Assembly (NCBI GenBank): GCA_024180945.1
Contig: JAKSGN010000005.1
Coordinates: 1,364,001-1,428,000, forward strand
Reading direction: 5' to 3'
DNA: 64,000 nt
From: Macrophomina tecta
Taxonomy: Eukaryota; Ascomycota; Dothideomycetes; Botryosphaeriales; Botryosphaeriaceae
How positions within the stretch are numbered: position 1 is the first letter of the stretch; each line of letters starts with the position of its first letter. Made by a program: the position numbers and the translations under genes. The notes under the pieces are model-generated. The model made no database searches. It worked only from the letters and a program-made list of their open reading frames with translations, and was not told where the DNA came from. Below, piece after piece: positions 1 to 64,000 of this stretch.

Positions 1-11
1 ACATCATACCA

Positions 12-3000
12 ATGGAGCCACGCGCATCCGAGAGGACTGTGACGAGTCCACCTCTTCAGGAGGGATACAGTTCCTTGGGAAGATCAGAAGGCCGGACGAA
101 GAGCAGGTTAGCGACGTCATATACACCTTCAAATTTTCCGCCAGAACCTTCGCAGCCCAGTGCTGAGGCCTCGCAGAAGGAAGTACGGCGGCGAACAATC
201 CTCATCACAAGATTGTTCTCGGTATCTCCGCCAGATGAGGTCGAGATGCCGGATACGTCGAATTCAAGTTCTACAACACCTACTCCGGGGAGCTCGGTGG
301 GGAAAGGAAACAGCTTTCCATTCCCACCGGTGAACTCCGCAGGTGCACCACAGTACCCAAGAAAGAGCTCAAGACAATGTAGGACGCCGATGTACGCCAT
401 CGGTATCATCCTACATTTACCTGTCTCTCCGCCCCCGCCTCGATCCGGAACCGCGACACAGCGGGCAAGCTCGAAATCCCAGGGTGGCCAGGATTCCCTT
501 GGTTCATCTTTTGACTCGGATCGTCGCGCAGGCTGGGCATTCGTAGACGCGACCTTCGGCGTGGACTCGCTGCTATCAATCTCAGGCAACAGTGACGTTG
601 ATGATCGTGTTGATGTCATCGGACAGCATTGGGATGTGATCGTCCGGACGTTGACGAGCCTCCAGTTCATCGTGCAGGACAAGGTCATGAATCTGTTCAA
701 GGCTGCCGAACAACCGACGCCGGCGCCCCAGCTTCCGAGCCGCACTCACGGCTCTCGGCATTCTCACCGCGAGCCCATCATGCCTCCCCGCCGCATGCTG
801 AAACTGCAGCCTCTCGCCTTGTTGTTTGATTCGGATATTAAGCAAGCTGCTGAGTCTGCCGCCGACCGGGTGGTTCGCGGAATGAAGGTTCCTCGCGTCG
901 TCACTGGCCAAGGTAGATGGGGTGTGTGGCGCGAAGAAGCTCGTTGGCTTGGTCGCTGGGCAGGCGGAAGAGAACAGAACTTCTTTCTCTTCAACCTACT
1001 CACAGCATTTTTGGGCACGCATACGGAGTGGCTGAACGTACTTGGACCGAAATCGTACAGAACGAAGTACCGAGAACAACAGAAGAGTATTGCCGGAGAG
1101 GATATTACAATCTCCAGCCGAACAATCATCGTTTCTCCGGACAAGATGGCTGCGCGACGGCTGATTTTCCTTCTGGCTAACTTTCTACCTGCATCTAACC
1201 ATGCCATGCTTGACGGAGCGTCACCGGTACGGCCAAGCACATCGACATCCCTAAGGGGATACTCTCAGTCACCGCCGAACACGACTGCAGCGGTTTCGAG
1301 GCAGCAATCTTTGAGACGGACAATCAACCGCAAGGGACATAAGAGCTATCCCAACATGAGCGCACTAAATGTCGCGAAGAGCAGTAATTCCGATCTCTCC
1401 GAGGAAAAAGCGGAGGAGAAAGAAGAAAAGCGGCCTCCATCCCGGTCTCTACCACACTCCCGGCGGCCTTCTCAGGTCCACTCCATCAAGTCTTTCAATG
1501 CCTCAGGCCTGGCTATTCCTTCGATGGTCGAAGATCCTGCCGCAAGGAAAGGCAGTACCACTACCACTTCAACAGTAACTCCTGAGACCGCCGTCCCTGT
1601 CGCGCATTTTGCAGTTCATCGACACAACTCAGGGTCGGCTTCCTCCAACGAGGCACGTCCTCCTAGCAGTGGCAGCCTTGCTTCTGTCAATCTGAGGCAT
1701 ACTCTGCACCGGACGGGAAGCGGAGCCACCAGTCCCAGCAATGATTCTTCCGCAAGTAAGTGGGGGAGTTTCATGAGCTTTTGGAGCAGTGGTGCACGTC
1801 GCGAATCCTCAACAGACCACAGCGACATTCTGCAGTCTACGGATGACGGTATTGGAATTGGAGGGTATAGACGACCGCACAACCACTCTGCAAGCAAACT
1901 TGAGCAGATGGTGCAGGAGCTCAACGTTGATGACTTCGACCAGGAAGATTCTGAGGATTACGAAGCTGCTGCAAACACCGAGCAGAACTCTGCTTCTCCC
2001 GGTGGCCCTCATAGTGCCGCTCGCGCGATTCCTGCTCGCTCAAAGCACCTTGACTCGCCGCTGAAGCTCTCCGTCAACGAGAATGACGGTGTCATTGACG
2101 TTGACATAGCCCTTCCTGGATTCGGCTCCCCGATCCAATCACCTCTCCTCCCAGCCCTTGGAAATTCCGTTGGAAGCCTCGAAGGCTCGACTTTTGGGCC
2201 GTCTTTCTGCTCGTTGGCTATGTCATTCGAGAGTCAACCTCCTGTAAACGTCGCTGGTTGGCTCGCAAGGTATCATCCGGACTTTGCACTTCAAGGTGTA
2301 CAGCCGTACGCGGATTTGGAGAAGGACGTACGTAGGTCAATGAGCGCGGAACCAACCCCGATTGCGGCCGTCACAACCCCTGCTTTGGAGAACGGCCCGA
2401 TGGAGAAGTGGGTTCATATCTGCACAGCTCTCATTGCGGATGCTAGGACTTTCACAATCAAGAGGCTCCATCTCAAGCGTAAGGTCAGGTTGATTCCTAT
2501 CCCGAGTCAACCGGCCATCACTCCTGGACAGGGGCTTACCGCTCAGACGCCTGGTCCACACAGCCTTCCGAAGAGCCAATATGGAAATCCTTATACCAAC
2601 GGATCCAACCTGATGCCAGCGGTACCAATGACAGAACTGCATCTTGATGAGAAGTTCGAAGAGGAGACGGTCATGGATCTGGATGAGACGCTCGCCGATG
2701 CCCTGGAGAAGGGCATTGCGTCTAGTGGTGTCAGTACTCCAGCGCTTACGGCCAGCACTTCTTCGATCAACCCAGCAGTTTCCACCCCGACTCAACGTGC
2801 CTCCACAATCCAGGACAAAAGCAACACTCCGCAGAACAAGTCTCGTCTGCAAGAGCAAGATGAAGACGTCAGCCCCAAGAAGCAAATGCCCACCGCACCC
2901 TCCGTCAACACCTCCACAACCCCCTCAGCTACCGCCTCAACTACCGCCTCCACATCTTCCTCCCGCTCCTCCTCTCGCCGCGGTCGAGGCAACGGCCCTC

Positions 3001-3323
3001 GCACCAGTAACAACAACCACCAGGAGTCCAGCGACGCCGCCAGCACCATCACTTCTCTGGAAGGCATTCCTCGCGGTAATCAGGAGTGCAAGTCCCTCGT
3101 CCTTGGCGCCCTTGAACAGGTCGTACGCAGCGTCGCCGCCGAGCGCACCAGCAACTTCATGCCCGCCAGGGCCGGCAAATCTGACGGTACGTCAGGCTCA
3201 ACTTCTTCTAAGATTGGCAAGCATCGTGGCAGAAAGTCGGTTGTCGCGGATAGCTTGCATAAGGAGAGTACGTTGCGAGAGGGCGTCAGGAGGTGGTTGG
3301 CACAGGTAGAGGATGGGAGTTGA
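12..3323 (+). CDS. Lst4/folliculin-interacting protein (FNIP) homologue, probably 5'-partial
   Basis: The product looks like the fungal FNIP/Lst4 family. In yeast Lst4 pairs with Lst7 (folliculin) as a GAP for the Rag-type GTPase Gtr2, linking amino-acid supply to TORC1 at the vacuole. Seen in the sequence: an N-terminal block with TPMYAIGIILHLP followed by a DDRVDVIGQHWDVIVRTL helix region (FNIP N-domain), a middle block with GRWGVWREEARWLGRWAG and RRLIFLLANFLP (FNIP middle domain), a long Ser/Pro-rich linker and a C-terminal segment with EQVVRSVAAE. The reading frame is open from the ATG at 12 to the TGA at 3321. The gene lies at the window edge, and the first 100 bases also read as plausible coding in another frame ending at a possible GTTAGC donor, so the true start is probably upstream and the first residues are doubtful. 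The family call is much firmer than the start. Confidence 0.8.
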   Translation: MEPRASERTVTSPPLQEGYSSLGRSEGRTKSRLATSYTPSNFPPEPSQPSAEASQKEVRRRTILITRLFSVSPPDEVEMPDTSNSSSTTPTPGSSVGKGNSFPFPPVNSAGAPQYPRKSSRQCRTPMYAIGIILHLPVSPPPPRSGTATQRASSKSQGGQDSLGSSFDSDRRAGWAFVDATFGVDSLLSISGNSDVDDRVDVIGQHWDVIVRTLTSLQFIVQDKVMNLFKAAEQPTPAPQLPSRTHGSRHSHREPIMPPRRMLKLQPLALLFDSDIKQAAESAADRVVRGMKVPRVVTGQGRWGVWREEARWLGRWAGGREQNFFLFNLLTAFLGTHTEWLNVLGPKSYRTKYREQQKSIAGEDITISSRTIIVSPDKMAARRLIFLLANFLPASNHAMLDGASPVRPSTSTSLRGYSQSPPNTTAAVSRQQSLRRTINRKGHKSYPNMSALNVAKSSNSDLSEEKAEEKEEKRPPSRSLPHSRRPSQVHSIKSFNASGLAIPSMVEDPAARKGSTTTTSTVTPETAVPVAHFAVHRHNSGSASSNEARPPSSGSLASVNLRHTLHRTGSGATSPSNDSSASKWGSFMSFWSSGARRESSTDHSDILQSTDDGIGIGGYRRPHNHSASKLEQMVQELNVDDFDQEDSEDYEAAANTEQNSASPGGPHSAARAIPARSKHLDSPLKLSVNENDGVIDVDIALPGFGSPIQSPLLPALGNSVGSLEGSTFGPSFCSLAMSFESQPPVNVAGWLARYHPDFALQGVQPYADLEKDVRRSMSAEPTPIAAVTTPALENGPMEKWVHICTALIADARTFTIKRLHLKRKVRLIPIPSQPAITPGQGLTAQTPGPHSLPKSQYGNPYTNGSNLMPAVPMTELHLDEKFEEETVMDLDETLADALEKGIASSGVSTPALTASTSSINPAVSTPTQRASTIQDKSNTPQNKSRLQEQDEDVSPKKQMPTAPSVNTSTTPSATASTTASTSSSRSSSRRGRGNGPRTSNNNHQESSDAASTITSLEGIPRGNQECKSLVLGALEQVVRSVAAERTSNFMPARAGKSDGTSGSTSSKIGKHRGRKSVVADSLHKESTLREGVRRWLAQVEDGS

Positions 3324-4550
3324 GTGATGGTCTGATTGGTTTTCCTCTCTTTTCTAAAAACGATGAGGCACTGTCAGGCTGTCGTGTACTATTATGACGA
3401 ATCTTCTTTTTGTTTCCCTTCACACATTCAAAGCGAGCGAGCCAGCCTCTCTTACCAAGTTCACTTCCCTTCTTCGATTCAGAACGACCTCTGTGTTTTT
3501 ATACCTGACTTTGGGGATTACTGCTACTGCTTCTGCTGCTGCTCTGCTGATGCTACTACTGCTGCGTTCAAGCGGGTGTAGGAAATTATCTTTGCTACCT
3601 AATTTCCTTTCTCCCTCATTTTTTTTTAATGGCGACATACTTTTGGGTCAAATGGACTGGGGTATAATCTTTTCCACCCTTATATTATCGTCATTATCAT
3701 CAGAGTATCTTACGGTATATGGAAGCGAGCTCGGTAGAGATTTTTTTTTTTCTCTTCCTATGCTTTTTCTTTGTTTACATTCATATCTCAGGATATAGGG
3801 TATAGCATGACTGGTGGTTCAGGCGGGTGACGAGTGTGATGATGGTGTTCGCTGCTCCTCCCCTTCGGGTGCATTGCTGTGGGGTCACCGGGGGACGATT
3901 GGTTGGTACGATAGCATGGGGTAGGGCGAGTCTTGAATGCATGGGTTGTAGCATTGATTTGTGCTGGTCGATCCTCTGTGTGATTTTTCGTGAGTGATTA
4001 TTTTAGTGCTTGTGATGTTGGTTGTAGAGGGCGTACGAGGTCTGTTGGGTGGGCAATGGGGATGATAGCTCGCGGTAGGCTGAGGGCGGAAGATGTGGAT
4101 AAGTTGGTGGGTGTTTTGCACACGTACTCGTGCGTTATGGACTGGTTGAAGGTAATCACCAAACCATTCATGGGCTCTCGAGCAAAACGCCCGGCCAAGA
4201 TCAGCTTCGATTCTTTCGAGACGATGCGGTGAGTCTGTTCCTGCCAGGCTTGCACGATGGTCGATTGACTCGCAGCTTTTTTTTTTTCTTTTCCTCTCCC
4301 CCTTAAGGCAATGGAAACCTCGAGGTATATCGGGAAATAAAGGAGGCTACGCTCGTGAAGTATGGGATGCCATTCAATATTGTAGAACGGCAGGTATAGC
4401 CGTCTTTCCGCCGTGATTATGATCCAGACGCTGACGACTATGCTGCCTGAGGGGCAGTTGAGATGATCTTTTCCCACATCAAGAGCTCCCATCAGGCAAT
4501 CCGCCAATGTGGAAGTTATAACACAACCCCAGCTCGTTCTCCCCGCACGC
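3324..4550. other. Intergenic region, no supported gene
   Basis: This stretch lies between the ends of two convergent genes (FNIP and the SDR). It has T-rich runs near 3627 and 3749 and only short open frames without recognisable motifs. I see 3'-UTR-like sequence and no RNA gene. Confidence 0.6.
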
Positions 4551-5854
4551 TCAACAGACTGTCGCACACAAGTCAGCTTTCGCACGTCCTAGCCACGCAT
4601 TGAAACGAGGGGGGGAAAACAAAGAAAGGTGAGCCCGCTTACTTCCAATAACCCCGTTGACTGGAATATCAATACTCGTCGTATAGCTCGCTGCATCACT
4701 CAAGAGATACACATACGCACCGCCCAACTCCTGCACCTCGGCCAGTCTCGGCATGCCTCCGTAGTACTTTAGCTGCTGCTCCCAATCGGGCTGCTGGGGC
4801 ACCCAGTACGTCATTGCGGTATTGACGAGGCCTGGGGAGACGGAGTTGACGCGGATGCCATATTGAGCCCACTCCATGGCGAGCGTGTGCGTCATGTTGC
4901 GGACGCCGGCCTTGGTCGCGCCGTAGGGGGCGGAGGGAACGCGCTTTGGTTTGGTTTTGCGTCAGCGCTTCTCTAATTTCCGTCACACTTGCTTGGATGC
5001 ATTTTCCATCCCATAAGCACCGCATTGGGAAGAGGCAGAAGTTGCGGGGACTTGGGTTTGGGAAGAGAAAAGAAAGAAGAAGAAAAAGCACGTGGAGTCA
5101 AGGTAGAGCCACCCAGACGCAAAAGGAACGAACGTCTGCTTCCATTCTCGCTGCACCAAAAGAAAAACGAAAGACGGGACGAGAGGGGGGGTTTTGGGTT
5201 TACTCACCTTGTTCGGACGATACGACGCCATGCTCGCCGTGAAGACGACGGAGCCCTTGATCCCCAGCTTAATGAACGTCCTCGCCGCCACCCTCGCGCA
5301 GTAAAACGCGCCAAACAACTATCACTACCCGTTAGCACGAGCTCCAAACGCCTTCCTTTCCTCGATTACTCACGTTTACAGCAAACAGCTGCTGCACCTC
5401 CTCGTCCGTGAAATCGAGCGCCGCCTTATGCTTTGTGCGGCCCGCGTTCACCACCATGCCATGCAACGCGCCCGCATCTTCGACAATCCTGTCCACCGCC
5501 TCCGCGACGCTCTTCTCGGCCGTCACGTCCGCCTGCACGGCGAAGAGGCGGTCCGGGTAGCGTTTGGAGATGGCGGCGAACTCTTCGCCGGGCGCGGCAA
5601 TGTCGATCGAGTAGACGCGGGCGGCGCCGTTGTCGAGACAGCATTCGGCGATGCCGAGGCCGATGCCACGGTTGGCGCCCGTGACTGTTTGGGCGTGTGT
5701 GAGTTGAAGAGAAAGCTCTTGTGAGAGTCGATCTGGTGGAGGATGTACTTGCGATGACCTTGCCAGCTAGTTGGATTTTGGTTTCGGGCTTGATGGCGGC
5801 ATTAGAGGCGGCCGCGGCGGCGGCGCTACTCGATTCTGTGGCGGCTGGCGGCAT
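4551..5854 (-). CDS. Short-chain dehydrogenase/reductase, sorbose-reductase (SOU1)-like
   Basis: An NADP-type classical SDR of about 278 aa. Relatives reduce L-sorbose, fructose or L-xylulose, or oxidise the matching polyols, in the cytosol. Exons on the minus strand are 5854-5749, 5684-5374, 5318-5208, 4943-4643 and 4558-4551, all in frame. Seen: the Rossmann motif TGANRGIG just after the first intron, NAG (VVNAGRT), the catalytic Ser in FTASMAS and YGATK supplying Tyr and Lys. The GLVNTAMT and GAYVYLLSDAASYTTS segments are typical of the sorbose/arabinitol dehydrogenase branch. The last exon would be only 8 nt. A nearer acceptor (CTAG) gives a slightly longer tail but the same stop. The intron at 4944-5207 is long (264 bp). 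The gene is divergent from the aldolase at 6400 and shares a motif-rich promoter with it. The exact substrate cannot be read from sequence. Confidence 0.85.
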
Positions 5855-6399
5855 GGCTACGATGTGTTCGGGGCGGGGGTTTGACGGACGGCACAGGGAC
5901 GGAAGAGTAAAAGGCGTGAGGGGAAATAAGGAAGTAAGACACTACATCTCGCAATCCGGTCTTGGAAAGCCTTCTACAGATATAGAGTATCTGGAAGATC
6001 TGCGGGATGCCTCGATTGGTATGTCGCAGCCATGGTGTGGAGGCGGAATTGCCGCGCGCCCCCGTGTCGAGGGCACAGAGGGCCCGTGTCGGGGGGCGAT
6101 AGGGTCGGCCTGCCCAATCGGTTCGAGGGTTTGGGCTGCCCCACCGTCAAACTACCCCTCTACCCCGCTTTCCACAATCGCTGGTGCCGTCATCGAAGGA
6201 CTTCTGTGGGAATGCGGCACTCGTTCAATGACATTTCAGCGCTGGAAACCATGAGTGGCTTGGAATTGCACTTCTTCTCGCCTCGAGGGTCCTGTGCGTC
6301 TCGGCAACCGACCACAAACGCCGACGCGCTACCCGACAAAACCACGGACTGGGCCCCAGCAATCAGCGTCTCTTGATTTCTACACCAAAACCGCACATC
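5855..6399. promoter_or_regulatory. Divergent promoter between SDR and class II aldolase
   Basis: This 545-bp region drives two genes in opposite directions. It holds three copies of CGAGGG(C/T) at 6068-6074, 6124-6130 and 6284-6290, a 13-bp direct repeat CCCGTGTCG(A/G)GGG at 6061-6073 and 6083-6095 (22-bp spacing), and an inverted triplet CGG-N5-CCG at 6044-6054, which is a usual layout for Zn2Cys6 factor sites. The motifs are seen directly. Regulation by the cluster's own Zn2Cys6 protein is inferred. Confidence 0.5.
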
Positions 6400-7333
6400 A
6401 TGGCCTCTTCTCAGAGTTGGAAAGACAGCAACCGCACCATCCAGATCCTCAAAGCTGCCGAGAGAGGCCGATATGGCGTCCTCGCTGCCATCGCCTACAA
6501 CCTCGAGCAGATCCTCGGTCTGGTTCGCGCCGCTGAGAAGGCGCGTTCGCCTCTAATCATCCAATTCTTTCCATGGGCGATAACATACTCCGATGGCCTT
6601 CTCATCCGCGCTGCGGCAGACGCCATCAAGACCGCCACCGTTCCAATCTCGATACATCTCGACCACGCTCAGGAGGAGGACCTCATCCGGCATGCAGCAG
6701 ACCATTTGCCCTTCGACAGCATCATGGTTGACATGTCGCACCATGAGAAAGAGGAAAACTTGGCCAAAACGAAGGAGCTTGTCGAGTACTGCCACAAAAA
6801 GCAAATCGCAACCGAAGCCGAACCGGGCCGAATCGAAGGAGGCGAAGACGGCGTCATGGACACGGCAGGCCTAGAAGGAAGCAAAACCACTGTCGAGGAG
6901 GCTCACGATTTTGCGGCTACTGGCGTGGATATCCTCGCACCAGCCATCGGTAACATCCACGGAGAATATGGTTCTATTGGCCCTCAGTTAGACTTCGAAA
7001 GGTGAGCTCGCACCGTCTGGAAGGAAAGGCATGTACTGACCACGTGGTTCTGCTCTCAAAAGGATGGGAACGCTTGTTTCAGCTGTCAATGGAAAGGTCC
7101 GGATAGCGCTCCATGGTACCAATGGCTTCAAGCCCGAGTTGGTGAAGCAGTGCATCGATGCGGGCGTCTCCAAGATCAACGTAAACAAACTGGTTCTGGA
7201 TGATTACTTCGATCACCTTGCAGAAAAGGCAGGCAAAGTGCCGCAGACGGTGTTGATGGAGGAAGGAACGGAGAAGGTCACCTCTCTAACCGTTGAGTGG
7301 ATGAAGGCCTGTGGTTCAGCTGGCAAGGCATAG
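6400..7333 (+). CDS. Class II (zinc) aldolase, fructose-/tagatose-bisphosphate aldolase family
   Basis: A metal-dependent aldolase of about 290 aa, close to the usual size of the GatY/KbaY/FbaA family, which splits ketose bisphosphates into two trioses. Exons 6400-7001 and 7063-7333 join in frame across a 61-bp intron. Seen: HLDHA (residues 86-90) with the catalytic Asp88 and metal His89, AEPGRIEGGED, NIHGEYG with metal His187, PQLDFER, and ALHGTNG with metal His218. The phosphate-binding positions differ from the family norm: HG-T-N-G instead of HG-(G/A)-S-G, and NVNK instead of the usual N-x-x-T type. The substrate may therefore lack a phosphate, which is an inference. An upstream in-frame ATG at 6373 would add nine residues. 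The start at 6400 is preferred because it fits the family start. The gene ends 12 bp from the stop of the convergent regulator. Confidence 0.85.
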
Positions 7334-7345
7334 ATCCGGACTTAA

Positions 7346-9254
7346 TCAAGAGTTAATCCAGAGATTTTGTAGCTCATCTCCGAGAGACCGGATCGGCCAG
7401 CCTGTGCGCTGTCGACAGTTGTGGATCAGGTGCAAAATCGTCTCGCGCTGCTTGATATCCTGGACACACAGGCCCGCTTTGGAGCCTTCTTAGCCAAGAG
7501 AGCTGGTGAGTGGACCGGAGTGTCACGTACCGATGTACAGACACTGCGAACACATGATGGCAGCTGCGTCATCATCGAGTCGCCTTGCAATGCCACCAAT
7601 GGTTTCAACACACTTCGCAATCTCTTTTTGCTGTTGCATGTACTCGGAAAGACCGCCCAAGAATGGGCGGTGGAGATAGATCAGTAGTCGGGAAGCATGG
7701 CCGAGCTGGACGGCAACCGCTGCGAATGTCAGTTGGGATCTTCTACAATGTACGGATGCTTACCAAACGGAGATGGGTGGATCCAAATGGGCGGGAAGAT
7801 TTCCGTCTCAGGTGAGTTGCCAATTGGCAATGGCGAGAAGTTTATTGTCAACAGACTTTGCCATTCATCAAGCATCCCTAGTAATGACTTCGCTTTCGCA
7901 ATTCTCCTTTGGACATTGTCCTTGTCCGCCTCCACTTCCTCCTTGGAACAGAAATTGACGGCCTTGGAAAACACAAAGACTGAGCGACAGGCGAGCTCGT
8001 GCTCGTTTAACTGACCGAAAGTGCGTGGGTGCTTCCAGAAGGTGAATACCTTGCGCCTTTCCCGGAAGGCGGCCCACACGTCTTGACATAGCCATGCCCA
8101 CCAGTTTGCCTGTTTCAAGCCGCCGGAATCGCCGTGGATGACCTGTGAGCGCTGTATCCAGAACACGCCTTTCAGGTGGCGCTCCCAATCCTGACGCGAA
8201 CCATCAAGCATTTCATAGGCAGAGACAATCAAGGAGGTAGCGAGTAGTTCCAAGCTCGTTTTGAAGCTGTCGTACTGCATTGCTTTATGCAGGTAATGGA
8301 GAGTCTCGTAGTAGTATTTCAGGGCATCAGCTCGGTCGTGGCGTATGTCAGGAGCCACACTGGGATTCAAGGATATGTGACGGACGGACAAGGCTAGAAT
8401 GGCATTCATGAGGCCAATGTTGTGCATCTGCAGCAGTAAGCTCGCCTGCGCACGGTGGCTGTTTGAGAGGAAACGTACAGCAAGGCGAGGAACAAAGGTA
8501 GAGAAATGATGCTCCTGGTCGAATAGGTCGAGCCAGCGGCTGACACGGCGCACAAAGTTCTCGAACAACAGGCATTCGTTGGCAGAAAGCCGGATTCTCT
8601 CTGCGCACTGCCATTGGCTGTGCTCGGCGATGGAGGTTCGTTGGGCGGGGGATATGGCGGATGGGGGCTGCGAAGGCACGGCCGGGCTCTGGGAAGCGTC
8701 GTTGGAGGGGTAGAAGGTGTTGGTGGCATCAGCATCGAAGTCGAGCGAAGCATCGTCGAGCAACAACTCGAACCAGCCGGCAGTGGCAGTTCCAATGGCC
8801 GGACGAGCCGAGCTTACAGAGCTGCCGGGAGAGTCACCAAAAGTAGCAAAAGCATTGGCTGCGTCATCGGGAGCGGGCTGGGTAAATGAAGGTAAGACCA
8901 CATCCAGGCAGCCCTTCTCACGCGGCTCTGGGCTGGCGACTGGCGGTTGCGACTGAGGCTGTCCAGCACCGGCGGCGGCAGGCTGGGGCTGGGGCTGGGG
9001 CCGAGGACGTGGGCGGGGAGTGTCTCCGTACTCGCACGTCTGGCGGCTCTTCACGCAAGGGCCGCAGGCAGGAGTGGCCTCGTCGCACTTGATGTGGCGC
9101 TTCCGGCAGGTGATGCTGCAGGTACCGGTTAGGGCAAACTGGGGACGGGCGGGAAAAGGCAGGCGGCTCACCAGCCGGTGCGTGTCCTCAGGCCTTTGCC
9201 ACGTGGTTTCCGGGTTCTGGCACGTCGTGCTTTGCGCGCTTCGGCATCGGCCAT
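7346..9254 (-). CDS. Zn2Cys6 transcription factor with fungal-specific TF domain
   Basis: Likely a DNA-binding regulator of the surrounding catabolic cluster. Exons are 9254-9172, 9115-7764, 7719-7531 and 7476-7346, giving about 584 aa. Splicing the first intron (9116-9171) creates GCITCRKRHIKCDE and the full Cys6 pattern C-x2-C-x6-C-x6-C-x2-C-x6-C near residues 28-55. A Pro/Gln-rich linker follows, then the fungal-specific regulatory domain (FENFVRRVSRWLDLFD, QASLLLQMHNIGLMNAILALS, SAYEMLDGSRQDWERHLKG). The short introns at 7720-7763 and 7477-7530 restore the conserved tail VAVQLGHASRLLIYLHRP, CLYIAGLCVQDIKQRE and TGWPIRSLGDELQNLW, which without splicing would be interrupted by stops. It sits between the aldolase (tail to tail) and the rhamnose-dehydrogenase-like gene upstream on the same strand. 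Confidence 0.85.
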
Positions 9255-9455
9255 GGTGGGTGGAGGGTTGGAGGAGATGGTCGGCACTGGGGGGGAATGC
9301 GGGGACGCGAGGCGGGGGCTCAGGATTGGAAGGAGCAGGTCTGGCTGTCATTTCGCCGGGTAAGTCGCGGCCCAGCCGAGCGAGCGGCCATCTCCCGCGC
9401 TGCCTCTCGGCTTTTCCTCCATCGCTTCCTCTGCGCTTCTTCTTGTTCTTCTTAT

Positions 9456-10300
9456 TCATTGCAGGTTTATAAACATGCCTCCGTCCGCAAGCACGCCCGT
9501 CCCGTTCACAAAGCTGCTGAAGTCGTCGCTCGCGAGGAACACCGCTGGCCCGGCCATCTCCTCCGGCCTGCCCACCCTGCCCAGTGGAATCCGCTTCTCC
9601 AGATATTTCACCTTCTCCGGGTCCGTCAGCTCGTGGTCCGCCAGCTGCGTGTCTGTCGTGCCTGGCAGCAGCGCATTGCACCGGATCCGGTGCTCTCCCA
9701 GTGCAATCGCCATTGACTTCACCATCGAGTAGACGGCTGCCTTCGTCGGCGTGTAGTGCACTTGCATCCCTCCGCCAACCAGTGCGCTGACCGACGACGT
9801 CGCGATGATGCTCCCGCCGTGCCCTTGCGCCACCATCTGGCGCGCTGCCGCCTGGCATGTGTTGAACGTCCCGTCCACATTGACCCTCATCGACTGCTGG
9901 TAGAACTCCTGGTCGATGCTGCTCTGATCAACACAAAGCCATGGCCAGCCTGGAGGAGGGTCGCTTACTCAAGGAATGCCCGCGGCTTGAACACGCCGGC
10001 ATTCGCGACGCAGATGTCCAGCTTGCCCCATGCCGCCACGGCCTTTGCAACCAGCTGCTGGCTCATTTCCGGCTTGGATATGTCCCCCGCCAGATCCACC
10101 AGTTCCCCCGCCTTGAACTTGTGCGCTTCTGCGTGCAGACTCTCTCGCAGTCCTTCATCGCGCTGCAGCCCGAGGTGGTTGACCGCAACATTGCATCCTT
10201 GCCGCAGATATTCCAGCGTTATCGCTCGTCCAATGCCTGTCACGCCACCCGTAATAATTGCCGTCTTGCCCCGGAGCAATCCACACGCCGGTAGCACCAT
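9456..10300 (-). CDS. SDR similar to fungal NAD(P)-dependent L-rhamnose-1-dehydrogenase
   Basis: A classical SDR of 264 aa, with exons 10300-9969 and 9918-9456 (50-bp intron). It strongly recalls the yeast and fungal L-rhamnose-1-dehydrogenase (RHA1/LRA1), which oxidises L-rhamnose to L-rhamnono-lactone. Seen: TGGVTGIGRAI (NAD-binding Gly motif), NVAVNHLG, CVANAGV, SSVSALVGGG followed by HYTPTKAA (catalytic Tyr and Lys), the RIPLGRVGRPEEMAGPAVFL block and the C-terminus GVLADGGMFINLQ. The INLQ/VNLQ ending and the VNHL segment are what point to the rhamnose branch rather than to generic SDRs. The Met at 10300 is preferred. An in-frame Met at 10369 would add 23 residues that do not look like the family. 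It is divergent from the MFS sugar transporter and tandem with the Zn2Cys6 gene. Confidence 0.8.
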
Positions 10301-10621
10301 TGTTGTTGAGAGTCCAGATTTGTCGTGGTAGAGGTTCGGAATCTTGTTTGGACGTGCAAGCTTGCCCAAAACTTATACCGCATATTCCCGGAACGAGGGC
10401 GAACCGAGCGCTCTCCGAGCCCTCGAAGCGAGGGCTTGTCGACGGTTGGGTGCACGGTGCCGAGAAGATTACTCCGACAAGCGAATGCGGGGGCCCCGCA
10501 TGGTCGAAGCCATTTTGAGTATGATTCTGATATGACCTCTATACGGAACATATAAACACTCGGGTGTTGAACCTCAGGAAAATGGCCGCCTCGCCGCTTT
10601 GCTTCATTCTCTTGACCAATC
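10301..10621. promoter_or_regulatory. Divergent promoter with palindromes, SDR / MFS transporter
   Basis: A 321-bp shared promoter. It contains the inverted repeat AGCCCTCG-AAG-CGAGGGCT at 10418-10436, a second palindrome ATGCGGGG-G-CCCCGCAT at 10485-10501 and another CGAGGGC at 10394-10400. A TATAAA at 10551-10556 lies 66 bp before the transporter ATG. The CGAGGG core also occurs three times in the other divergent promoter of the cluster (5855-6399), so a common regulator is plausible. Confidence 0.5.
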
Positions 10622-12674
10622 ATGTCCTCATCACAGAATTTGCAGGGCATCACAGCGCATCTGCGCAGCCAAACAGAGACGTCAGGAAAGACAGTAGCTC
10701 ATATATGGAAGAACAAGAAGGTCTTCTTCATCTCCTCCTTTGCTTCGTAAGCCCCGTCCCTGCTCTCCGCCTTCGTCTCCTGTCCTCACAAAGCCATAGC
10801 TTCGGAGGACTGCTCTATGGCTATCAACAGGGAGTCCTTGGACAGGCAGTGGTGATGCATTCCTTCAAACAATCGTTCCCTGACGCAACGAGCGACTCAG
10901 CCAAGTTAGGCTGGCTCACCTCAGTCCTTCAGCTCGGAGGATGGGTCGGTTCTTTGTCCTCTGGCGTGTTCGCCCAGGTCTTCTCCCGCAAGCACACCAT
11001 GTTCGTTGGCGCTCTGTGGGTGGTCCTCGGTTCTTTCCTTGCCGCAGGAGCCCAGAACATTGCATACCTCTATGCTGGGAGACTATTCACTGGCTTGGGC
11101 GTGGGAACGCTCTCTGCCATAGGGTAAATCTGTTGTTCGCTCCCGGATGTTCAAAGTTGATTAAACTTACAGACCCCTTTACAATGCCGAGTTATCCCCA
11201 CCCGAGATGCGCGGATTCATCATCGCACTCCAACAATTAACCACAACTATCGGAATCATGCTGGCATATTGGGTTGCTGTACGAGCGGCATTCCCGTTTG
11301 ACTCAAAGAACGCATGTTGCTGACGCTTTAACAGTACGGCTCGAACTACATTGGCGGCACTGGCGAGGGACAGTCCAACTTCGCATGGAGGCTTCCAATG
11401 ATCATTCAAGGAGTGCCTGCCGTATGCCTCGCTGTCGGCATCCTGTTCATGCCTTTCTCGCCCCGTCTCCTCGCTGCGAAAGGGCGTGACGACGAAGCCG
11501 TCAAGACCATATCATACCTCCGCAACTTACCCGAAGACAACTTCCTTGTACGCGCCGAATTTCTCGAGATCAAAGCTGACGTCGAGTTCGAAAAACGCAC
11601 CTTTGACAAGCTCTTCCCCACATTCAGCGCCAACAGCGTCTGGAGGCGGGAATTCGCCCAATACAGCGGCCTCATCCGCAATAAAGACGCCTTCAAACGC
11701 GTCTCTCTTGCCAGTCTCGTCATGTTCTTCCAGCAGTGGACCGGCATCGATTCCAGTACGTGTCATCCATGCCACAACACCCGCAGCATCACACTGACAG
11801 ATCCACCCAGTCATTTACTACGCCCCCATCATCTTTCAATCTCTCGGCCTCACCAGCAGCACCTCCTCTCTCCTCGCCACCGGCGTCATCGGCATCATCA
11901 ACGTCGCCACCACCATCCCCGCCATCATCTACATCGACAAAATCGGCCGCAAGCCGCTGATGATGGTCGGCTCGGTTGGCATGTGCATCTGCGAAGCTGT
12001 CATCGCCATCATTGTCGCCAAATGCGGGCACGATTGGACGCAATATGCCGCCGCGGGCTGGGCCGCCGTCGGTAAGTCTCAAACATCCGACCCTTCTTCG
12101 CCCACACTCTCTACCTTTTCCCAGAAGCGACCTGACTCTCCCTCCCGATAGTTTTCGTCTGGTTCTATATCATCAACTTCGCTTACTCCTGGGGCCCCGG
12201 GTCCTGGATCCTCATCGCCGAAATCTTCCCGCTCAGCATTCGCGCCAAGGGCACCTCTATCGGCGCGTCTGCCAACGTAAGTGAACCCTTCCCCCTTCAC
12301 GTCCCTCAAAAAACTGACTGGCTCTCTTCCTTCCCCCTCAGTGGATGAACAACTTCATCATCGCCTTCATCGTGCCGCCCATGCTCGACGGCATCGGCTG
12401 GGGCACCTATCTCTTCTTCGCCGTCTGGTCGCTACTCGGCGGCATCTTCATCTGGCTGTGCATGCCCGAGACGAAGGGCAAGACGCTGGAAGAGATGGAC
12501 GCCGTGTTTGGAGGTGGAGGCTTGGCGAGCCAAGACGAGGAGGTGTGGCGGCAGGTGCAGGAGGAGGTGGGGCTGGGGGCGCTGGTTGAAGAGATGAGGG
12601 TCGCGGGGATGGGTGCTGGGTTGGTGGAGGGCAAGGAGGGAGGCGCGGTACATGTGGAGAGGGCTGTTGCTTGA
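10622..12674 (+). CDS. MFS sugar transporter
   Basis: A 12-TM sugar:proton symporter-type protein of 564 aa at the plasma membrane, probably the uptake system of this cluster. Exons are 10622-10746, 10800-11123, 11173-11278, 11335-11755, 11811-12071, 12152-12276 and 12342-12674, all phases consistent. Seen: FGGLLYGYQQGVLGQ in TM1, AGRLFTGLGVGTLSAIGPLYNAELSPPEMRG across the first and second splice sites (sugar-porter signature 2), FFQQWTGIDSIIYYAP in TM7, the DKIGRKPLMM loop, WGPGSWILIAEIFPLSIRAKG and the PETKGKTLEEMD end signature. The acidic C-terminal tail is cytosolic. Substrate is not readable. Its divergent partner resembles L-rhamnose dehydrogenase, so L-rhamnose or a related 6-deoxyhexose or pentose is the first guess. 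Confidence 0.88.
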
Positions 12675-14043
12675 GGCTTTCAGTGCGGTGTTGACGAGGT
12701 TTGTTCCTTGCTTGTCTTTATTGGCTTTGTTCGTGATTTGACTCGCCCTCATCTTTGCTAATCAGACACGATCTCTTTTCAGGTGAAGCCATCTGCAGGA
12801 ATGATGTGGAATTTGGACGTAATCACCAGGCGCTGCATGTCGGGTTCCGAGCAAGCTGGCCACCCATGTATGAGACTCATCATTCGAAGTGCCAAGTCAA
12901 TGAGGGACTTCCATAAGTGCGGGTCGCTTCTTCTTACTTTCACTCTGCCCTTCTGTACCTGCCTATGCTCCTGTCGGATTGCTCCTCAAATTCTCTCCAA
13001 GCGAGTTTTGGCGTCCAACGAACGAGGACACCGTAGTTTGCTTATCAGTGTTGGATTTGGTTCGAGGCAACACTGCCGACCACCGTCTGCGGTGATGGCG
13101 ATGGAATCCGCCGGACCAAAAGGGCCAGCAGTGCGCAGACAAACAGAGCGACGACGATTAGCCACAACTCCAACCTTGTGAGTTCTACCTTTACAATCTG
13201 GATTCACACCGCGACTACGATGAACCCACCGAAAAACTAAACCGCAGGAAAAGGCTGTTTCACACATCTTGTGCTTGTGATACCGAAGCAGCCTCTTATT
13301 TGGAAGATTAAGGAGCTCTTTGCATTTGTTGTAGGCATCTGCGTCCACGACACTTGCGAGTGCCAGGGAAGATGTATGACGGAAGGGACATCAAGAATAT
13401 GTAATTGAATAGCTTTTTCTCCTTCAGTATATTTGCTTTGTTCTTCGAAAAACATTCCAGTCTCGATCACGTGCTCATTGTATGAGGCTGCCATACGCGA
13501 CTTCATTATGTGGCTTTCAAATCTGCTGACGACGCCTGTGCTCTTTTCCAACATCACTTTCCTACCTGCGATAATGTTGGACTATTATCAAATTGAGTAT
13601 CCATCGCACCAATATAGCTCTCCATTTCCAAGGTATTACACGTCATCCATCAAGAGCAGCGCTGTTTTGAGTCCTCTTTCTTTATCCTACCACGCGCACC
13701 AACGAAATGCGGGCAACAACATCGACTGAAAAAAGAAAACCTGGAGCAATCTATCGTCTGGGCGAACAAAGGACATGGATCTAGAGATTTGCATAAGTCC
13801 TTACGGGTCAGTACATCACAACCTTGTTGTGCTGGCAGTCCATCAGCTAAGTCCGTTTCCGGCCATGCTCGTCAGTTCGTCCGCGTCTCCAGTCAAAGAA
13901 ACAACCAACAATGGTTTTCCTGAGCAAGCGATAATGAATTTAGACACACATTCAGGACCTCTTGCCCTCGCACGATCCTCTTCTGCCAGGTCCTCTGACT
14001 CGAAGGCCGGCAGTGTCTTCAGCCGGAGATCGTCATAACCGCC
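12675..14043. other. Intergenic region, no supported gene
   Basis: About 1.4 kb between the transporter and the giant gene. Open frames are short and lack motifs. It should contain the transporter 3' UTR and the promoter of the giant gene. No RNA gene or repeat was recognised. Confidence 0.55.
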
Positions 14044-17000
14044 ATGGCGCCCAAAGTCCAAACCACCCTCCAATTTCTACCTGAGAAGAAAGATCCAAAG
14101 CCTGCAAGGCCTGCACCTGCCACAACCAGCTCCTTTGGCTCCAAGAAACGGAAGAGCGATGAAGGAGTTTCCGGAAATGCGACGAAAAAGGGGAAGACGA
14201 ATAGAGGTCATTACTGTGCCGAGTACGACAGATTGAAGAAAGGATGCGAAGAGTATATGGAGCGGACTATCAGAGCCAAGGCAGAGAATAAGATCGACAT
14301 CGGCGCACGCCGTCTCAACCTTGCGGAAATGGCCCTTGCGATCCTCTCCGTCACCGAGAGGATCAGCCAGCACAGTGCGGTCAAGTTCTGCTTTTACGAC
14401 GCTGGGAACCATGCGAACATATGGTACGGCATGACGGAAATGAGCTTGGACACCAACAGGGATGATAAACCACTTTTGCTCCCATGGATCATTCGAAGTC
14501 AGCATGACTCGGGCGACGTCTTATACAATGAAGATACCACATTAGATCCCTCGCATAGTATCTTATGCGATGCCCGACCTGGAATGCAAGGGGATATGGA
14601 ATGCGTTTATGTCTATATTTACGACAGCTATCCGTCTCCCAACCGGAAAGATGCGGCCGAGGTGGAGCAGCAGGTGGAAGACTATCTGAAGAAGTCGTCT
14701 TGGTTCAAGCCGAACAGCGGCAGATACATCTTCCAATGGAGAGACAGCATAAAGCACACAATCACCCAAAAGGGCGGAGTAGGGTGTGGCTTCCACGTCA
14801 TCCTCAACGCCTGGATCCGGGCCTTTGGGCTCATGCCGAGCAAGGCTCACTTGAAGGCCATTGGAGACGAGGCATTCTATGAGGAAGTAGTACCACTCGT
14901 CCGCATGGCAATTCACGGGGCAGCATCATCCGATCTCATTTTCGCCTTCCTCGTCTGCCGTGGCTTTATTGGCCCCGATGTCGCGGTCGATGGAGACCGC
15001 AAATTCGGAAGAACAATTCCACTCCACAATGAGGACCACGCTAGAAAGCTGCTACCAAAGCTGAGGAACAGGGAAAATAAAAAAGGGCTACACGGTGCAA
15101 GCACCCCAACGGAATTGTCCGCAGCAAGGAAGCCGACCGAAGCCAACGCCGCATCCTCTGGATCCAGCGAGCCCCCCACGAAGAAGCAGAAGGCGCAGCG
15201 AGGAGCCCCCGATGAAGCCGTTCCCCAGAAGCCCAAAGACCAAGGCGGCGCGCCCAAGGCCCTCGCAAAGCTGTCCAGGGACGACTACTGCGCCTGGCTG
15301 GAGGGCAAAGGCAACTGCACAGCATCGCGCGCCGCGTGCCGCGAGAAGCTCGTCAAGAACCTCGAGCTCGCAGGCCTCGACGAGCCCATCGACCTTACGC
15401 CGCACCGGGACCTAGGCCTCTCGGAAATCGCGCTGGGCATCCTGAGCGTCACGGAGGCGATCAGCTCCGAGCAGGGAAACCGGCGGTTCTGCCTCTACGA
15501 CGTCCGGGCATGCGCTGCTGACGGCGTGCAGTCCGGACCGACCTCCTCCTCCTCCTCCTCCTCCGGCACCTTCCGCGGCGGATACCCGATCTTGATGCCT
15601 TGGGCCCCGAATGACGGAGAAGGAGCCAACCGGTACCTGGTGCACGCTTGCATGGGAGAGCGCGACGGCAAGCCAGTCGTGCGCTGCAGCATCTACACCA
15701 GCTTCCCCAGACCGGCCGCGAGAAATGAGGAGGACGCGGTGTACGACGCCATCATTATCCGACTGATAGAGTGCCGGTGGTACATGCGAAAAGAAAAAGT
15801 GAACTTTGATTTTTGGTGGTGGCACAGCAGGAGGAACACCGTCCAGCAGAGGGGGCGGACGAGCGGGTTCCACGTCCTCGTCAACGCCTGGATCCTCGCT
15901 CTTGGACTCCGGCCAAGCCAGAAGAACCTGAAGGCGGTGGAGGTGGATGAGCACTACCGGTGGATGACCGGGTTCATTGTGAGCGCTATCCACGGCTCTC
16001 TCTCCTTTGAATCGTTGCTCGCCTTCCTGGTCTGTGCTGGGTATGTTGACGCCGACGCGGTTGTGCCCGAGTACTGTAGGTTCACGTGGACGGCGCCGCT
16101 TCATTCTGCCCAGACGGTGACCGACAGGCTTGCCCGTAAAAGACTTGTGTATGGGAAAAAGCAAACCGAAGCCCAGGCTGGTAAGAATGGCCAGGTACAG
16201 GGTGGCGACAAAAAGGCAGGTGGAGAACCGGCGGTATACAAGGAGACGGTGCAGGCGACGGCGGAAGATGCGGCGAAGAATATGGGAAAGCAGCGGGTAA
16301 AGCCCGCCGCGAAGATTTCTCAGAAGGATGCACCTGCAGTGGACACAGGATCAAAGGGAAACAACAATGACGATCCTTGCGCATACTACAAGGCCCGTTT
16401 GTGGGAAGAGACGGGCCTAAAGGATAAAGTGTTGAAAGCGCTCCGAATAGAAGAGGTTGGCGTCCGATGGAACAAGGACTTGCAGGACACTGAAATAATC
16501 CAAGCGATTCTTGCTGTGACGGAGGCGGTGAGTCAACAGGGCACGACAAAGTTCTCTCTCTACAATCCAGTCCAATGGACTCACCTTGCCCAATTGATTA
16601 TGGCAAATGGGGCCGAGAAGTGGAGAGCTGTGGCCCAGGGGCAAGGCACCAAGTTCGACATGCACCGCCGCGACCGACCGATCATCATGCCATGGGGCAT
16701 CTACCACAATAGAAAGGCAACGAGAGCAGAGAAAGCGAAGTCGAAGCAATTTTTGGAGATAACCGGAACGGGGGGGCACCACATGCTTGTGATGGCATAC
16801 AGAGAGGCATCTGGAGACTCGGAGCAAATCCATGTGATGATCTACGACAGTCTTCCTCGTTACGCATTGATCAACCGCGAAGATACTCAAAGGCAGATAA
16901 AAGAGATGCTGAGCACGAGCTGGTCGTATCCGACGGATACAAAGTGGCTGTTCGAGTGGCCTCCGGTACTGCAGCAGCGGAGCTCAACGGGCTGTGGGAT

Positions 17001-20000
17001 AAACGCTATCCTTAGCGCCTGGTCACTCGCCCTGGGACTTCAGCCTCCCAGTGCTGCTCGGGGAAATAATATCAAAAAGACCCCCGACAAATTCTACAAG
17101 CATGCTGCGGACATAATTCGCTGTGCGGTGCACGGTACGGCCACGCTCGACACCATCATGGCTTTCTTCCGTTGCTGGGACTTCCTCGAGGATCCAAAGA
17201 AGGCAGTTGAGCCAAGTCGCAAGTTCAACAAGACCTTTGCCATCCAGACGGACTACGCGCTTCGAGATCTCATCGAGTGGAGAAGGAAAGTGAGTGAGGA
17301 CATCGCGAACGAGAAGCAGGCAGCCAAGCAAGTCGAAAACAACCCCAACGACGCTGCCGCTGCCGCTGGTCCTGCGAGTGCAGAATCCAACCCTCTCTTC
17401 AGCAAGTCTCCTCGTACCCGCAATCCTTTTTCTCTTCAATCAACCGCCCCCGCTCTCCATCCTTTTGGCCCCAAGTCCTCTCCGGGGATGCCCAAATCCT
17501 CTGGTCCTGGCCTCTTCGATTCAGACGCAACACTCGCTACCACAAGAGCTCAAGAAGCCGCCGCCGCCGCCGCCGCCGCCGCCACTGGTGCTGCCAAACA
17601 AAAACTACAGCAGCCAGAACCCACATCCGCACCTCCACGCCCACCCCCCTGCCTCTCCTGCCCCATCCCCGGCCACTGCCGAAAGGACCCCAACCCCAAC
17701 CAAAAGACGCCGCCAAAGAACGCCTCGCCCCCTCAGCCCAAAAGCCCGCGGGACGGCTGGCCGACGAGCGCGCGCCGCCCCTGGCTCACCGCCTCCTTCC
17801 CCAGCCTCCCTTACTACGCCGACGTCTACCACGGCGCGCCGCTCAAGAACTGGGTGCAAGCAAAGCACGCGCAAGCGCTGGCAGCAGGCTACTATCCCGA
17901 CCCCGTGCCGGCGGCGGTGCCGTGGCGGGACAAGCACCTGGACGCGGGTCTGATGGTGCGGGCGATGCACGCGGTGACGGAGGGGGTGAGCGCGCACGCG
18001 GGGCCGGACGACAGCGCGTGCTACTCGGTGAGCGCGTACGCGCGGGCGCGGGACGCGCAGGACGACAAGCGCATAGAGCTGACGGAGCGGGACGTCGCGG
18101 TCGGGACGCGGCAGCCAATGTGGTTCCCGCTGGTGATGCAGTGGAAGGAGCAGCGGCAGCTGATGCCTGGCGAGCAGGAGGTGCATCTGGTGGAGGTGTT
18201 TGTGGCCAGGGCGGAGGACATGTCCAAGTGCGTGGTGATGAACATCTTCACGGATGAGGTGGGAGGGAGGAGCCATGACGAGAGGCGGGAGGTGGAGGGG
18301 GACGCGTGCAGTCTGCTCAAGGGGCTCAAGTGGTGGGAGGGGCTGAAGGGGGATGGTGCGGGAGAGCTGCCTAGGGATCGGATCAAGTATGAGTGGGTCG
18401 AGACAAGACGTCGGAGCTCGAGAGCGGCGGGGAGTCTGCACGTCGTCCTGGATGCATGGTGCCGCGCACTGGGCCTCTGTCCTACCAGTAAGGAGCGCGA
18501 CAAGGCCTGTCTGCCGGGCGCGTCGAAGGAGGAGTACCAGGCGTACTGCGAGCAGCTGCACCAGCGCGCCGCAGAGCTGATAGCCAGAGTCGTGCACGGC
18601 TGTATCAATGCCGAGCAGCTGCTCGCGAGCCTGCGCGCCCTCGACTGGCTGGACGAGGACGGGCCGCCGATAGTCCTGGACGAGGCTGTGGCTTTCAAGA
18701 GCGCCGTCGCCTTCCCAGACGACAAGGCGCTGCAGGGCCACTTCGATGAGCTGTATCCACGGCTTCTTGGACCGGCGAGCACCGCTGTACCCTGGATCAC
18801 CAAGCCATTCGCTTTCACTCGGCCATACGACCCCTCCTTCGCAGGCAAAGCCCTGGACGACTGGCTGGACGAGCAGAGAGAGCATGCGTCTAAAACAGGC
18901 GCCTTTCGGCCGCTGGACTCCATCCCCCGAGTGCCGCGCGATGCGCACCTGTCCGACGGGCAGATGATTAGGGCCATCATGGCCGTGACCGAGGCCATCG
19001 GTCAACGGCACGCATGCTACGGCGTACGCACATACGAACGCGCGCGAAGCGGGGAGAGCGAGCTATCCAGTGAGGACGTGATCATTGGAAAGCGACGGCC
19101 CGTGTTTCTGCCGTTGGTGGTAGGGCAGCGGGAAGGCGTTGTTGCGCGGAGGGAGTGCGATGTTCATCTGCTTGAGGTGCATCACGACCGCATCAACTAC
19201 CCGGAGCAGCCGATCGTCATGCGCTACTGGACGGACCACATAGAGATGAGCCTCGAGCAGAAGGTACGGGTACAGACGGAAGCGATAAAGCTCGTCAGAC
19301 GACTCAAGTGGTGGCACGACGAGGAGGATGCGAGCGACGACGATAACAACGACAAGCTGTCCTGGTCTCGGCACATATGGACTCAAACAATGCACCGCAG
19401 CACCAAGGCCGCCGGTAGCCTGCATGTCGTTCTAGACGCGTGGTGCTCCGCGCTCAACCTCACGCCTAATGATACCGAGAGGGCAGAAGTGGAGAAGGCA
19501 AAGGTCGAGAAGCCTGAGGCGTATCAGAATCACTGGAAGAAGAAACACGAGATCATCGCGAGCTTAATCGACGTGGCAACTCAGGGCTGGATGAACGCCG
19601 AGCTGCTCGTCGCACACTTGCGCTCCTTGGACTGGGTGCGAGAAACTGGGCCGATAGATTTGAGGGCGAAAGGGAAAGAGGATCTGAACTTCAGGAGCGG
19701 CGTCGCCTTCCCGGACGACAAGGCGCTGCAGCAACATATTGACGGGAAGCTTCCAAGATCTTCTACACCAGACAGTGGTGACAAGGATAAAGATCAAAAC
19801 GACAGCGGAGACAGACCCACCTGTCTGAACTGTCCTGTCAACAATCACTGTGCCAAGAAAGACCGCCTTGTTGACGGCAATCCGATGAAGAAACGGAGCG
19901 ATACAATGCAGCAGCGAAAGTGGAAGCCCACGTTCTGGCCGGAAGTCCTAAAGGAATACCCGTGCCATTGCCAATTTGCCACGGAACGGCTCGAGACCCT

Positions 20001-21670
20001 GCGAGAGCTCGCAGGGTCCGAGGAGTTGAAAAGGGGATCAGAGAAGGTTGCAGAAGACTTCTCGTCGAAGAGAGGTTGGGCCTTTCCCGCGCTCATTCGC
20101 GCCATAGCCTCCGTTACTGAGGCTATCAGTATGAACGGATATCAAGGAAACAAGGACGAGAAAGCGTTATTCAGCCTGTATGACTGGAAGCTCTCTGAGG
20201 CCATGGCCGAGGAAGGCGGTTCAGGCAAACAGGCTCTGCGTCTGAAGAGCCTCGCATCTGGCGGCCGCCGCGGCAAGTGCGGCGAGCAGATAATCATTCC
20301 TCTCGCGTACAATCATCTCGTCACCGCGTCCACACGTAGGACGTCTGGAATCCCCAGACCGGAAATAACGCACTACTATCTTAATGATCCAACAGAACCC
20401 GCTCTTCCGAACGACGACATCAAAACACAAAAGGAAGGGGAGGCTGAGACTGTATTGGATGGCATGCACTGGTTGCACGGTCCCCTGGACATGACGCATG
20501 GCACACAACGCTACCATCACACCTGGTATTCTGTGGCGCCGCTGAAGCCTTTACCGGAATACAAAGAACTCGGGAACCAGAGGAAGGACACGGGGGCAGC
20601 GAAGCTCAAGTACTTGGTACACACCAGCCTGCATCTGGTGCTCAACGCATGGGTTATCGCCTTCGGATTTCGCCCGCCGACCACCGGCCTCCGGTTCACA
20701 GACTACGCTGACCTATGGGAGCTTGTCCTCTTGGCCTGCCAGGGTATCATCGACTCAGCGACTATGGTCGGACTGTTGCGCTGTGTGGGTTGGATACAGG
20801 GAGAGGGTTTAGATGTGCCGGAGTCAAGGCGATTTAACGAGACAGCACGGTTCGTCGATAATGAGCATATGAGCAAGCATTTCGAGTGGGTGAAGCTGCG
20901 GTCGGATCTCCTTGACCGGTGGAGCGATCTCCCTGCGGATTACCGGACTACGATGGAGAACTGGCATGAGAAAATGGAGGAGGCGAAGAGAAGATCGGCG
21001 GAGGATCCAGAAGACCCTCAGTCTTTAGCCGCCTGGTCAGCAGCAAACCATGCGAACATAGCATACGAAAATGCTGCTGCCAAGTGCCCAGAGGCCGACG
21101 CAATGTACAAGGAGGCTGCTGCCAGGTATAGCAAGGCGTTTGACAAGGACAAGCCATCGTCGAGCTACGTGCTCAATGCGAAGAGGGAGCTGCTGTATAC
21201 TCCTGGGTGCAGCCCGGCCTTCCTTGGTCAAGTGCCCAAGCTCATTGCGGAAGATGAGCAGAATGGGACGTGGGACGGGCGGAATGGAAAGGGTCAGGAA
21301 AGCATGGCTCGTGAGGCGAAGAGGCAGGCAGAGCGGGCGGAGAGGGCTAAGAGAGCGAATAAGGCAACCGAAACCTCATCCCTTGCGCTGGGAAAGAGAA
21401 AGAGAGATGAAAGGCTGCTGGTGGTGAATAGCGAGAGTGACGTGTACCAAGAAATGCTGACACAGCATAAGGGCAAAGGGCTGCAAAGGGTAAGTTGTCT
21501 CATGCTTCACGTCTTTCCCACTAAGTTTTCTAATATCTATTGCGCAGGCCAGACGGGAAGACCTTGCGAAGCTGTTTGAGAATCCACCACAAAACGTATA
21601 TGCCCCGAATATTTTTAGGCGAATGGTGGATGCAGCGGAGAGGTACTTTTTCGCGTATGAAAATGCGTAA
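14044..21670 (+). CDS. Giant protein with six tandem Ulp1/C48-like cysteine-protease-fold domains
   Basis: About 2522 aa, from exons 14044-21489 and 21548-21670. The first exon is an uninterrupted 7.4-kb frame. I do not know a named homologue. Six units of about 290-340 aa recur, near residues 56-343, 413-704, 776-1088, 1246-1575, 1583-1905 and 1958-2293. Each has an (I/A)xSVTEAIS-like helix, a PW/PL strand, a YDS-like strand and a GFHVxLNAWxxALGL-like helix. The order and spacing match the Ulp1/SENP (C48) fold, in which His, Asp, Gln and Cys act together. Unit 1 has His171, Asp194, Gln242 and Cys248; unit 3 has His913, Asp935, Gln978 and Cys984. The Gln-Cys gap of six equals that in yeast Ulp1. 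Units 2, 4, 5 and 6 lack the Cys. Two CLxCPxxxHC motifs (1203-1212 and 1927-1936) precede units 4 and 6. The tail is charged and includes GKRKRDER, a possible nuclear signal. Fold assignment is inference from motifs, and biological role is unknown. Confidence 0.7.
14209..20925 (+). repeat. Intragenic tandem domain repeat (six units)
   Basis: Units at about 14209-15075, 15280-16158, 16369-17310, 17779-18770, 18790-19760 and 19915-20925 share the SVTEAIS-type helix and the HVxLxAW helix at protein level. They are too diverged at DNA level to be a recent array, except that units 4 and 5 are visibly closer to each other. Low-complexity linkers (a poly-Ala tract near 17555-17590 and a poly-Ser tract near 15542-15564) separate or interrupt the units. 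Confidence 0.7.
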
Positions 21671-22275
21671 AATTCGGCGCATGTATGCGGGTGCTCAGGT
21701 ACATTTTCCGTGGCTGTCTTGGTTGTCCTTCGATTTTCTTGACGTGGTCGGAGTTGTTTCTCTTTCCGAATACATTTAGGTTTCATAAGGACAAATCTCG
21801 TGTCTTGTTTAGTTTGTGCACGTTCCTGAGGTTCGTTCATATACCTTCGAGAGCCACACAGGTCCGGATGAAGCCAAGAGTATCCATAACCAGGATGCAG
21901 CGTCTCCCAAAAAAAAAAAAAAAAAAATCCATCTCTCTAAATCCCTGACCCGAAAACCGGCGTCAAGTCTCATATGGACTGAACTGTGGTGCCTCCTCCT
22001 TGGTGAGCCAGTCGACCATTGTTATACGAATGCTTAGAGCTATCTTTCTCACTTGACTGCGGCTACTGTCCAGTCTATTCTGGAGTTCTATCGGGCCGGC
22101 CGCGTTATCTGGGCAAGAGACTCGTTGAAATCTGCTATCGCGGCAAGGGGAGCCTCGGTCGGATATGGGCCCATGCGTGCGATCTGAGAGGGTCAAACGC
22201 ATCGAGAAAGTCCGAATGGCTTTTTTGGGCAAGCGGGGACTCATGCCATCAACCAGCGGACGCAGACAGTGGTTG
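21671..22275. other. Convergent intergenic region with poly-A tract
   Basis: 3' regions of the giant gene and the bZIP gene meet here. There is an A-tract of 18 bases or so at about 21909-21927. No gene is supported. Confidence 0.5.
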
Positions 22276-23179
22276 TCATAATCCTCGCATGGAGTACTTG
22301 TCCACGAGCTCGAACACAACGTTATTGTCGACCTTGCAGTCCTGGTCTGGACCACTGCAGCCAAGGTCCTGCTCCAACTCGGGTCCGAGGTCGTTGCGCA
22401 TCTCTCGTATTATGTTGGCAGCGTGCACGCATGACGAGGTATTGGCGGCCTGAGGCGCTGAAATCATGGACATGTCGATTGCACCGGGCCAAGCCCAGCT
22501 GCTGTGCATCGAAGCGCCGTAGTAGGTGGCATATGTGGGATCGTACGCGCTAGTTGTAATTGCGGGAACGGCTGGTGACAGGTGGTGCTGCACAGGCGGT
22601 TCAGCACTCATGGGCGAAGCACTGGCTGTTGGCGCATTGAGAGCAGAGGTCATGCTGACAGCACTGACGTAGGCTTGGGGGGATATCTGTGAGAGCGGAG
22701 TTGGAATAGATGGCCCTGGGTTGGTGTCCAGCTGAGGCATGGCGGCCGGAGGTTGCTGGGCCGGGCTTTTGCTGCTACAGCCACTGCCAGTTCCACAACC
22801 GGACTGCGGCTTGCAGGGACGTCGTGTGCTGAGCATAGTTTCCAAGGCGTCGGAGGAGTGGGAGGCAAAGGGGGAGTCAGTGTCGGTAAAGCTGTCGATT
22901 TCAGCGTCGGAGACGCCCTTGTGACGTAAGAGAGCGCGAAGACGTCTGTTCTCGTCGAGCACGCGCTTGGCGGCGGCTTGGATTTCGGCGGAGGCCTGGA
23001 CACCGAGTTGCTGACAAGTGCGATACTTGGACTCGAGTTCCTGGAGATATTCCTTCCGCCGGGCGCGCGAGCGACGCTGATTGTCCCTGATGCGGGCGAG
23101 GTTGTCTTTCTGTAGTGGAGTAAGTGGGGATATGGATGATGGCGTAGGGGAGGAGCATTACTGCGTTCGGGTCAGACAT
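22276..23179 (-). CDS. bZIP transcription factor
   Basis: A 283-aa regulator. Exon 1 (23179-23162) encodes only six residues, and exon 2 (23109-22276) carries the rest after a 52-bp intron. Seen directly after the junction: the basic region DNLARIRDNQRRSRARRKEY, with the N-x7-R/K core Asn-Gln-Arg-Arg-Ser-Arg-Ala-Arg-Arg, followed by LQELESKYRTCQQLG and AAAKRVLDENRRLRALL, a short leucine-zipper-like heptad region. The remaining two thirds is Ser/Pro/Ala-rich with a Cys-containing SGCGTGSGCSS stretch and a conserved-looking C-terminal block (SCVHAANIIREMRNDLG). This N-terminal bZIP plus long disordered tail is a frequent architecture in Pezizomycotina. Target genes are unknown. No DNA-binding partner is visible nearby. 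Confidence 0.8.
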
Positions 23180-25347
23180 GGCGAGTATGGATTGGTTGAG
23201 GTGCCAAGGCAGAGGTGGTAGGCAGGTGGCGGGGCTGGCAGAATCTATCCTGGGGCAGCCTTCGGCGGCGGTCCGGAGTTAAGAGAGAGACGTAGAGAGC
23301 GCGGAGAGGCTGTGTTGGTGGAAATGCGCCTTGCTCGTCGCGTGCCGGCCGAGATGTGGACTCCCGGGGCAGAAATTGCGGGCTGGCGAGGCAGCGGGCC
23401 GGCTTGATGTTTACTTTTTTTGTTGCAATTTTTCTTGCTGGCGTGGCGATGTTCCCGGGGAGTATTCAGTCAAAATTCTCACAAGGTTTAGCTCGAAGGA
23501 AGCTGATTGGCAGGCGGCATGGCGGAAAGGTGTTGTGCAGGAGATTCTGGCGGACACAGGGCACGGGCAAATGCAGGCGGGCATGGGCGCGGGATTGGAG
23601 GAGTAGGCAGGAGATGGTCGATGGATGGATGGATGGAGCAGGACGTCAGTTCGCGGCGTCTGTCCCTTGGTCTGTGGGCGCGCAGGACAGACCGCGTGCA
23701 GCCCCGTGCCCGGCGATCATTACACATCCCATCGCCTCACCACCACTCTCTTCTGGAGCCCATTGCTCTCGCCGGTGCCGTCTTGCCTTCTCGGCCACCG
23801 GGCACCGCCTGCCGCGGCCTTGCCCGGGCCCGCGCCCAGTGCATGAGGAACGCCGCCAGCCGCTTGCAGCTGCCGCTATTACTGCCGTTACCGCTGCTTT
23901 ATCGGAGAAGCTTTCATGGCGGTTGTCCTGCTTTTTGCCCTGCCGTGGCCCTGCCCTGCGTTCTCCAGCACCTGGAAATTTCCTTTGTCCGATTTCGGCT
24001 GCCCAACTCCGAACTATCTCCACGCATCAATGGTCCGGCCAGCCTGGCCACTGCTTCACCAATGTTGCCTCTGTACTACTGGTCCGGGGACCCCTCAGTC
24101 CGTCTCGAGCACCATTCTAGCCCCCTGCCCCGGACGGCCCGCTTCGGCGGCCTCCGAACGACCAGACGTAATGTCAATCCTCTTCGCCAACTCCCGGGTA
24201 TGGCCAAGGATGTGGCCAGCTTCCTGCGCCCCCTAATCAGGCAGTGCTGTCCTGATTTGCCACTACGCGCTCTGGCCCTCATTCCACGCCGATTCCGACT
24301 ACACTAGAACTGTCGGGTCTCTCACGTATGCCGCACGGCTGATGAGTAAATGCACGTGATTGACGAGACAGATGGAGTATTTCCCACACTTCATGCGACA
24401 TGCCTGCAGCATCAACGCAGTACGGCGGGCTTTGCACATGTCTCCCGTCATACATGGCGTAGTCAAGGATGGCCCTTTTCGAACAGGAAATTGTGCCGGA
24501 AGCGCCAGGGTTTCTTCACAACACACCGTCTCTCTTCTCCCATCCGCGGCAAATCTTCCCTTTTCGGATAATACTTGAGATCCTTAGGCTAGAGTGCGAC
24601 AATAATTTTGCATGTGATTTTCGTAATTCTTTCAGGAGCAAATGCGTTATCCCCTATTGCACCTCCGCTTGCACTCATGACGGCATGTGTCCCATGCCTC
24701 AACGTCGGACCCGGCGACCTCAACGAACCGCCACCGCGCCGCCCAATTCATCCCACCCATTACATCCAGCCGTCTCCGCCTCGTAAATAACCCACCGTTG
24801 TAGACACGCTGTTCAATAATAGGAGTGTTGTTGCAGCTCCGAACCAGGGCACGGCTTCATTTTGGCATTAGAATCGGATGCCTCCATAGAATCATACATG
24901 ACTCCTTATCTTTCGACTTCCCCTTCGTAAGCTTATAGCGTATTGTCTATCTACAGACTAAAACCGGTTTCTCACAGCAGTCACGCCGGGAAACACCACC
25001 GGTAATATAGAATTGCCCTCGTCTGATCGCGCCTTAGACTCCGTAGACATACGCGTTCTGTCCACATACCTTACAGGCAGCTTCTCTTGTCCTTCTTTCC
25101 GTACCACCGCACCATAGCTTGGCCTGCATATAGTCCGATGGCGAGAGTGGGGCGTGAGACGGGAGAGTCGCAGCGCCAGCCTCTTTGGGCAACTCCATCC
25201 GCGCCTCCTCTCTCGTCCACCATCTCACTCTCTCATCTCACGCCCTCTTCACAGAGCCTTCTCCACAAGCGCCCGGACTACGCCGATCTCTCGTGCTGAG
25301 ACACTCATCTCGCAAACAAGCGCTGCATCCCGCTTACACGACCGAGC
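23180..25347. other. Long intergenic region upstream of the bZIP gene
   Basis: 2.2 kb without a gene I can support. It holds an (ATGG)n microsatellite at about 23621-23636 and a GC-rich part (23300-24100) with several random open frames that lack motifs. It may contain long 5'-UTR or regulatory DNA of the bZIP gene. Confidence 0.5.
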
Positions 25348-25703
25348 ATGACATCAAAGTCTAGACCCGACTCCGTCACTGGCGGCTGCCTCTGCGGCGC
25401 CATCCGCTACACCATCCGTTTCTCTGCAGACGCGGAATGGCCTCCTTCTCATGTGAGTTGATACCACATTTGCCGTCTCGATATCCCTGCAATTCCTCCT
25501 AGGAAGAGCGGGATGAGTACGGCGTCAGGCAGAAGAGGTAAGGGGGCTGAGGGCGAGAGTTGGGGAAGGCGCAGTGGCATAATTTCGTCGAGAATACGGT
25601 GCCGGGGGTGACGGATAGGATGGAGGGGCCGAAGCATCCGAGGGTTGGCCTAGAGGGGGAGAAGAGTTTCGGAGGCGGCTTGGAGGATGTGGGTAGTGGT
25701 TGA
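25348..25703 (+). pseudogene. Remnant of a GFA-family (glutathione-dependent formaldehyde-activating enzyme-like) gene
   Basis: The first exon (25348-25452) encodes 35 residues with GGCLCGAIRYTIRF and WPPSH, the N-terminus of fungal GFA/CENP-V zinc proteins, and ends at a good GTGAGT donor. After a possible CTAG acceptor near 25502 the frame reads EERDEYGVRQKR, then stops (TAA 25539-25541, TGA 25548-25550), then continues in the same frame with ELGKAQWHNFVENTVPGVTD, which resembles the family C-terminus. The central part with the CxxC zinc ligands (CHCxxCRR and the later Cys pair) is missing. The two ends of the family with a lost centre and two in-frame stops suggest a decayed gene. The C-terminal match rests on my memory of the family. 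Confidence 0.5.
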
Positions 25704-26934
25704 GAAGGGGGATCTGGCAAAGTGGGTTGGCGGTGCTTGGGCGGTAGTCGGAGCAGTGACTACGGCATTTTGGCGCTTTCTTTTTCGTGTGCATGGCTGA
25801 ACGGGTATAATGATACGGGTTGGTGTTGTCTTCGTACTTGGAATTAACCTGATACGTCTCGCCATTTGCTGCTTCTAGCCGAGCATCGTTGCCCTCCGCC
25901 CCATTTCTTATCTTTCCAGCCTCCGACGCGCTCTTTTAAGGAAACATTCAGAGATGTATAAATCACTCGGTCGTCGTTGGCTTGGGAACGTCATTGCCGA
26001 GCATCATCTACAAAAAAGGGAAAATCCGACTGCTAAGCTTTCTCGGAGGTGAGCTCGGAGGTTGCCTAGAAGGGCGTCTCCGAAACCGACAACACGAGCA
26101 CAAAGCAAAAACAAAAAAAAGTACACGCAGCAACACAATTGCCCAAACGACAAACAAAAAGAGCAAACCTTCAGGACCGCCACATCGCGGCCGAATCCCA
26201 TCGCAGCTGGCAATCGGGAGCGACCGCAGCGCACCGTCCGAAGAAACAGACTCAATGTGAAATATCCCTTCGCGCTATGAGGCGCGCCTGCTTTTCACCC
26301 ACCGGGGAAAAAGCAAAGAGTTTTTTGAAACAATAATCTACCGGCGTAATTCGACGCCGAATCCGCACGTACAGGCTGCCTCGCTCGATTCCATTATTGC
26401 CCGATGAAGTTTTACTGAACCAATGTCCATAGCGACTACTGGATGACCATCGACGGTAGGGGAGGCGAGGATGTAAATGCTCCTCATTGATCCCATGATA
26501 ACTGGATGCGGGTATGCCAGCTCGGCCTTGTAGCGCTCTAGATGCACCGGCTGCTTCTACTCCTCAACTAAGCCGTTGTCAAAGCTCGCAAGGAATTTCA
26601 CTTTACAGGCGAAGAGCTCCTATAATCCTGATGCTTGGACTTTGAGAAGGGAAGGACTTTGCAAGCCAATTTAATAGTATTAGTAATATCGAAGTGTTGT
26701 TCTCTATAAGAGACTTCTTCCTCTTTTCTTTTCCCACAATCTGTGTCGTTCAATGGCTACTGCGAATCAAAGACGCGACTTCTCCAACCCCCGGTCGGAC
26801 AATTGAAACAAAACGCAAGAAAATAAACACGGCGTGCACGGGGTATATCATCGACACCGATTATGCAATGCACTCCAACCCCGACTGCCAGCACCACCAC
26901 CACCAAAACCATCTTCCCCCTCGTCATCGACCCC
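25704..26934. other. Intergenic region, no supported gene
   Basis: About 1.2 kb of mixed composition between the GFA remnant and IDI1. Only short motif-free frames are present, and the AT content rises after 26560. Nothing specific was recognised. Confidence 0.5.
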
Positions 26935-27938
26935 TCACATCCGCCTGATCCCCTCCTCCTTGAACTTCTCCAACCCACAGTCCAAGTGGGCCCACCACTC
27001 AAACAGCATACTCTCACAGATAAGCTTGAACCACGGCGTAAACTTCAGCGCCTTATCCGCAAACATGGCCCTCAACTCCTCCGTCGACACGAACCGCGTT
27101 TCCCTGATCTCATTGGGATTGACGTCCAACGTCACCCCCTTCTTCGGCCTGATGAATAAAATATAATCGATCTCATGCTCGCCCCACTTGCCATCGCTAG
27201 GCGCCAGATAGTGGATGCGCGTGAGGAACTCAAACTCCTCAACAGGCACCTCCGCGGCCGGGATGCCGAGCTCGTGGCCGAGCTTGCGCTGGGCGGCGCG
27301 CTTGGCGCCGGCGACGGACGAGGGCAGGTCGGCGCCCGTCTCGGTGGGCACGCCGAGCGGGTGCGAGCAGCACGTGTTGGTCCACATGTCCGGGAAGGTG
27401 ATTTTCTCGCTCGCGCGCTGCTGGAGGAGGAGGCGGTTCTGATGGTCGAAGAGGAAGACGCTGAAGGCGCGGTGGAGGAGGCCGCGGTTGATATTCTCCA
27501 TGAGGTGGCCTGTTATACGCAGTTCTTTGTTAGCGAGAGTACTCAAAGCCGTAAGAAAAAGAATGTCCGCTTGGGGCGTTGCTAAAGAACAAGGGGGGGA
27601 AAGGCTGGGATATGTCGGACTGAGTTTGAGTAGGGCGGGGTCGTATGTTGAGAGGATGGCACGAGGTCGCACGTACAAACTTTCTTGGTCGCGCTGCCGA
27701 TGGGCACGTCGTTCTCGTCGAGCACGATGCAGTTCTCGTCCATGAGGCGGATCTGCTCCTCGTCGTAGCCGGCCAGGTCGGCGTCGCGGGTGCCGTTGGA
27801 AGTCTGGCGCGCGCCGCCACCGATCACGCTGGTGTTAACATCGCTACCGAACAAACGGAGGATATTGTCAGCCGTGATGGGCGTGGCCGCGAGGGCTGTG
27901 GAGGCCGTGGTGGAGGTCGTCGTCGTAGTCGTGCTCAT
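26935..27938 (-). CDS. IDI1: Isopentenyl-diphosphate delta-isomerase
   Basis: Interconverts isopentenyl diphosphate and dimethylallyl diphosphate in the mevalonate/ergosterol pathway. The protein is 278 aa from exons 27938-27677 and 27509-26935; the 167-bp intron splits the Cys codon in KKVCHLMENI. Seen: the Nudix-like fold with [19 protein letters not shown], the catalytic Cys in [22 protein letters not shown] (Nudix helix with metal-binding Glu) and [11 protein letters not shown], which carries the second catalytic Glu. The C-terminal [17 protein letters not shown] is typical. The N-terminus starts with a Thr/Ser-rich run ([11 protein letters not shown]). The ATG at 27938 is the first in frame. 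Length and motifs are normal for fungi. Confidence 0.93.
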
Positions 27939-28446
27939 TGTGGTCAAGAACGCCGTGCGATTTGTTGAGGATGAGGGAGGACTGGAGGGAGGGAGCAGCT
28001 GAAAAGGGAGGTAAATGGACGGGGAGGCGGTCGCGGGGAAGGCTCAATCGCAGCTCGGGGGAAACCTGTTGGTCAATCGGCGGGTTTTATTGGAGTGGCG
28101 TTGAGCGGCGGCGGCGGCGGGGGGGCCAGGGTCCAGGCGGTGAGCGTGGCCTGCACCCGGCCCGGCGTTTTTTTGCCCGTTCCTGAAAGCCAAGCAGCCC
28201 GTGTGCCCGTTCCAACCCCCATCACTATGTTTGCTTCCAATCATACACAACATACTTCCATGCTCCCGCATCGAGGTGTATATACCTAATTGACCGCAGC
28301 TACTATGAGAAGAAAGTAAGGAATTACAACACAGATCCGAAGGGAATATACTAAAGCAAGACGAAGTACCGAAAACACAGAGAATGCAGCAACGCAAAGG
28401 TATCTCGCTGGAAGGATAGCTTCGGTATTCTCCCACGCCAAGCGAA
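27939..28446. other. Intergenic region: IDI1 promoter and 3' side of the F-box gene
   Basis: No gene is supported. It includes a G-rich stretch with a (CGG)n-like run near 28109-28126. Confidence 0.5.
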
Positions 28447-31400
28447 TCACCATGCCCTACGCTTCCCTTTCGAATTAACAACTGGGGCTAGGGCTGGAAA
28501 CTCTTCAGTCTCAGCTTCAGCTCCAAAATAGACCCCGCCTTCCTCCTCGTAGTACTCATCTCTTTCAACTCTGCTCCGTTCCTCCGCCAGACTCAACTGC
28601 AGCGCAAACTCCAAATCATCCATCTCTTTGTCTCTACTGGACTCCGCAACGTTGGCGTCAGACGAATCTGCAAGTGGTGTATGGCGTGAAGATGAACCTG
28701 ACGGGGAAGTCTTCCGGCTCTTGCTATATTTGATGCGCACGTTGAAATCACTCACGCTGGGCTGAGGCGTATCATCGAAAGGTGGAATCGGCGCTCCACT
28801 TCCTTGAAGACTCAATCGGATTGCCTCGGCAATATCTGCGTCGAGCTCCTCATCATTTTCAAGAGGAGACCTACCTGACGGCGTCAGAGTCGCAGGGATT
28901 GTAGGAGTCCCGCTCGAGACTGAGATAAATTCCTTCTTTCGCTTCTCTGCCTCATCCGCCAACGCCTCTTGTGATAGCAAAGTTGCGTACGCGAGAGCTT
29001 GTTCTTCGTCGTCGAGAAGGTCAACGCCAAATCGACCGGCAAGCCTATCTGCTTCGCGTTGTCTTTGGATTTCGTCCCTTTCCATCTCGTGTTTTTCGGC
29101 TGAGATGAAATCTTTGATCTTAGCACGTCCCGATGCTGAGAAGTTCGGACCAGCGCCTCCCCCATTACTGCCACGCTCGGACCGCCGGAGACGTCTTTTG
29201 TTGCTCTTGTACTGATCAGCGGCACTTGAGCTGAAACTCCAGTAACGCAGATGCGAACCAAGTGAGACCATACCACGGAGTACCGTTGGATCAGGATCAA
29301 GGCATATAGCACCAGCAGCGTATTCATTGATACCAACTCCTTGCGGAGAAGCTTGGGCTTGTCTTAATTGGCGTCTGGCACGGGATGAGAACCGGGAATG
29401 CAGCGTTCGAATAGGCTGTGTGCTGGATGCTAACGGATCCCAGGCTTGCACCAGTCCATCATTGCCGCCATGGACAAGATACAGTCCGGTCATAGCAAGA
29501 GAAGATATCTGAGGCGAATCCGTGTGGATAACGCGTACAGGCTCGATGGTGTTGACCAAATCCGAAGACTTCGCGACCGGGGCACGTATGTCCCAGATGA
29601 AGATGCTCCCAGTTTTGGTTCCGGCAGCTAGGAACCTCGCTCTTTGTCCAGGGACATCTTCGGGATTGGCCGGTTGACTTTGGTCAGAGAATGGCGATGC
29701 AAAAGGAGACGATGCTGTTGATGAACCAGAGAATCCGAAAATTGGGTCCTCCGACAAAGTCATCGTAGCGTAGGTCGACATGTCGAGAGCAGTCGTGGCA
29801 AGTTGGACTGATTTCATCCCGTTGAATGAAACAGTAGAGCATCTCCACTCCTCAACCAAACCAAGCCGCTCAGGTGACACAGTGCCGGAAGACTGGACCG
29901 AGGAATGGCGATGACGTGTCGTCGACTTTGGTACAACCGGATTATCCGAGCCGCCGAAGAGAGAAGGCGTTGGATTGTTTACAGTCTTGGCGGTATTCTT
30001 CGGCACCGACGTGCTCTCGGGTTGTACAGAGAGCTTGAGGCGCGTGAAACGCTTAGCAGATGCGGTAGTGTCCTCCTCCAGTCCACATTCGAACAGTACG
30101 ATAGCCTCTCCAGCATCATTGCCATCGTCTCCAGCGAAGTCCACTTCCATTCTTCTCCTCATATCCCATCCGAGACACATGGTCCGGAAGTCTATTGGCT
30201 TCATCCTTAGAAACGCGTTGATTTCGTGGGTTTCGGCCTTGATTTGTTGCTCACTGAGACACATGCCATTCCATGACGAGCGTGGAGAGTAACTTCCATC
30301 TACGGTTCTCTCACGGTAAGGGTCTGGCCTCGCAGTCCGCCTACTGGGCTCGACGATGTTCCAATAGACGGTGCGACCCGTAGTCCATGCAAGCCGGTCT
30401 AGAGTTGGCTCATCGGTCCGTGTGCTCTTGGCAAGGGCTGACCTCTTGGGGAACTTGGTAAGGTAAAAGAGCTCACCAAGGGCATTGAGGGCAATACACC
30501 AGATCCGGTTCTGAATCTGCCGCTGAGGAGAGTAGGAATCATCTACCGCAAGTGCGATGATCGGCACCCCAGGACTGAGCACCCAGCGCGCCGTGAGTTC
30601 TCCACGTGCCAAGCGCTTTTCTTGCAAGCCGGTCGTGCCTAGACTGTAGGCTGTGACCACGCCAGAAGATGAGCCGGCGAGCATTCCAACGAGTCCCTCT
30701 GACAGCGTGGGAATCGAAGCGGACTTTGCGATCCAAACAGACGAAATCGCCTCTGTGGAGGAGAGCAGCCGAGGGATTCCCAGCTCAGGGGAGTTGAGCT
30801 CGATTGGTAGAGAGAGGAATCTACCACGCATCTCTTCAACCGATCGATGGTATATACCGCCACCAGGGGATCCTTCACCGTGAATCATTCCATATGGCTG
30901 GCTGACATCCATGACATTTGGATTGCCGACGACATTTCCGGGACCAAGACCCCACTGAGATTCGCCTGGAAAGCGTTCGAAGAACTGAAGAAAGAATTGA
31001 GGGTCAGACAGCCCCCATCCGTCGGCCTTGCAAGCCGTGGGATCACTGGTCGACGCCATGCCAATATCATCAGCTCCGTGAATGAATAACGGGAGACGCT
31101 TGTTGAGCCCGGTACCGAAAGAGGCATGGAGATGATTCACTGGCGTGAATAATTGCGAGTTGTAGTCTACGGTAGGCAGAGGTGCCTGATTGGCATTCGA
31201 TCGCGAATTTCCGGACGTCGTCGGCGGCGCCATAGGCTTTCCACGACTAAGGGATCGCAGCAGCCGAGTGCGTAAGATGTACTCGCTTCTCCATGAGGCA
31301 AGCGCCGTGAGCCTCGCGAATGCGCGTCGGTCAGAGCGGAGGTTCTCATGGTCATCATCTGCAGCAAGGTAATCCACACCTGCAATTATCGAGTCAGGGC

Positions 31401-31973
31401 CGGGGAAATAGCGTGCGAATGCAACTCTCCAGGCATGAGGCGTCGTAACCAGCGAATGGAAGCGGCGGGACACCAGGGCAACTGCAGAGAGATCATTTGG
31501 CGGGAGGTGCGACAAGGCATGAGTCAAGATCTCTGAGAGATAATCAGCTTCAAGGCTATCACAAACTCGTCTCGCGAACGCGAAATACCGTTTGGCAGCT
31601 TCGCCACAGGCGAGCTCCTGTCTCCCGCCTTGCGATTCTTCTTGACAACTTCAAACACGGGGCCCTCTGGTTTTCTTTGTGGTGAGGCCAATAACGCGCT
31701 CTCGTACTCGGCGATGCGATTGACAGGCGGCGGACTAGGCTTCTTCAATCGAGCGCTATCATCGGCGTCGAGCTCACCGCGCGCGCTGGTGTCGGACAGC
31801 GCTTCACCGGCGGCGTTTGCTGCGTCGTCATGCGCTGCCGCCATGTTCCCAGAGCGGAGCGGGAGCAAACGATTTGAAGACTCGGGGCCATGCTGGGAGG
31901 CGACTGGTGCGGCTTCGGTCGCGACGGATTGAGTGGACGCGTTGGTTGGAACGTCAGAGAGCTCTGAGTGCAT
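28447..31973 (-). CDS. F-box / WD40 protein with C-terminal ubiquitin-interacting motifs
   Basis: About 1156 aa from exons 31973-31589 and 31532-28447. The 56-bp intron is needed to rebuild the F-box (LPNEILTHALSHLPPNDL, starting near residue 126). F-box proteins bind Skp1 and present substrates to SCF ubiquitin ligases. After the F-box come WD40-like blades, for example AGTKTGSIFIWDIRAP and VHGGNDGLVQAWDPLAS. The C-terminus has two UIM-like helices, LDADIAEAIRLSLQ and MDDLEFALQLSLAEE, which usually bind ubiquitin. The order F-box, WD40, UIM suggests an adaptor that both recruits and reads ubiquitinated targets, which is inference. A conserved charged helix (ISAEKHEMERDEIQRQREAD) precedes the UIMs. 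The gene is divergent from the aldo-keto reductase across 1.2 kb. Confidence 0.82.
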
Positions 31974-33155
31974 AAAAGTTTGCGGGAAGGACGTAGAGAA
32001 GAGTGGTACTGAGCCAGGGAGTCTGGTTCAGTCGCGTCAATGCGGGCGGTCGCGGTCGTGATGGCTGCCTGAGGGGAATGTGGTGTTGGGAGGAGGAAAA
32101 GCCAGCAGCGCGCGGTGACGTTTGCCTCCATCGGCAACTCTTCGCGTCGCCGCTCCCGTCCATCATCGCTTTCTGCACGCACGTGGCGAATCCGCTCACG
32201 CTCCCTCAATGACTTATTTTCTCCGCTGTCACTGACTAGGCCGAAGCTTGTTCATGTATCGAAATTTAGCGGCCAGGACCGTATATTATGCCACTCTGCA
32301 CCTCACCAGTTTAAGAACGTATCCCTATTAACTCACGACGATACTAGAAACACTGAGAGCTTCAGGACGAGCTTATCTCATTTCACACACCCATACGCTG
32401 ACGAGCGATAGAGTCGTTCATCCCGTATGCAGATACAGGGCTGCTTGGACGGACTGGTCCAGTACAGTGCCCGCGCTAAACATCACTAGACAGCCAGAGG
32501 CTCTTGTCGTATAATGCAGATTATGCCGCGTAGCGGACTTTAAAAGCCTGCGGCCATTATCACCATTCCTTCACATGGTCGAGGGTGTAAAGACCGCATC
32601 CCGAGTCCGACATTTCGGCTCTATCAAGTCGTCCGTCGGCCGAAAACCGTTCCCCGCATCGCTTACCGCTTACAAGAGATGGGCATCCAGCCTAGTGCTA
32701 TTCCAGACATCAATGTATATGCAATGTGATTGACCTATCCTCATAGCGTCTCGCTCAGACAGCATCGGATATCCTCGAGAACGGTCTCTGCTAACTCCAT
32801 AGATTATGGACGAGCCCATGCTCTCGGTACTGCAAACGAGTGACTAGGGATGACGCGAGGCGCAGACTGAAAGAGCTAAATCGCGTGTACCCCTCGCACA
32901 TCCCCGTTCGGGAAATAGAATTGCATCCAAAGTCCATTATCTCCGCTAAACCCCGCAGTAGCCACCAACATATCGTCATGCGTAATAAGAGACCATGTAG
33001 CTGCAGCACTCTCAGCTAAGTATAAAGACTCGTTGTGCTCTTCTTGCCAAACCAAGAACTCATTGACATCAATTCCGCCCTCAACGGTTCCAACCACCGG
33101 TCCAACAGCACCCTCACTCCGCACCAACTTCGTATCCCCCGCACAATCCGACACC
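31974..33155. other. Divergent intergenic region, F-box gene / aldo-keto reductase
   Basis: 1.2 kb with no supported gene. Promoters of both flanking genes must lie here. I saw no repeat or RNA gene. Confidence 0.5.
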
Positions 33156-34292
33156 ATGGGCGACATTCCAAAAGAACTCCAGGCCAGCTTCGACGCAACT
33201 AAAGTCGAGTACAAGCAGCTCGGCGCGTCCGGCCTCCGCCTCTCCGTCCCCATCCTAGGCGCCATGTCCATCGGACACAAAGCCTGGCAACCATGGGTCG
33301 TCGACGACGAAGCAAGCGTCTTCGCCCTCCTGCAAGCCGCGTACGACCGGGGCCTCAACACGTGGGACACAGCCAACGTCTACTCGAACGGCGCTTCTGA
33401 AGAGCTCATCGGACGCTTTCTCAAGCAATCCAACATCCCGCGCCGCAAGGTCGTCATCCTGACCAAGTGCTTCGGCTACGTGGGCGAGACGCCCGCCGTC
33501 AGTACGATGCGCTACACTGAAGCCAAGAACACGCGCGACTACGTGAATCAGGGCGGTCTGTCGCGCGCGGCCATCTTCAACGCCGTCGACGCCAGCCTCG
33601 AACGCCTGCAGACGTCCTACATCGACCTGCTCCAGATCCACCGCTTCGACCCGAGCGTGCCCGTTGAGGAGACGATGGAGGCCCTGCACGACCTAGTCAA
33701 GAGCGGCAAGGTGCGCTACATCGGCGCCAGCTCCATGTGGACCTACCAGTTCGCCAAGATGCAGTTCGCGGCCGAAAGGCGCGGCTGGACCAAGTTCGTC
33801 AGCATGCAGAACCACTACAACTTGTGCTACAGGTAAGCTGTCTTCCGGATTATCGAGGAGAACGCCGCGCCCCGCTAACAGAACTTTTCTCATAGGGAAG
33901 AAGAGCGCGAGATGAACAAATTCTGCCAGGAGACCGGCGTCGGTCTGATCCCGTGGTCGCCGCTCCATCGCGGCTTCCTCGCCCGTCCTCTCGATGCACC
34001 CGAGACTACCAGAGTCGAGACCACCAAGGGCTCTCCTTTCGCTCCCGACCTGACCGAAGCCGACCGCGCCATTATCGGGCGCGTGCAGGAGCTGGCCGGT
34101 AAGAAAGGTTGGAAGCAGTCGCAGGTTGCATTAGCATGGATTGTGCAAAAGGGCACAATACCGATTGTCGGATTCAGCAGCGTAGACAGGATCGAGGAAG
34201 CAGTCCAACTCAAGGGCAAGACGTTGACGGAGGAGGAACTGAAATACTTGGAGGAGCCGTATGTGCCCAAGCCGATAATAGGCCACTCCTGA
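33156..34292 (+). CDS. Aldo/keto reductase
   Basis: An NADPH-dependent oxidoreductase of 357 aa from exons 33156-33832 and 33896-34292. Seen: [18 protein letters not shown] at the N-terminus, [17 protein letters not shown] with the catalytic Asp and Tyr, VVILTKCFG with the catalytic Lys, LLQIHRFDP with the catalytic His, and the TIM-barrel end ([46 protein letters not shown]) that binds the cofactor. This is the branch often annotated as YakC- or versiconal-hemiacetal-acetate-reductase-like. The substrate is not deducible. The neighbours do not form a biosynthetic cluster. The ATG at 33156 is chosen because the sequence upstream in frame does not resemble the family. Confidence 0.88.
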
Positions 34293-34621
34293 GCAGAAGT
34301 TGTCATCAGGAAGCGGAGGGGCTCAAGACCTACGTATAAATGTAAAATCAGGATAGTTCCTACTGAAATTCGGAGTAAATTGGCAATTTCCTCTTGATGA
34401 TTTTGGTGGACCTGAACCCCTATGGCTTCCAAAAAATATTTGGAGCAACACCTCAAAGTGAGTTGGCATCTCGGAGGCCAACACGAAGAAGCCTCATCAA
34501 CACTCGGTTATCGTTTTTACAACCCTTCGCAATCAAAGGACCATGCTCTTCGGCGAACGCCATCCCATGCCACCAAATTTCCGCATATGAAATCCTGGAG
34601 TATCTTTATTGTTGTTCCCCA
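34293..34621. other. Convergent intergenic region
   Basis: 3' regions of the aldo-keto reductase and Nup49. No gene or RNA was recognised. Confidence 0.5.
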
Positions 34622-36154
34622 TCACCTTCCCAGACCAGTAGTACCCACAGTTGCCTCGATGACCTTCTCTCTGCAGTCTCCAACCTTCTGCGCCTCGTTC
34701 AAAATCGCCTTTTGGATCTCCTGGAACAGCAACGCCAGCTCTCTCAGTCTGTTCTCATGGTGCTCCTCAGCGTTACCTGCGCTCCGGCGCGTCGACACCT
34801 CCTGGATTTGCTGGTAAGTGTTCGCCTCGACAGTGCGAAGATGCTGCTCGATCTCGGTCAACAGGCGAGCCTGATGCTTCAGCGTCTCGTTCATGTCATC
34901 GCTCTGGGTGCTGAAGAAGGAAACGAGATCGGTGTTGCTCTCGGCGGACGAATCATCAGGCGAAGACGACTTAGCAGGTGCGGGCCCGGTGTTCCACATG
35001 GATCCCGTGTAGTGGTACTGGGTGGGCAGCTTGAGGTTCTCGAGCACGCGGAAGGCGATGCGCGCGTTCTCGACATCCTTCCTGATCGTCTGTTTGAGCT
35101 GGGCGATGGCCTGGGAGTCGTTGTCCAGCGCGGTCTCCACGGCCTCGTACTTTCCATTCACCCAGTCGACGTCATTAGGCAGATATGAGATGTTCTCCTT
35201 CAGTGCGCCGTCGATAAAGGCCTGGCATTGGTCGTGATGCGAGATCTGTTGCTGAATCATGGAGTCCATTTGTTCAATCTGCTTCTGTACATCATCGTGG
35301 AGGTCGGAGAAGCGTGTCGAGCCGCGGATCTGGCTGAGGTCAATGCGGACGCCGGGGACGGCTCCCTGTCCACCGACATTGGGCTGGGTTTGGCCGAACA
35401 TGCCACCTCCAGTAGCTGGTTGTGTGTTGTTCATAGCGGAGCCGAAGAGGGATGGTTGCTGGGATTGCTGGGGTTGCTGAGCGGTGTTTGTTGAAGCTCC
35501 GAATAGAGAGGGTTTGTTCTGGGTTTGCGCCGTACTACTTCCGCTTCGCGATATGTTAGCCAAGCATTCCAAATCCACGCAACAAAGAACCTAGGCTTAC
35601 AATAAAGAGGGTGCCGCAGCCTGCGCCGTCTGCGCTGTGTTCCCGAATAGACCTCCACCTTGCTGCTGCTGCTGTTGCTGCTGTTGCTGCTGTTGCTGCC
35701 CTTGCTGCTGATTCTGACCCAACGCCCCGCCAAACAACGAGGTGCCAGACTGCGGTTGCGATGCAGGAGTAGAACCAGCCGCTGCACCTCCACCGAATAG
35801 ACCCCCGGTGTTGGTGGTGGCTGGGGTTGCAGGCTTGTTGAGGGCACCTCCGAAGAGACTGCTACCGGTAGCCTGCGTAGTAGCATTGTTCGTAGACGCG
35901 CCAAAGAGACCGCCGCTCTGAGGTTGCGAAGTTGAGGTATTCGCGCCGGTGCCACCAAAAAGGCTGCTGCCGCTCTGGGGTTGGCTGGTGCTGGTCGAAT
36001 TGCCGCTGCAGGAAGGCGCAAGTCAGTGAGAGCGATGTAGAGCCAGAATTGGCACAGAAGTTTCCTAAGCTTACAACAGCGACGAGCCTCCACCAGCAGC
36101 GCCTGTGTTGATGCTCAAACCGCCCGACTTTCCCAAGCCAGTTGCGAAGGCCAT
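34622..36154 (-). CDS. NUP49: FG-nucleoporin Nup49 (Nup58/45-type)
   Basis: A nuclear-pore central-channel protein of 468 aa, which partners Nsp1 and Nup57 in yeast. Exons are 36154-36075, 36005-35601 and 35543-34622. The N-terminal half is a run of FG/GLFG repeats (SLFGG, GLFGAS, SLFGGALN and similar) with a poly-Gln tract near 35675-35715. It switches at about residue 220 to a folded, coiled-coil C-terminus: RIDLSQIRGSTRFSDLHDDV, then QKQIEQMDSMIQQQ, DGALKENISYLPNDVDWV and a final helical region ending EATVGTTGLGR. The TRFSDL segment is a good marker of the Nup49 family. It is divergent from FIP1, with 352 bp between start codons. Confidence 0.87.
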
Positions 36155-36506
36155 TGTTGCCGCTCCAAATCCGAGATGGCGCGTTTTCAACGTAGAAAAT
36201 CGAGGTCCACTGCAGCCAGGGGTTGGTCGAATACGGGGCCGGCGGGTCGAGGAGGCTCGGCGGGCGGAGGACGCGGCGGTGGTAAGTTGTTGATGTTGTT
36301 GTCAGCTGCTCGGGCGTCGTTCGCGAAAAGCTGCGGGCCGCCCAAGCTTGCAGTTCGCGCCGCCGACAGCTCCACCTCCACCATCACAGCTTCGGCCATC
36401 TGCCTGCCCGCTTACATCACTCCAAGAAACGCGCGCCCTCGAACGACCTGCCGCTAGTCGACGCAGGACATACTCCAACCAGCCCGACATATACCGGCTC
36501 TTGACC
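36155..36506. promoter_or_regulatory. Divergent promoter NUP49 / FIP1
   Basis: A 352-bp region between two start codons. No TATA box was recognised, which is common for housekeeping genes. Confidence 0.4.
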
Positions 36507-37733
36507 ATGGAGGAGGACGACGATTTCTATGGCGATGACAGCACCCCAGCCGTTAAGCAAGACGAGCCTGCCAACGGCAATGAGGAAGTAAAGGACGAAA
36601 AGATGGATGATTCACTCGAAGAAGGCGAGGAGGAGGAGGAGGATGAGGAGGAGGACAGCAGCGACTCGGTGCGCATTCATTGTTCCCTTGCCATGTCGAG
36701 GTTGCATGTATACTAACAACCCACCAGGATATCGAAATTATTACGGAAAGCAAAGATGCGCCAGCACCTGAACCTTCCTCGTAAGCACTGCTGTACACAA
36801 ATTCGTCAAATCATGCGCCCAATTGACACGATCTACAGGCAACGCGGCGCAAGCTTCAACACATCTTTCAAATCCGATACCTCACGAATCGCACCCGCCG
36901 ACGCCGCAAAGGGCCAGCAAGGACAACCCCCACCAGGCAGACCCAGCTCGACCGCGCCCGCCGCGCCCACCAAGCCCGGCTCCGCATACCCGGAAGTCCG
37001 CACCTCCAACATCGACGTCAACGCGAATCCCATATATGAGCCGGCAGGCAAGCCGGTAACAGAACTCGACATCGACGCCGGTACGGCTGTACCACATCTC
37101 CCCAGTCTTAAAATTCACTAGACTAACCACCCCACAGACCTTGCCGAGCACGACAAGCCCTGGCGCCTCCCCGGTGCCGACCAATCCGATTACTTCAATT
37201 ACGGCTTCGACGAATTCACCTGGACGACGTACTGCCTGCGCCAGCAGAACATGTCAAACACGCTGAAGGAGCAAAAGGCCGAGACGGCCAAGTTCGAGAT
37301 GATGCTGAACGGCGGCATGCCCATGATGCCCGGCATGCCGGCCGCTCCCCCAGCCGCCGCCGCCCCGCCCGTGCCTGGCGCCCCAACGGGGCCTGCCGCG
37401 CAGCAGCAGCAACAGCAGAGCGGCCAGCAAGCGCAAAGTGGAGGCATGCCTGGCGGCATGCCCGGCATGCCGGGCCTGGACGAGAATATGATGCAGCAGA
37501 TGGCCCAGCATATGATGGCGTCGGGCATGGATCCCTCGCAGATGAGCTTCGAGCAGTTCATGCAGGGAATGCAGGGCATGCAGGGCATGCAGGGCGGCCC
37601 CCCTGCGGGTCCGGCAGCGCAACAGGCGCAGCAGGGTGGTGGGTTCGGTGGGCAAGGCGGGCAGGGTCAGTATGGCGGGTACGGAGGTGGTCAAGGTGGG
37701 TTCAGAGGAGGAAGGGGAGGGAGGAGATGGTGA
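36507..37733 (+). CDS. FIP1: Pre-mRNA polyadenylation factor Fip1
   Basis: A 350-aa subunit of the cleavage and polyadenylation factor that tethers poly(A) polymerase. Exons are 36507-36668, 36728-36780, 36839-37080 and 37138-37733. Seen: an acidic N-terminus ([10 protein letters not shown] and a long Glu run), a middle part with [19 protein letters not shown], and the Fip1 core [20 protein letters not shown] followed by [12 protein letters not shown]. The C-terminus is Met/Pro/Gly/Gln-rich (GMPGMPG and GMQGMQG repeats) and ends in an RGG-like [12 protein letters not shown] tail, which could bind RNA. Size and order match fungal Fip1. Confidence 0.92.
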
Positions 37734-38475
37734 GGGGCAAGAGGAAGTTATGGGATTGGCAATTGCTATTGGACTGGTCAATGGACGGCGTTCGATTACA
37801 TCTTTGGGAATCCAAAATCGGCAACGGGCGATATAAGAATTAGCATTCAGGCGGGCAAGAAAGTAACAGCGTAGCAAGATATATCAGACTTTGATATCAT
37901 ACAGGTGATAAAGCTCAGAGGTGACATGACCAAAAAATCAACAATGTTTTATCTCGCGTACATTTTATCTGCGATTCACTTGATGACTCAACCCACCAGC
38001 AACGGCAGAAGACCATGGTCTCCACTCATAAAGATTCCTTCATCATCGGATGATTGCTGTTGAGCTGAGGGCTGCTCTTCAGGGACATTTGAAGCAATCG
38101 TATGGTTAGTCCCATCACAGAGCCCACATGTCCCGGAAAATCTATTCTTCTCATTGCGTTCCACGACGGCGATGCGGAAAGACGTGACGCTCTGGCCGAC
38201 ACGAAATTTCGGTAACTGTACAACCTCAGTTGGGTGCTCGGAAATAGCTCAGCAGCCACGCAAGGACCGGGTTTCTCGCCCTCCTATCACGGTCTTTCCC
38301 ATTACCGTCATTGTACATATCTCCTGGATCATGCGTTCGAAACTTACGGGACGGCTTGAGAACCACAATTTATGATTTATGAGAGCCTATTTGTTGACAT
38401 AGATATGGCCGCAAAGATTCCTTCCTACAGCGGACTCTCTGGGCAATGACAGTACCAGCGCCACATCCTAGACAC
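37734..38475. other. Intergenic region, no supported gene
   Basis: FIP1 3' region followed by sequence without motifs. It may include an unrecognisable upstream part of the DUF6594-like relic. Confidence 0.45.
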
Positions 38476-39024
38476 ATGGAACGCCTGAGGGACTGGATGA
38501 GAATCAACATGTGCATTGAAGAAGCAGAGACAGCTTTCTTGCAGACCGATGTCACGGACTGAATGAACTTTGGGGGAGCGGCGGACAGAGGCCCGGGAAA
38601 GCCGGTGCCTTTTGCCGAACGTGTGGCAATGGCTGCTTTGAAGAGCTCTACGATGATAAAGAAAGTACATGCTCCAGAATGAAGAGCAGAAGAAGACACA
38701 TGCTGACGGTATCATGGAATAGCTTTTCGAATCCAACCCGGACGAGGCAGAGCTGTGGATGCCGCCGTCAACACCGAGAGCAGTGGCTCGGGCTCTTGCT
38801 GATTCCATAACCGTCATACTTCTCTTGATTCCCGTTATTGTACTGAACGTTGTCGAAACGGCGACATCCAAGTTCATTGCCATTATGGCTGCAGCTTCAG
38901 CATTCGTCTCGGCATTAACAGTCACCAGTTTCGCCGGTATGTCTGAGGACTTGTGGCAGGGGCTACGTACGCCGCTGCGTTGGTAGTTTTTGTCTCCCAA
39001 GATGGATTGAGTGGAGCGACCTGA
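38476..39024 (+). pseudogene. Relic of a DUF6594-type three-TM protein gene
   Basis: Fungal DUF6594 proteins have an N-terminal helical region and a three-helix membrane C-terminus. Here LFESNPDEAELWMPPSTPRA leads into two hydrophobic helices (SITVILLLIPVIVLNVV and FIAIMAAASAFVSALTV). The third helix, VAGATYAAALVVFVSQDG, is in another frame from about 38950, so a frameshift is needed. An in-frame TAG lies just upstream of the LFESN segment, and a MERLRDWM segment at 38476 that resembles the family's start region is followed by stops. The broken frame over an otherwise recognisable domain supports a decayed gene. An intron could in principle explain the third helix, but I see no good donor and acceptor. 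Confidence 0.45.
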
Positions 39025-40503
39025 AAGACGAACCTTCATGCAGCAGAGTAGGCTGGCCGCTTGCGGCTCAGTAAGGCGACCAGCCTGCGAAAGGAGAATG
39101 TTCCTGAGGACCGGGGCCGAGGTACTTGAGACGGGAAATGCCCGACTCAGGATTGAGAAGATCACTACCTTGATTTGACGTTGTTTATCTGATGGAAATG
39201 GCACCCCGACGATCAATGGTGCGAAGTTGCACTGCGATCGAGATAAAAGAAAAGTCAAGCTTAACCGCGTTCCGACGTTTATGCGATGCGCGCATCTGTC
39301 TCACCTTTCGTGAACGGAGGGTATAGACTTCATGCCGCTCCATTGGTCGCCGTGTTGAAGTGTTGAACAAAACAGGCCCAGTGCTCGTGGCTTTCTGCAG
39401 GATGATGGAGGGATGTCCATCAAGCCTTGCCGTCTAGGAAGGCCGCCAAAAGTAGTAAGCGATGACCTGAAGACCTTCGATGCTGTGGATGGTGTCCTTG
39501 TAATGCTTGTTAGTTCGGGGGACCAAATTCCATGTTTCGTTTCAATGGGGCTCCCGTGTCCCCGGCGAACATAATGGCACGTCCTACTTCAAAATGGCCA
39601 CCTGATCGATCGGAAGGCTCCTTGGCCATGACTCTTAAATTTGCGCTGGACGATGAGCGTGCAAAAACAATGACACTCAGGGGATGCGCAAGGACGAATC
39701 ATCCATGCGTCCTCATCTGCTTCGTCTGAGAGGTTGGTGGAACGAGCAGGCTGTCAACATTGCAGGTGTGTGGTTGCTTCAAGGCCAGCCGCCCCACATA
39801 TTGCTCGCTGGGGAAGGGAGACTCAGGGAGAGAGCACAGATGGTCAGGCCGCAACAGCCAGGCGGCGTGAGTGGCGGTGGGATGCATGGACCCGGGACGC
39901 GTCGCAGAGGCAAGCCAGCTTCTGGATCCAAAGGACAGAAGATCGGAATGTCGCAGTGGTCGTCGCGTTGTCGTGCGCGGCTCAGGTACGTAGCACGTTA
40001 AGCGGCACGCCCCCAATGCCGGGGCGTCGGGAAGGCATAGGGCAGAGATCGACCAGGGGCTCGCGCTGATCAGACAAGAGGACGCTCGATTCTGGACGTT
40101 TCAGCTTGGCGCGACAGAGCGAAGTCGCTGGTGTCAGCGGGTTTTCGTGATTGCTGCGAGCGATGGCGTGCTCGTGGTTGCCCTTTTCGGCGAATGAGGG
40201 CCCCGGCATCCGCGCATCCGGCTGGGGGATGCTCCCTCCACGCACCTCCAGCCGCAGCCCAGCAGCCAGCCTTCTCGGACGTCGCCGTGCAGGTCCAGGG
40301 CAGGCTCGCCTGGGAAAAAGCAACCTCCTGCTGCTCGCGTGCCGCATGCACCGTGACAGGCACGCTTCCAACGCTGTTGGCTAGCCTGAGCCCGCGCAGA
40401 TCCGGGGTAGCACGTCACTAGCCTCAGCCTCCCGCGACGACGACATCGCTGCAAGAATGATGCGTAACGACCCACTGCCGTCCTTTGCCCTGATGCAGTA
40501 ATC

Positions 40504-40524
40504 AAACGTGCACTGTGCACGTTT
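40504..40524. promoter_or_regulatory. 10-bp inverted repeat with 1-bp centre upstream of the dioxygenase
   Basis: Arms AAACGTGCAC and GTGCACGTTT are perfect complements around a single T, 275 bp before the start codon at 40799. A dimeric factor site is plausible. No factor can be named. Confidence 0.45.
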
Positions 40525-40689
40525 AGCGCATGTGGGGGGCTGTCTTTGTCGTGATGAGGTGCTGGCCCTTACGGATCGCGCAACCATGGCCACCATTTGC
40601 GCCTTCTCCACGTTACGCACCTCTGAAGCAACTGACCGCTCAGGCCCTGAGTAAGCTTTCTCCCTCATCTTCCACCCCCTTCCGCCACC

Positions 40690-40696
40690 TATATAT
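40690..40696 (+). promoter_or_regulatory. Probable TATA box of the TauD-type gene
   Basis: TATATAT followed by GC- and CT-rich sequence about 100 bp before the ATG fits a TATA plus pyrimidine-rich initiator layout of a regulated fungal promoter. Confidence 0.45.
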
Positions 40697-40798
40697 GCCC
40701 GCGGCTTTCTCGCTCTCTTCCAGAATCCATCAGTCCCCACTGCCAAGTCTTTGTTGGAGTCTGTCTTGCAAGCCACATCAGCCCAGTCTTTATTCAGC

Positions 40799-42048
40799 AT
40801 GGCACCATACCTCGAGGAGACTGCTGCTGCCCAGGTAGCCGTGCCCCAGCCCAAAGAAGTCAAGACCGTCACCGCAAAGTCGCCGTCCACCCTCAACTAC
40901 GAGCCCGGCCGTACCTTCGTTCAGTCCTATGACGAGAGCTACGAGCATGAGGACCTCAGGCCCCGCTTCCCCGACGTCAAGTGGCCCGCTCTTGGTCCTA
41001 TTCATTATGAGGATAAGGGCTTGAAGGGAGATCCCAACTTCCGCAACCTTTTGGACGCCGCTACCGACGTATTCGACTACAACCCCAAGATCGGCACTGA
41101 GATCCACGGCGTCAAGTTGAGCCAGCTCACCGATGCTCAGAAGAACGACCTTGCCCGTCTGATCGCCGTCCGTGGTGTCGTCTTCTTCCGCAACCAGGAC
41201 GACTTCGATATCGACGAGCAGCGTAAGCTTGGTGCTTACTTCGGTCAATTGCACAAGCACGCTACTACTTCTGTTCCCCGCCGTGAGGGCCTCGAAGATG
41301 TTCACGTCATCTTTACTGAAGGCGCCAAGGACCTTCGGTCCCTGTTCACGCCGACTTTCCTCTGGCACTCAGATGTAGGCATCTTGTGACTCACACCGTC
41401 TAATGCAACTTTACTTACCCTTCACAGGTCACCTATGAGGTCCAGCCTCCTTCTTACACATCACTCAAGCTGCTCAGCGGCCCTCCAAGGGGAGGCGGTG
41501 GTGACACCCTCTGGTCCTCTCAATATGCTGCCTACGATGCCATGTCGCCGTATATGCAGAAGTACCTTGAGAGCTTGACCGCCCTTCACTCCGCTCAGAT
41601 GCAAGCGGATGGCTCGACGCAGATGGGTCGCACTGTCCGCCGTGACCCTGTTGTGACTGAGCACCCTCTGATCCGGGTGAACCCCGTCACCGGATGGAAG
41701 TCTCTGTTCTTCAACCCTGGCTTCGTCACCAAGATTGTCGGCGTGCCCAAGGTCGAGAGTGACCACATCATTTCTTACCTCAACGAGATCATCGCCACGA
41801 CCAACGAGGCTCACGTTCGCTTCCAATGGAACAAGAACGATGTCGCCTTCTGGGACAACCGCTCCACCAATCATAGCGCGTCCTACGGATTCGCCCCCCA
41901 CCGTCGCCACGCTGTCCGCGTCTGCTGCCAGGCCGAGCGCCCTTACTTTGACCCTAATGGAAAGTCTCAGGAAGAGGAGCTCAACGCCAAGTACGGACTG
42001 CCACCCGTCAACAAGGACGGCTCTGGTATTGTGAACTACAACGACTGA
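40799..42048 (+). CDS. TauD/TfdA-family Fe(II)/2-oxoglutarate dioxygenase
   Basis: A 398-aa non-haem iron oxygenase, exons 40799-41374 and 41428-42048. The family hydroxylates taurine, other sulfonates or related compounds with 2-oxoglutarate, releasing sulfite from sulfonates. Seen: the facial-triad WHSD at the end of exon 1 (His and Asp), GGGGDTLWSSQYAAYDA, FWDNRSTNHSASYGF, and the distal His plus 2-oxoglutarate Arg in HRRHAVRVCCQAERP. The N-terminal extension FVQSYDESYEHEDLRPRFP is common in the fungal sulfonate dioxygenase branch. No sulfur-assimilation gene is next to it. Substrate remains open. Confidence 0.87.
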
Positions 42049-42504
42049 GCATGTAAAGCCAGCCGATGTATCATTTTTATTTTTTTTTTTTTCCTTATCG
42101 ATCATGCGTTTAGCGGGCGTTTGTCGGTCGGATACAGAGAGGCATGCATATAATACCATTTCGTTCGGGAATCATGCGCAGAAGCGAGGTTATGGGTTGA
42201 ATAGCACTGAGGACAAGTTCTGGATAAGATATCGAATACAATGGCAAATTTGACCACATCACTGACTTCCATGTACGTGATCCTGAAATTACGTTGTGAG
42301 TTTATGCACGTTAACCTCAGAGTTCGTCGGGCGTCCGCTGTGGCGAAGCTGGCGACGCGTGAATCAGGGTCCAGGCGCGTCGCGTCCCTTCAACTCGCCT
42401 CGCAACTCTTCGGCCTCACGCTTCACATCATCTCCGATGTTTCAGCCAAATGTATGAAGTTCATTCTCAATCACTACGACTGCGACCGCTCATCATCTCT
42501 CGCA
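42049..42504. other. Intergenic region / 5' leader of the next gene
   Basis: It contains the dioxygenase 3' UTR with a T-run near 42080. The frame of the next gene stays open back to an ATG at 42241, but those residues show no conservation-like pattern. Confidence 0.5.
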
Positions 42505-45336
42505 ATGGCCGCATCGAAAAACAGATCAGCGCACTCGCTTCCCTCAGACGCATCGGTACTCGAATATGCTCGCTACCACGGCATCTGCAGGGACTACGAG
42601 AATGACCATCCGCTCGAGCCTCTCCACCTCCCGCGAGCTCCGATGTTTCTATCCCAGGATCTTGCTGATACGACAGGTTGCTCAAAGCTCTGCCTGCCCC
42701 AGCCTCCCGACTCGTCAGACCGTCTGGAAATCAACGCAGCGGCCGTTGCTGAGCTGGCGTCGATCTTGAAACCACCACAAGCTCCCCAAAGTGCGGCTCG
42801 ATATTCAAACCCACAGCGTTTCAGAGACTTCAAAGTGGACCCACCGATCTTGACAACTGACCACGAACTTGACACATTCAAACTCCGGAAGCGTGACAGT
42901 CTACGCCTATCTGACGTGCACCTTCCACTAGAGCATACAGAGGAGGACAGGGATGAAGGCCTTCAATGGCCTTCATGGTGCGATGAGCTTGTTTCAAAAT
43001 TTGACAAAGAGATTGCATCCGATAAATTGTGCGTCCCGAAAGAAGTGCTGCTCTACTTACATTCAATCCTCACTCAACCCCCGAAATCTGAAATTCCAGA
43101 ATCTCCGCCACAGATGACGAAGAAGGTCGAGTCATTAACACCTCCACTTCTGCCATCTGATCCCCCGTTCATGCATGTCTCTGACCCACCATCCTCTTCG
43201 TCAACGGGGCAGATCCAGTTACTATCTGAAGCAACCAACTCCACAGCTGCTGAGGCCGACGCCCTTGAGGTCAAGGTATTGCAACAGGATAGAATCGACA
43301 CACCAGGCACTCCGGGTTTGAAACAATTCATCGATGATCCCATGCTGCTTGATAGCATTGAGGGGTTTGAGCTTGAGGAATCGACCCATCCACTTCCGTC
43401 GCGACGTCACGCGGCTACTCTCAAAGTTGAGGTTCCGCTCACTCCTCCTTCAACGTTTCCTTCAGCCCTCTGCTCCTCCGTTGAGTTCAGCAACTCAATG
43501 TCATTTCCCGACGCGGTTCTGGAGATCGTCCCGTATGCAACTGAGCTACCCTCCAAATATAAGAATGGCAACGACGTTCTCGATTCGGAGAATGACTTGG
43601 ACGTTTTCTTCCAAGAACAGGTTGCACCTGTAGCTGAGAAGGCAGATCGTCAAGTTGAGTATGAAATACTTCAGGAAGTGGACACAACCAAGCGCGTCGA
43701 AGTCCCCAGTGTTGACTTTGAGCCGCTCATAGCGCCATGGGACGAGTACAGTCTGAAGCCTTCTTTAAAGAAAGACGGGATTCACACAGAAATTGACGCG
43801 CAAAGGAGGCTTCTATTTCGCTGTGCGCTCGAGGAAGTTGTAGTCGTTCCAAAGTGGCACGAGTCAATGAAGCAGGAGATGGGAATGCTTTGGAATCCTC
43901 TCCCGAAAAACTTCGACCAAGCTGCGCTTACGGAATCGATCAGGCATGACACGGCGTTGAATCAAGTGATCGGCAATTCATCGCTGGGTGACGTGGGTAT
44001 TATCGATTGCGACTCACTTGTCTGGAAGCTCGAAGGTCTTCGAGTCCTTGATGACGCTGAAGATATTGAAGAGATTTCGGCATGGCACTTTGAGCCTGGG
44101 AACGACATGGCTTCGCTTTTACAGCAGCGGAGACTCGAGATTGCTGACGATGGAGACCACAGAGGAATTCGACCCGCAGTGCCCGTTGCAAAAGATCCTG
44201 TCATTGCGACGCTCGCGAAGAAACGAAAGCGGGCAGTTGACGGGCCTCATCAGAGATCTAGTAATGGAGACTATCTCTTCAAAGGCTTCTTCTCTACTTC
44301 GGGCTCTCTGGACCAGTTCATGCATGCTCAAACCGGGAAAGGACTTCCAGATCCAGATACGAACCATGAATCCCCAGAAGAGCATGGCAAAACAAACAGA
44401 TCGACGCCATATTTGGGAAACGATGCCGATATGCAAGACGAAACTCCCAGGCAGGCCCCCGGAACGAAACACAACACGCCGCGTGCACATCCTCTCCCGC
44501 CGCCGCTGCTACCCACCACCCTCCCACCCAAGCCCTTCATCATTTCGACCTCCCTTCTCACCCGCCGTCGCGCTCTGATCCGACAAATCCAAACCCTCTA
44601 CCCCGCTGTCCACCTCACCGAACGCGACACCACCAAGCCCCTCCTCCTCTCCCCCACCACCACCCCTTCCGCCGACCCAGACATCATGCTCTCCCCCTCC
44701 ACTGGCCTCCTCCTCACCACCCTCCAACACATCAAACAGCGGCCGCTCCCCGGACAGCAGCAAACTCTCAATAGCGTACAACAGCCCCTCCAAACGCAAA
44801 TCGCCCTCAGCGCCCGCAAATTCGCCCGCCTCCTCGTCCTCGTCAGTGAGGGCGTCGCTGCTCCCCCTCGACTCCTCGACGCCCGCGACTGCGCTGCCCT
44901 TGCCTCGCTGAACGGCTTCGTCGCGAGTATCCGGGCGGCAACCGTCACCGTGTTGTACGTTCCGGGTGGGGAGGAAGAACTCGCGCGCTGGGTAGTCGCA
45001 GCGATGAGCGCACATGGACGGACGGCAGAGGAGTTGGTGGGGGAGGCAGAGGACGACGTGTTGAGTGTGCTGCAGGAGGAGGAGGGGCTGTGGGAGCTTT
45101 TTCTACGGCGGGCGGGGATGAACGCGTTCGCGGCGCAGGTGGTATTGGCAAGGTTGAAGGAGGAGAAGTTGGAGCGGAGCAAGGGGTCGGACAGGGGTAG
45201 AGGGTTTGGATTGGTGGAATTTGTGCGGATGGGGGTGGTGGAGAGGATGGAGACGTTTGCGGATGTGGTGGGCGGTGGGGATATGCTTGGGGTTGTGGGG
45301 GAAAGGGTGGATAGGGCGTGGATGAGGGCGAAGTAG
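42505..45336 (+). CDS. Large hypothetical protein, possible Zip2/SHOC1-type (XPF-like) meiotic protein
   Basis: About 943 aa in one exon. The chosen ATG at 42505 opens MAASKNRSAHSLPSDASVLE; an in-frame ATG at 42241 would add 88 residues that look like non-coding DNA. The N-terminal two thirds is acidic and mostly unstructured, with a conserved-looking segment VLEYARYHGICRDYENDHP and a helix KEVLLYLHSILTQPP. The C-terminus reads like an XPF-type nuclease-fold domain: DIMLSPSTGLLLTTLQHIKQ, then ARKFARLLVLVSEG, VTVLYVPGGEEELARWVV and a helix-hairpin-helix-like WELFLRRAGMNAFAAQVVL. The catalytic ERKxxxD of active XPF enzymes is not seen, which is the situation in Zip2/SHOC1, meiotic crossover proteins. 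This is a fold-level guess; an uncharacterised DUF protein is the alternative. Confidence 0.5.
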   Translation: MAASKNRSAHSLPSDASVLEYARYHGICRDYENDHPLEPLHLPRAPMFLSQDLADTTGCSKLCLPQPPDSSDRLEINAAAVAELASILKPPQAPQSAARYSNPQRFRDFKVDPPILTTDHELDTFKLRKRDSLRLSDVHLPLEHTEEDRDEGLQWPSWCDELVSKFDKEIASDKLCVPKEVLLYLHSILTQPPKSEIPESPPQMTKKVESLTPPLLPSDPPFMHVSDPPSSSSTGQIQLLSEATNSTAAEADALEVKVLQQDRIDTPGTPGLKQFIDDPMLLDSIEGFELEESTHPLPSRRHAATLKVEVPLTPPSTFPSALCSSVEFSNSMSFPDAVLEIVPYATELPSKYKNGNDVLDSENDLDVFFQEQVAPVAEKADRQVEYEILQEVDTTKRVEVPSVDFEPLIAPWDEYSLKPSLKKDGIHTEIDAQRRLLFRCALEEVVVVPKWHESMKQEMGMLWNPLPKNFDQAALTESIRHDTALNQVIGNSSLGDVGIIDCDSLVWKLEGLRVLDDAEDIEEISAWHFEPGNDMASLLQQRRLEIADDGDHRGIRPAVPVAKDPVIATLAKKRKRAVDGPHQRSSNGDYLFKGFFSTSGSLDQFMHAQTGKGLPDPDTNHESPEEHGKTNRSTPYLGNDADMQDETPRQAPGTKHNTPRAHPLPPPLLPTTLPPKPFIISTSLLTRRRALIRQIQTLYPAVHLTERDTTKPLLLSPTTTPSADPDIMLSPSTGLLLTTLQHIKQRPLPGQQQTLNSVQQPLQTQIALSARKFARLLVLVSEGVAAPPRLLDARDCAALASLNGFVASIRAATVTVLYVPGGEEELARWVVAAMSAHGRTAEELVGEAEDDVLSVLQEEEGLWELFLRRAGMNAFAAQVVLARLKEEKLERSKGSDRGRGFGLVEFVRMGVVERMETFADVVGGGDMLGVVGERVDRAWMRAK

Positions 45337-45961
45337 GATTGAGTGGCTGTGGAATGGTGGGTTCCTGGTTTCTGTGATCTTTCTGGATGCGATGATCTGT
45401 GGCCGTTTATGGCTTCAAGTTCGTGACGAGGTTGGTTTCATTGCTGCTGGCTTACGAGCTACACTTGCTAATAGCATCTGCCCGGGGGCTTGCCGTGAAA
45501 GCAGTAGGGAGTCTCCGGAGATCTTTGGGAGTAGGTGCGTGGTGGATTGCGTGCACACCTAACACTGCGATAACTATGAGGTGTTTATACTCCTTATATC
45601 CATATCAGCAGATTCGGTCTCAATTCCCATGCAAATACGAGGGGGCACAGGAGGAAATTTCGCATCTTATCCCCTGTCTGGACAACCCCGGGGGGTTTCT
45701 TTGATATTGCTTTCTTGCTCTCGCACTGAACAAAGGTAGATACAGACCTTGGGATGCTCTTCCATCACTTCCGCATTTCACCAACCATTGAGCCCCAAAG
45801 AGCCACACATCTCATCAGCGACACGACTGACAGAACCAGTAACGTAACAGTGATTATCAAGCAATCTATCAAACAAGAAACAAAAGAAAGGCGGGTATAA
45901 TGGTACGAAAAAAAAAAGCAAACCAAAATAAAAAGCATTCCATTCCCCCCTTTGGTTGCCT
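45337..45961. other. Convergent intergenic region
   Basis: 3' sides of two genes. A-rich runs lie near 45907. No gene is supported. Confidence 0.5.
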
Positions 45962-47290
45962 CTAATCAATAGAAAATCTCTTTGATTTCAGGATATCCAT
46001 GGTCGACGCGTTCATCCTTAATAGGTTATCAAGACGGTACGAATCCTCCTCATCTTGCAACTTCTGGAGGCCCTCCTGCCGCTGGAAGATGGGCTTGAGG
46101 CCGTGGTTGAAGTTGATCATGCACTGGATGGCGTTGCCGAAGGTGGCGGCCACGAACAGGAACGCGACCAGCGCGAACAGGAGCATCTCGCCCTTCAGCA
46201 GCGTGTTGGAGCGGTCGCTGCCATTGACCATGACAACGAACCGGCTGGCGACGTAGCCGGCGGCGGTGAAGAAGAGGAGCTGTGTGCGAAGGTGTTAAAA
46301 AAAAAAAAAAAAAAAAAAGAAGGCTGGGTGGGAAATTTTCGTTGTACGGAAGTTGGGGCCGGTACTTACGATCACAACGGCCATGCCGAATTTATTTTCC
46401 TTGCGGGCGGAGTACACGGCTAGGGAGATCTGCAGCAGGGCGGCGGGGATGAGCGCCATGACGATGGCGAACTCGGGCATGGCGTAGTGCACGTTGATGA
46501 CGCCGTAGAGCACGAGGAAGGCGATGAAGAAGTAGACGCCAAGCTTCATCAACACCAGGAAGACCTGGGCGGCACGTGTGAGCAAAGACGAGAAAGGAAG
46601 AGGTGGGAGATAGATGGCAACATTTGTCTTACTTGGTAAGCGAGATATCTCCTCCTCAGATCCACATTGGCGCTGACATGCTTGTAGATTTCCCAGGCGA
46701 AGTCGCGGTGCAGCTTGAATGCGAGGCCGCACATGCTGAGGGTGCTAACGCCGACCCAGACGATGGAGGTGATGATGGCGGGCTCGACGACGTCCCAGTA
46801 GGAGAAGTCGGGCTTGACGAGGCCATTGGCGGCGGTGAGCAGCTCTTCGGCCGTCTCGCTCGTCTGGTCGTAGCGCATGACGTTAACGCCGAAGAGACAG
46901 GCGTTGCAGACGCACAGCGCGAACAGCTGGATGTTGTTCTTCGCGCTGACCGCGTCCGTCGTCAGCAGCAGCAGCCACCAGCACCCGAACACGAACAGCC
47001 CGACGTTCAGCGGGATCGTGTACGCCCGCGTCATGTCGTACGCGCTGGGGTTCACCCAGCGCTGGTAGCGGAGGAGCATGAAGCTGTTGTGTGTTTAGCC
47101 ACGCCCGTAAGTCAGTGCCCGACCCCGTCTCCAATTCAACACAAGCAAATAACCCCCCTTCCAGAAACCAATTGGGCGCTTTGACGGGAATAAAAAGGAA
47201 AACTCACACTTCCAGAATAGTGATTACCACGGCCTGCGCGCCGACGGTCCCGAGGAAGCCGAACTCCCACAGCGACCGCGGCTTGTACAT
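45962..47290 (-). CDS. Multi-pass membrane protein, UPF0658 Golgi membrane protein-like
   Basis: A 348-aa protein from exons 47290-47208, 47083-46633, 46564-46370 and 46279-45962. It starts MYKPRSLWEFGFLGTVGAQA, and about seven to eight hydrophobic segments follow, for example TIPLNVGLFVFGCWWLLLL, VFLVLMKLGVYFFIAFLVLY, VMALIPAALLQISLAV and EMLLFALVAFLFVAATFG. Charged loops include VDLRRRYLAYQ. The C-terminal tail is polar and cytosolic-looking. The layout and the N-terminus recall the UPF0658 Golgi family known from fission yeast. No function is established for the family that I can state. The last intron (46280-46369) contains a 20-odd-base A-tract on the plus strand. Confidence 0.65.
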
Positions 47291-48102
47291 GATTTGTTAA
47301 ACGACTTTGGCGAGGTAAGGGCTTTTCCTCTCCTCCTGGCGATGTTTGCGAAGCGGTGGGAGAGGGTTAACCTCGCAAAAGGGCCTGGAACAATGTGGAA
47401 TTACATACCGTGCACCAGCCTTAAACTATTTACATGTGGATCAGGGACAAGTCCGCATGTGGGGCGGGAACACGAATGTGGCGTTGACTGACGCGCCGCC
47501 TTGCCGAGTCAGCCCCTTTTATTTTTAAACTATTTCCTCTGCATTCCCTTCAAACCATAAACAAGGAAAAAAACGATACGATAAAACGGACGAGGCCCTC
47601 ATCTGGTCCTGGAGCCCTGACGACGCGGGAGGCGAAGCCCCTCCCGGCATTTCACGAGCTTCCTTCCACGAGATGACCTTCACATTTCGGAGTTTCTCGC
47701 TCGGAAGGACATCCCTACCATGCACAGCTCGCTTCCAAATTTAGCAGGCAAGGGTTTGTACGATATCTCATTTGCTATTCGTATCTAAGGCTGCAGTAGT
47801 ACACTCACACCTGTCGAAAATGCGCCGAAGTACGTTGTTCTTCACTAAAAGTGCTGTCACCGTTGTCGATCGACCAAGGTTCCTGTTGACGTTCCGCAGC
47901 AATGCGTCGATGAAAAGAACACCCCTCGATGCAACTGGACCAAGCGCCCAGCGAATACCAAAAAGGAGAAAAAGCCAAATTGACCGTTTCATATATGCTC
48001 AACGCCGCATGAATGGACCACGAGCGATGCAATCGAGATATTTTTTTTCCCAGTGTTTCGTCAAGTCATAAACAGATCCGTCTCCGCTCCCGCCAGCGCC
48101 GT
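47291..48102. other. Intergenic region, no supported gene
   Basis: The region upstream of the membrane-protein gene and downstream of the D-lactate dehydrogenase gene. No motif or RNA gene was recognised. Confidence 0.5.
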
Positions 48103-50034
48103 TCAGTGATCCATGATTTTCCCGGGGTTCAGCAGCCAATGAGGGTCAAGAGCGCGCTTAATACTCTTCATGACCTCGACCGTCTCCGGGCCGAGTTCTT
48201 TTAGCAACGATGCCTTCTTGCCGAGTCCAATGGAGTGCTGGGGGGGTGATCGTCAGCCGATTGTTCCGTCCACCAAGGGGATGATGTCGATGCGCCTTAC
48301 CTCGCCGGTACAAGTTCCGTCCATTTCCAGGGCCCGGTCCACCATCCGGTACACGCAGTTCTTCACGGCCTCATACTCCTTGGGATCGTTCTTGTTGTAC
48401 AGGATGCTCTCGTGGAAGTTACCATCACCGATGTGGCCCAGAATGCTGGCGAAGAGACCAAGGTCATCCATCTCCTTCTTAGACACCTCTGAGCTCCGCG
48501 TCAGTGAGTCAAAACAAAAACCGTCATCTCACCACAGGACTCACCGATAATATCCGGCAACCTCGACAGTGGGACAGCCACGTCCGTCGACCACACATCC
48601 AGATCCCCTTCCCTAAGCGCCAGCATACTCCACAACGCCTCCTTCCTCGCCGACCACAGCTCCTTCATATCCGCCGGATCGGTTGTAAATTCGAACTTTC
48701 CCGCCTTGTGCCCCTGCGCAATCGCCTTGACCAGCTTAATATTCTCCTGCACGCCGGCCTTCGTGCCCGAGAATTTGAAAAACATAGTCGGCGCCTCCTT
48801 CCACGTGCGCTTGGTTGCCTTGACCCTATTAATCACGCTCATCTGCACCTCGTCCATAATCTCCATCGCCGCGACCGGCACGCCCGCGCGCATAATCTGC
48901 GATGCGGCCGCGGCCGCATCCCTGATGCTCGGGAACGGCACGACGGCAACGCTCGTCTCCTGCGGGATGACGGTCAGCTTGAGCGTGATCTCGGTTACGA
49001 TGCCCAACGTCCCCTCCGAGCCGATGAATAAGTTCGTCAGATTGTAGCCCGCGGACGTCTTGCGCGGGCGGCGGCGCGTCTTGATGACGCTGCCGTCGGC
49101 CAGCACGACGGTCAGGTTGACGACCCACTCCTTCATCGTGCCGTACCTGACGGCGTTCGTGCCGCTGCAGCTCGTGCCGACCATGCCGCCGATTTTGGCG
49201 CTTGGGCCCGGGTCCACTGGGAAGAAGAGGCCGGAGTCTTTGATGCGCTCGTTGAGCTCCATCCAGGGGACGGCGGGCTGCACGACGACGTCCATGTCGT
49301 CGGCGTGCAGCGCAAGAATTGCGTCCATGTGCGCGAAGTCGATGCTCATGCCGCCGAAGGGCGCGGCGAAGTTGGCCTCGAGGGATGACCCGCCTGAGTA
49401 AGGGATCATCGGGATCTTGTATTTGTGGCACGTCGCAGCGATCTGCGAGACTTGCTCGGTGCTGCGCGGGTAGGCGACGGCGACGGGGAGGGTATCGATG
49501 TTGATCGAAGACCATTCGGAGTAGCCGTGGGCGCGCAAGTCGTCGTCGTCCGTGCTGATGGCGTCGTCGCCGAAGAGAGCGCGGAGTTCGGCGATGGCCT
49601 GGGGAATTTGGGGTTAGCGGGTGCGTTGGTGGTGTGTCTGGAGGGATGTGGGCGAGCTTTTGTGAGAAAAGACGGGAATGGAGAGAAGGCCAAAAAGCAG
49701 AGAGGGACGTTTTCACGGGTCATGTGTTTTGGCAGAGGTACATGTGGTTTACCTTTTCCATCTGCTTCTGTGAAGCATAGACAGGTTTGCTCGCTCCGGA
49801 CTTGAACGCATTGAGGGCACCGGTGTCGTAGACGCCATACAGGTAGGTCAAGGCGCCAGTGAAGGTCGAGAATAGTATCACACGGCCAGTGGTCCAGAAG
49901 GCGGGCTGGCTTGCTTTCACGGCATTCCTCAGGCCTTGCGCGGAGCTCTTTCTCGTCTGCAAGACCACGCCATTCGGAGTAAATGAGGGCACAGAGCGCG
50001 CAAGAGGCCTCAGTTGTCTAGCAGCGCGGAACAT
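48103..50034 (-). CDS. DLD1: D-lactate dehydrogenase (cytochrome c), mitochondrial
   Basis: An FAD enzyme of 552 aa that oxidises D-lactate to pyruvate and passes electrons to cytochrome c at the inner mitochondrial membrane. Exons are 50034-49753, 49598-48545, 48488-48301 and 48237-48103. Seen: an Arg-rich amphipathic N-terminus (MFRAARQLRPLARSVPSF) fitting a mitochondrial presequence, then a single hydrophobic segment (VILFSTFTGALTYLYGVY), the FAD-binding PCMH domain with YSGGSSLEANFA and GTSCSGTNAVRYGTMKEW, LFIGSEGTLGIVTEITLKL, and the C-terminal cap with HIGDGNFH (metal-binding His) and LDPHWLLNPGKI. Length and motif order are standard for fungal Dld1. It is divergent from folylpolyglutamate synthase over 1.6 kb. 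Confidence 0.92.
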
Positions 50035-51657
50035 GGCGAAAGAGGGAAGATCAGGCACGCACGCGCAAGCGGCGATGGCAGTGGCGGCGCGGTGGCTTAT
50101 AAGGGAGCCAGATGGCCGTCATGGCAAAGACAGCCGGCAGCTAGCGGCTAGCTGGACCTGTCAGACTGAGGCAAATGGGGCTTGCTCACTAACAACAGGT
50201 GGGGCGTCCGTTTTTTCGCGCGCGGTCCTTCGCAGGGCCAGCGGGGAATTGTGTGATAGTGGGCTGTGTCATCATCAGCGGCGGTCCACGATGAGCTTGC
50301 CGGATCGCCAGGCCGGGGGCCATGGGACGCGCATGCTGCAGGAGGCAAGCTTCGCGGTTATAGCGGTTCTCTGCCGCACCATTGGCCAGTGAGGATGCAG
50401 GTTTGCTCGCTCGACTGGACGTTGCGCCGAGGGAAAGCGAGCGGGCTGCATGATCAGCTGCAGGGGCCATCGTTGTCTGGCAGATTGCGGGGAAGGTGCA
50501 CAAAGACGTGAGCCTCGCATTCGACGCACGTAAATTGGACGGCCTCCATCGCGCGCGGTCTGTGGCTGTCGCGTGACGGGGCTGGCTGAGGCGCCTTGGG
50601 GTCGGAGCTGGATGCCGGCCATCAGCAGGATCGAAGGACGCCGAGGGCAGCAGAGGAGTGCGGCGGCGGCAGGCCGGGGGCCGGGGGCCTGCGGCGGAAT
50701 GCCGCCCTCGGGCACGATCAGATTGCGGCTATGGCAGCCAGAACCCGAGGCCGGAAATAGGGCCGCGCCGCTGAAGGCCCACTGCTATCCGCCGCTGCTG
50801 ATAACCCCCCAGCTGTGCTCTATCCGTCTCCATAATGGCGTGCGCGGCAAATTTTCCAGACAGCACCCGCCGCCTTCTTTCAGCTTCTGACGGAGCCGTC
50901 AGCACGCTCTGGGCCCCGGACCGCAATGCTCAATATTTCCCCCCAGCAGCTCGCGTGGGGTTAAGCAGTCAGCACGTGGGGCACAAAATGCTTCGAAACG
51001 AGATGGCCGGTGAAGGAAGTGTCTTGTGACCGGGGCTGGCTGCGACGGATCTCGATGCCGTTTTCTAGAGGCCGGAGACTGCAAAGGGTTCCCCCAGTGC
51101 GTCAATTATCCCTCCGTCTGCTCCATGGCCCGCTTTGGGGAGCAACAGACTCAGGGCCTCTCCGGTCGACAAGGCGACAGGCAAGACTGTGCCGAAGCTG
51201 CGTTATCGATAAAGCCCGGCAGTGACGAAGAGGGCGTTGCAGTTCACGGAGCAGTCGCCGACGTCCGATACCACCGAAAACAGCTCGTGGGAACGCCGTA
51301 GCCAGGGGCACATGTCAGCTCTGCTCGTGGTGGCTTCTGTGTTCCTTTTCGCGCTGCATGAAATAGTGCATGCTTGCTTTTGCTGCTGCTGTCCCGCCAC
51401 CGCCATCCATGTCATCATTGCGATGTCGGCTGCGCGGCTGAGCGCTGGGTGCACGCGGCGGGGATGACGGTGCATGAATAGGATCCGCGTCGGCCACGGC
51501 TAATTTCTATGCAGTCAGGAAGCATTGGGGGAACAGAAAGCACGCGTCCGCGCAGTCTCAACACGTGTCAGGGTTCAGAAAAGTCGCCGAGAATGCGAGT
51601 CATTCGCCTGCTCTTTTTCCACTCCCTCCGCACCGCTGCATCCCCACCGCAACCCTC
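50035..51657. other. Long divergent intergenic region DLD1 / FPGS
   Basis: 1.6 kb of GC-rich DNA with many random open frames on both strands. None has a motif or a plausible splice pattern. It should contain both promoters. No repeat or RNA gene was recognised. Confidence 0.5.
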
Positions 51658-53362
51658 ATGCTCATAAGCCTGGCACGGTCCTGGGCCACCACCCTCGCCC
51701 GGAACCCACGCCGCTTCACCACTGCTGCCGTGATGGCGCGCGACTACAATGTGCGTCTCATGGAGCCCTCCGCAGCCACCCCCAACTAATGCTTCGCAGG
51801 CCGCAGTCACTGCGCTCAACACGCTGCAGAGCAACTTCTCCATTGTCGACGCCATCCGCAAGTCCGGCCGCGGCATGAACAAGAATGCCATTCCCGAGAT
51901 GATTGAGTGGTTCCAGAAGGCCGGCTACGAGGTGTGCGGCTCCCCGTCCACCCACCATCCGCCTCTCCACCGCTGACCGAGTCTCCATTACCAGCCCTCC
52001 GACTTCGACCGGTTGAAGCCCATCCACATTGCCGGCACCAAGGGCAAAGGCTCAACAAGCGCCTTTGTTTCCTCTATCCTCGCCCAGTATCAGGCCTCCT
52101 CCGAGCCCGCCCCCAAGAAGATCGGCCTATACACCTCGCCGCACCTGAAATCGGTCCGCGAGCGCATCCAAATCAACAACACCCCGCTGAGCGAGGAGTC
52201 CTTCGCCAGGTACTTTTTCGAGATCTGGGACAGGCTGGAGGATGCTGCACGCAAGGAAGGCCAGGACCCGGCCGCCCCGGGCACGAAACCGGTCTACTTC
52301 CGCTTCTTAACCATCATGGCCCTGCACGCTTACCTGCGCGAAGGCGTCGACACGGCCGTCATCGAGTGTGGCATCGGCGGCGAGCACGACAGCACCAACA
52401 TCATCGTCCACCCCACCGTCACCGCCGTCACCAGCCTCGGCATCGACCACGTCGCCATGCTGGGCAACACCCTGCCCGAGATCGCCTGGCACAAAGCCGG
52501 CATCTTCAAGCCCGGCGCCGCCGCTCTATCCGTCCCCCAAAGCCCCGAGGCCATGACCGTCTTGCGCGAGCGCGCTGCCGAGAAGGGTGCCGAACTGATT
52601 GAGGTCGCGCGGCACCCAGAAATCGACGGCATCCGCCTCGGACTGGCCGCCGACTTCCAGAAGACCAATGCCAGCCTGGCCATCGCCATCGCGGCCTCGC
52701 ACCTGCGCGCCCTGGGCAACGCGAAAATGCCCGCGCCCACAGCCCTCAACACCTGGCCCCTCCCGTCCGAGTTCCGCGCCGGTCTCGAAAGCGTGCGCTG
52801 GCCCGGCCGCTGCGAGATCCGCCGCGAGGACCGGGTCGCCTGGCACATAGACGGCGCGCACACGCTCGACAGCATCGAGGTCGCTGGCCGCTGGTTCGCC
52901 TCTGAGATTGCGAGCAGCGCGTCTACCCCGCCCTCACCAACCTCCCAACCACGCATCCTCATCTTCAACCAGCAAACCCGTGACGCCGCCGCCCTGGCCA
53001 GAGCCCTCCACGCCGCCCTGCAGGCCGGTCTGGATGCGCAGAAGCCCTTCACACACGCGGTTTTCACCACTAACTTGACCTTCCAGGAGACGGGCTACAA
53101 GCCTGACCTGGTCAGCGTGAATACGAATGCGGATGATGTTGAGAAGCTGGCCGTGCAGGACGCCCTGGCACGGACATGGCAAGACATTGATCCACAGACT
53201 GAGGTTAAGGTCGTGCGGACGATTGAGGAGGCAGTGGCGTACGCAAGGGGAGTTGCTGCGAAGGCGGAGGGGTTGGAGGAAGGGAATCAAGTTATGGTGT
53301 TGGTGACGGGGAGCTTGCACCTGGTGGGTGGGGTTTTGGAGGTTTTGGATAGTGGGAAATAG
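51658..53362 (+). CDS. MET7: Folylpolyglutamate synthase, with candidate mitochondrial and cytosolic starts
   Basis: Adds glutamates to folates, needed for folate retention, one-carbon metabolism and methionine synthesis. The protein is 530 aa from exons 51658-51750, 51800-51931 and 51995-53362. Seen: the P-loop IAGTKGKGSTSAFV, YTSPHLKSVRERIQIN, the VIECGIGGEHDSTNII loop, LGIDHVAMLGNTLPEIAWHK and HIDGAHTLDSI. Exon 1 begins MLISLARSWATTLARNPRRF, a likely mitochondrial signal, and a second in-frame Met (MARDYN) at 51733 could start a cytosolic form, as known for FPGS in other eukaryotes. The C-terminus VTGSLHLVGGVLEVL is typical. Confidence 0.92.
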
Positions 53363-54038
53363 AGAACGTGTACCGTTGGCGGAAGACATAGTGGAGATTG
53401 AACACAAGAGTGGCTCGATATAAGAGTGCCTGGATCGTTCTACACACTGGGTTTGTGGTACAAAGGGGATATAGAGGCATAAATTCATTTGGCTGCAAGG
53501 CCTTTCTTTGTTCTAGATTTTGCTCAGTAGTTTTGATGTTCGCTTTGATCGAAACGCTGACAAGCTCCGTGCAGATAATCTCACTTCCCCAACATGGCAT
53601 CCGGTTTCTTCAGAATTATATTCAAAGAAGTAATACTGTGATGGTGCACGAGTAATTAACGAGCTTGACTCAATTTCACTGATGTAGAACTGGATTCCAA
53701 CGTTGGTCAACGCGATAGTGACTTTGCCCCTTTCCAAGGTAAAACGTATGGCACGTCGAAGTAGCAATATCGTGCATGTTTTCTTACACAATTATGCTGT
53801 TTACAGTGACATCAGGCTCAGAAAAAAGTTTCCGGCCTGTACATAAAGCGGTAATAGATACAAAAAAAAACCCGTCACGGCTCAGGGGCTCACCCAAATA
53901 CCTTTTGTTATATACCCTGGACTCAGACACGAGTCCCTAGTCAAAGTTATGATGCCGGGGCGGTAAGAGCTACATCGAAGGCCCATTTGCCACGTCTTTT
54001 GACGACTGGAACCCGCAAAACAAAAGAGAAAAAGATAT
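53363..54038. other. AT-rich intergenic region, no supported gene
   Basis: Downstream of FPGS the base composition shifts to AT-rich. Only short motif-free frames are present. Confidence 0.5.
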
Positions 54039-54150
54039 TGACGAGGGTGGGACTCGAACCCACGAGGATTGCTCCACTAGTAGATCCTTTTCGGAACTCT
54101 GGATTCCAGATGTCCTGAAACTAGCGCCATAACCACTCGGCCACCTCGCC
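54039..54150 (-). tRNA. tRNA-Leu(CAG) with intron
   Basis: On the minus strand the acceptor stem GGCGAGG pairs with CCTCGTC (one G-T pair) and is followed by discriminator A. The A box reads TGGCCGAGTGGTTATGGCG and the T arm GTGGGTTCGAGTCCCAC carries the B box. The anticodon stem CTAGT/ACTAG encloses TT-CAG-G followed by an intron of about 31 nt. A long variable arm (type II) and the CAG anticodon give Leu. The exact intron ends are approximate. Confidence 0.88.
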
Positions 54151-54542
54151 GGAGGAGCCTACAAGTCTCTATTGGATGTGGAATTATCCAATTGTTGGTA
54201 GAGCAATTGGAAACAAAATATATATCTTCAGTCAGTGGACAACAACTAGGTCTCCAAAAACGTCCTCCCTTTTCAGAGTGGCTAAGTCAGCCTGCTTTAG
54301 AAGTGCAAGAATGTTTTTCGTAAGTGGTTTACTGTACTATTAAGCATAATTCCTTACTTTAGGTAAAGGGGAGTAAATTCTTTACGTCAATAATACTAAC
54401 TAATTATTGGAATGGAGCAAAGGGACGGAACTCGTCCAGTTACTCTATATTGCTAGGGAGCCTCTTATACCCCCACCCCCTGATGTTAGGGTTGGTGGAA
54501 CTGACGCATATATCTAACACTTATAATTCTACGGTCAGCGGT

Positions 54543-54777
54543 TTATCTCATTCTAAGAACGTAGCGTAACAACGTAGAAATCATTTTGTATATTCGAAAA
54601 GGTTCTAAGATTGTTACAGCGCGGCGACCTTGTTGGGTTTCAGTCGTTGCTGCAAAGCCATTCGGCCAACCTCCCACCGACTGCGAGTAGCTAGTCAGTC
54701 GACAAAAGGTACAGCAATAACCAGCCTGGTGGCTGGTTTGCCCTAACAACTCTATATACAGAGGCGTGTCCGTAACA
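54543..54777 (-). mobile_element. Candidate solo-LTR relic, copy A
   Basis: Read on the minus strand it begins TGTTACGGACACGCC at 54777 and contains GCTGTACCTTTT and GGTTGGCCGAATGGC, which recur in copy B. The TGTTACG start is usual for fungal LTRs. The far end is uncertain and could extend to about 54370, where a TATAAGAGGCTCCC-like stretch lies. No internal coding domain is seen. Confidence 0.45.
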
Positions 54778-55508
54778 GAGATAAGGTGCTCCCGACGAGG
54801 AGTCTAGTAGGTAATTTTCCACGGAACGGGGTATAAAGTCCCACACTATAGAGTAAGATATATCTGTTGATAAATCATATGCCCTCTAGTCGTAGTGTGT
54901 AAATTTCTGTCTTTGAGTGATGGTGTAAAACAGCTTCTCTTTACTTTTTAACCTGATGTCCTTTACGCTTTCTCTAGAAAACTCGTACGATATATTACTA
55001 GACATTGCTCTGAATAGGAACCAAAATATCCAACCAAAGGATGAATGTACTTCGCGGGGTTTATGAGAGTGCTTAAGATGTGATGTAGATTATTAGAGCT
55101 TTCCAGATGTCTTTCGGGGCTGATGCAATGTGGAGAGGCTTCAGATCCATTAATTCTACATTCGTTTTAGCAAGACTGCATAATGGTTATCGCCTACATA
55201 CATGCTTATTTGTCAGGAATAATAGGTGTAATGCCATGGTTATGTACGTTACCCTTTGTTAATCAAGCAGGATCTCTTGCAGAGACAATCCATCACTACT
55301 GTTATGGTGAATTGACTCCAGATCTCCAGATAATCCACCTTCTCGGACAAAATCATTCGTGTGCCTGACAATTTGCAGAATCAGACGCTCTAGATTGCCA
55401 TCAGGTTGTGGGTGTGGCCTTGAGTCCTGCTTAGTTTCGGGGGACCTGGAATATACCATTGAGAATCCTTTCAAATTGGAATATATAGTGACTGCACGGA
55501 AGGCATCC

Positions 55509-55780
55509 TGTTACGAACCTTCCGGTGTATAGAGTTGTTGGGGAATTATCAACCACAAAATCGATCATTGCTGTACCTTTTACCGACGGGCAGTCGATGG
55601 AAAGGTTGGCCGAATGGCATTACAGCACCGACTGAAATCCAGCACGGCCGGATCGTTGTAACTCGGCCAAGATACCTGCATCAGATCGGTGCATATCTAC
55701 GTATGATATGCATCCTCAGCAGGAATGTTCGCAAGGTGCTTACCAACACGATCTTACAGAAGCTACGACAAGCAGTGTGA
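55509..55780 (+). mobile_element. Candidate solo-LTR relic, copy B (inverted relative to A)
   Basis: Starts TGTTACGAACC at 55509 and aligns with copy A through TAGAGTTGTT, GCTGTACCTTTT, GGTTGGCCGAATGGC and a final GTTGTAAC. Many differences are transitions, as expected after RIP. The right end is approximate. Confidence 0.45.
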
Positions 55781-55913
55781 GGCCTGAAGATATCTCGAGA
55801 CCATTTTATTGACCACTACCCAAGCTCCGCTTAATGCTTGGTGTCCCTGTCTCCTAGCAGCAGTGTTTGTCCCTGGGTCGCGGGGAGTGCTAGGCAGTGT
55901 TCAAACGCCCCGC

Positions 55914-55957
55914 AAAAAAAAAAAAAAAAAGAAAAAAAAGAAAAAAAGAAAAAAACA
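55914..55957 (+). repeat. A-rich low-complexity tract
   Basis: About 40 bases almost entirely A with scattered G, ending before an ordinary-looking sequence that leads to the second tRNA gene. Confidence 0.7.
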
Positions 55958-56227
55958 CCCCTTCATCAACTCCGCTTCCCCTCTCCTGTACAGCGTTCCA
56001 AATCAGTGCCCACATACATTCTACCCACACCACCGCATACATGCACTTCCCGTCAGCTGTCAACTACCCGGCCAAGCCATTTTCCCATCCAGTACTCTCA
56101 TTCTGCCTCAAGCTTTATGGTGTTCCACCGAGCCTCGCTTACCGCCGCCTTGCCCTCTCGTCCCCTCCCGCCCCCACCGGGCAAAACGCAAAGCTCCACA
56201 ACAGCCTGGACAAAGGCAAAAAGATAT

Positions 56228-56335
56228 TGACAACGATGGGACTCGAACCCATGCGGATTGCTCCAGTAGAATGCAGACTGCTTGAAGCAGCCAAGAGACT
56301 TGAGTCTACCGCCATAACCACTCGGCCACGTTGCC
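56228..56335 (-). tRNA. tRNA-Leu(CAA) with intron
   Basis: Minus strand: acceptor stem GGCAACG pairs with CGTTGTC (one G-T pair), then discriminator A. The A box is TGGCCGAGTGGTTATGGCG and the T arm ATGGGTTCGAGTCCCAT. The anticodon stem GTAGA/TCTAC surrounds CT-CAA-G followed by an intron of about 27 nt. It is a type II tRNA with a long variable arm, hence Leu (UUG codons). Confidence 0.88.
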
Positions 56336-57071
56336 TGGTCAAGAAACTCGCTGTTTTCCTTGATTGTTGAATAAGCAGCTTGGCAAGATAATTTATATAG
56401 CGTAGGCTCATTAAATGTTAGGGGATGCGATAGTCACGCAGTATTCTCCGAGTAATGAAAGGAGGGCGGCGGAAGCGGGCCGAGGTGGTATCTTTATTGG
56501 TAGAGTTTGGAGCTGGCGAAACTGCTTGTTTGTCTCCGAGCTTCCCAGTAAAAGAAGCTGGTGAGACGCGTCGAGAGTTTTGCTGGACCGGATCCTGGTC
56601 GGTGGCTAGCTATACAGCGACGGAGACCATGACTTAGCCCCGATACACCGCAGTGCGTGATCTTGCTCGCGCGTACTATCATTCACTTGTCTATCCATTC
56701 CTGCACGAAACATGCTCAGCACGGACACGGATGCGGGGAGGGCGGCGGTGGAAAAAGGGCGGCCGAAATCGGGAGGGGCAAGGCGTCCATTCCCCGCCTC
56801 CGGCGGCGGCGGCAGCGGCAGGAAAAATGAATTTCTGAGCTGAGGAGTCATGCAACAGACCAGCCAACACGGTGCATGACCCTAGCAACCAGCAGGCGAT
56901 GACTGGTGCTCGTCAATTGACCTCCGCCTAAAAACAACCTCACCACCACCACCACCACCACCACCACCACCACCACCACCACGACGTCCACAATCCCTCC
57001 TTTTCCTATCCCACCACCAACCTCCCCCCCTCCCCCACAACCAATCGACCCCAATTGAAGCAGTAGCAACC
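56336..57071. other. SerC upstream region
   Basis: 736 bp between the tRNA gene and phosphoserine aminotransferase. No gene is supported. It holds the CAC microsatellite listed separately just before the start codon. Confidence 0.5.
56941..56982 (+). repeat. (CAC)14 microsatellite in the 5' leader of SerC
   Basis: Fourteen uninterrupted CAC units end 89 bp before the ATG at 57072, probably inside the transcribed leader. Confidence 0.9.
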
Positions 57072-58403
57072 ATGCCCTCCCGCTCCGAAACCACTTACTT
57101 CGGCGCCGGCCCCGCGCCGCTCCCCACCGACGTCCTCACGCGCGCCGCGTCCGCCCTCCTCAACTACAACGACAAAGGCATCGGCATCTGCGAGATCTCG
57201 CACCGCTCGCCCGAAGCCAACGCGATCCTCGCCGACGCCAAGGCAGCCATGACGCACCTGTACAGCATCCCCGCCGACTACGAGATCCTGTTCCTGCAGG
57301 GCGGCGGCAGCGGCGAGTTCAGCGCCGTCGTCTACAACCTGGTCGCCACCTGGGTGGAGGCACGGCGCGCGCGCGCCGAGCGCGACCTCGGCCCGGGGAA
57401 GGAGCGCGAGGTGCTGGAGCGGCTGCGGCAAGAGGTCGGCGACGAGCTGCGCGCCGACTACCTGGTGACGGGCTCGTGGAGCCTGAAGGCGTCGCAGGAG
57501 GCGGCGCGGCTGCTGGGCGCGGCGCACGTCAACGTCGCCGTCGACGCGCGCACGGCGAACGGCGGCAAGTTCGGCACCATACCCGCGGAGGCGGAGTGGC
57601 GCCTGACGCCGCGCAAACCGGGCGGCGGGCCTGCGTACGTCTACTTCTGCGACAACGAGACGGTCGATGGCGTCGAGTTCCCCAAGTTCCCCAGCGCGCT
57701 GGAGGGCGATGACGCGCCGCCCGTCGTCGCGGACATGTCGTCGAACTTCATCAGCCGGCAGATTGATGTGAGCAAGTACGGCGTCATCTTCGGCGGCGCG
57801 CAGAAGAACATTGGCAACGCGGGCGTCACCATCGTCATTGCGAAGAAGAGCCTGCTGGGCCCGGCGGCCGCGCCGGAGCTGCTGAGGGAGTTGGACCTGC
57901 CGGTTGGCCCGGTCGTGTTGGATTGGCCGACCATTGCGAAGAACAACTCGCTGTATAACACGCTGCCGATCTTCGATGTGTGGGTCGCGGGCCAGGTCAT
58001 GCAGGGCTTGGTGCAGACATACGGCGCGCAGAGGATCGCGGGGCAGGAGGGCGTTGCGAATCGCAAGGCGGAGCTGCTGTACGCTGCGTTGGATAAGTAC
58101 CCTGAGGTGTACAGGGTCGTGCCGGACAAGAGCGTGCGCAGCAGGATGAACCTGTGCTTCAGGGTGCACGGTGGCGACGACGCGAAGGAGAAGGAGTTCC
58201 TGGCGGGCGCGGAGAAGAGGGGTCTGACGGGCCTGAAGGGCCACAGGAGCGTTGGTGGTATCAGGGCGAGCAACTGTGAGTATTGCCCATCGTATGATTG
58301 TGGGCCAGGACGCTGACTGGAGTTCCTTGCAGACAATGCCGTCCCTCTGGAGGGAGCTGAGAAGCTGGCGCAGTACTTGGAGGAGTATGCCAAGGGCGCG
58401 TAA
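57072..58403 (+). CDS. SER1: Phosphoserine aminotransferase
   Basis: A PLP enzyme of serine biosynthesis (3-phosphohydroxypyruvate to phosphoserine), 424 aa, exons 57072-58275 and 58333-58403. Seen: NYFGAGP-like YFGAGPAPLPTDVL at the N-terminus, GIGICEISHRSPEA, FLQGGGSGEFSAVVYN, TGSWSLKASQEA, DMSSNFISR, and the PLP lysine in FGGAQKNIGNAG. The tail HRSVGGIRASNYNAVPLEGA is rebuilt by splicing out 58276-58332. A charged insertion (RARAERDLGPGKEREVLERL) after residue 95 enlarges the protein compared with bacterial SerC. Codon use is very GC-rich. Confidence 0.94.
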
Positions 58404-59071
58404 GACTTGCCCTCTATACGGCTATTGATATGACAGCATTGGCAGGCGTTTGGGAAGCACGAGTGCAAAAAGAAAAGTTCGGCAAGGGGTTTCAAGTAGG
58501 TACGAAAACACAAGACATGGTTCAACACCAGGGAGACATTACAGCGAATGCATGTTTGTGTGAAACGATCGATTTGATCCAGTTGCGGTGACGTTGCCGC
58601 TTCCAGGATCTGAGACTTTGTGGTGATATATGAGCAGTCATTTTGTGATACACCTGAGGCCGAGTGCCGGGGCCGAGCATGGGTCATCGATGCAGGACAT
58701 ATACCTCATGCATTTGTTACACCCTATATACGCAGCTTCCAATCGCCGAACTCTAAAGAAGGTTGACTAAAGATCCGCCAGATCCTACCTGCCCAATGCG
58801 TTGCCGTCTTATCTCTCCAAATCCAGCCTAAACAAGGCATCTTTCAGATGACCACCAGCTCCAATGTCCTTTCAAACATAAGACGATTCCGGACAACGCG
58901 GCAAGCGACCCTTTGACTCACCGCACAGCCCAACCCAAGGGCCACTCCGAACGCGTTTCCCGTGAGCAAGCATCGCCTCTTCTTCCCGCCCCAGCACGAC
59001 CCGATCTCCGGCCCCCGATCCCCACCTCATCTCTCTCTCTCTCTCTCTCCCCGAGACACTCCCGCCCCGCG
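58404..59071. other. Convergent intergenic region with CT microsatellite
   Basis: 3' regions of SerC and TPK. A (CT)n run covers 59031-59049, 23 bp from the TPK stop. No gene is supported. Confidence 0.6.
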
Positions 59072-60130
59072 CTACGCCCTCTCAATGGTAAACAGCACCT
59101 TCGCGTCCGTCCTGACCGTCACGCACTCGGCCTTGACGTGGTTGCTGGTGCTCACGTTTCCGTCGACGCTAGTCGGCCAGTCGGCCACGTCCCACTCCAG
59201 GCCGGTGGTGGTGATGGTCGCGGGCCCGAAGGCCGGCAGGATGCCGACGTTCTCGGTGAAGAAGGCCTGGCCCTCCTGCTCCTTCCGGGCTCCTTGGCGC
59301 TGCGGCCGGCGCACGACGGGCGCGTCGATGCGGTGCTCGCCCGGCGGCAGGATGAAGGACACGCTCGACTCGGAGAAGAGCCACAGGCGCGTGTGGGCGT
59401 GGGCGGCCTGGATGCGCAGCATCTCGTAGAGCAGGCCGAGGCCTTGGTCGACGCGGCCGCCGAGCGTGCAGAGGATGAGGATCTCGCGGTAGGCGGGGGG
59501 TGGGGGAGCGGGCACGGCCGAGGTGATTTGCTTGATGGCTTTGCCGAAGTCGGTCGAGTATTGGTCTGGATCGCGCGAGATGCGGACGCCGTGCGAGGCG
59601 TAGTAGGCGCGCACGTCGTCGCGCAAGGAGTCGAGGTCGCCGTGGATGATGGTGGGGAGCTGGGTTTGGGGCGAAGGGCCGGACGTGGTTAGTGAGGAGC
59701 AGGGGGAGAGGGTGTGTGAGTCTCGGGGGAAGCGGAGGTGGAGAGACAGCAGATGGAGAGGAGATGCAAGGAAGGAGGGGCTCTGAGTGTATGCGAGCAT
59801 GGAGAGAGTCGGCGGGGCGGTGACAAAGCGCCGGGTCGATCAGGCAATGCCTAGGGTACGTACAAATTCCAGGCGGCGGGCGTCGGCGTCGTCCAGACCA
59901 TCGAAGGTGTCGTACAGCCGGTTAGCACCGCCGTCAGCACACAGGCGGTAGCTGGTGTGGGCCCACAGGCGCTGCAGTAGGTCGAGGCTGGCGACGGGCT
60001 GGTTGAGGATCAGCAGAGCGGGCTTTTGGCGCCAGCCCTGTTCCTGATGCTGATACTGGGCCGGCCCCTGCTGCATGCCAGCGGCAGGTTGCTGCAGGAA
60101 GCGCGCCGGCGCAAACTCAGATGCTGCCAT
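59072..60130 (-). CDS. THI80: Thiamine pyrophosphokinase
   Basis: Makes thiamine pyrophosphate from thiamine and ATP in the cytosol. The protein is 284 aa from exons 60130-59864 and 59659-59072; the 204-bp intron is long for this region. Seen: PALLILNQPV, the substrate motif YRLCADGGANRLYD, IHGDLDSLRDDVRAYY (metal-binding Asp), DQYSTDFGKAI, GGRVDQGLGLLYEM, and the C-terminal thiamine-binding half with WLFSESSVSFILPPGEH and ECVTVRTDAKVLFTIE. The N-terminal 35 residues are Gln/Ala-rich and not conserved. No TPP-riboswitch-like structure was found in the intron. Confidence 0.92.
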
Positions 60131-60749
60131 GGCGGGCGCTGGCGGACGCGAAAGAGCAGGCGGGCCAACAAGGCTGGTCTCCTTTTTCCCTTTGCGTGCC
60201 TGAAGACGGAGAGGAGCACCAATGGCAGAGCAGCGGTGGACAGGCCGGACAGCTACGAACGAAGCCAACGAGAGAATCAAAAATTAGACGGCACCACCCC
60301 AACTGAAACCCCGCAGTTCCCCGTCCACGCACGCGCCAAGCGCCGACGTCATTCGGTTCTCGCCCTCCCTTCCGCCCGCTAGCACCTGTTCGCATGAATA
60401 TTCATGCCCCCCGACACGTGAAGCCTCCATGCCTAGCGCCCCCGGCTTCAAGCTTAAAGGTCCCCGCCGGTCCCCCGTCCTAGTCTACCAGCCATGGATG
60501 CTACTTGCTGCTACCTGCCGCGTCCCTGGTGACAAGAAAAAGACCTGACACCCCAAACACCATCCCTATTCATCTCAACTGTCCCCTATCCGTCCGTCTG
60601 TCCGTCCGTTCGTCCGTCCCTCCACATCTTCCAATCTCCACAATTTTTCCAGAGTCACAACCAACAAAAAAAAAAAAAAAAAAGTAAAAGGGCACCGCAT
60701 CGACTTGAGAAAGGAAAGAGCTTCCAAAAAAAAAAAAAATAAAAGGGAA
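60131..60749. other. Divergent intergenic region TPK / acidic protein
   Basis: 619 bp. It holds (GTCC)n-like repeats near 60592-60616 and A-tracts at 60666-60683 and 60726-60739 just before the next start codon. No RNA gene was recognised. Confidence 0.5.
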
Positions 60750-61625
60750 ATGTCTTCGTCTGACCCTACCCTCCCCATCCAATCCAACGCGGCCCCTACT
60801 CCTCCGTCTTCATCCGCCCCGCCTTCCTTCTCGGTCGCAGAACCCACCAGAACCCTCACGCCCAGCGGCGCGCCCGCCACGCCCGCCCCTTCGCGCAACC
60901 CGTCCATCTTCCCCGGCTCCGACGCCGCCCATGCCGCCGACACCTTCGCCACCGACTACCTCAACGCCCTCGCGGCCGCCGCCCAGGCCTCCCTGCAATC
61001 CGCGCCCAGCTCGCCCGGCGGCGACCTGCCGATCGCGCGGAGCGGGAATCGGAAAAGTGCGCTGTATGGCGGGCAGCAACATCTGTCGCCGTCGCCGTCG
61101 AGGGGCTATCAACAAAAGAGGGGCGCGGGTGAGGACGTGATGGAGGAGGTGGTGGAGGAGGAGGACGAGGACGAGGATGGGCAGGAGGTGAGTGACGAGG
61201 AGGTGACGAGGGGGAGGGATAGGGGCCCGGTGTTTAATACGACGAGTTTCTTGGATGTTGATTCGAGTACGCCGGTTACAACGCCCGGGTCGGCACCGGG
61301 GGAGTTTTCGGAGGATGAGGATGAGCTGTCAGCGGGTCTGCCGCGGGGGGAGGGAGATGGAGTGGGTATGGGGGCGGAGGAAGGGGGGCCAGTGCATGGG
61401 AGCGAAGTGATGCAGGAGGAGAAGGGCGAGTATGGCGGCTTTGTTGATCCGTTGGCCAGGGCGAGGGCGGGCGTGAGTGTGGCGAAGGGGGAAGGGTTTG
61501 TGGAGAGAGCGAGCATCATGTTGGATAGGAGGGCGGCTGCGTCGGAAGAGGGAAGGCGGGAGGAGTGGAAGACCGGTGGCCCCGTGCAGGGAGTTGAGAG
61601 GTCGGAGAGCGGGAGGTCTTTCTGA
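60750..61625 (+). CDS. Hypothetical acidic, disordered protein
   Basis: 291 aa with no intron and no family I recognise. It is low in complexity but reads as coding: a Ser/Pro/Thr-rich N-terminus (MSSSDPTLPIQSNAAPTPPS), an Ala-rich helix (AADTFATDYLNALAAAAQAS), a strongly acidic centre (MEEVVEEEDEDEDGQEVSDE), then short blocks FNTTSFLDVDSSTPVTTPGS, YGGFVDPLARARAGV and ERASIMLDRRAA. The last blocks look constrained because they are less biased than the rest. The ATG at 60750 follows an A-tract; an in-frame ATG at 60705 would add a Lys run and is less likely. Cellular role unknown. Confidence 0.6.
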   Translation: MSSSDPTLPIQSNAAPTPPSSSAPPSFSVAEPTRTLTPSGAPATPAPSRNPSIFPGSDAAHAADTFATDYLNALAAAAQASLQSAPSSPGGDLPIARSGNRKSALYGGQQHLSPSPSRGYQQKRGAGEDVMEEVVEEEDEDEDGQEVSDEEVTRGRDRGPVFNTTSFLDVDSSTPVTTPGSAPGEFSEDEDELSAGLPRGEGDGVGMGAEEGGPVHGSEVMQEEKGEYGGFVDPLARARAGVSVAKGEGFVERASIMLDRRAAASEEGRREEWKTGGPVQGVERSESGRSF

Positions 61626-62879
61626 GGTGGGCCAGTGCATTTGGGGTGAGTTGATCGATTGAACTTCTCTGCGGAGATCCTATTCTTACAGCAGTTTAGA
61701 CATACATTTATGTTAAATATGTCAATATCACTTCTGATTGCAGAAAGCCCACCAGCAAGGCCCGTTACGTGGGATGCCTAGAAGGCTTCTGCCATGTTGC
61801 AACGACAAGGGAAACTGGCGGTGGTATTGATAGCCCTGGAGCTTTGGGACGGCGTCGTTTGCGCGACTGTCTCAAATAAGGGTGTTCCGGGAATCACTCC
61901 GCAACAGGTCTGGGACTAGATCACGAGGCATCAGTGTGATTTTTGAGTTCCTTGAGCAGAAACAGGACTTTGCTTCATTGAGACTGGTTAAGGTCTTCTG
62001 CCCCTACGCGCGGGGTGATGGCCGCATTCAGTTTGCACATCCGTCCGTCTAGGTGCGTTTGGAACAGGTGGCCACCAAGAGGCTGGAACCATCGAGATTA
62101 TGCGCAACGCCTCAAGCCTGGCTGAGGCTGTTACGAAACTAATGAGGATATAGTTTCGAGGTGTCCTGTTGTCTCCTTGGCGATTTCAATGGAGCAAAAA
62201 CACCGCACAAAGGAAGCTGCGGAGGTGACAGGTAACTTGAGGACTCTGTATAACTTATTAATAAACCCATCTTTTTTTTTTTTTTTTTTTTTAAATTCGT
62301 CCATATCCCATGACTCTCGTACATCTACACATAGGAATGTTCATTTACTGTTTGACTTGAGGGTGATTCTGCTGTTGACCACCGGACTCTCTTCCCAACT
62401 TTGCCCCTAGCGGGCGACTCTTGCCTTTCAAGCTCAAAGATATGCAGGAATACCTGTGATATATTTCCTCTTCCCTATTCACTCAGCTTCCATCTGACGA
62501 AAAGTGCTTTTGCCATTGGCTGCAGAGTGGAGACTGCCCCTGGGGCCGTGCGGCAGCTTGCCCCACACGTGCGCGCGCCATGTTTCGGAGGGCCGCGGCG
62601 GTTCAGCCCTACCCGACCGGCCACCTCGCAGCTGTGGAGCTTCCTTCTCCTCGACCATTCATCCTCCGGTGGCGTCCATTGCTGCCAGCATCACCGATAC
62701 TTGCATGCAGATTTGCCCTCCCAAGCTGTAGCCCATTCGACGGCACCTCCTCCCCGAAATTTATGCTTCGCTCGCCCTTTTCCGCCCGCCAAACCGTCAT
62801 GATCCACCCCGCCGAATCCTAAGCTGCTGCTGTTCGTCCACCTCGTACACAGCTGTTGACACAATCTCTGAGCCCGAAA
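61626..62879. other. Intergenic region with poly-T tract
   Basis: 1.25 kb. A T-tract of about 20 bases lies at 62273-62292. Frames are short and motif-free. The final 300 bp, CT-rich before 62880, should be the promoter and leader of the next gene. Confidence 0.5.
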
Positions 62880-64000
62880 ATGGCCCCACACGTCTTCCCA
62901 ACAGACGAAGAGCTGGGGAAGCGGGACGATGACTACGCCCCCGGCAAGAAGGCCTCCCCGGCCTGGCGCAATCTCCCCTACAGCTACCGGCGCCGTCGTA
63001 TCGCCGTCATCGTCGGTGCCGCGCTCTTCGTGTGGCTACTCCTGCGCGTTATATCCTCTGGCGATCCCGACTATCTCGTGTACGATGCATCGAGCCCGAC
63101 GAAACCGGTCAAGCCGAAAGGTGCTCCGCCAAAGGTAGCCGGCGATATAGACAACACCGCGGCACAGCACTACTATAGTGGTCGCATTAAATTCTTCGAG
63201 CTGGGTGATACGTTGCACAAAATCTCAAACACCAACGGCATGCGCGAGAAGAATCGCAATGTCTTGTTCGCCGCCTCGAACCTCAAGAGCGTATCCGCTC
63301 TACTGCCGCTTGCATGCGAAATGGCGAAGTGGAACCGTAACCACGTGCATTTTGCTATAATGGGCCGCTACGATATTCCGCTCGACGATATCCTTGAAGT
63401 AAACGGTATCGACCGCGAGGGGTGTGACGTGTATTGGCACGATGCTCGTCCAGACTATGTCACATACAGCTCTGATGCGCGCGCTGAAGCCATTGTCATG
63501 GCCGCGTTGGGACACATCCAGACGTTCATGCATCCACAAGTTGTCATTACTGACGACCCGATTCGTGAAGATCCCTTCTTTTCCAAGGGCATGCACAGGA
63601 AAACCAAAGGCATCAGGCTACCGGTGATAGAATTACCCAAGAATCGTGCCGACAACCTTGAATGGCTCACCCGCCTAGACTCTTCATCCCTAAGACATTG
63701 GCATGCACCTAGCATCGATATCTTGATCCACGCGCCCCAGAAGTCTTCAGGGTCTCTTTTGCGGCTGCTCAAGTCCATCAAGGATGCCGACTATTCCGGC
63801 CTCACTCCGCCTCGGATCACAGTTGAATTACCTGCCGACATCGACCCGCCATCCATTCAATACCTCGAACAGATGGCCTGGCCACCTGCGCCGAAGGACC
63901 CGTTCGTAAGACCTCGTCAAAATGGGTTGACAATACGGCACCGCATACCGGACCAGCGCGCTTCCTCAGAAGAATCATCCGTCCGCTTCCTCGAGTCCTT
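62880..64000 (+). CDS. Type II membrane protein, glycosyltransferase-like, 3'-partial
   Basis: The frame is open from the ATG at 62880 to the window end (373 codons) with no intron seen. A short acidic cytosolic tail is followed by YRRRRIAVIVGAALFVWLLL, a single signal-anchor (residues about 36-57), and a lumenal domain: ENRN-like REKNRNVLFAASNLKSVSAL, KWNRNHVHFAIMGRYDIPLD, YWHDARPDYVTYSSDARAEA and MHPQVVITDDP. This layout is that of a fungal Golgi or ER glycosyltransferase family often labelled glycosyltransferase 2. LLRLLKSIKDADYSG and TPPRITVELPADIDPP are compatible with a GT-A nucleotide-sugar fold, but the DxD part, if any, would lie beyond the window. Confidence 0.65.
   Translation, partial: MAPHVFPTDEELGKRDDDYAPGKKASPAWRNLPYSYRRRRIAVIVGAALFVWLLLRVISSGDPDYLVYDASSPTKPVKPKGAPPKVAGDIDNTAAQHYYSGRIKFFELGDTLHKISNTNGMREKNRNVLFAASNLKSVSALLPLACEMAKWNRNHVHFAIMGRYDIPLDDILEVNGIDREGCDVYWHDARPDYVTYSSDARAEAIVMAALGHIQTFMHPQVVITDDPIREDPFFSKGMHRKTKGIRLPVIELPKNRADNLEWLTRLDSSSLRHWHAPSIDILIHAPQKSSGSLLRLLKSIKDADYSGLTPPRITVELPADIDPPSIQYLEQMAWPPAPKDPFVRPRQNGLTIRHRIPDQRASSEESSVRFLES

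What the first reader, a model, noticed from the sequence alone, without database searches (positions are those of the whole stretch)
14044..21670. Giant protein built from six tandem Ulp1/SENP-like domains, two with an intact catalytic set
Within one 2.5-kilo-residue protein the same fold recurs six times. Units 1 and 3 have His, Asp, Gln and Cys in C48 order (H171/D194/Q242/C248 and H913/D935/Q978/C984) with the Gln-Cys spacing of Ulp1, while units 2, 4, 5 and 6 have lost the Cys. Ulp1/SENP enzymes normally carry a single catalytic domain. A chain of active and dead domains suggests a multivalent binder or processing scaffold for SUMO or another ubiquitin-like protein, or a defence or effector-like factor. 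The fold assignment is from motif and spacing only.
Basis: partly seen in the sequence, partly recalled or inferred. Interest (0 to 1): 0.88.

Follow-up and report, generated by a model that had tools for sequence, protein, structure and literature searches.

The report
Giant fungal chain of protease domains
A fungal gene holds a single roughly 2,500-residue protein in which one domain, predicted to have the fold of SUMO proteases, occurs six times, two copies keeping all four catalytic residues and four having lost the catalytic cysteine, so it likely works as a multi-armed binder and cutter of ubiquitin-like tags.

Summary
The six-unit repeat is real. AlphaFold models of an active unit (3) and a dead unit (5) both have CE-clan proteases (Ulp1, SENP, NEDP1) as their top-ranked matches. 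Units 1 and 3 carry His, Asp, Gln and Cys; units 2, 4, 5 and 6 lack the Cys. The histidine of unit 3 is H912, not H913. The gene has one 58-nt intron and ends at 21670. The near-identical counterpart is MPH_09440 of Macrophomina phaseolina MS6.

A four-unit relative of unknown organism (P0003) and a five-unit one in Massariosphaeria (P0002) exist. The tree sorts window and P0003 units into four classes and Massariosphaeria units into a separate clade. Dead units have lasted: unit 6 and its P0003 partner are the most alike pair (49.5%).

Best reading: a probably nuclear, multivalent receptor for a ubiquitin-like modifier, with two cutting heads and four binding-only heads. The caveat is that both tryptophans that line the Gly-Gly tunnel in Ulp1 are missing in all six units, and the curated C48 Pfam model does not match. 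An ordinary de-SUMOylase is therefore not shown, and the substrate is open.

The parts
14044..21489 (+). Exon 1 (2482 codons) of the six-unit gene
   Evidence: Open frame; splice donor GTAAGT at 21490; spliced product about 97% identical to MS6 P0001
21490..21547 (+). Intron, 58 nt, GTAAGT...GCGCAG, branch-like CTAAT at 21530
   Evidence: Leaving it out reproduces the C-terminus of P0001
21548..21670 (+). Exon 2 with stop codon
   Evidence: Translation matches the end of P0001
14200..15114 (+). Unit 1 (res 53-357), class A; complete H171/D194/Q242/C248
   Evidence: Alignments A1 and A4
15277..16158 (+). Unit 2 (res 412-705), class A; His, Asp and Cys lost (N, T, S)
16366..17373 (+). Unit 3 (res 775-1110), class B; complete H912/D935/Q978/C984; also keeps the Asp aligned with Ulp1 D451
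17761..18828 (+). Unit 4 (res 1240-1595), class C; dead (no Cys, Gln to Arg)
   Evidence: tree
18835..19833 (+). Unit 5 (res 1598-1930), class C; dead
19936..20973 (+). Unit 6 (res 1965-2310), class D; dead; most alike of the window/P0003 pairs (49.5% to unit D)
17650..17679 (+). CLSCPIPGHC, Cys-Cys-His-Cys knuckle-like motif (res 1203-1212) ahead of unit 4
   Evidence: Also at res 780 of P0003 and res 1196 of P0001; metal binding is inferred
19822..19851 (+). CLNCPVNNHC, second such motif (res 1927-1936) ahead of unit 6
   Evidence: Also at res 1134 of P0003 and res 1927 of P0001
20974..21489 (+). C-terminal region with basic and conserved stretches (res 2311-2482)
   Evidence: Conserved in P0003; P0002 ends in a thioredoxin domain instead, and no counterpart was searched for there

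Best explanation
The gene holds a protein with six diverged copies of one domain, predicted to share the CE-clan fold of Ulp1/SENP proteases, two with a complete His-Asp-Gln-Cys set and four without the Cys, and it likely works as a multivalent receptor for a ubiquitin-like modifier in which dead units would grip conjugated tags while units 1 and 3 would cut them. Shown by calls: six homologous units, residue sets, gene structure, relatives, and persistence of dead units in a diverged relative. Predicted: the fold (models of units 3 and 5). Inferred: cysteine-peptidase activity of units 1 and 3; binding of a ubiquitin-like protein by the dead units, by analogy with catalytically dead Ulp1, which binds SUMO at nanomolar affinity; nuclear location, from basic N-terminal stretches. 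Because the Gly-Gly-tunnel tryptophans are missing, the tag or its tail probably differs from that of an ordinary SUMO protease.
Against: W515 of Ulp1, which follows the catalytic His and lines the Gly-Gly tunnel (PMC9603560), is absent in 15 of 15 units; W448 is present in 1 of 15, a Massariosphaeria unit. All five canonical C48 genes that the PF02902 search found in this genome have His-Trp. The Asp that Ulp1 needs for SUMO interaction (D451, PMC3216068) is kept in units 3 and 5 only, of the six here. Pfam PF02902 matches neither the protein nor any of the 11 units scanned. Foldseek E-values are modest (3 matches at or below 0.001 for unit 3, none for unit 5). The window/MS6 comparison does not show special constraint on dead units: counting substitutions alone they differ at 29 of 1329 sites against 15 of 552 outside the units (p 0.50); only when gaps are counted do they differ less (32 of 1329 against 26 of 552, p 0.012). 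No binding or activity data exist.
Confidence: 0.42

Rival explanations
1. Units 1 and 3 are cysteine peptidases, but of non-Gly-Gly targets (as adenain or viral CE-clan proteases are). The array would be a substrate-specific processing enzyme whose dead units hold the target protein rather than a ubiquitin-like tag.
Confidence: 0.2
2. The whole array is a structural scaffold: even units 1 and 3 are no longer used as enzymes, and the repeated fold serves protein-protein contacts in the nucleus.
For: Most units are dead (4 of 6 here). The dead pair u6-D is the most alike. The Asp of the canonical DCG motif and the tryptophans are lost even in the active units.
Against: A complete His-Asp-Gln-Cys set survives in each of three diverged proteins: window units 1 and 3, P0003 B and Massariosphaeria U3, i.e. 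4 of 15 units. Neutral decay would not be expected to spare the same four residues.
Confidence: 0.22
3. Units 1 and 3 are acyltransferases or dual acetyltransferase-peptidases in the manner of YopJ or ChlaDUB1, which use the same CE-clan triad.
Confidence: 0.07
4. A domesticated mobile-element protein or a recent gene-prediction artefact.
For: Papers on Crypton, Ginger and grapevine transposons hold the term Ulp1 (listings only); that such elements can carry C48 domains is recalled.
Against: No second copy was found by DNA or protein search of the 54-Mb genome. No transposase domain over its cut-off (the MS6 protein has a sub-threshold DDE match, 14.8 bits against 25.1). Intact and about 97% identical in MS6, with full-length relatives.
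Confidence: 0.04

Closest known systems
Ulp1/SENP SUMO proteases (MEROPS C48), best single sequence match Chaetomium thermophilum Ulp1-like protease 6dg4
   Same: Predicted fold of units 3 and 5; order and spacing of His, Asp, Gln, Cys in units 1 and 3; the NA..LALG helix after the Cys
   Different: Six units instead of one; four dead; no His-Trp and no Trp-Leu-Asn-Asp in the window units; no Pfam PF02902 match; 10-16% identity to SENP/Ulp1 rows for unit 3
UTAG, engineered dead Ulp1 C580S SUMO trap (PMC3216068, PMC5774762; passages seen)
   Same: A C48 fold without its Cys, proposed to bind a ubiquitin-like tag
   Different: Engineered single domain with an otherwise intact binding surface; here natural, multiple and much diverged
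NEDP1/Den1 NEDD8 protease (SENP8)
   Different: Single domain; His-Trp present in this genome's likely orthologue (L005; orthology read by eye)
Polyserases, human proteins with tandem serine protease domains (title of a cited reference seen in PMC7804941; that some of their domains are inactive is recalled)
   Same: Active and inactive protease domains in tandem on one chain
   Different: Trypsin fold, extracellular (recalled); unrelated sequence
Active/pseudo pairs Rpn11/Rpn8 and procaspase-8/cFLIP (PMC10211241, passages seen)
   Same: A dead homologue assists an active isopeptidase or protease
   Different: Separate chains and other folds

Membership tests
CE-clan cysteine protease fold | Papain-like CE fold with the Cys at a helix N-terminus and the His and Asp on adjacent strands | tested here: met
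   By prediction for units 3 and 5; the other four units by homology only. Coordinates not inspected.
MEROPS C48 (Ulp1/SENP) | Match to the curated Pfam model PF02902 | tested here: not met
   No match for the protein or for any of 11 units, of which six are from the window; the genome search with PF02902 finds six other places and not this locus.
MEROPS C48 (Ulp1/SENP) | His-Asp-Gln-Cys with Gln six residues before Cys | tested here: met
   In 2 of 6 window units, and 4 of 15 units over three proteins.
MEROPS C48 (Ulp1/SENP) | Tryptophan after the catalytic His (Ulp1 W515) that lines the Gly-Gly tunnel | tested here: not met
   0 of 15 units; 5 of 5 canonical C48 genes found in the same genome have it.
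MEROPS C48 (Ulp1/SENP) | Tryptophan equivalent to Ulp1 W448 | tested here: not met
   0 of 6 window units, 1 of 15 overall; also replaced in some canonical paralogues here (C in L002 and L003, Y in L004/L006).
SUMO-binding C48 domain | Asp equivalent to Ulp1 D451, needed for SUMO interaction (PMC3216068) | tested here: inconclusive
   Kept in units 3 and 5 of 6; absent in 1, 2, 4 and 6. The N-terminal alignment at this identity is uncertain.
SUMO/UBL isopeptidase | Cleavage after Gly-Gly of a ubiquitin-like protein | not testable with these tools
   Needs purified protein.
YopJ-type acetyltransferase (C55) | Acetyl-CoA and IP6 binding with the CE triad | not tested
   Only weak fold-list entries.

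The most novel reading that the evidence does not exclude
Dothideomycete fungi have at least twice built giant C48-fold arrays in which naturally dead protease domains act as built-in traps for chains of a ubiquitin-like modifier, handing them to one or two living domains whose opened tail tunnel accepts a modifier or tail that ordinary SUMO proteases do not cut.
Probability: 0.25. Interest if true: 0.85.

Novelty: new variant of a known kind. Interest (0 to 1): 0.62.

Why it matters
Dead Ulp1 was turned into a SUMO trap in the laboratory; this protein may be the same trick found in nature, repeated and wired to active heads. If so, it shows how a deconjugating enzyme evolves into a multivalent reader, and it supplies ready-made binding modules. 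If not, conserved catalytic residues in a fold that has lost its Gly-Gly clamp point to a new substrate class for the CE clan. Either outcome can be decided with recombinant single units.

Tried and rejected
Considered and rejected: a mobile-element gene (no second copy; no transposase over cut-off); a frame artefact; bacterial or viral origin (viral-contig scan with A2: 6 pattern stretches, none a relative; genome-contig scan with unit 3: 12 stretches, none a relative; both have limited reach).

Led nowhere: Pfam on the whole protein and on units; phmmer of the whole protein against the PDB, 0 hits; protein search with 11 single units, which found no relative of about 180-590 residues among the 7995 candidates scored, so no one-unit ancestor was found but none is excluded. 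YopJ-type entries do not appear among the 50 listed VIA-align rows for either model, which does not exclude them.

Literature: searches showed no described protein with several C48 domains. Mostly titles and abstract starts were seen, and one search listed 15 of 21, 8 of 28, 10 of 383. The one paper with the words 'tandem Ulp1', PMC10779208, means neighbouring genes in Colletotrichum, not domains of one chain (passages). PMC1913524 lists three Entamoeba Ulp1 peptidases, each with one His-Asp-Gln-Cys set and His-Asp spacings of 17, 36 and 17 (passages).

Order of duplication is not settled: u1+u2, u1+P3_A and u2+P3_A, and likewise the three C-class pairings, are not rejected. Position-by-position orthology with Massariosphaeria is rejected for U3 with class B (p 6e-5) and U5 with class D (p 1e-4); U4-U5 with class C is borderline (p 0.055). 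These groups were named after the tree was seen.

My first count against MS6 left out 36 residues and counted gaps, and seemed to favour dead units over linkers (p 0.015). Redone on all 2522 residues, the substitution rates do not differ (p 0.50). I dropped that argument and lowered confidence from 0.45 to 0.42, raising the scaffold rival from 0.20 to 0.22.

In the 15-unit alignment a Cys of P0003 unit D falls in the Cys column. I read that as an alignment shift, because a Thr stands just before the conserved Gly-Leu-His there (sequence). Likewise the His of unit 4 in the His column may be a shift by one.

Full report
WHAT IS THERE. The window lies in a 54.1-Mb, 37-contig genome. The protein's best match is MPH_09440 of Macrophomina phaseolina MS6, family Botryosphaeriaceae. 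After aligning the spliced product, 2452 of 2529 columns are identical, 21 columns having a gap. One source's name for the MS6 protein begins 'Ubiquitin-like protease fam'. The ORF at 14044-21579 has 2511 codons. A 58-nt intron at 21490-21547 with canonical ends joins it to an exon ending at 21670, and the resulting C-terminus is that of MS6. DNA and protein searches find no second copy in the genome. I scanned 20 of the 158 listed frames of the window, this gene apart, with Pfam; 9 have a match over a curated cut-off. These are ordinary fungal genes: a Zn2Cys6 regulator beside sugar-transporter exons on the left, and an F-box protein, Nup49, a DUF7102/SAM protein and metabolic enzymes on the right.

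SIX UNITS. Units at residues 53-357, 412-705, 775-1110, 1240-1595, 1598-1930 and 1965-2310 align in MAFFT. Pairwise BLASTP links all six, from 1e-59 (u4-u5) to about 1e-3 for the weakest pairs, the weaker matches often covering only the region around the former Cys.

RESIDUES. In the 15-unit alignment the complete set His, Asp, Gln, Cys is present in units 1 and 3, in P0003 unit B and in Massariosphaeria U3, 4 of 15. P0003 unit A and Massariosphaeria U4 keep His, Asp and Cys, but have E and H in the Gln column. The catalytic His of unit 3 is H912. The Trp that follows His in Ulp1 is absent in 15 of 15 units and present in 5 of 5 canonical C48 genes found in this genome. PMC9603560 (passages) states that W448, S513 and W515 with the triad form the tunnel around Gly-Gly. 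The Asp equivalent to D451, whose change to Asn abolished the two-hybrid interaction of dead Ulp1 with SUMO (PMC3216068, passages), is kept in units 3 and 5 of the six.

RELATIVES AND HISTORY. Three protein searches gave three relatives: P0001 (MS6), P0002 (Massariosphaeria phaeospora, Pleosporales, 2537 aa, five units plus a C-terminal thioredoxin domain) and P0003 (1692 aa, four units, source without organism). Each search scored only the roughly 8000 candidates sharing most words; the one with single units found nothing. The tree of 15 units gives four classes shared by the window and P0003: A (u1, u2, P3_A; 97/94), B (u3, P3_B; 100/99), C (u4, u5, P3_C; 100/100) and D (u6, P3_D; 100/100). 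The five Massariosphaeria units form one clade (98/96). The program warns that the C and D classes are long branches that meet, and that Massariosphaeria U1 is long; neither bears on the four classes themselves. So the six-unit chain corresponds to a four-class plan with A and C present twice, and the Massariosphaeria chain was probably amplified separately. For its U4-U5 a shared origin with class C is not firmly rejected (p 0.055). Which lineage gained or lost copies is not settled.

DEAD UNITS PERSIST. C- and D-class units lack the catalytic set in the window and in P0003, so the loss most simply predates their split. Identities between the two proteins are D 49.5%, B (active) 41.5%, u5-C 40.6%, u1-A (active) 39.6%, u2-A 37.6% and u4-C 34.9%: dead units are about as conserved as active ones. 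The closer comparison with MS6 is too shallow to add to this: by substitutions dead units differ at 29 of 1329 sites, active at 12 of 641 and the rest at 15 of 552 (dead against rest p 0.50). With gaps counted the rest differs at 26 of 552 and dead units at 32 of 1329 (p 0.012). No codon-level test was possible.

HOW IT MAY WORK. A catalytically dead Ulp1 domain binds SUMO1 with Kd about 12.8 nM and binds SUMO2 chains (PMC3216068, PMC5774762; passages). By that analogy dead units would bind ubiquitin-like tags, the chain of units giving avidity, while units 1 and 3 would cut. Basic N-terminal stretches in the window protein, P0002 and P0003 suggest the nucleus (read by eye). Against the simplest form, the lost tryptophans imply a changed tail tunnel, so the modifier or bond may not be the usual SUMO Gly-Gly. 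Rival readings are a peptidase of other targets, a pure scaffold, and an acyltransferase.

VERDICT. The fold reading is well supported, while the function is inferred. I file it as a CE-clan, Ulp1/SENP-like array, not as a proven C48 member, because two tested C48 features (Pfam match, His-Trp) are not met.

Noticed in passing
window 17650-17679 and 19822-19851: Two CxxCPxxxHC motifs stand ahead of units 4 and 6. They are kept at corresponding places in P0003 and MS6 and not found in P0002; possible small metal-binding knuckles.
   Followed up: partly
L002 and L003 (G000:C21:417210-420578 and G000:C10:193477-196845): Two loci, 95.3% identical over 3369 aligned bases, each with an open frame of about 1090 codons carrying a canonical Ulp1-like domain: a recent duplication, perhaps mobile cargo. 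Ulp1 genes on Colletotrichum minichromosomes are described in PMC10779208 (passages).
   Followed up: partly
P0002 residues 2417-2499: The Massariosphaeria five-unit protein ends in a thioredoxin domain (5.7e-6); either a real fusion or a merged gene model.
   Followed up: no
window 53001-56000: G+C falls to 0.43-0.49 in a window that is otherwise mostly 0.50-0.68.
   Followed up: no
window 42241-45336: 1031-aa open frame with DUF7102 and a SAM-like domain.
   Followed up: no
window 28447-31527: Minus-strand 1026-aa open frame with an F-box and WD40 matches below cut-off.
   Followed up: no
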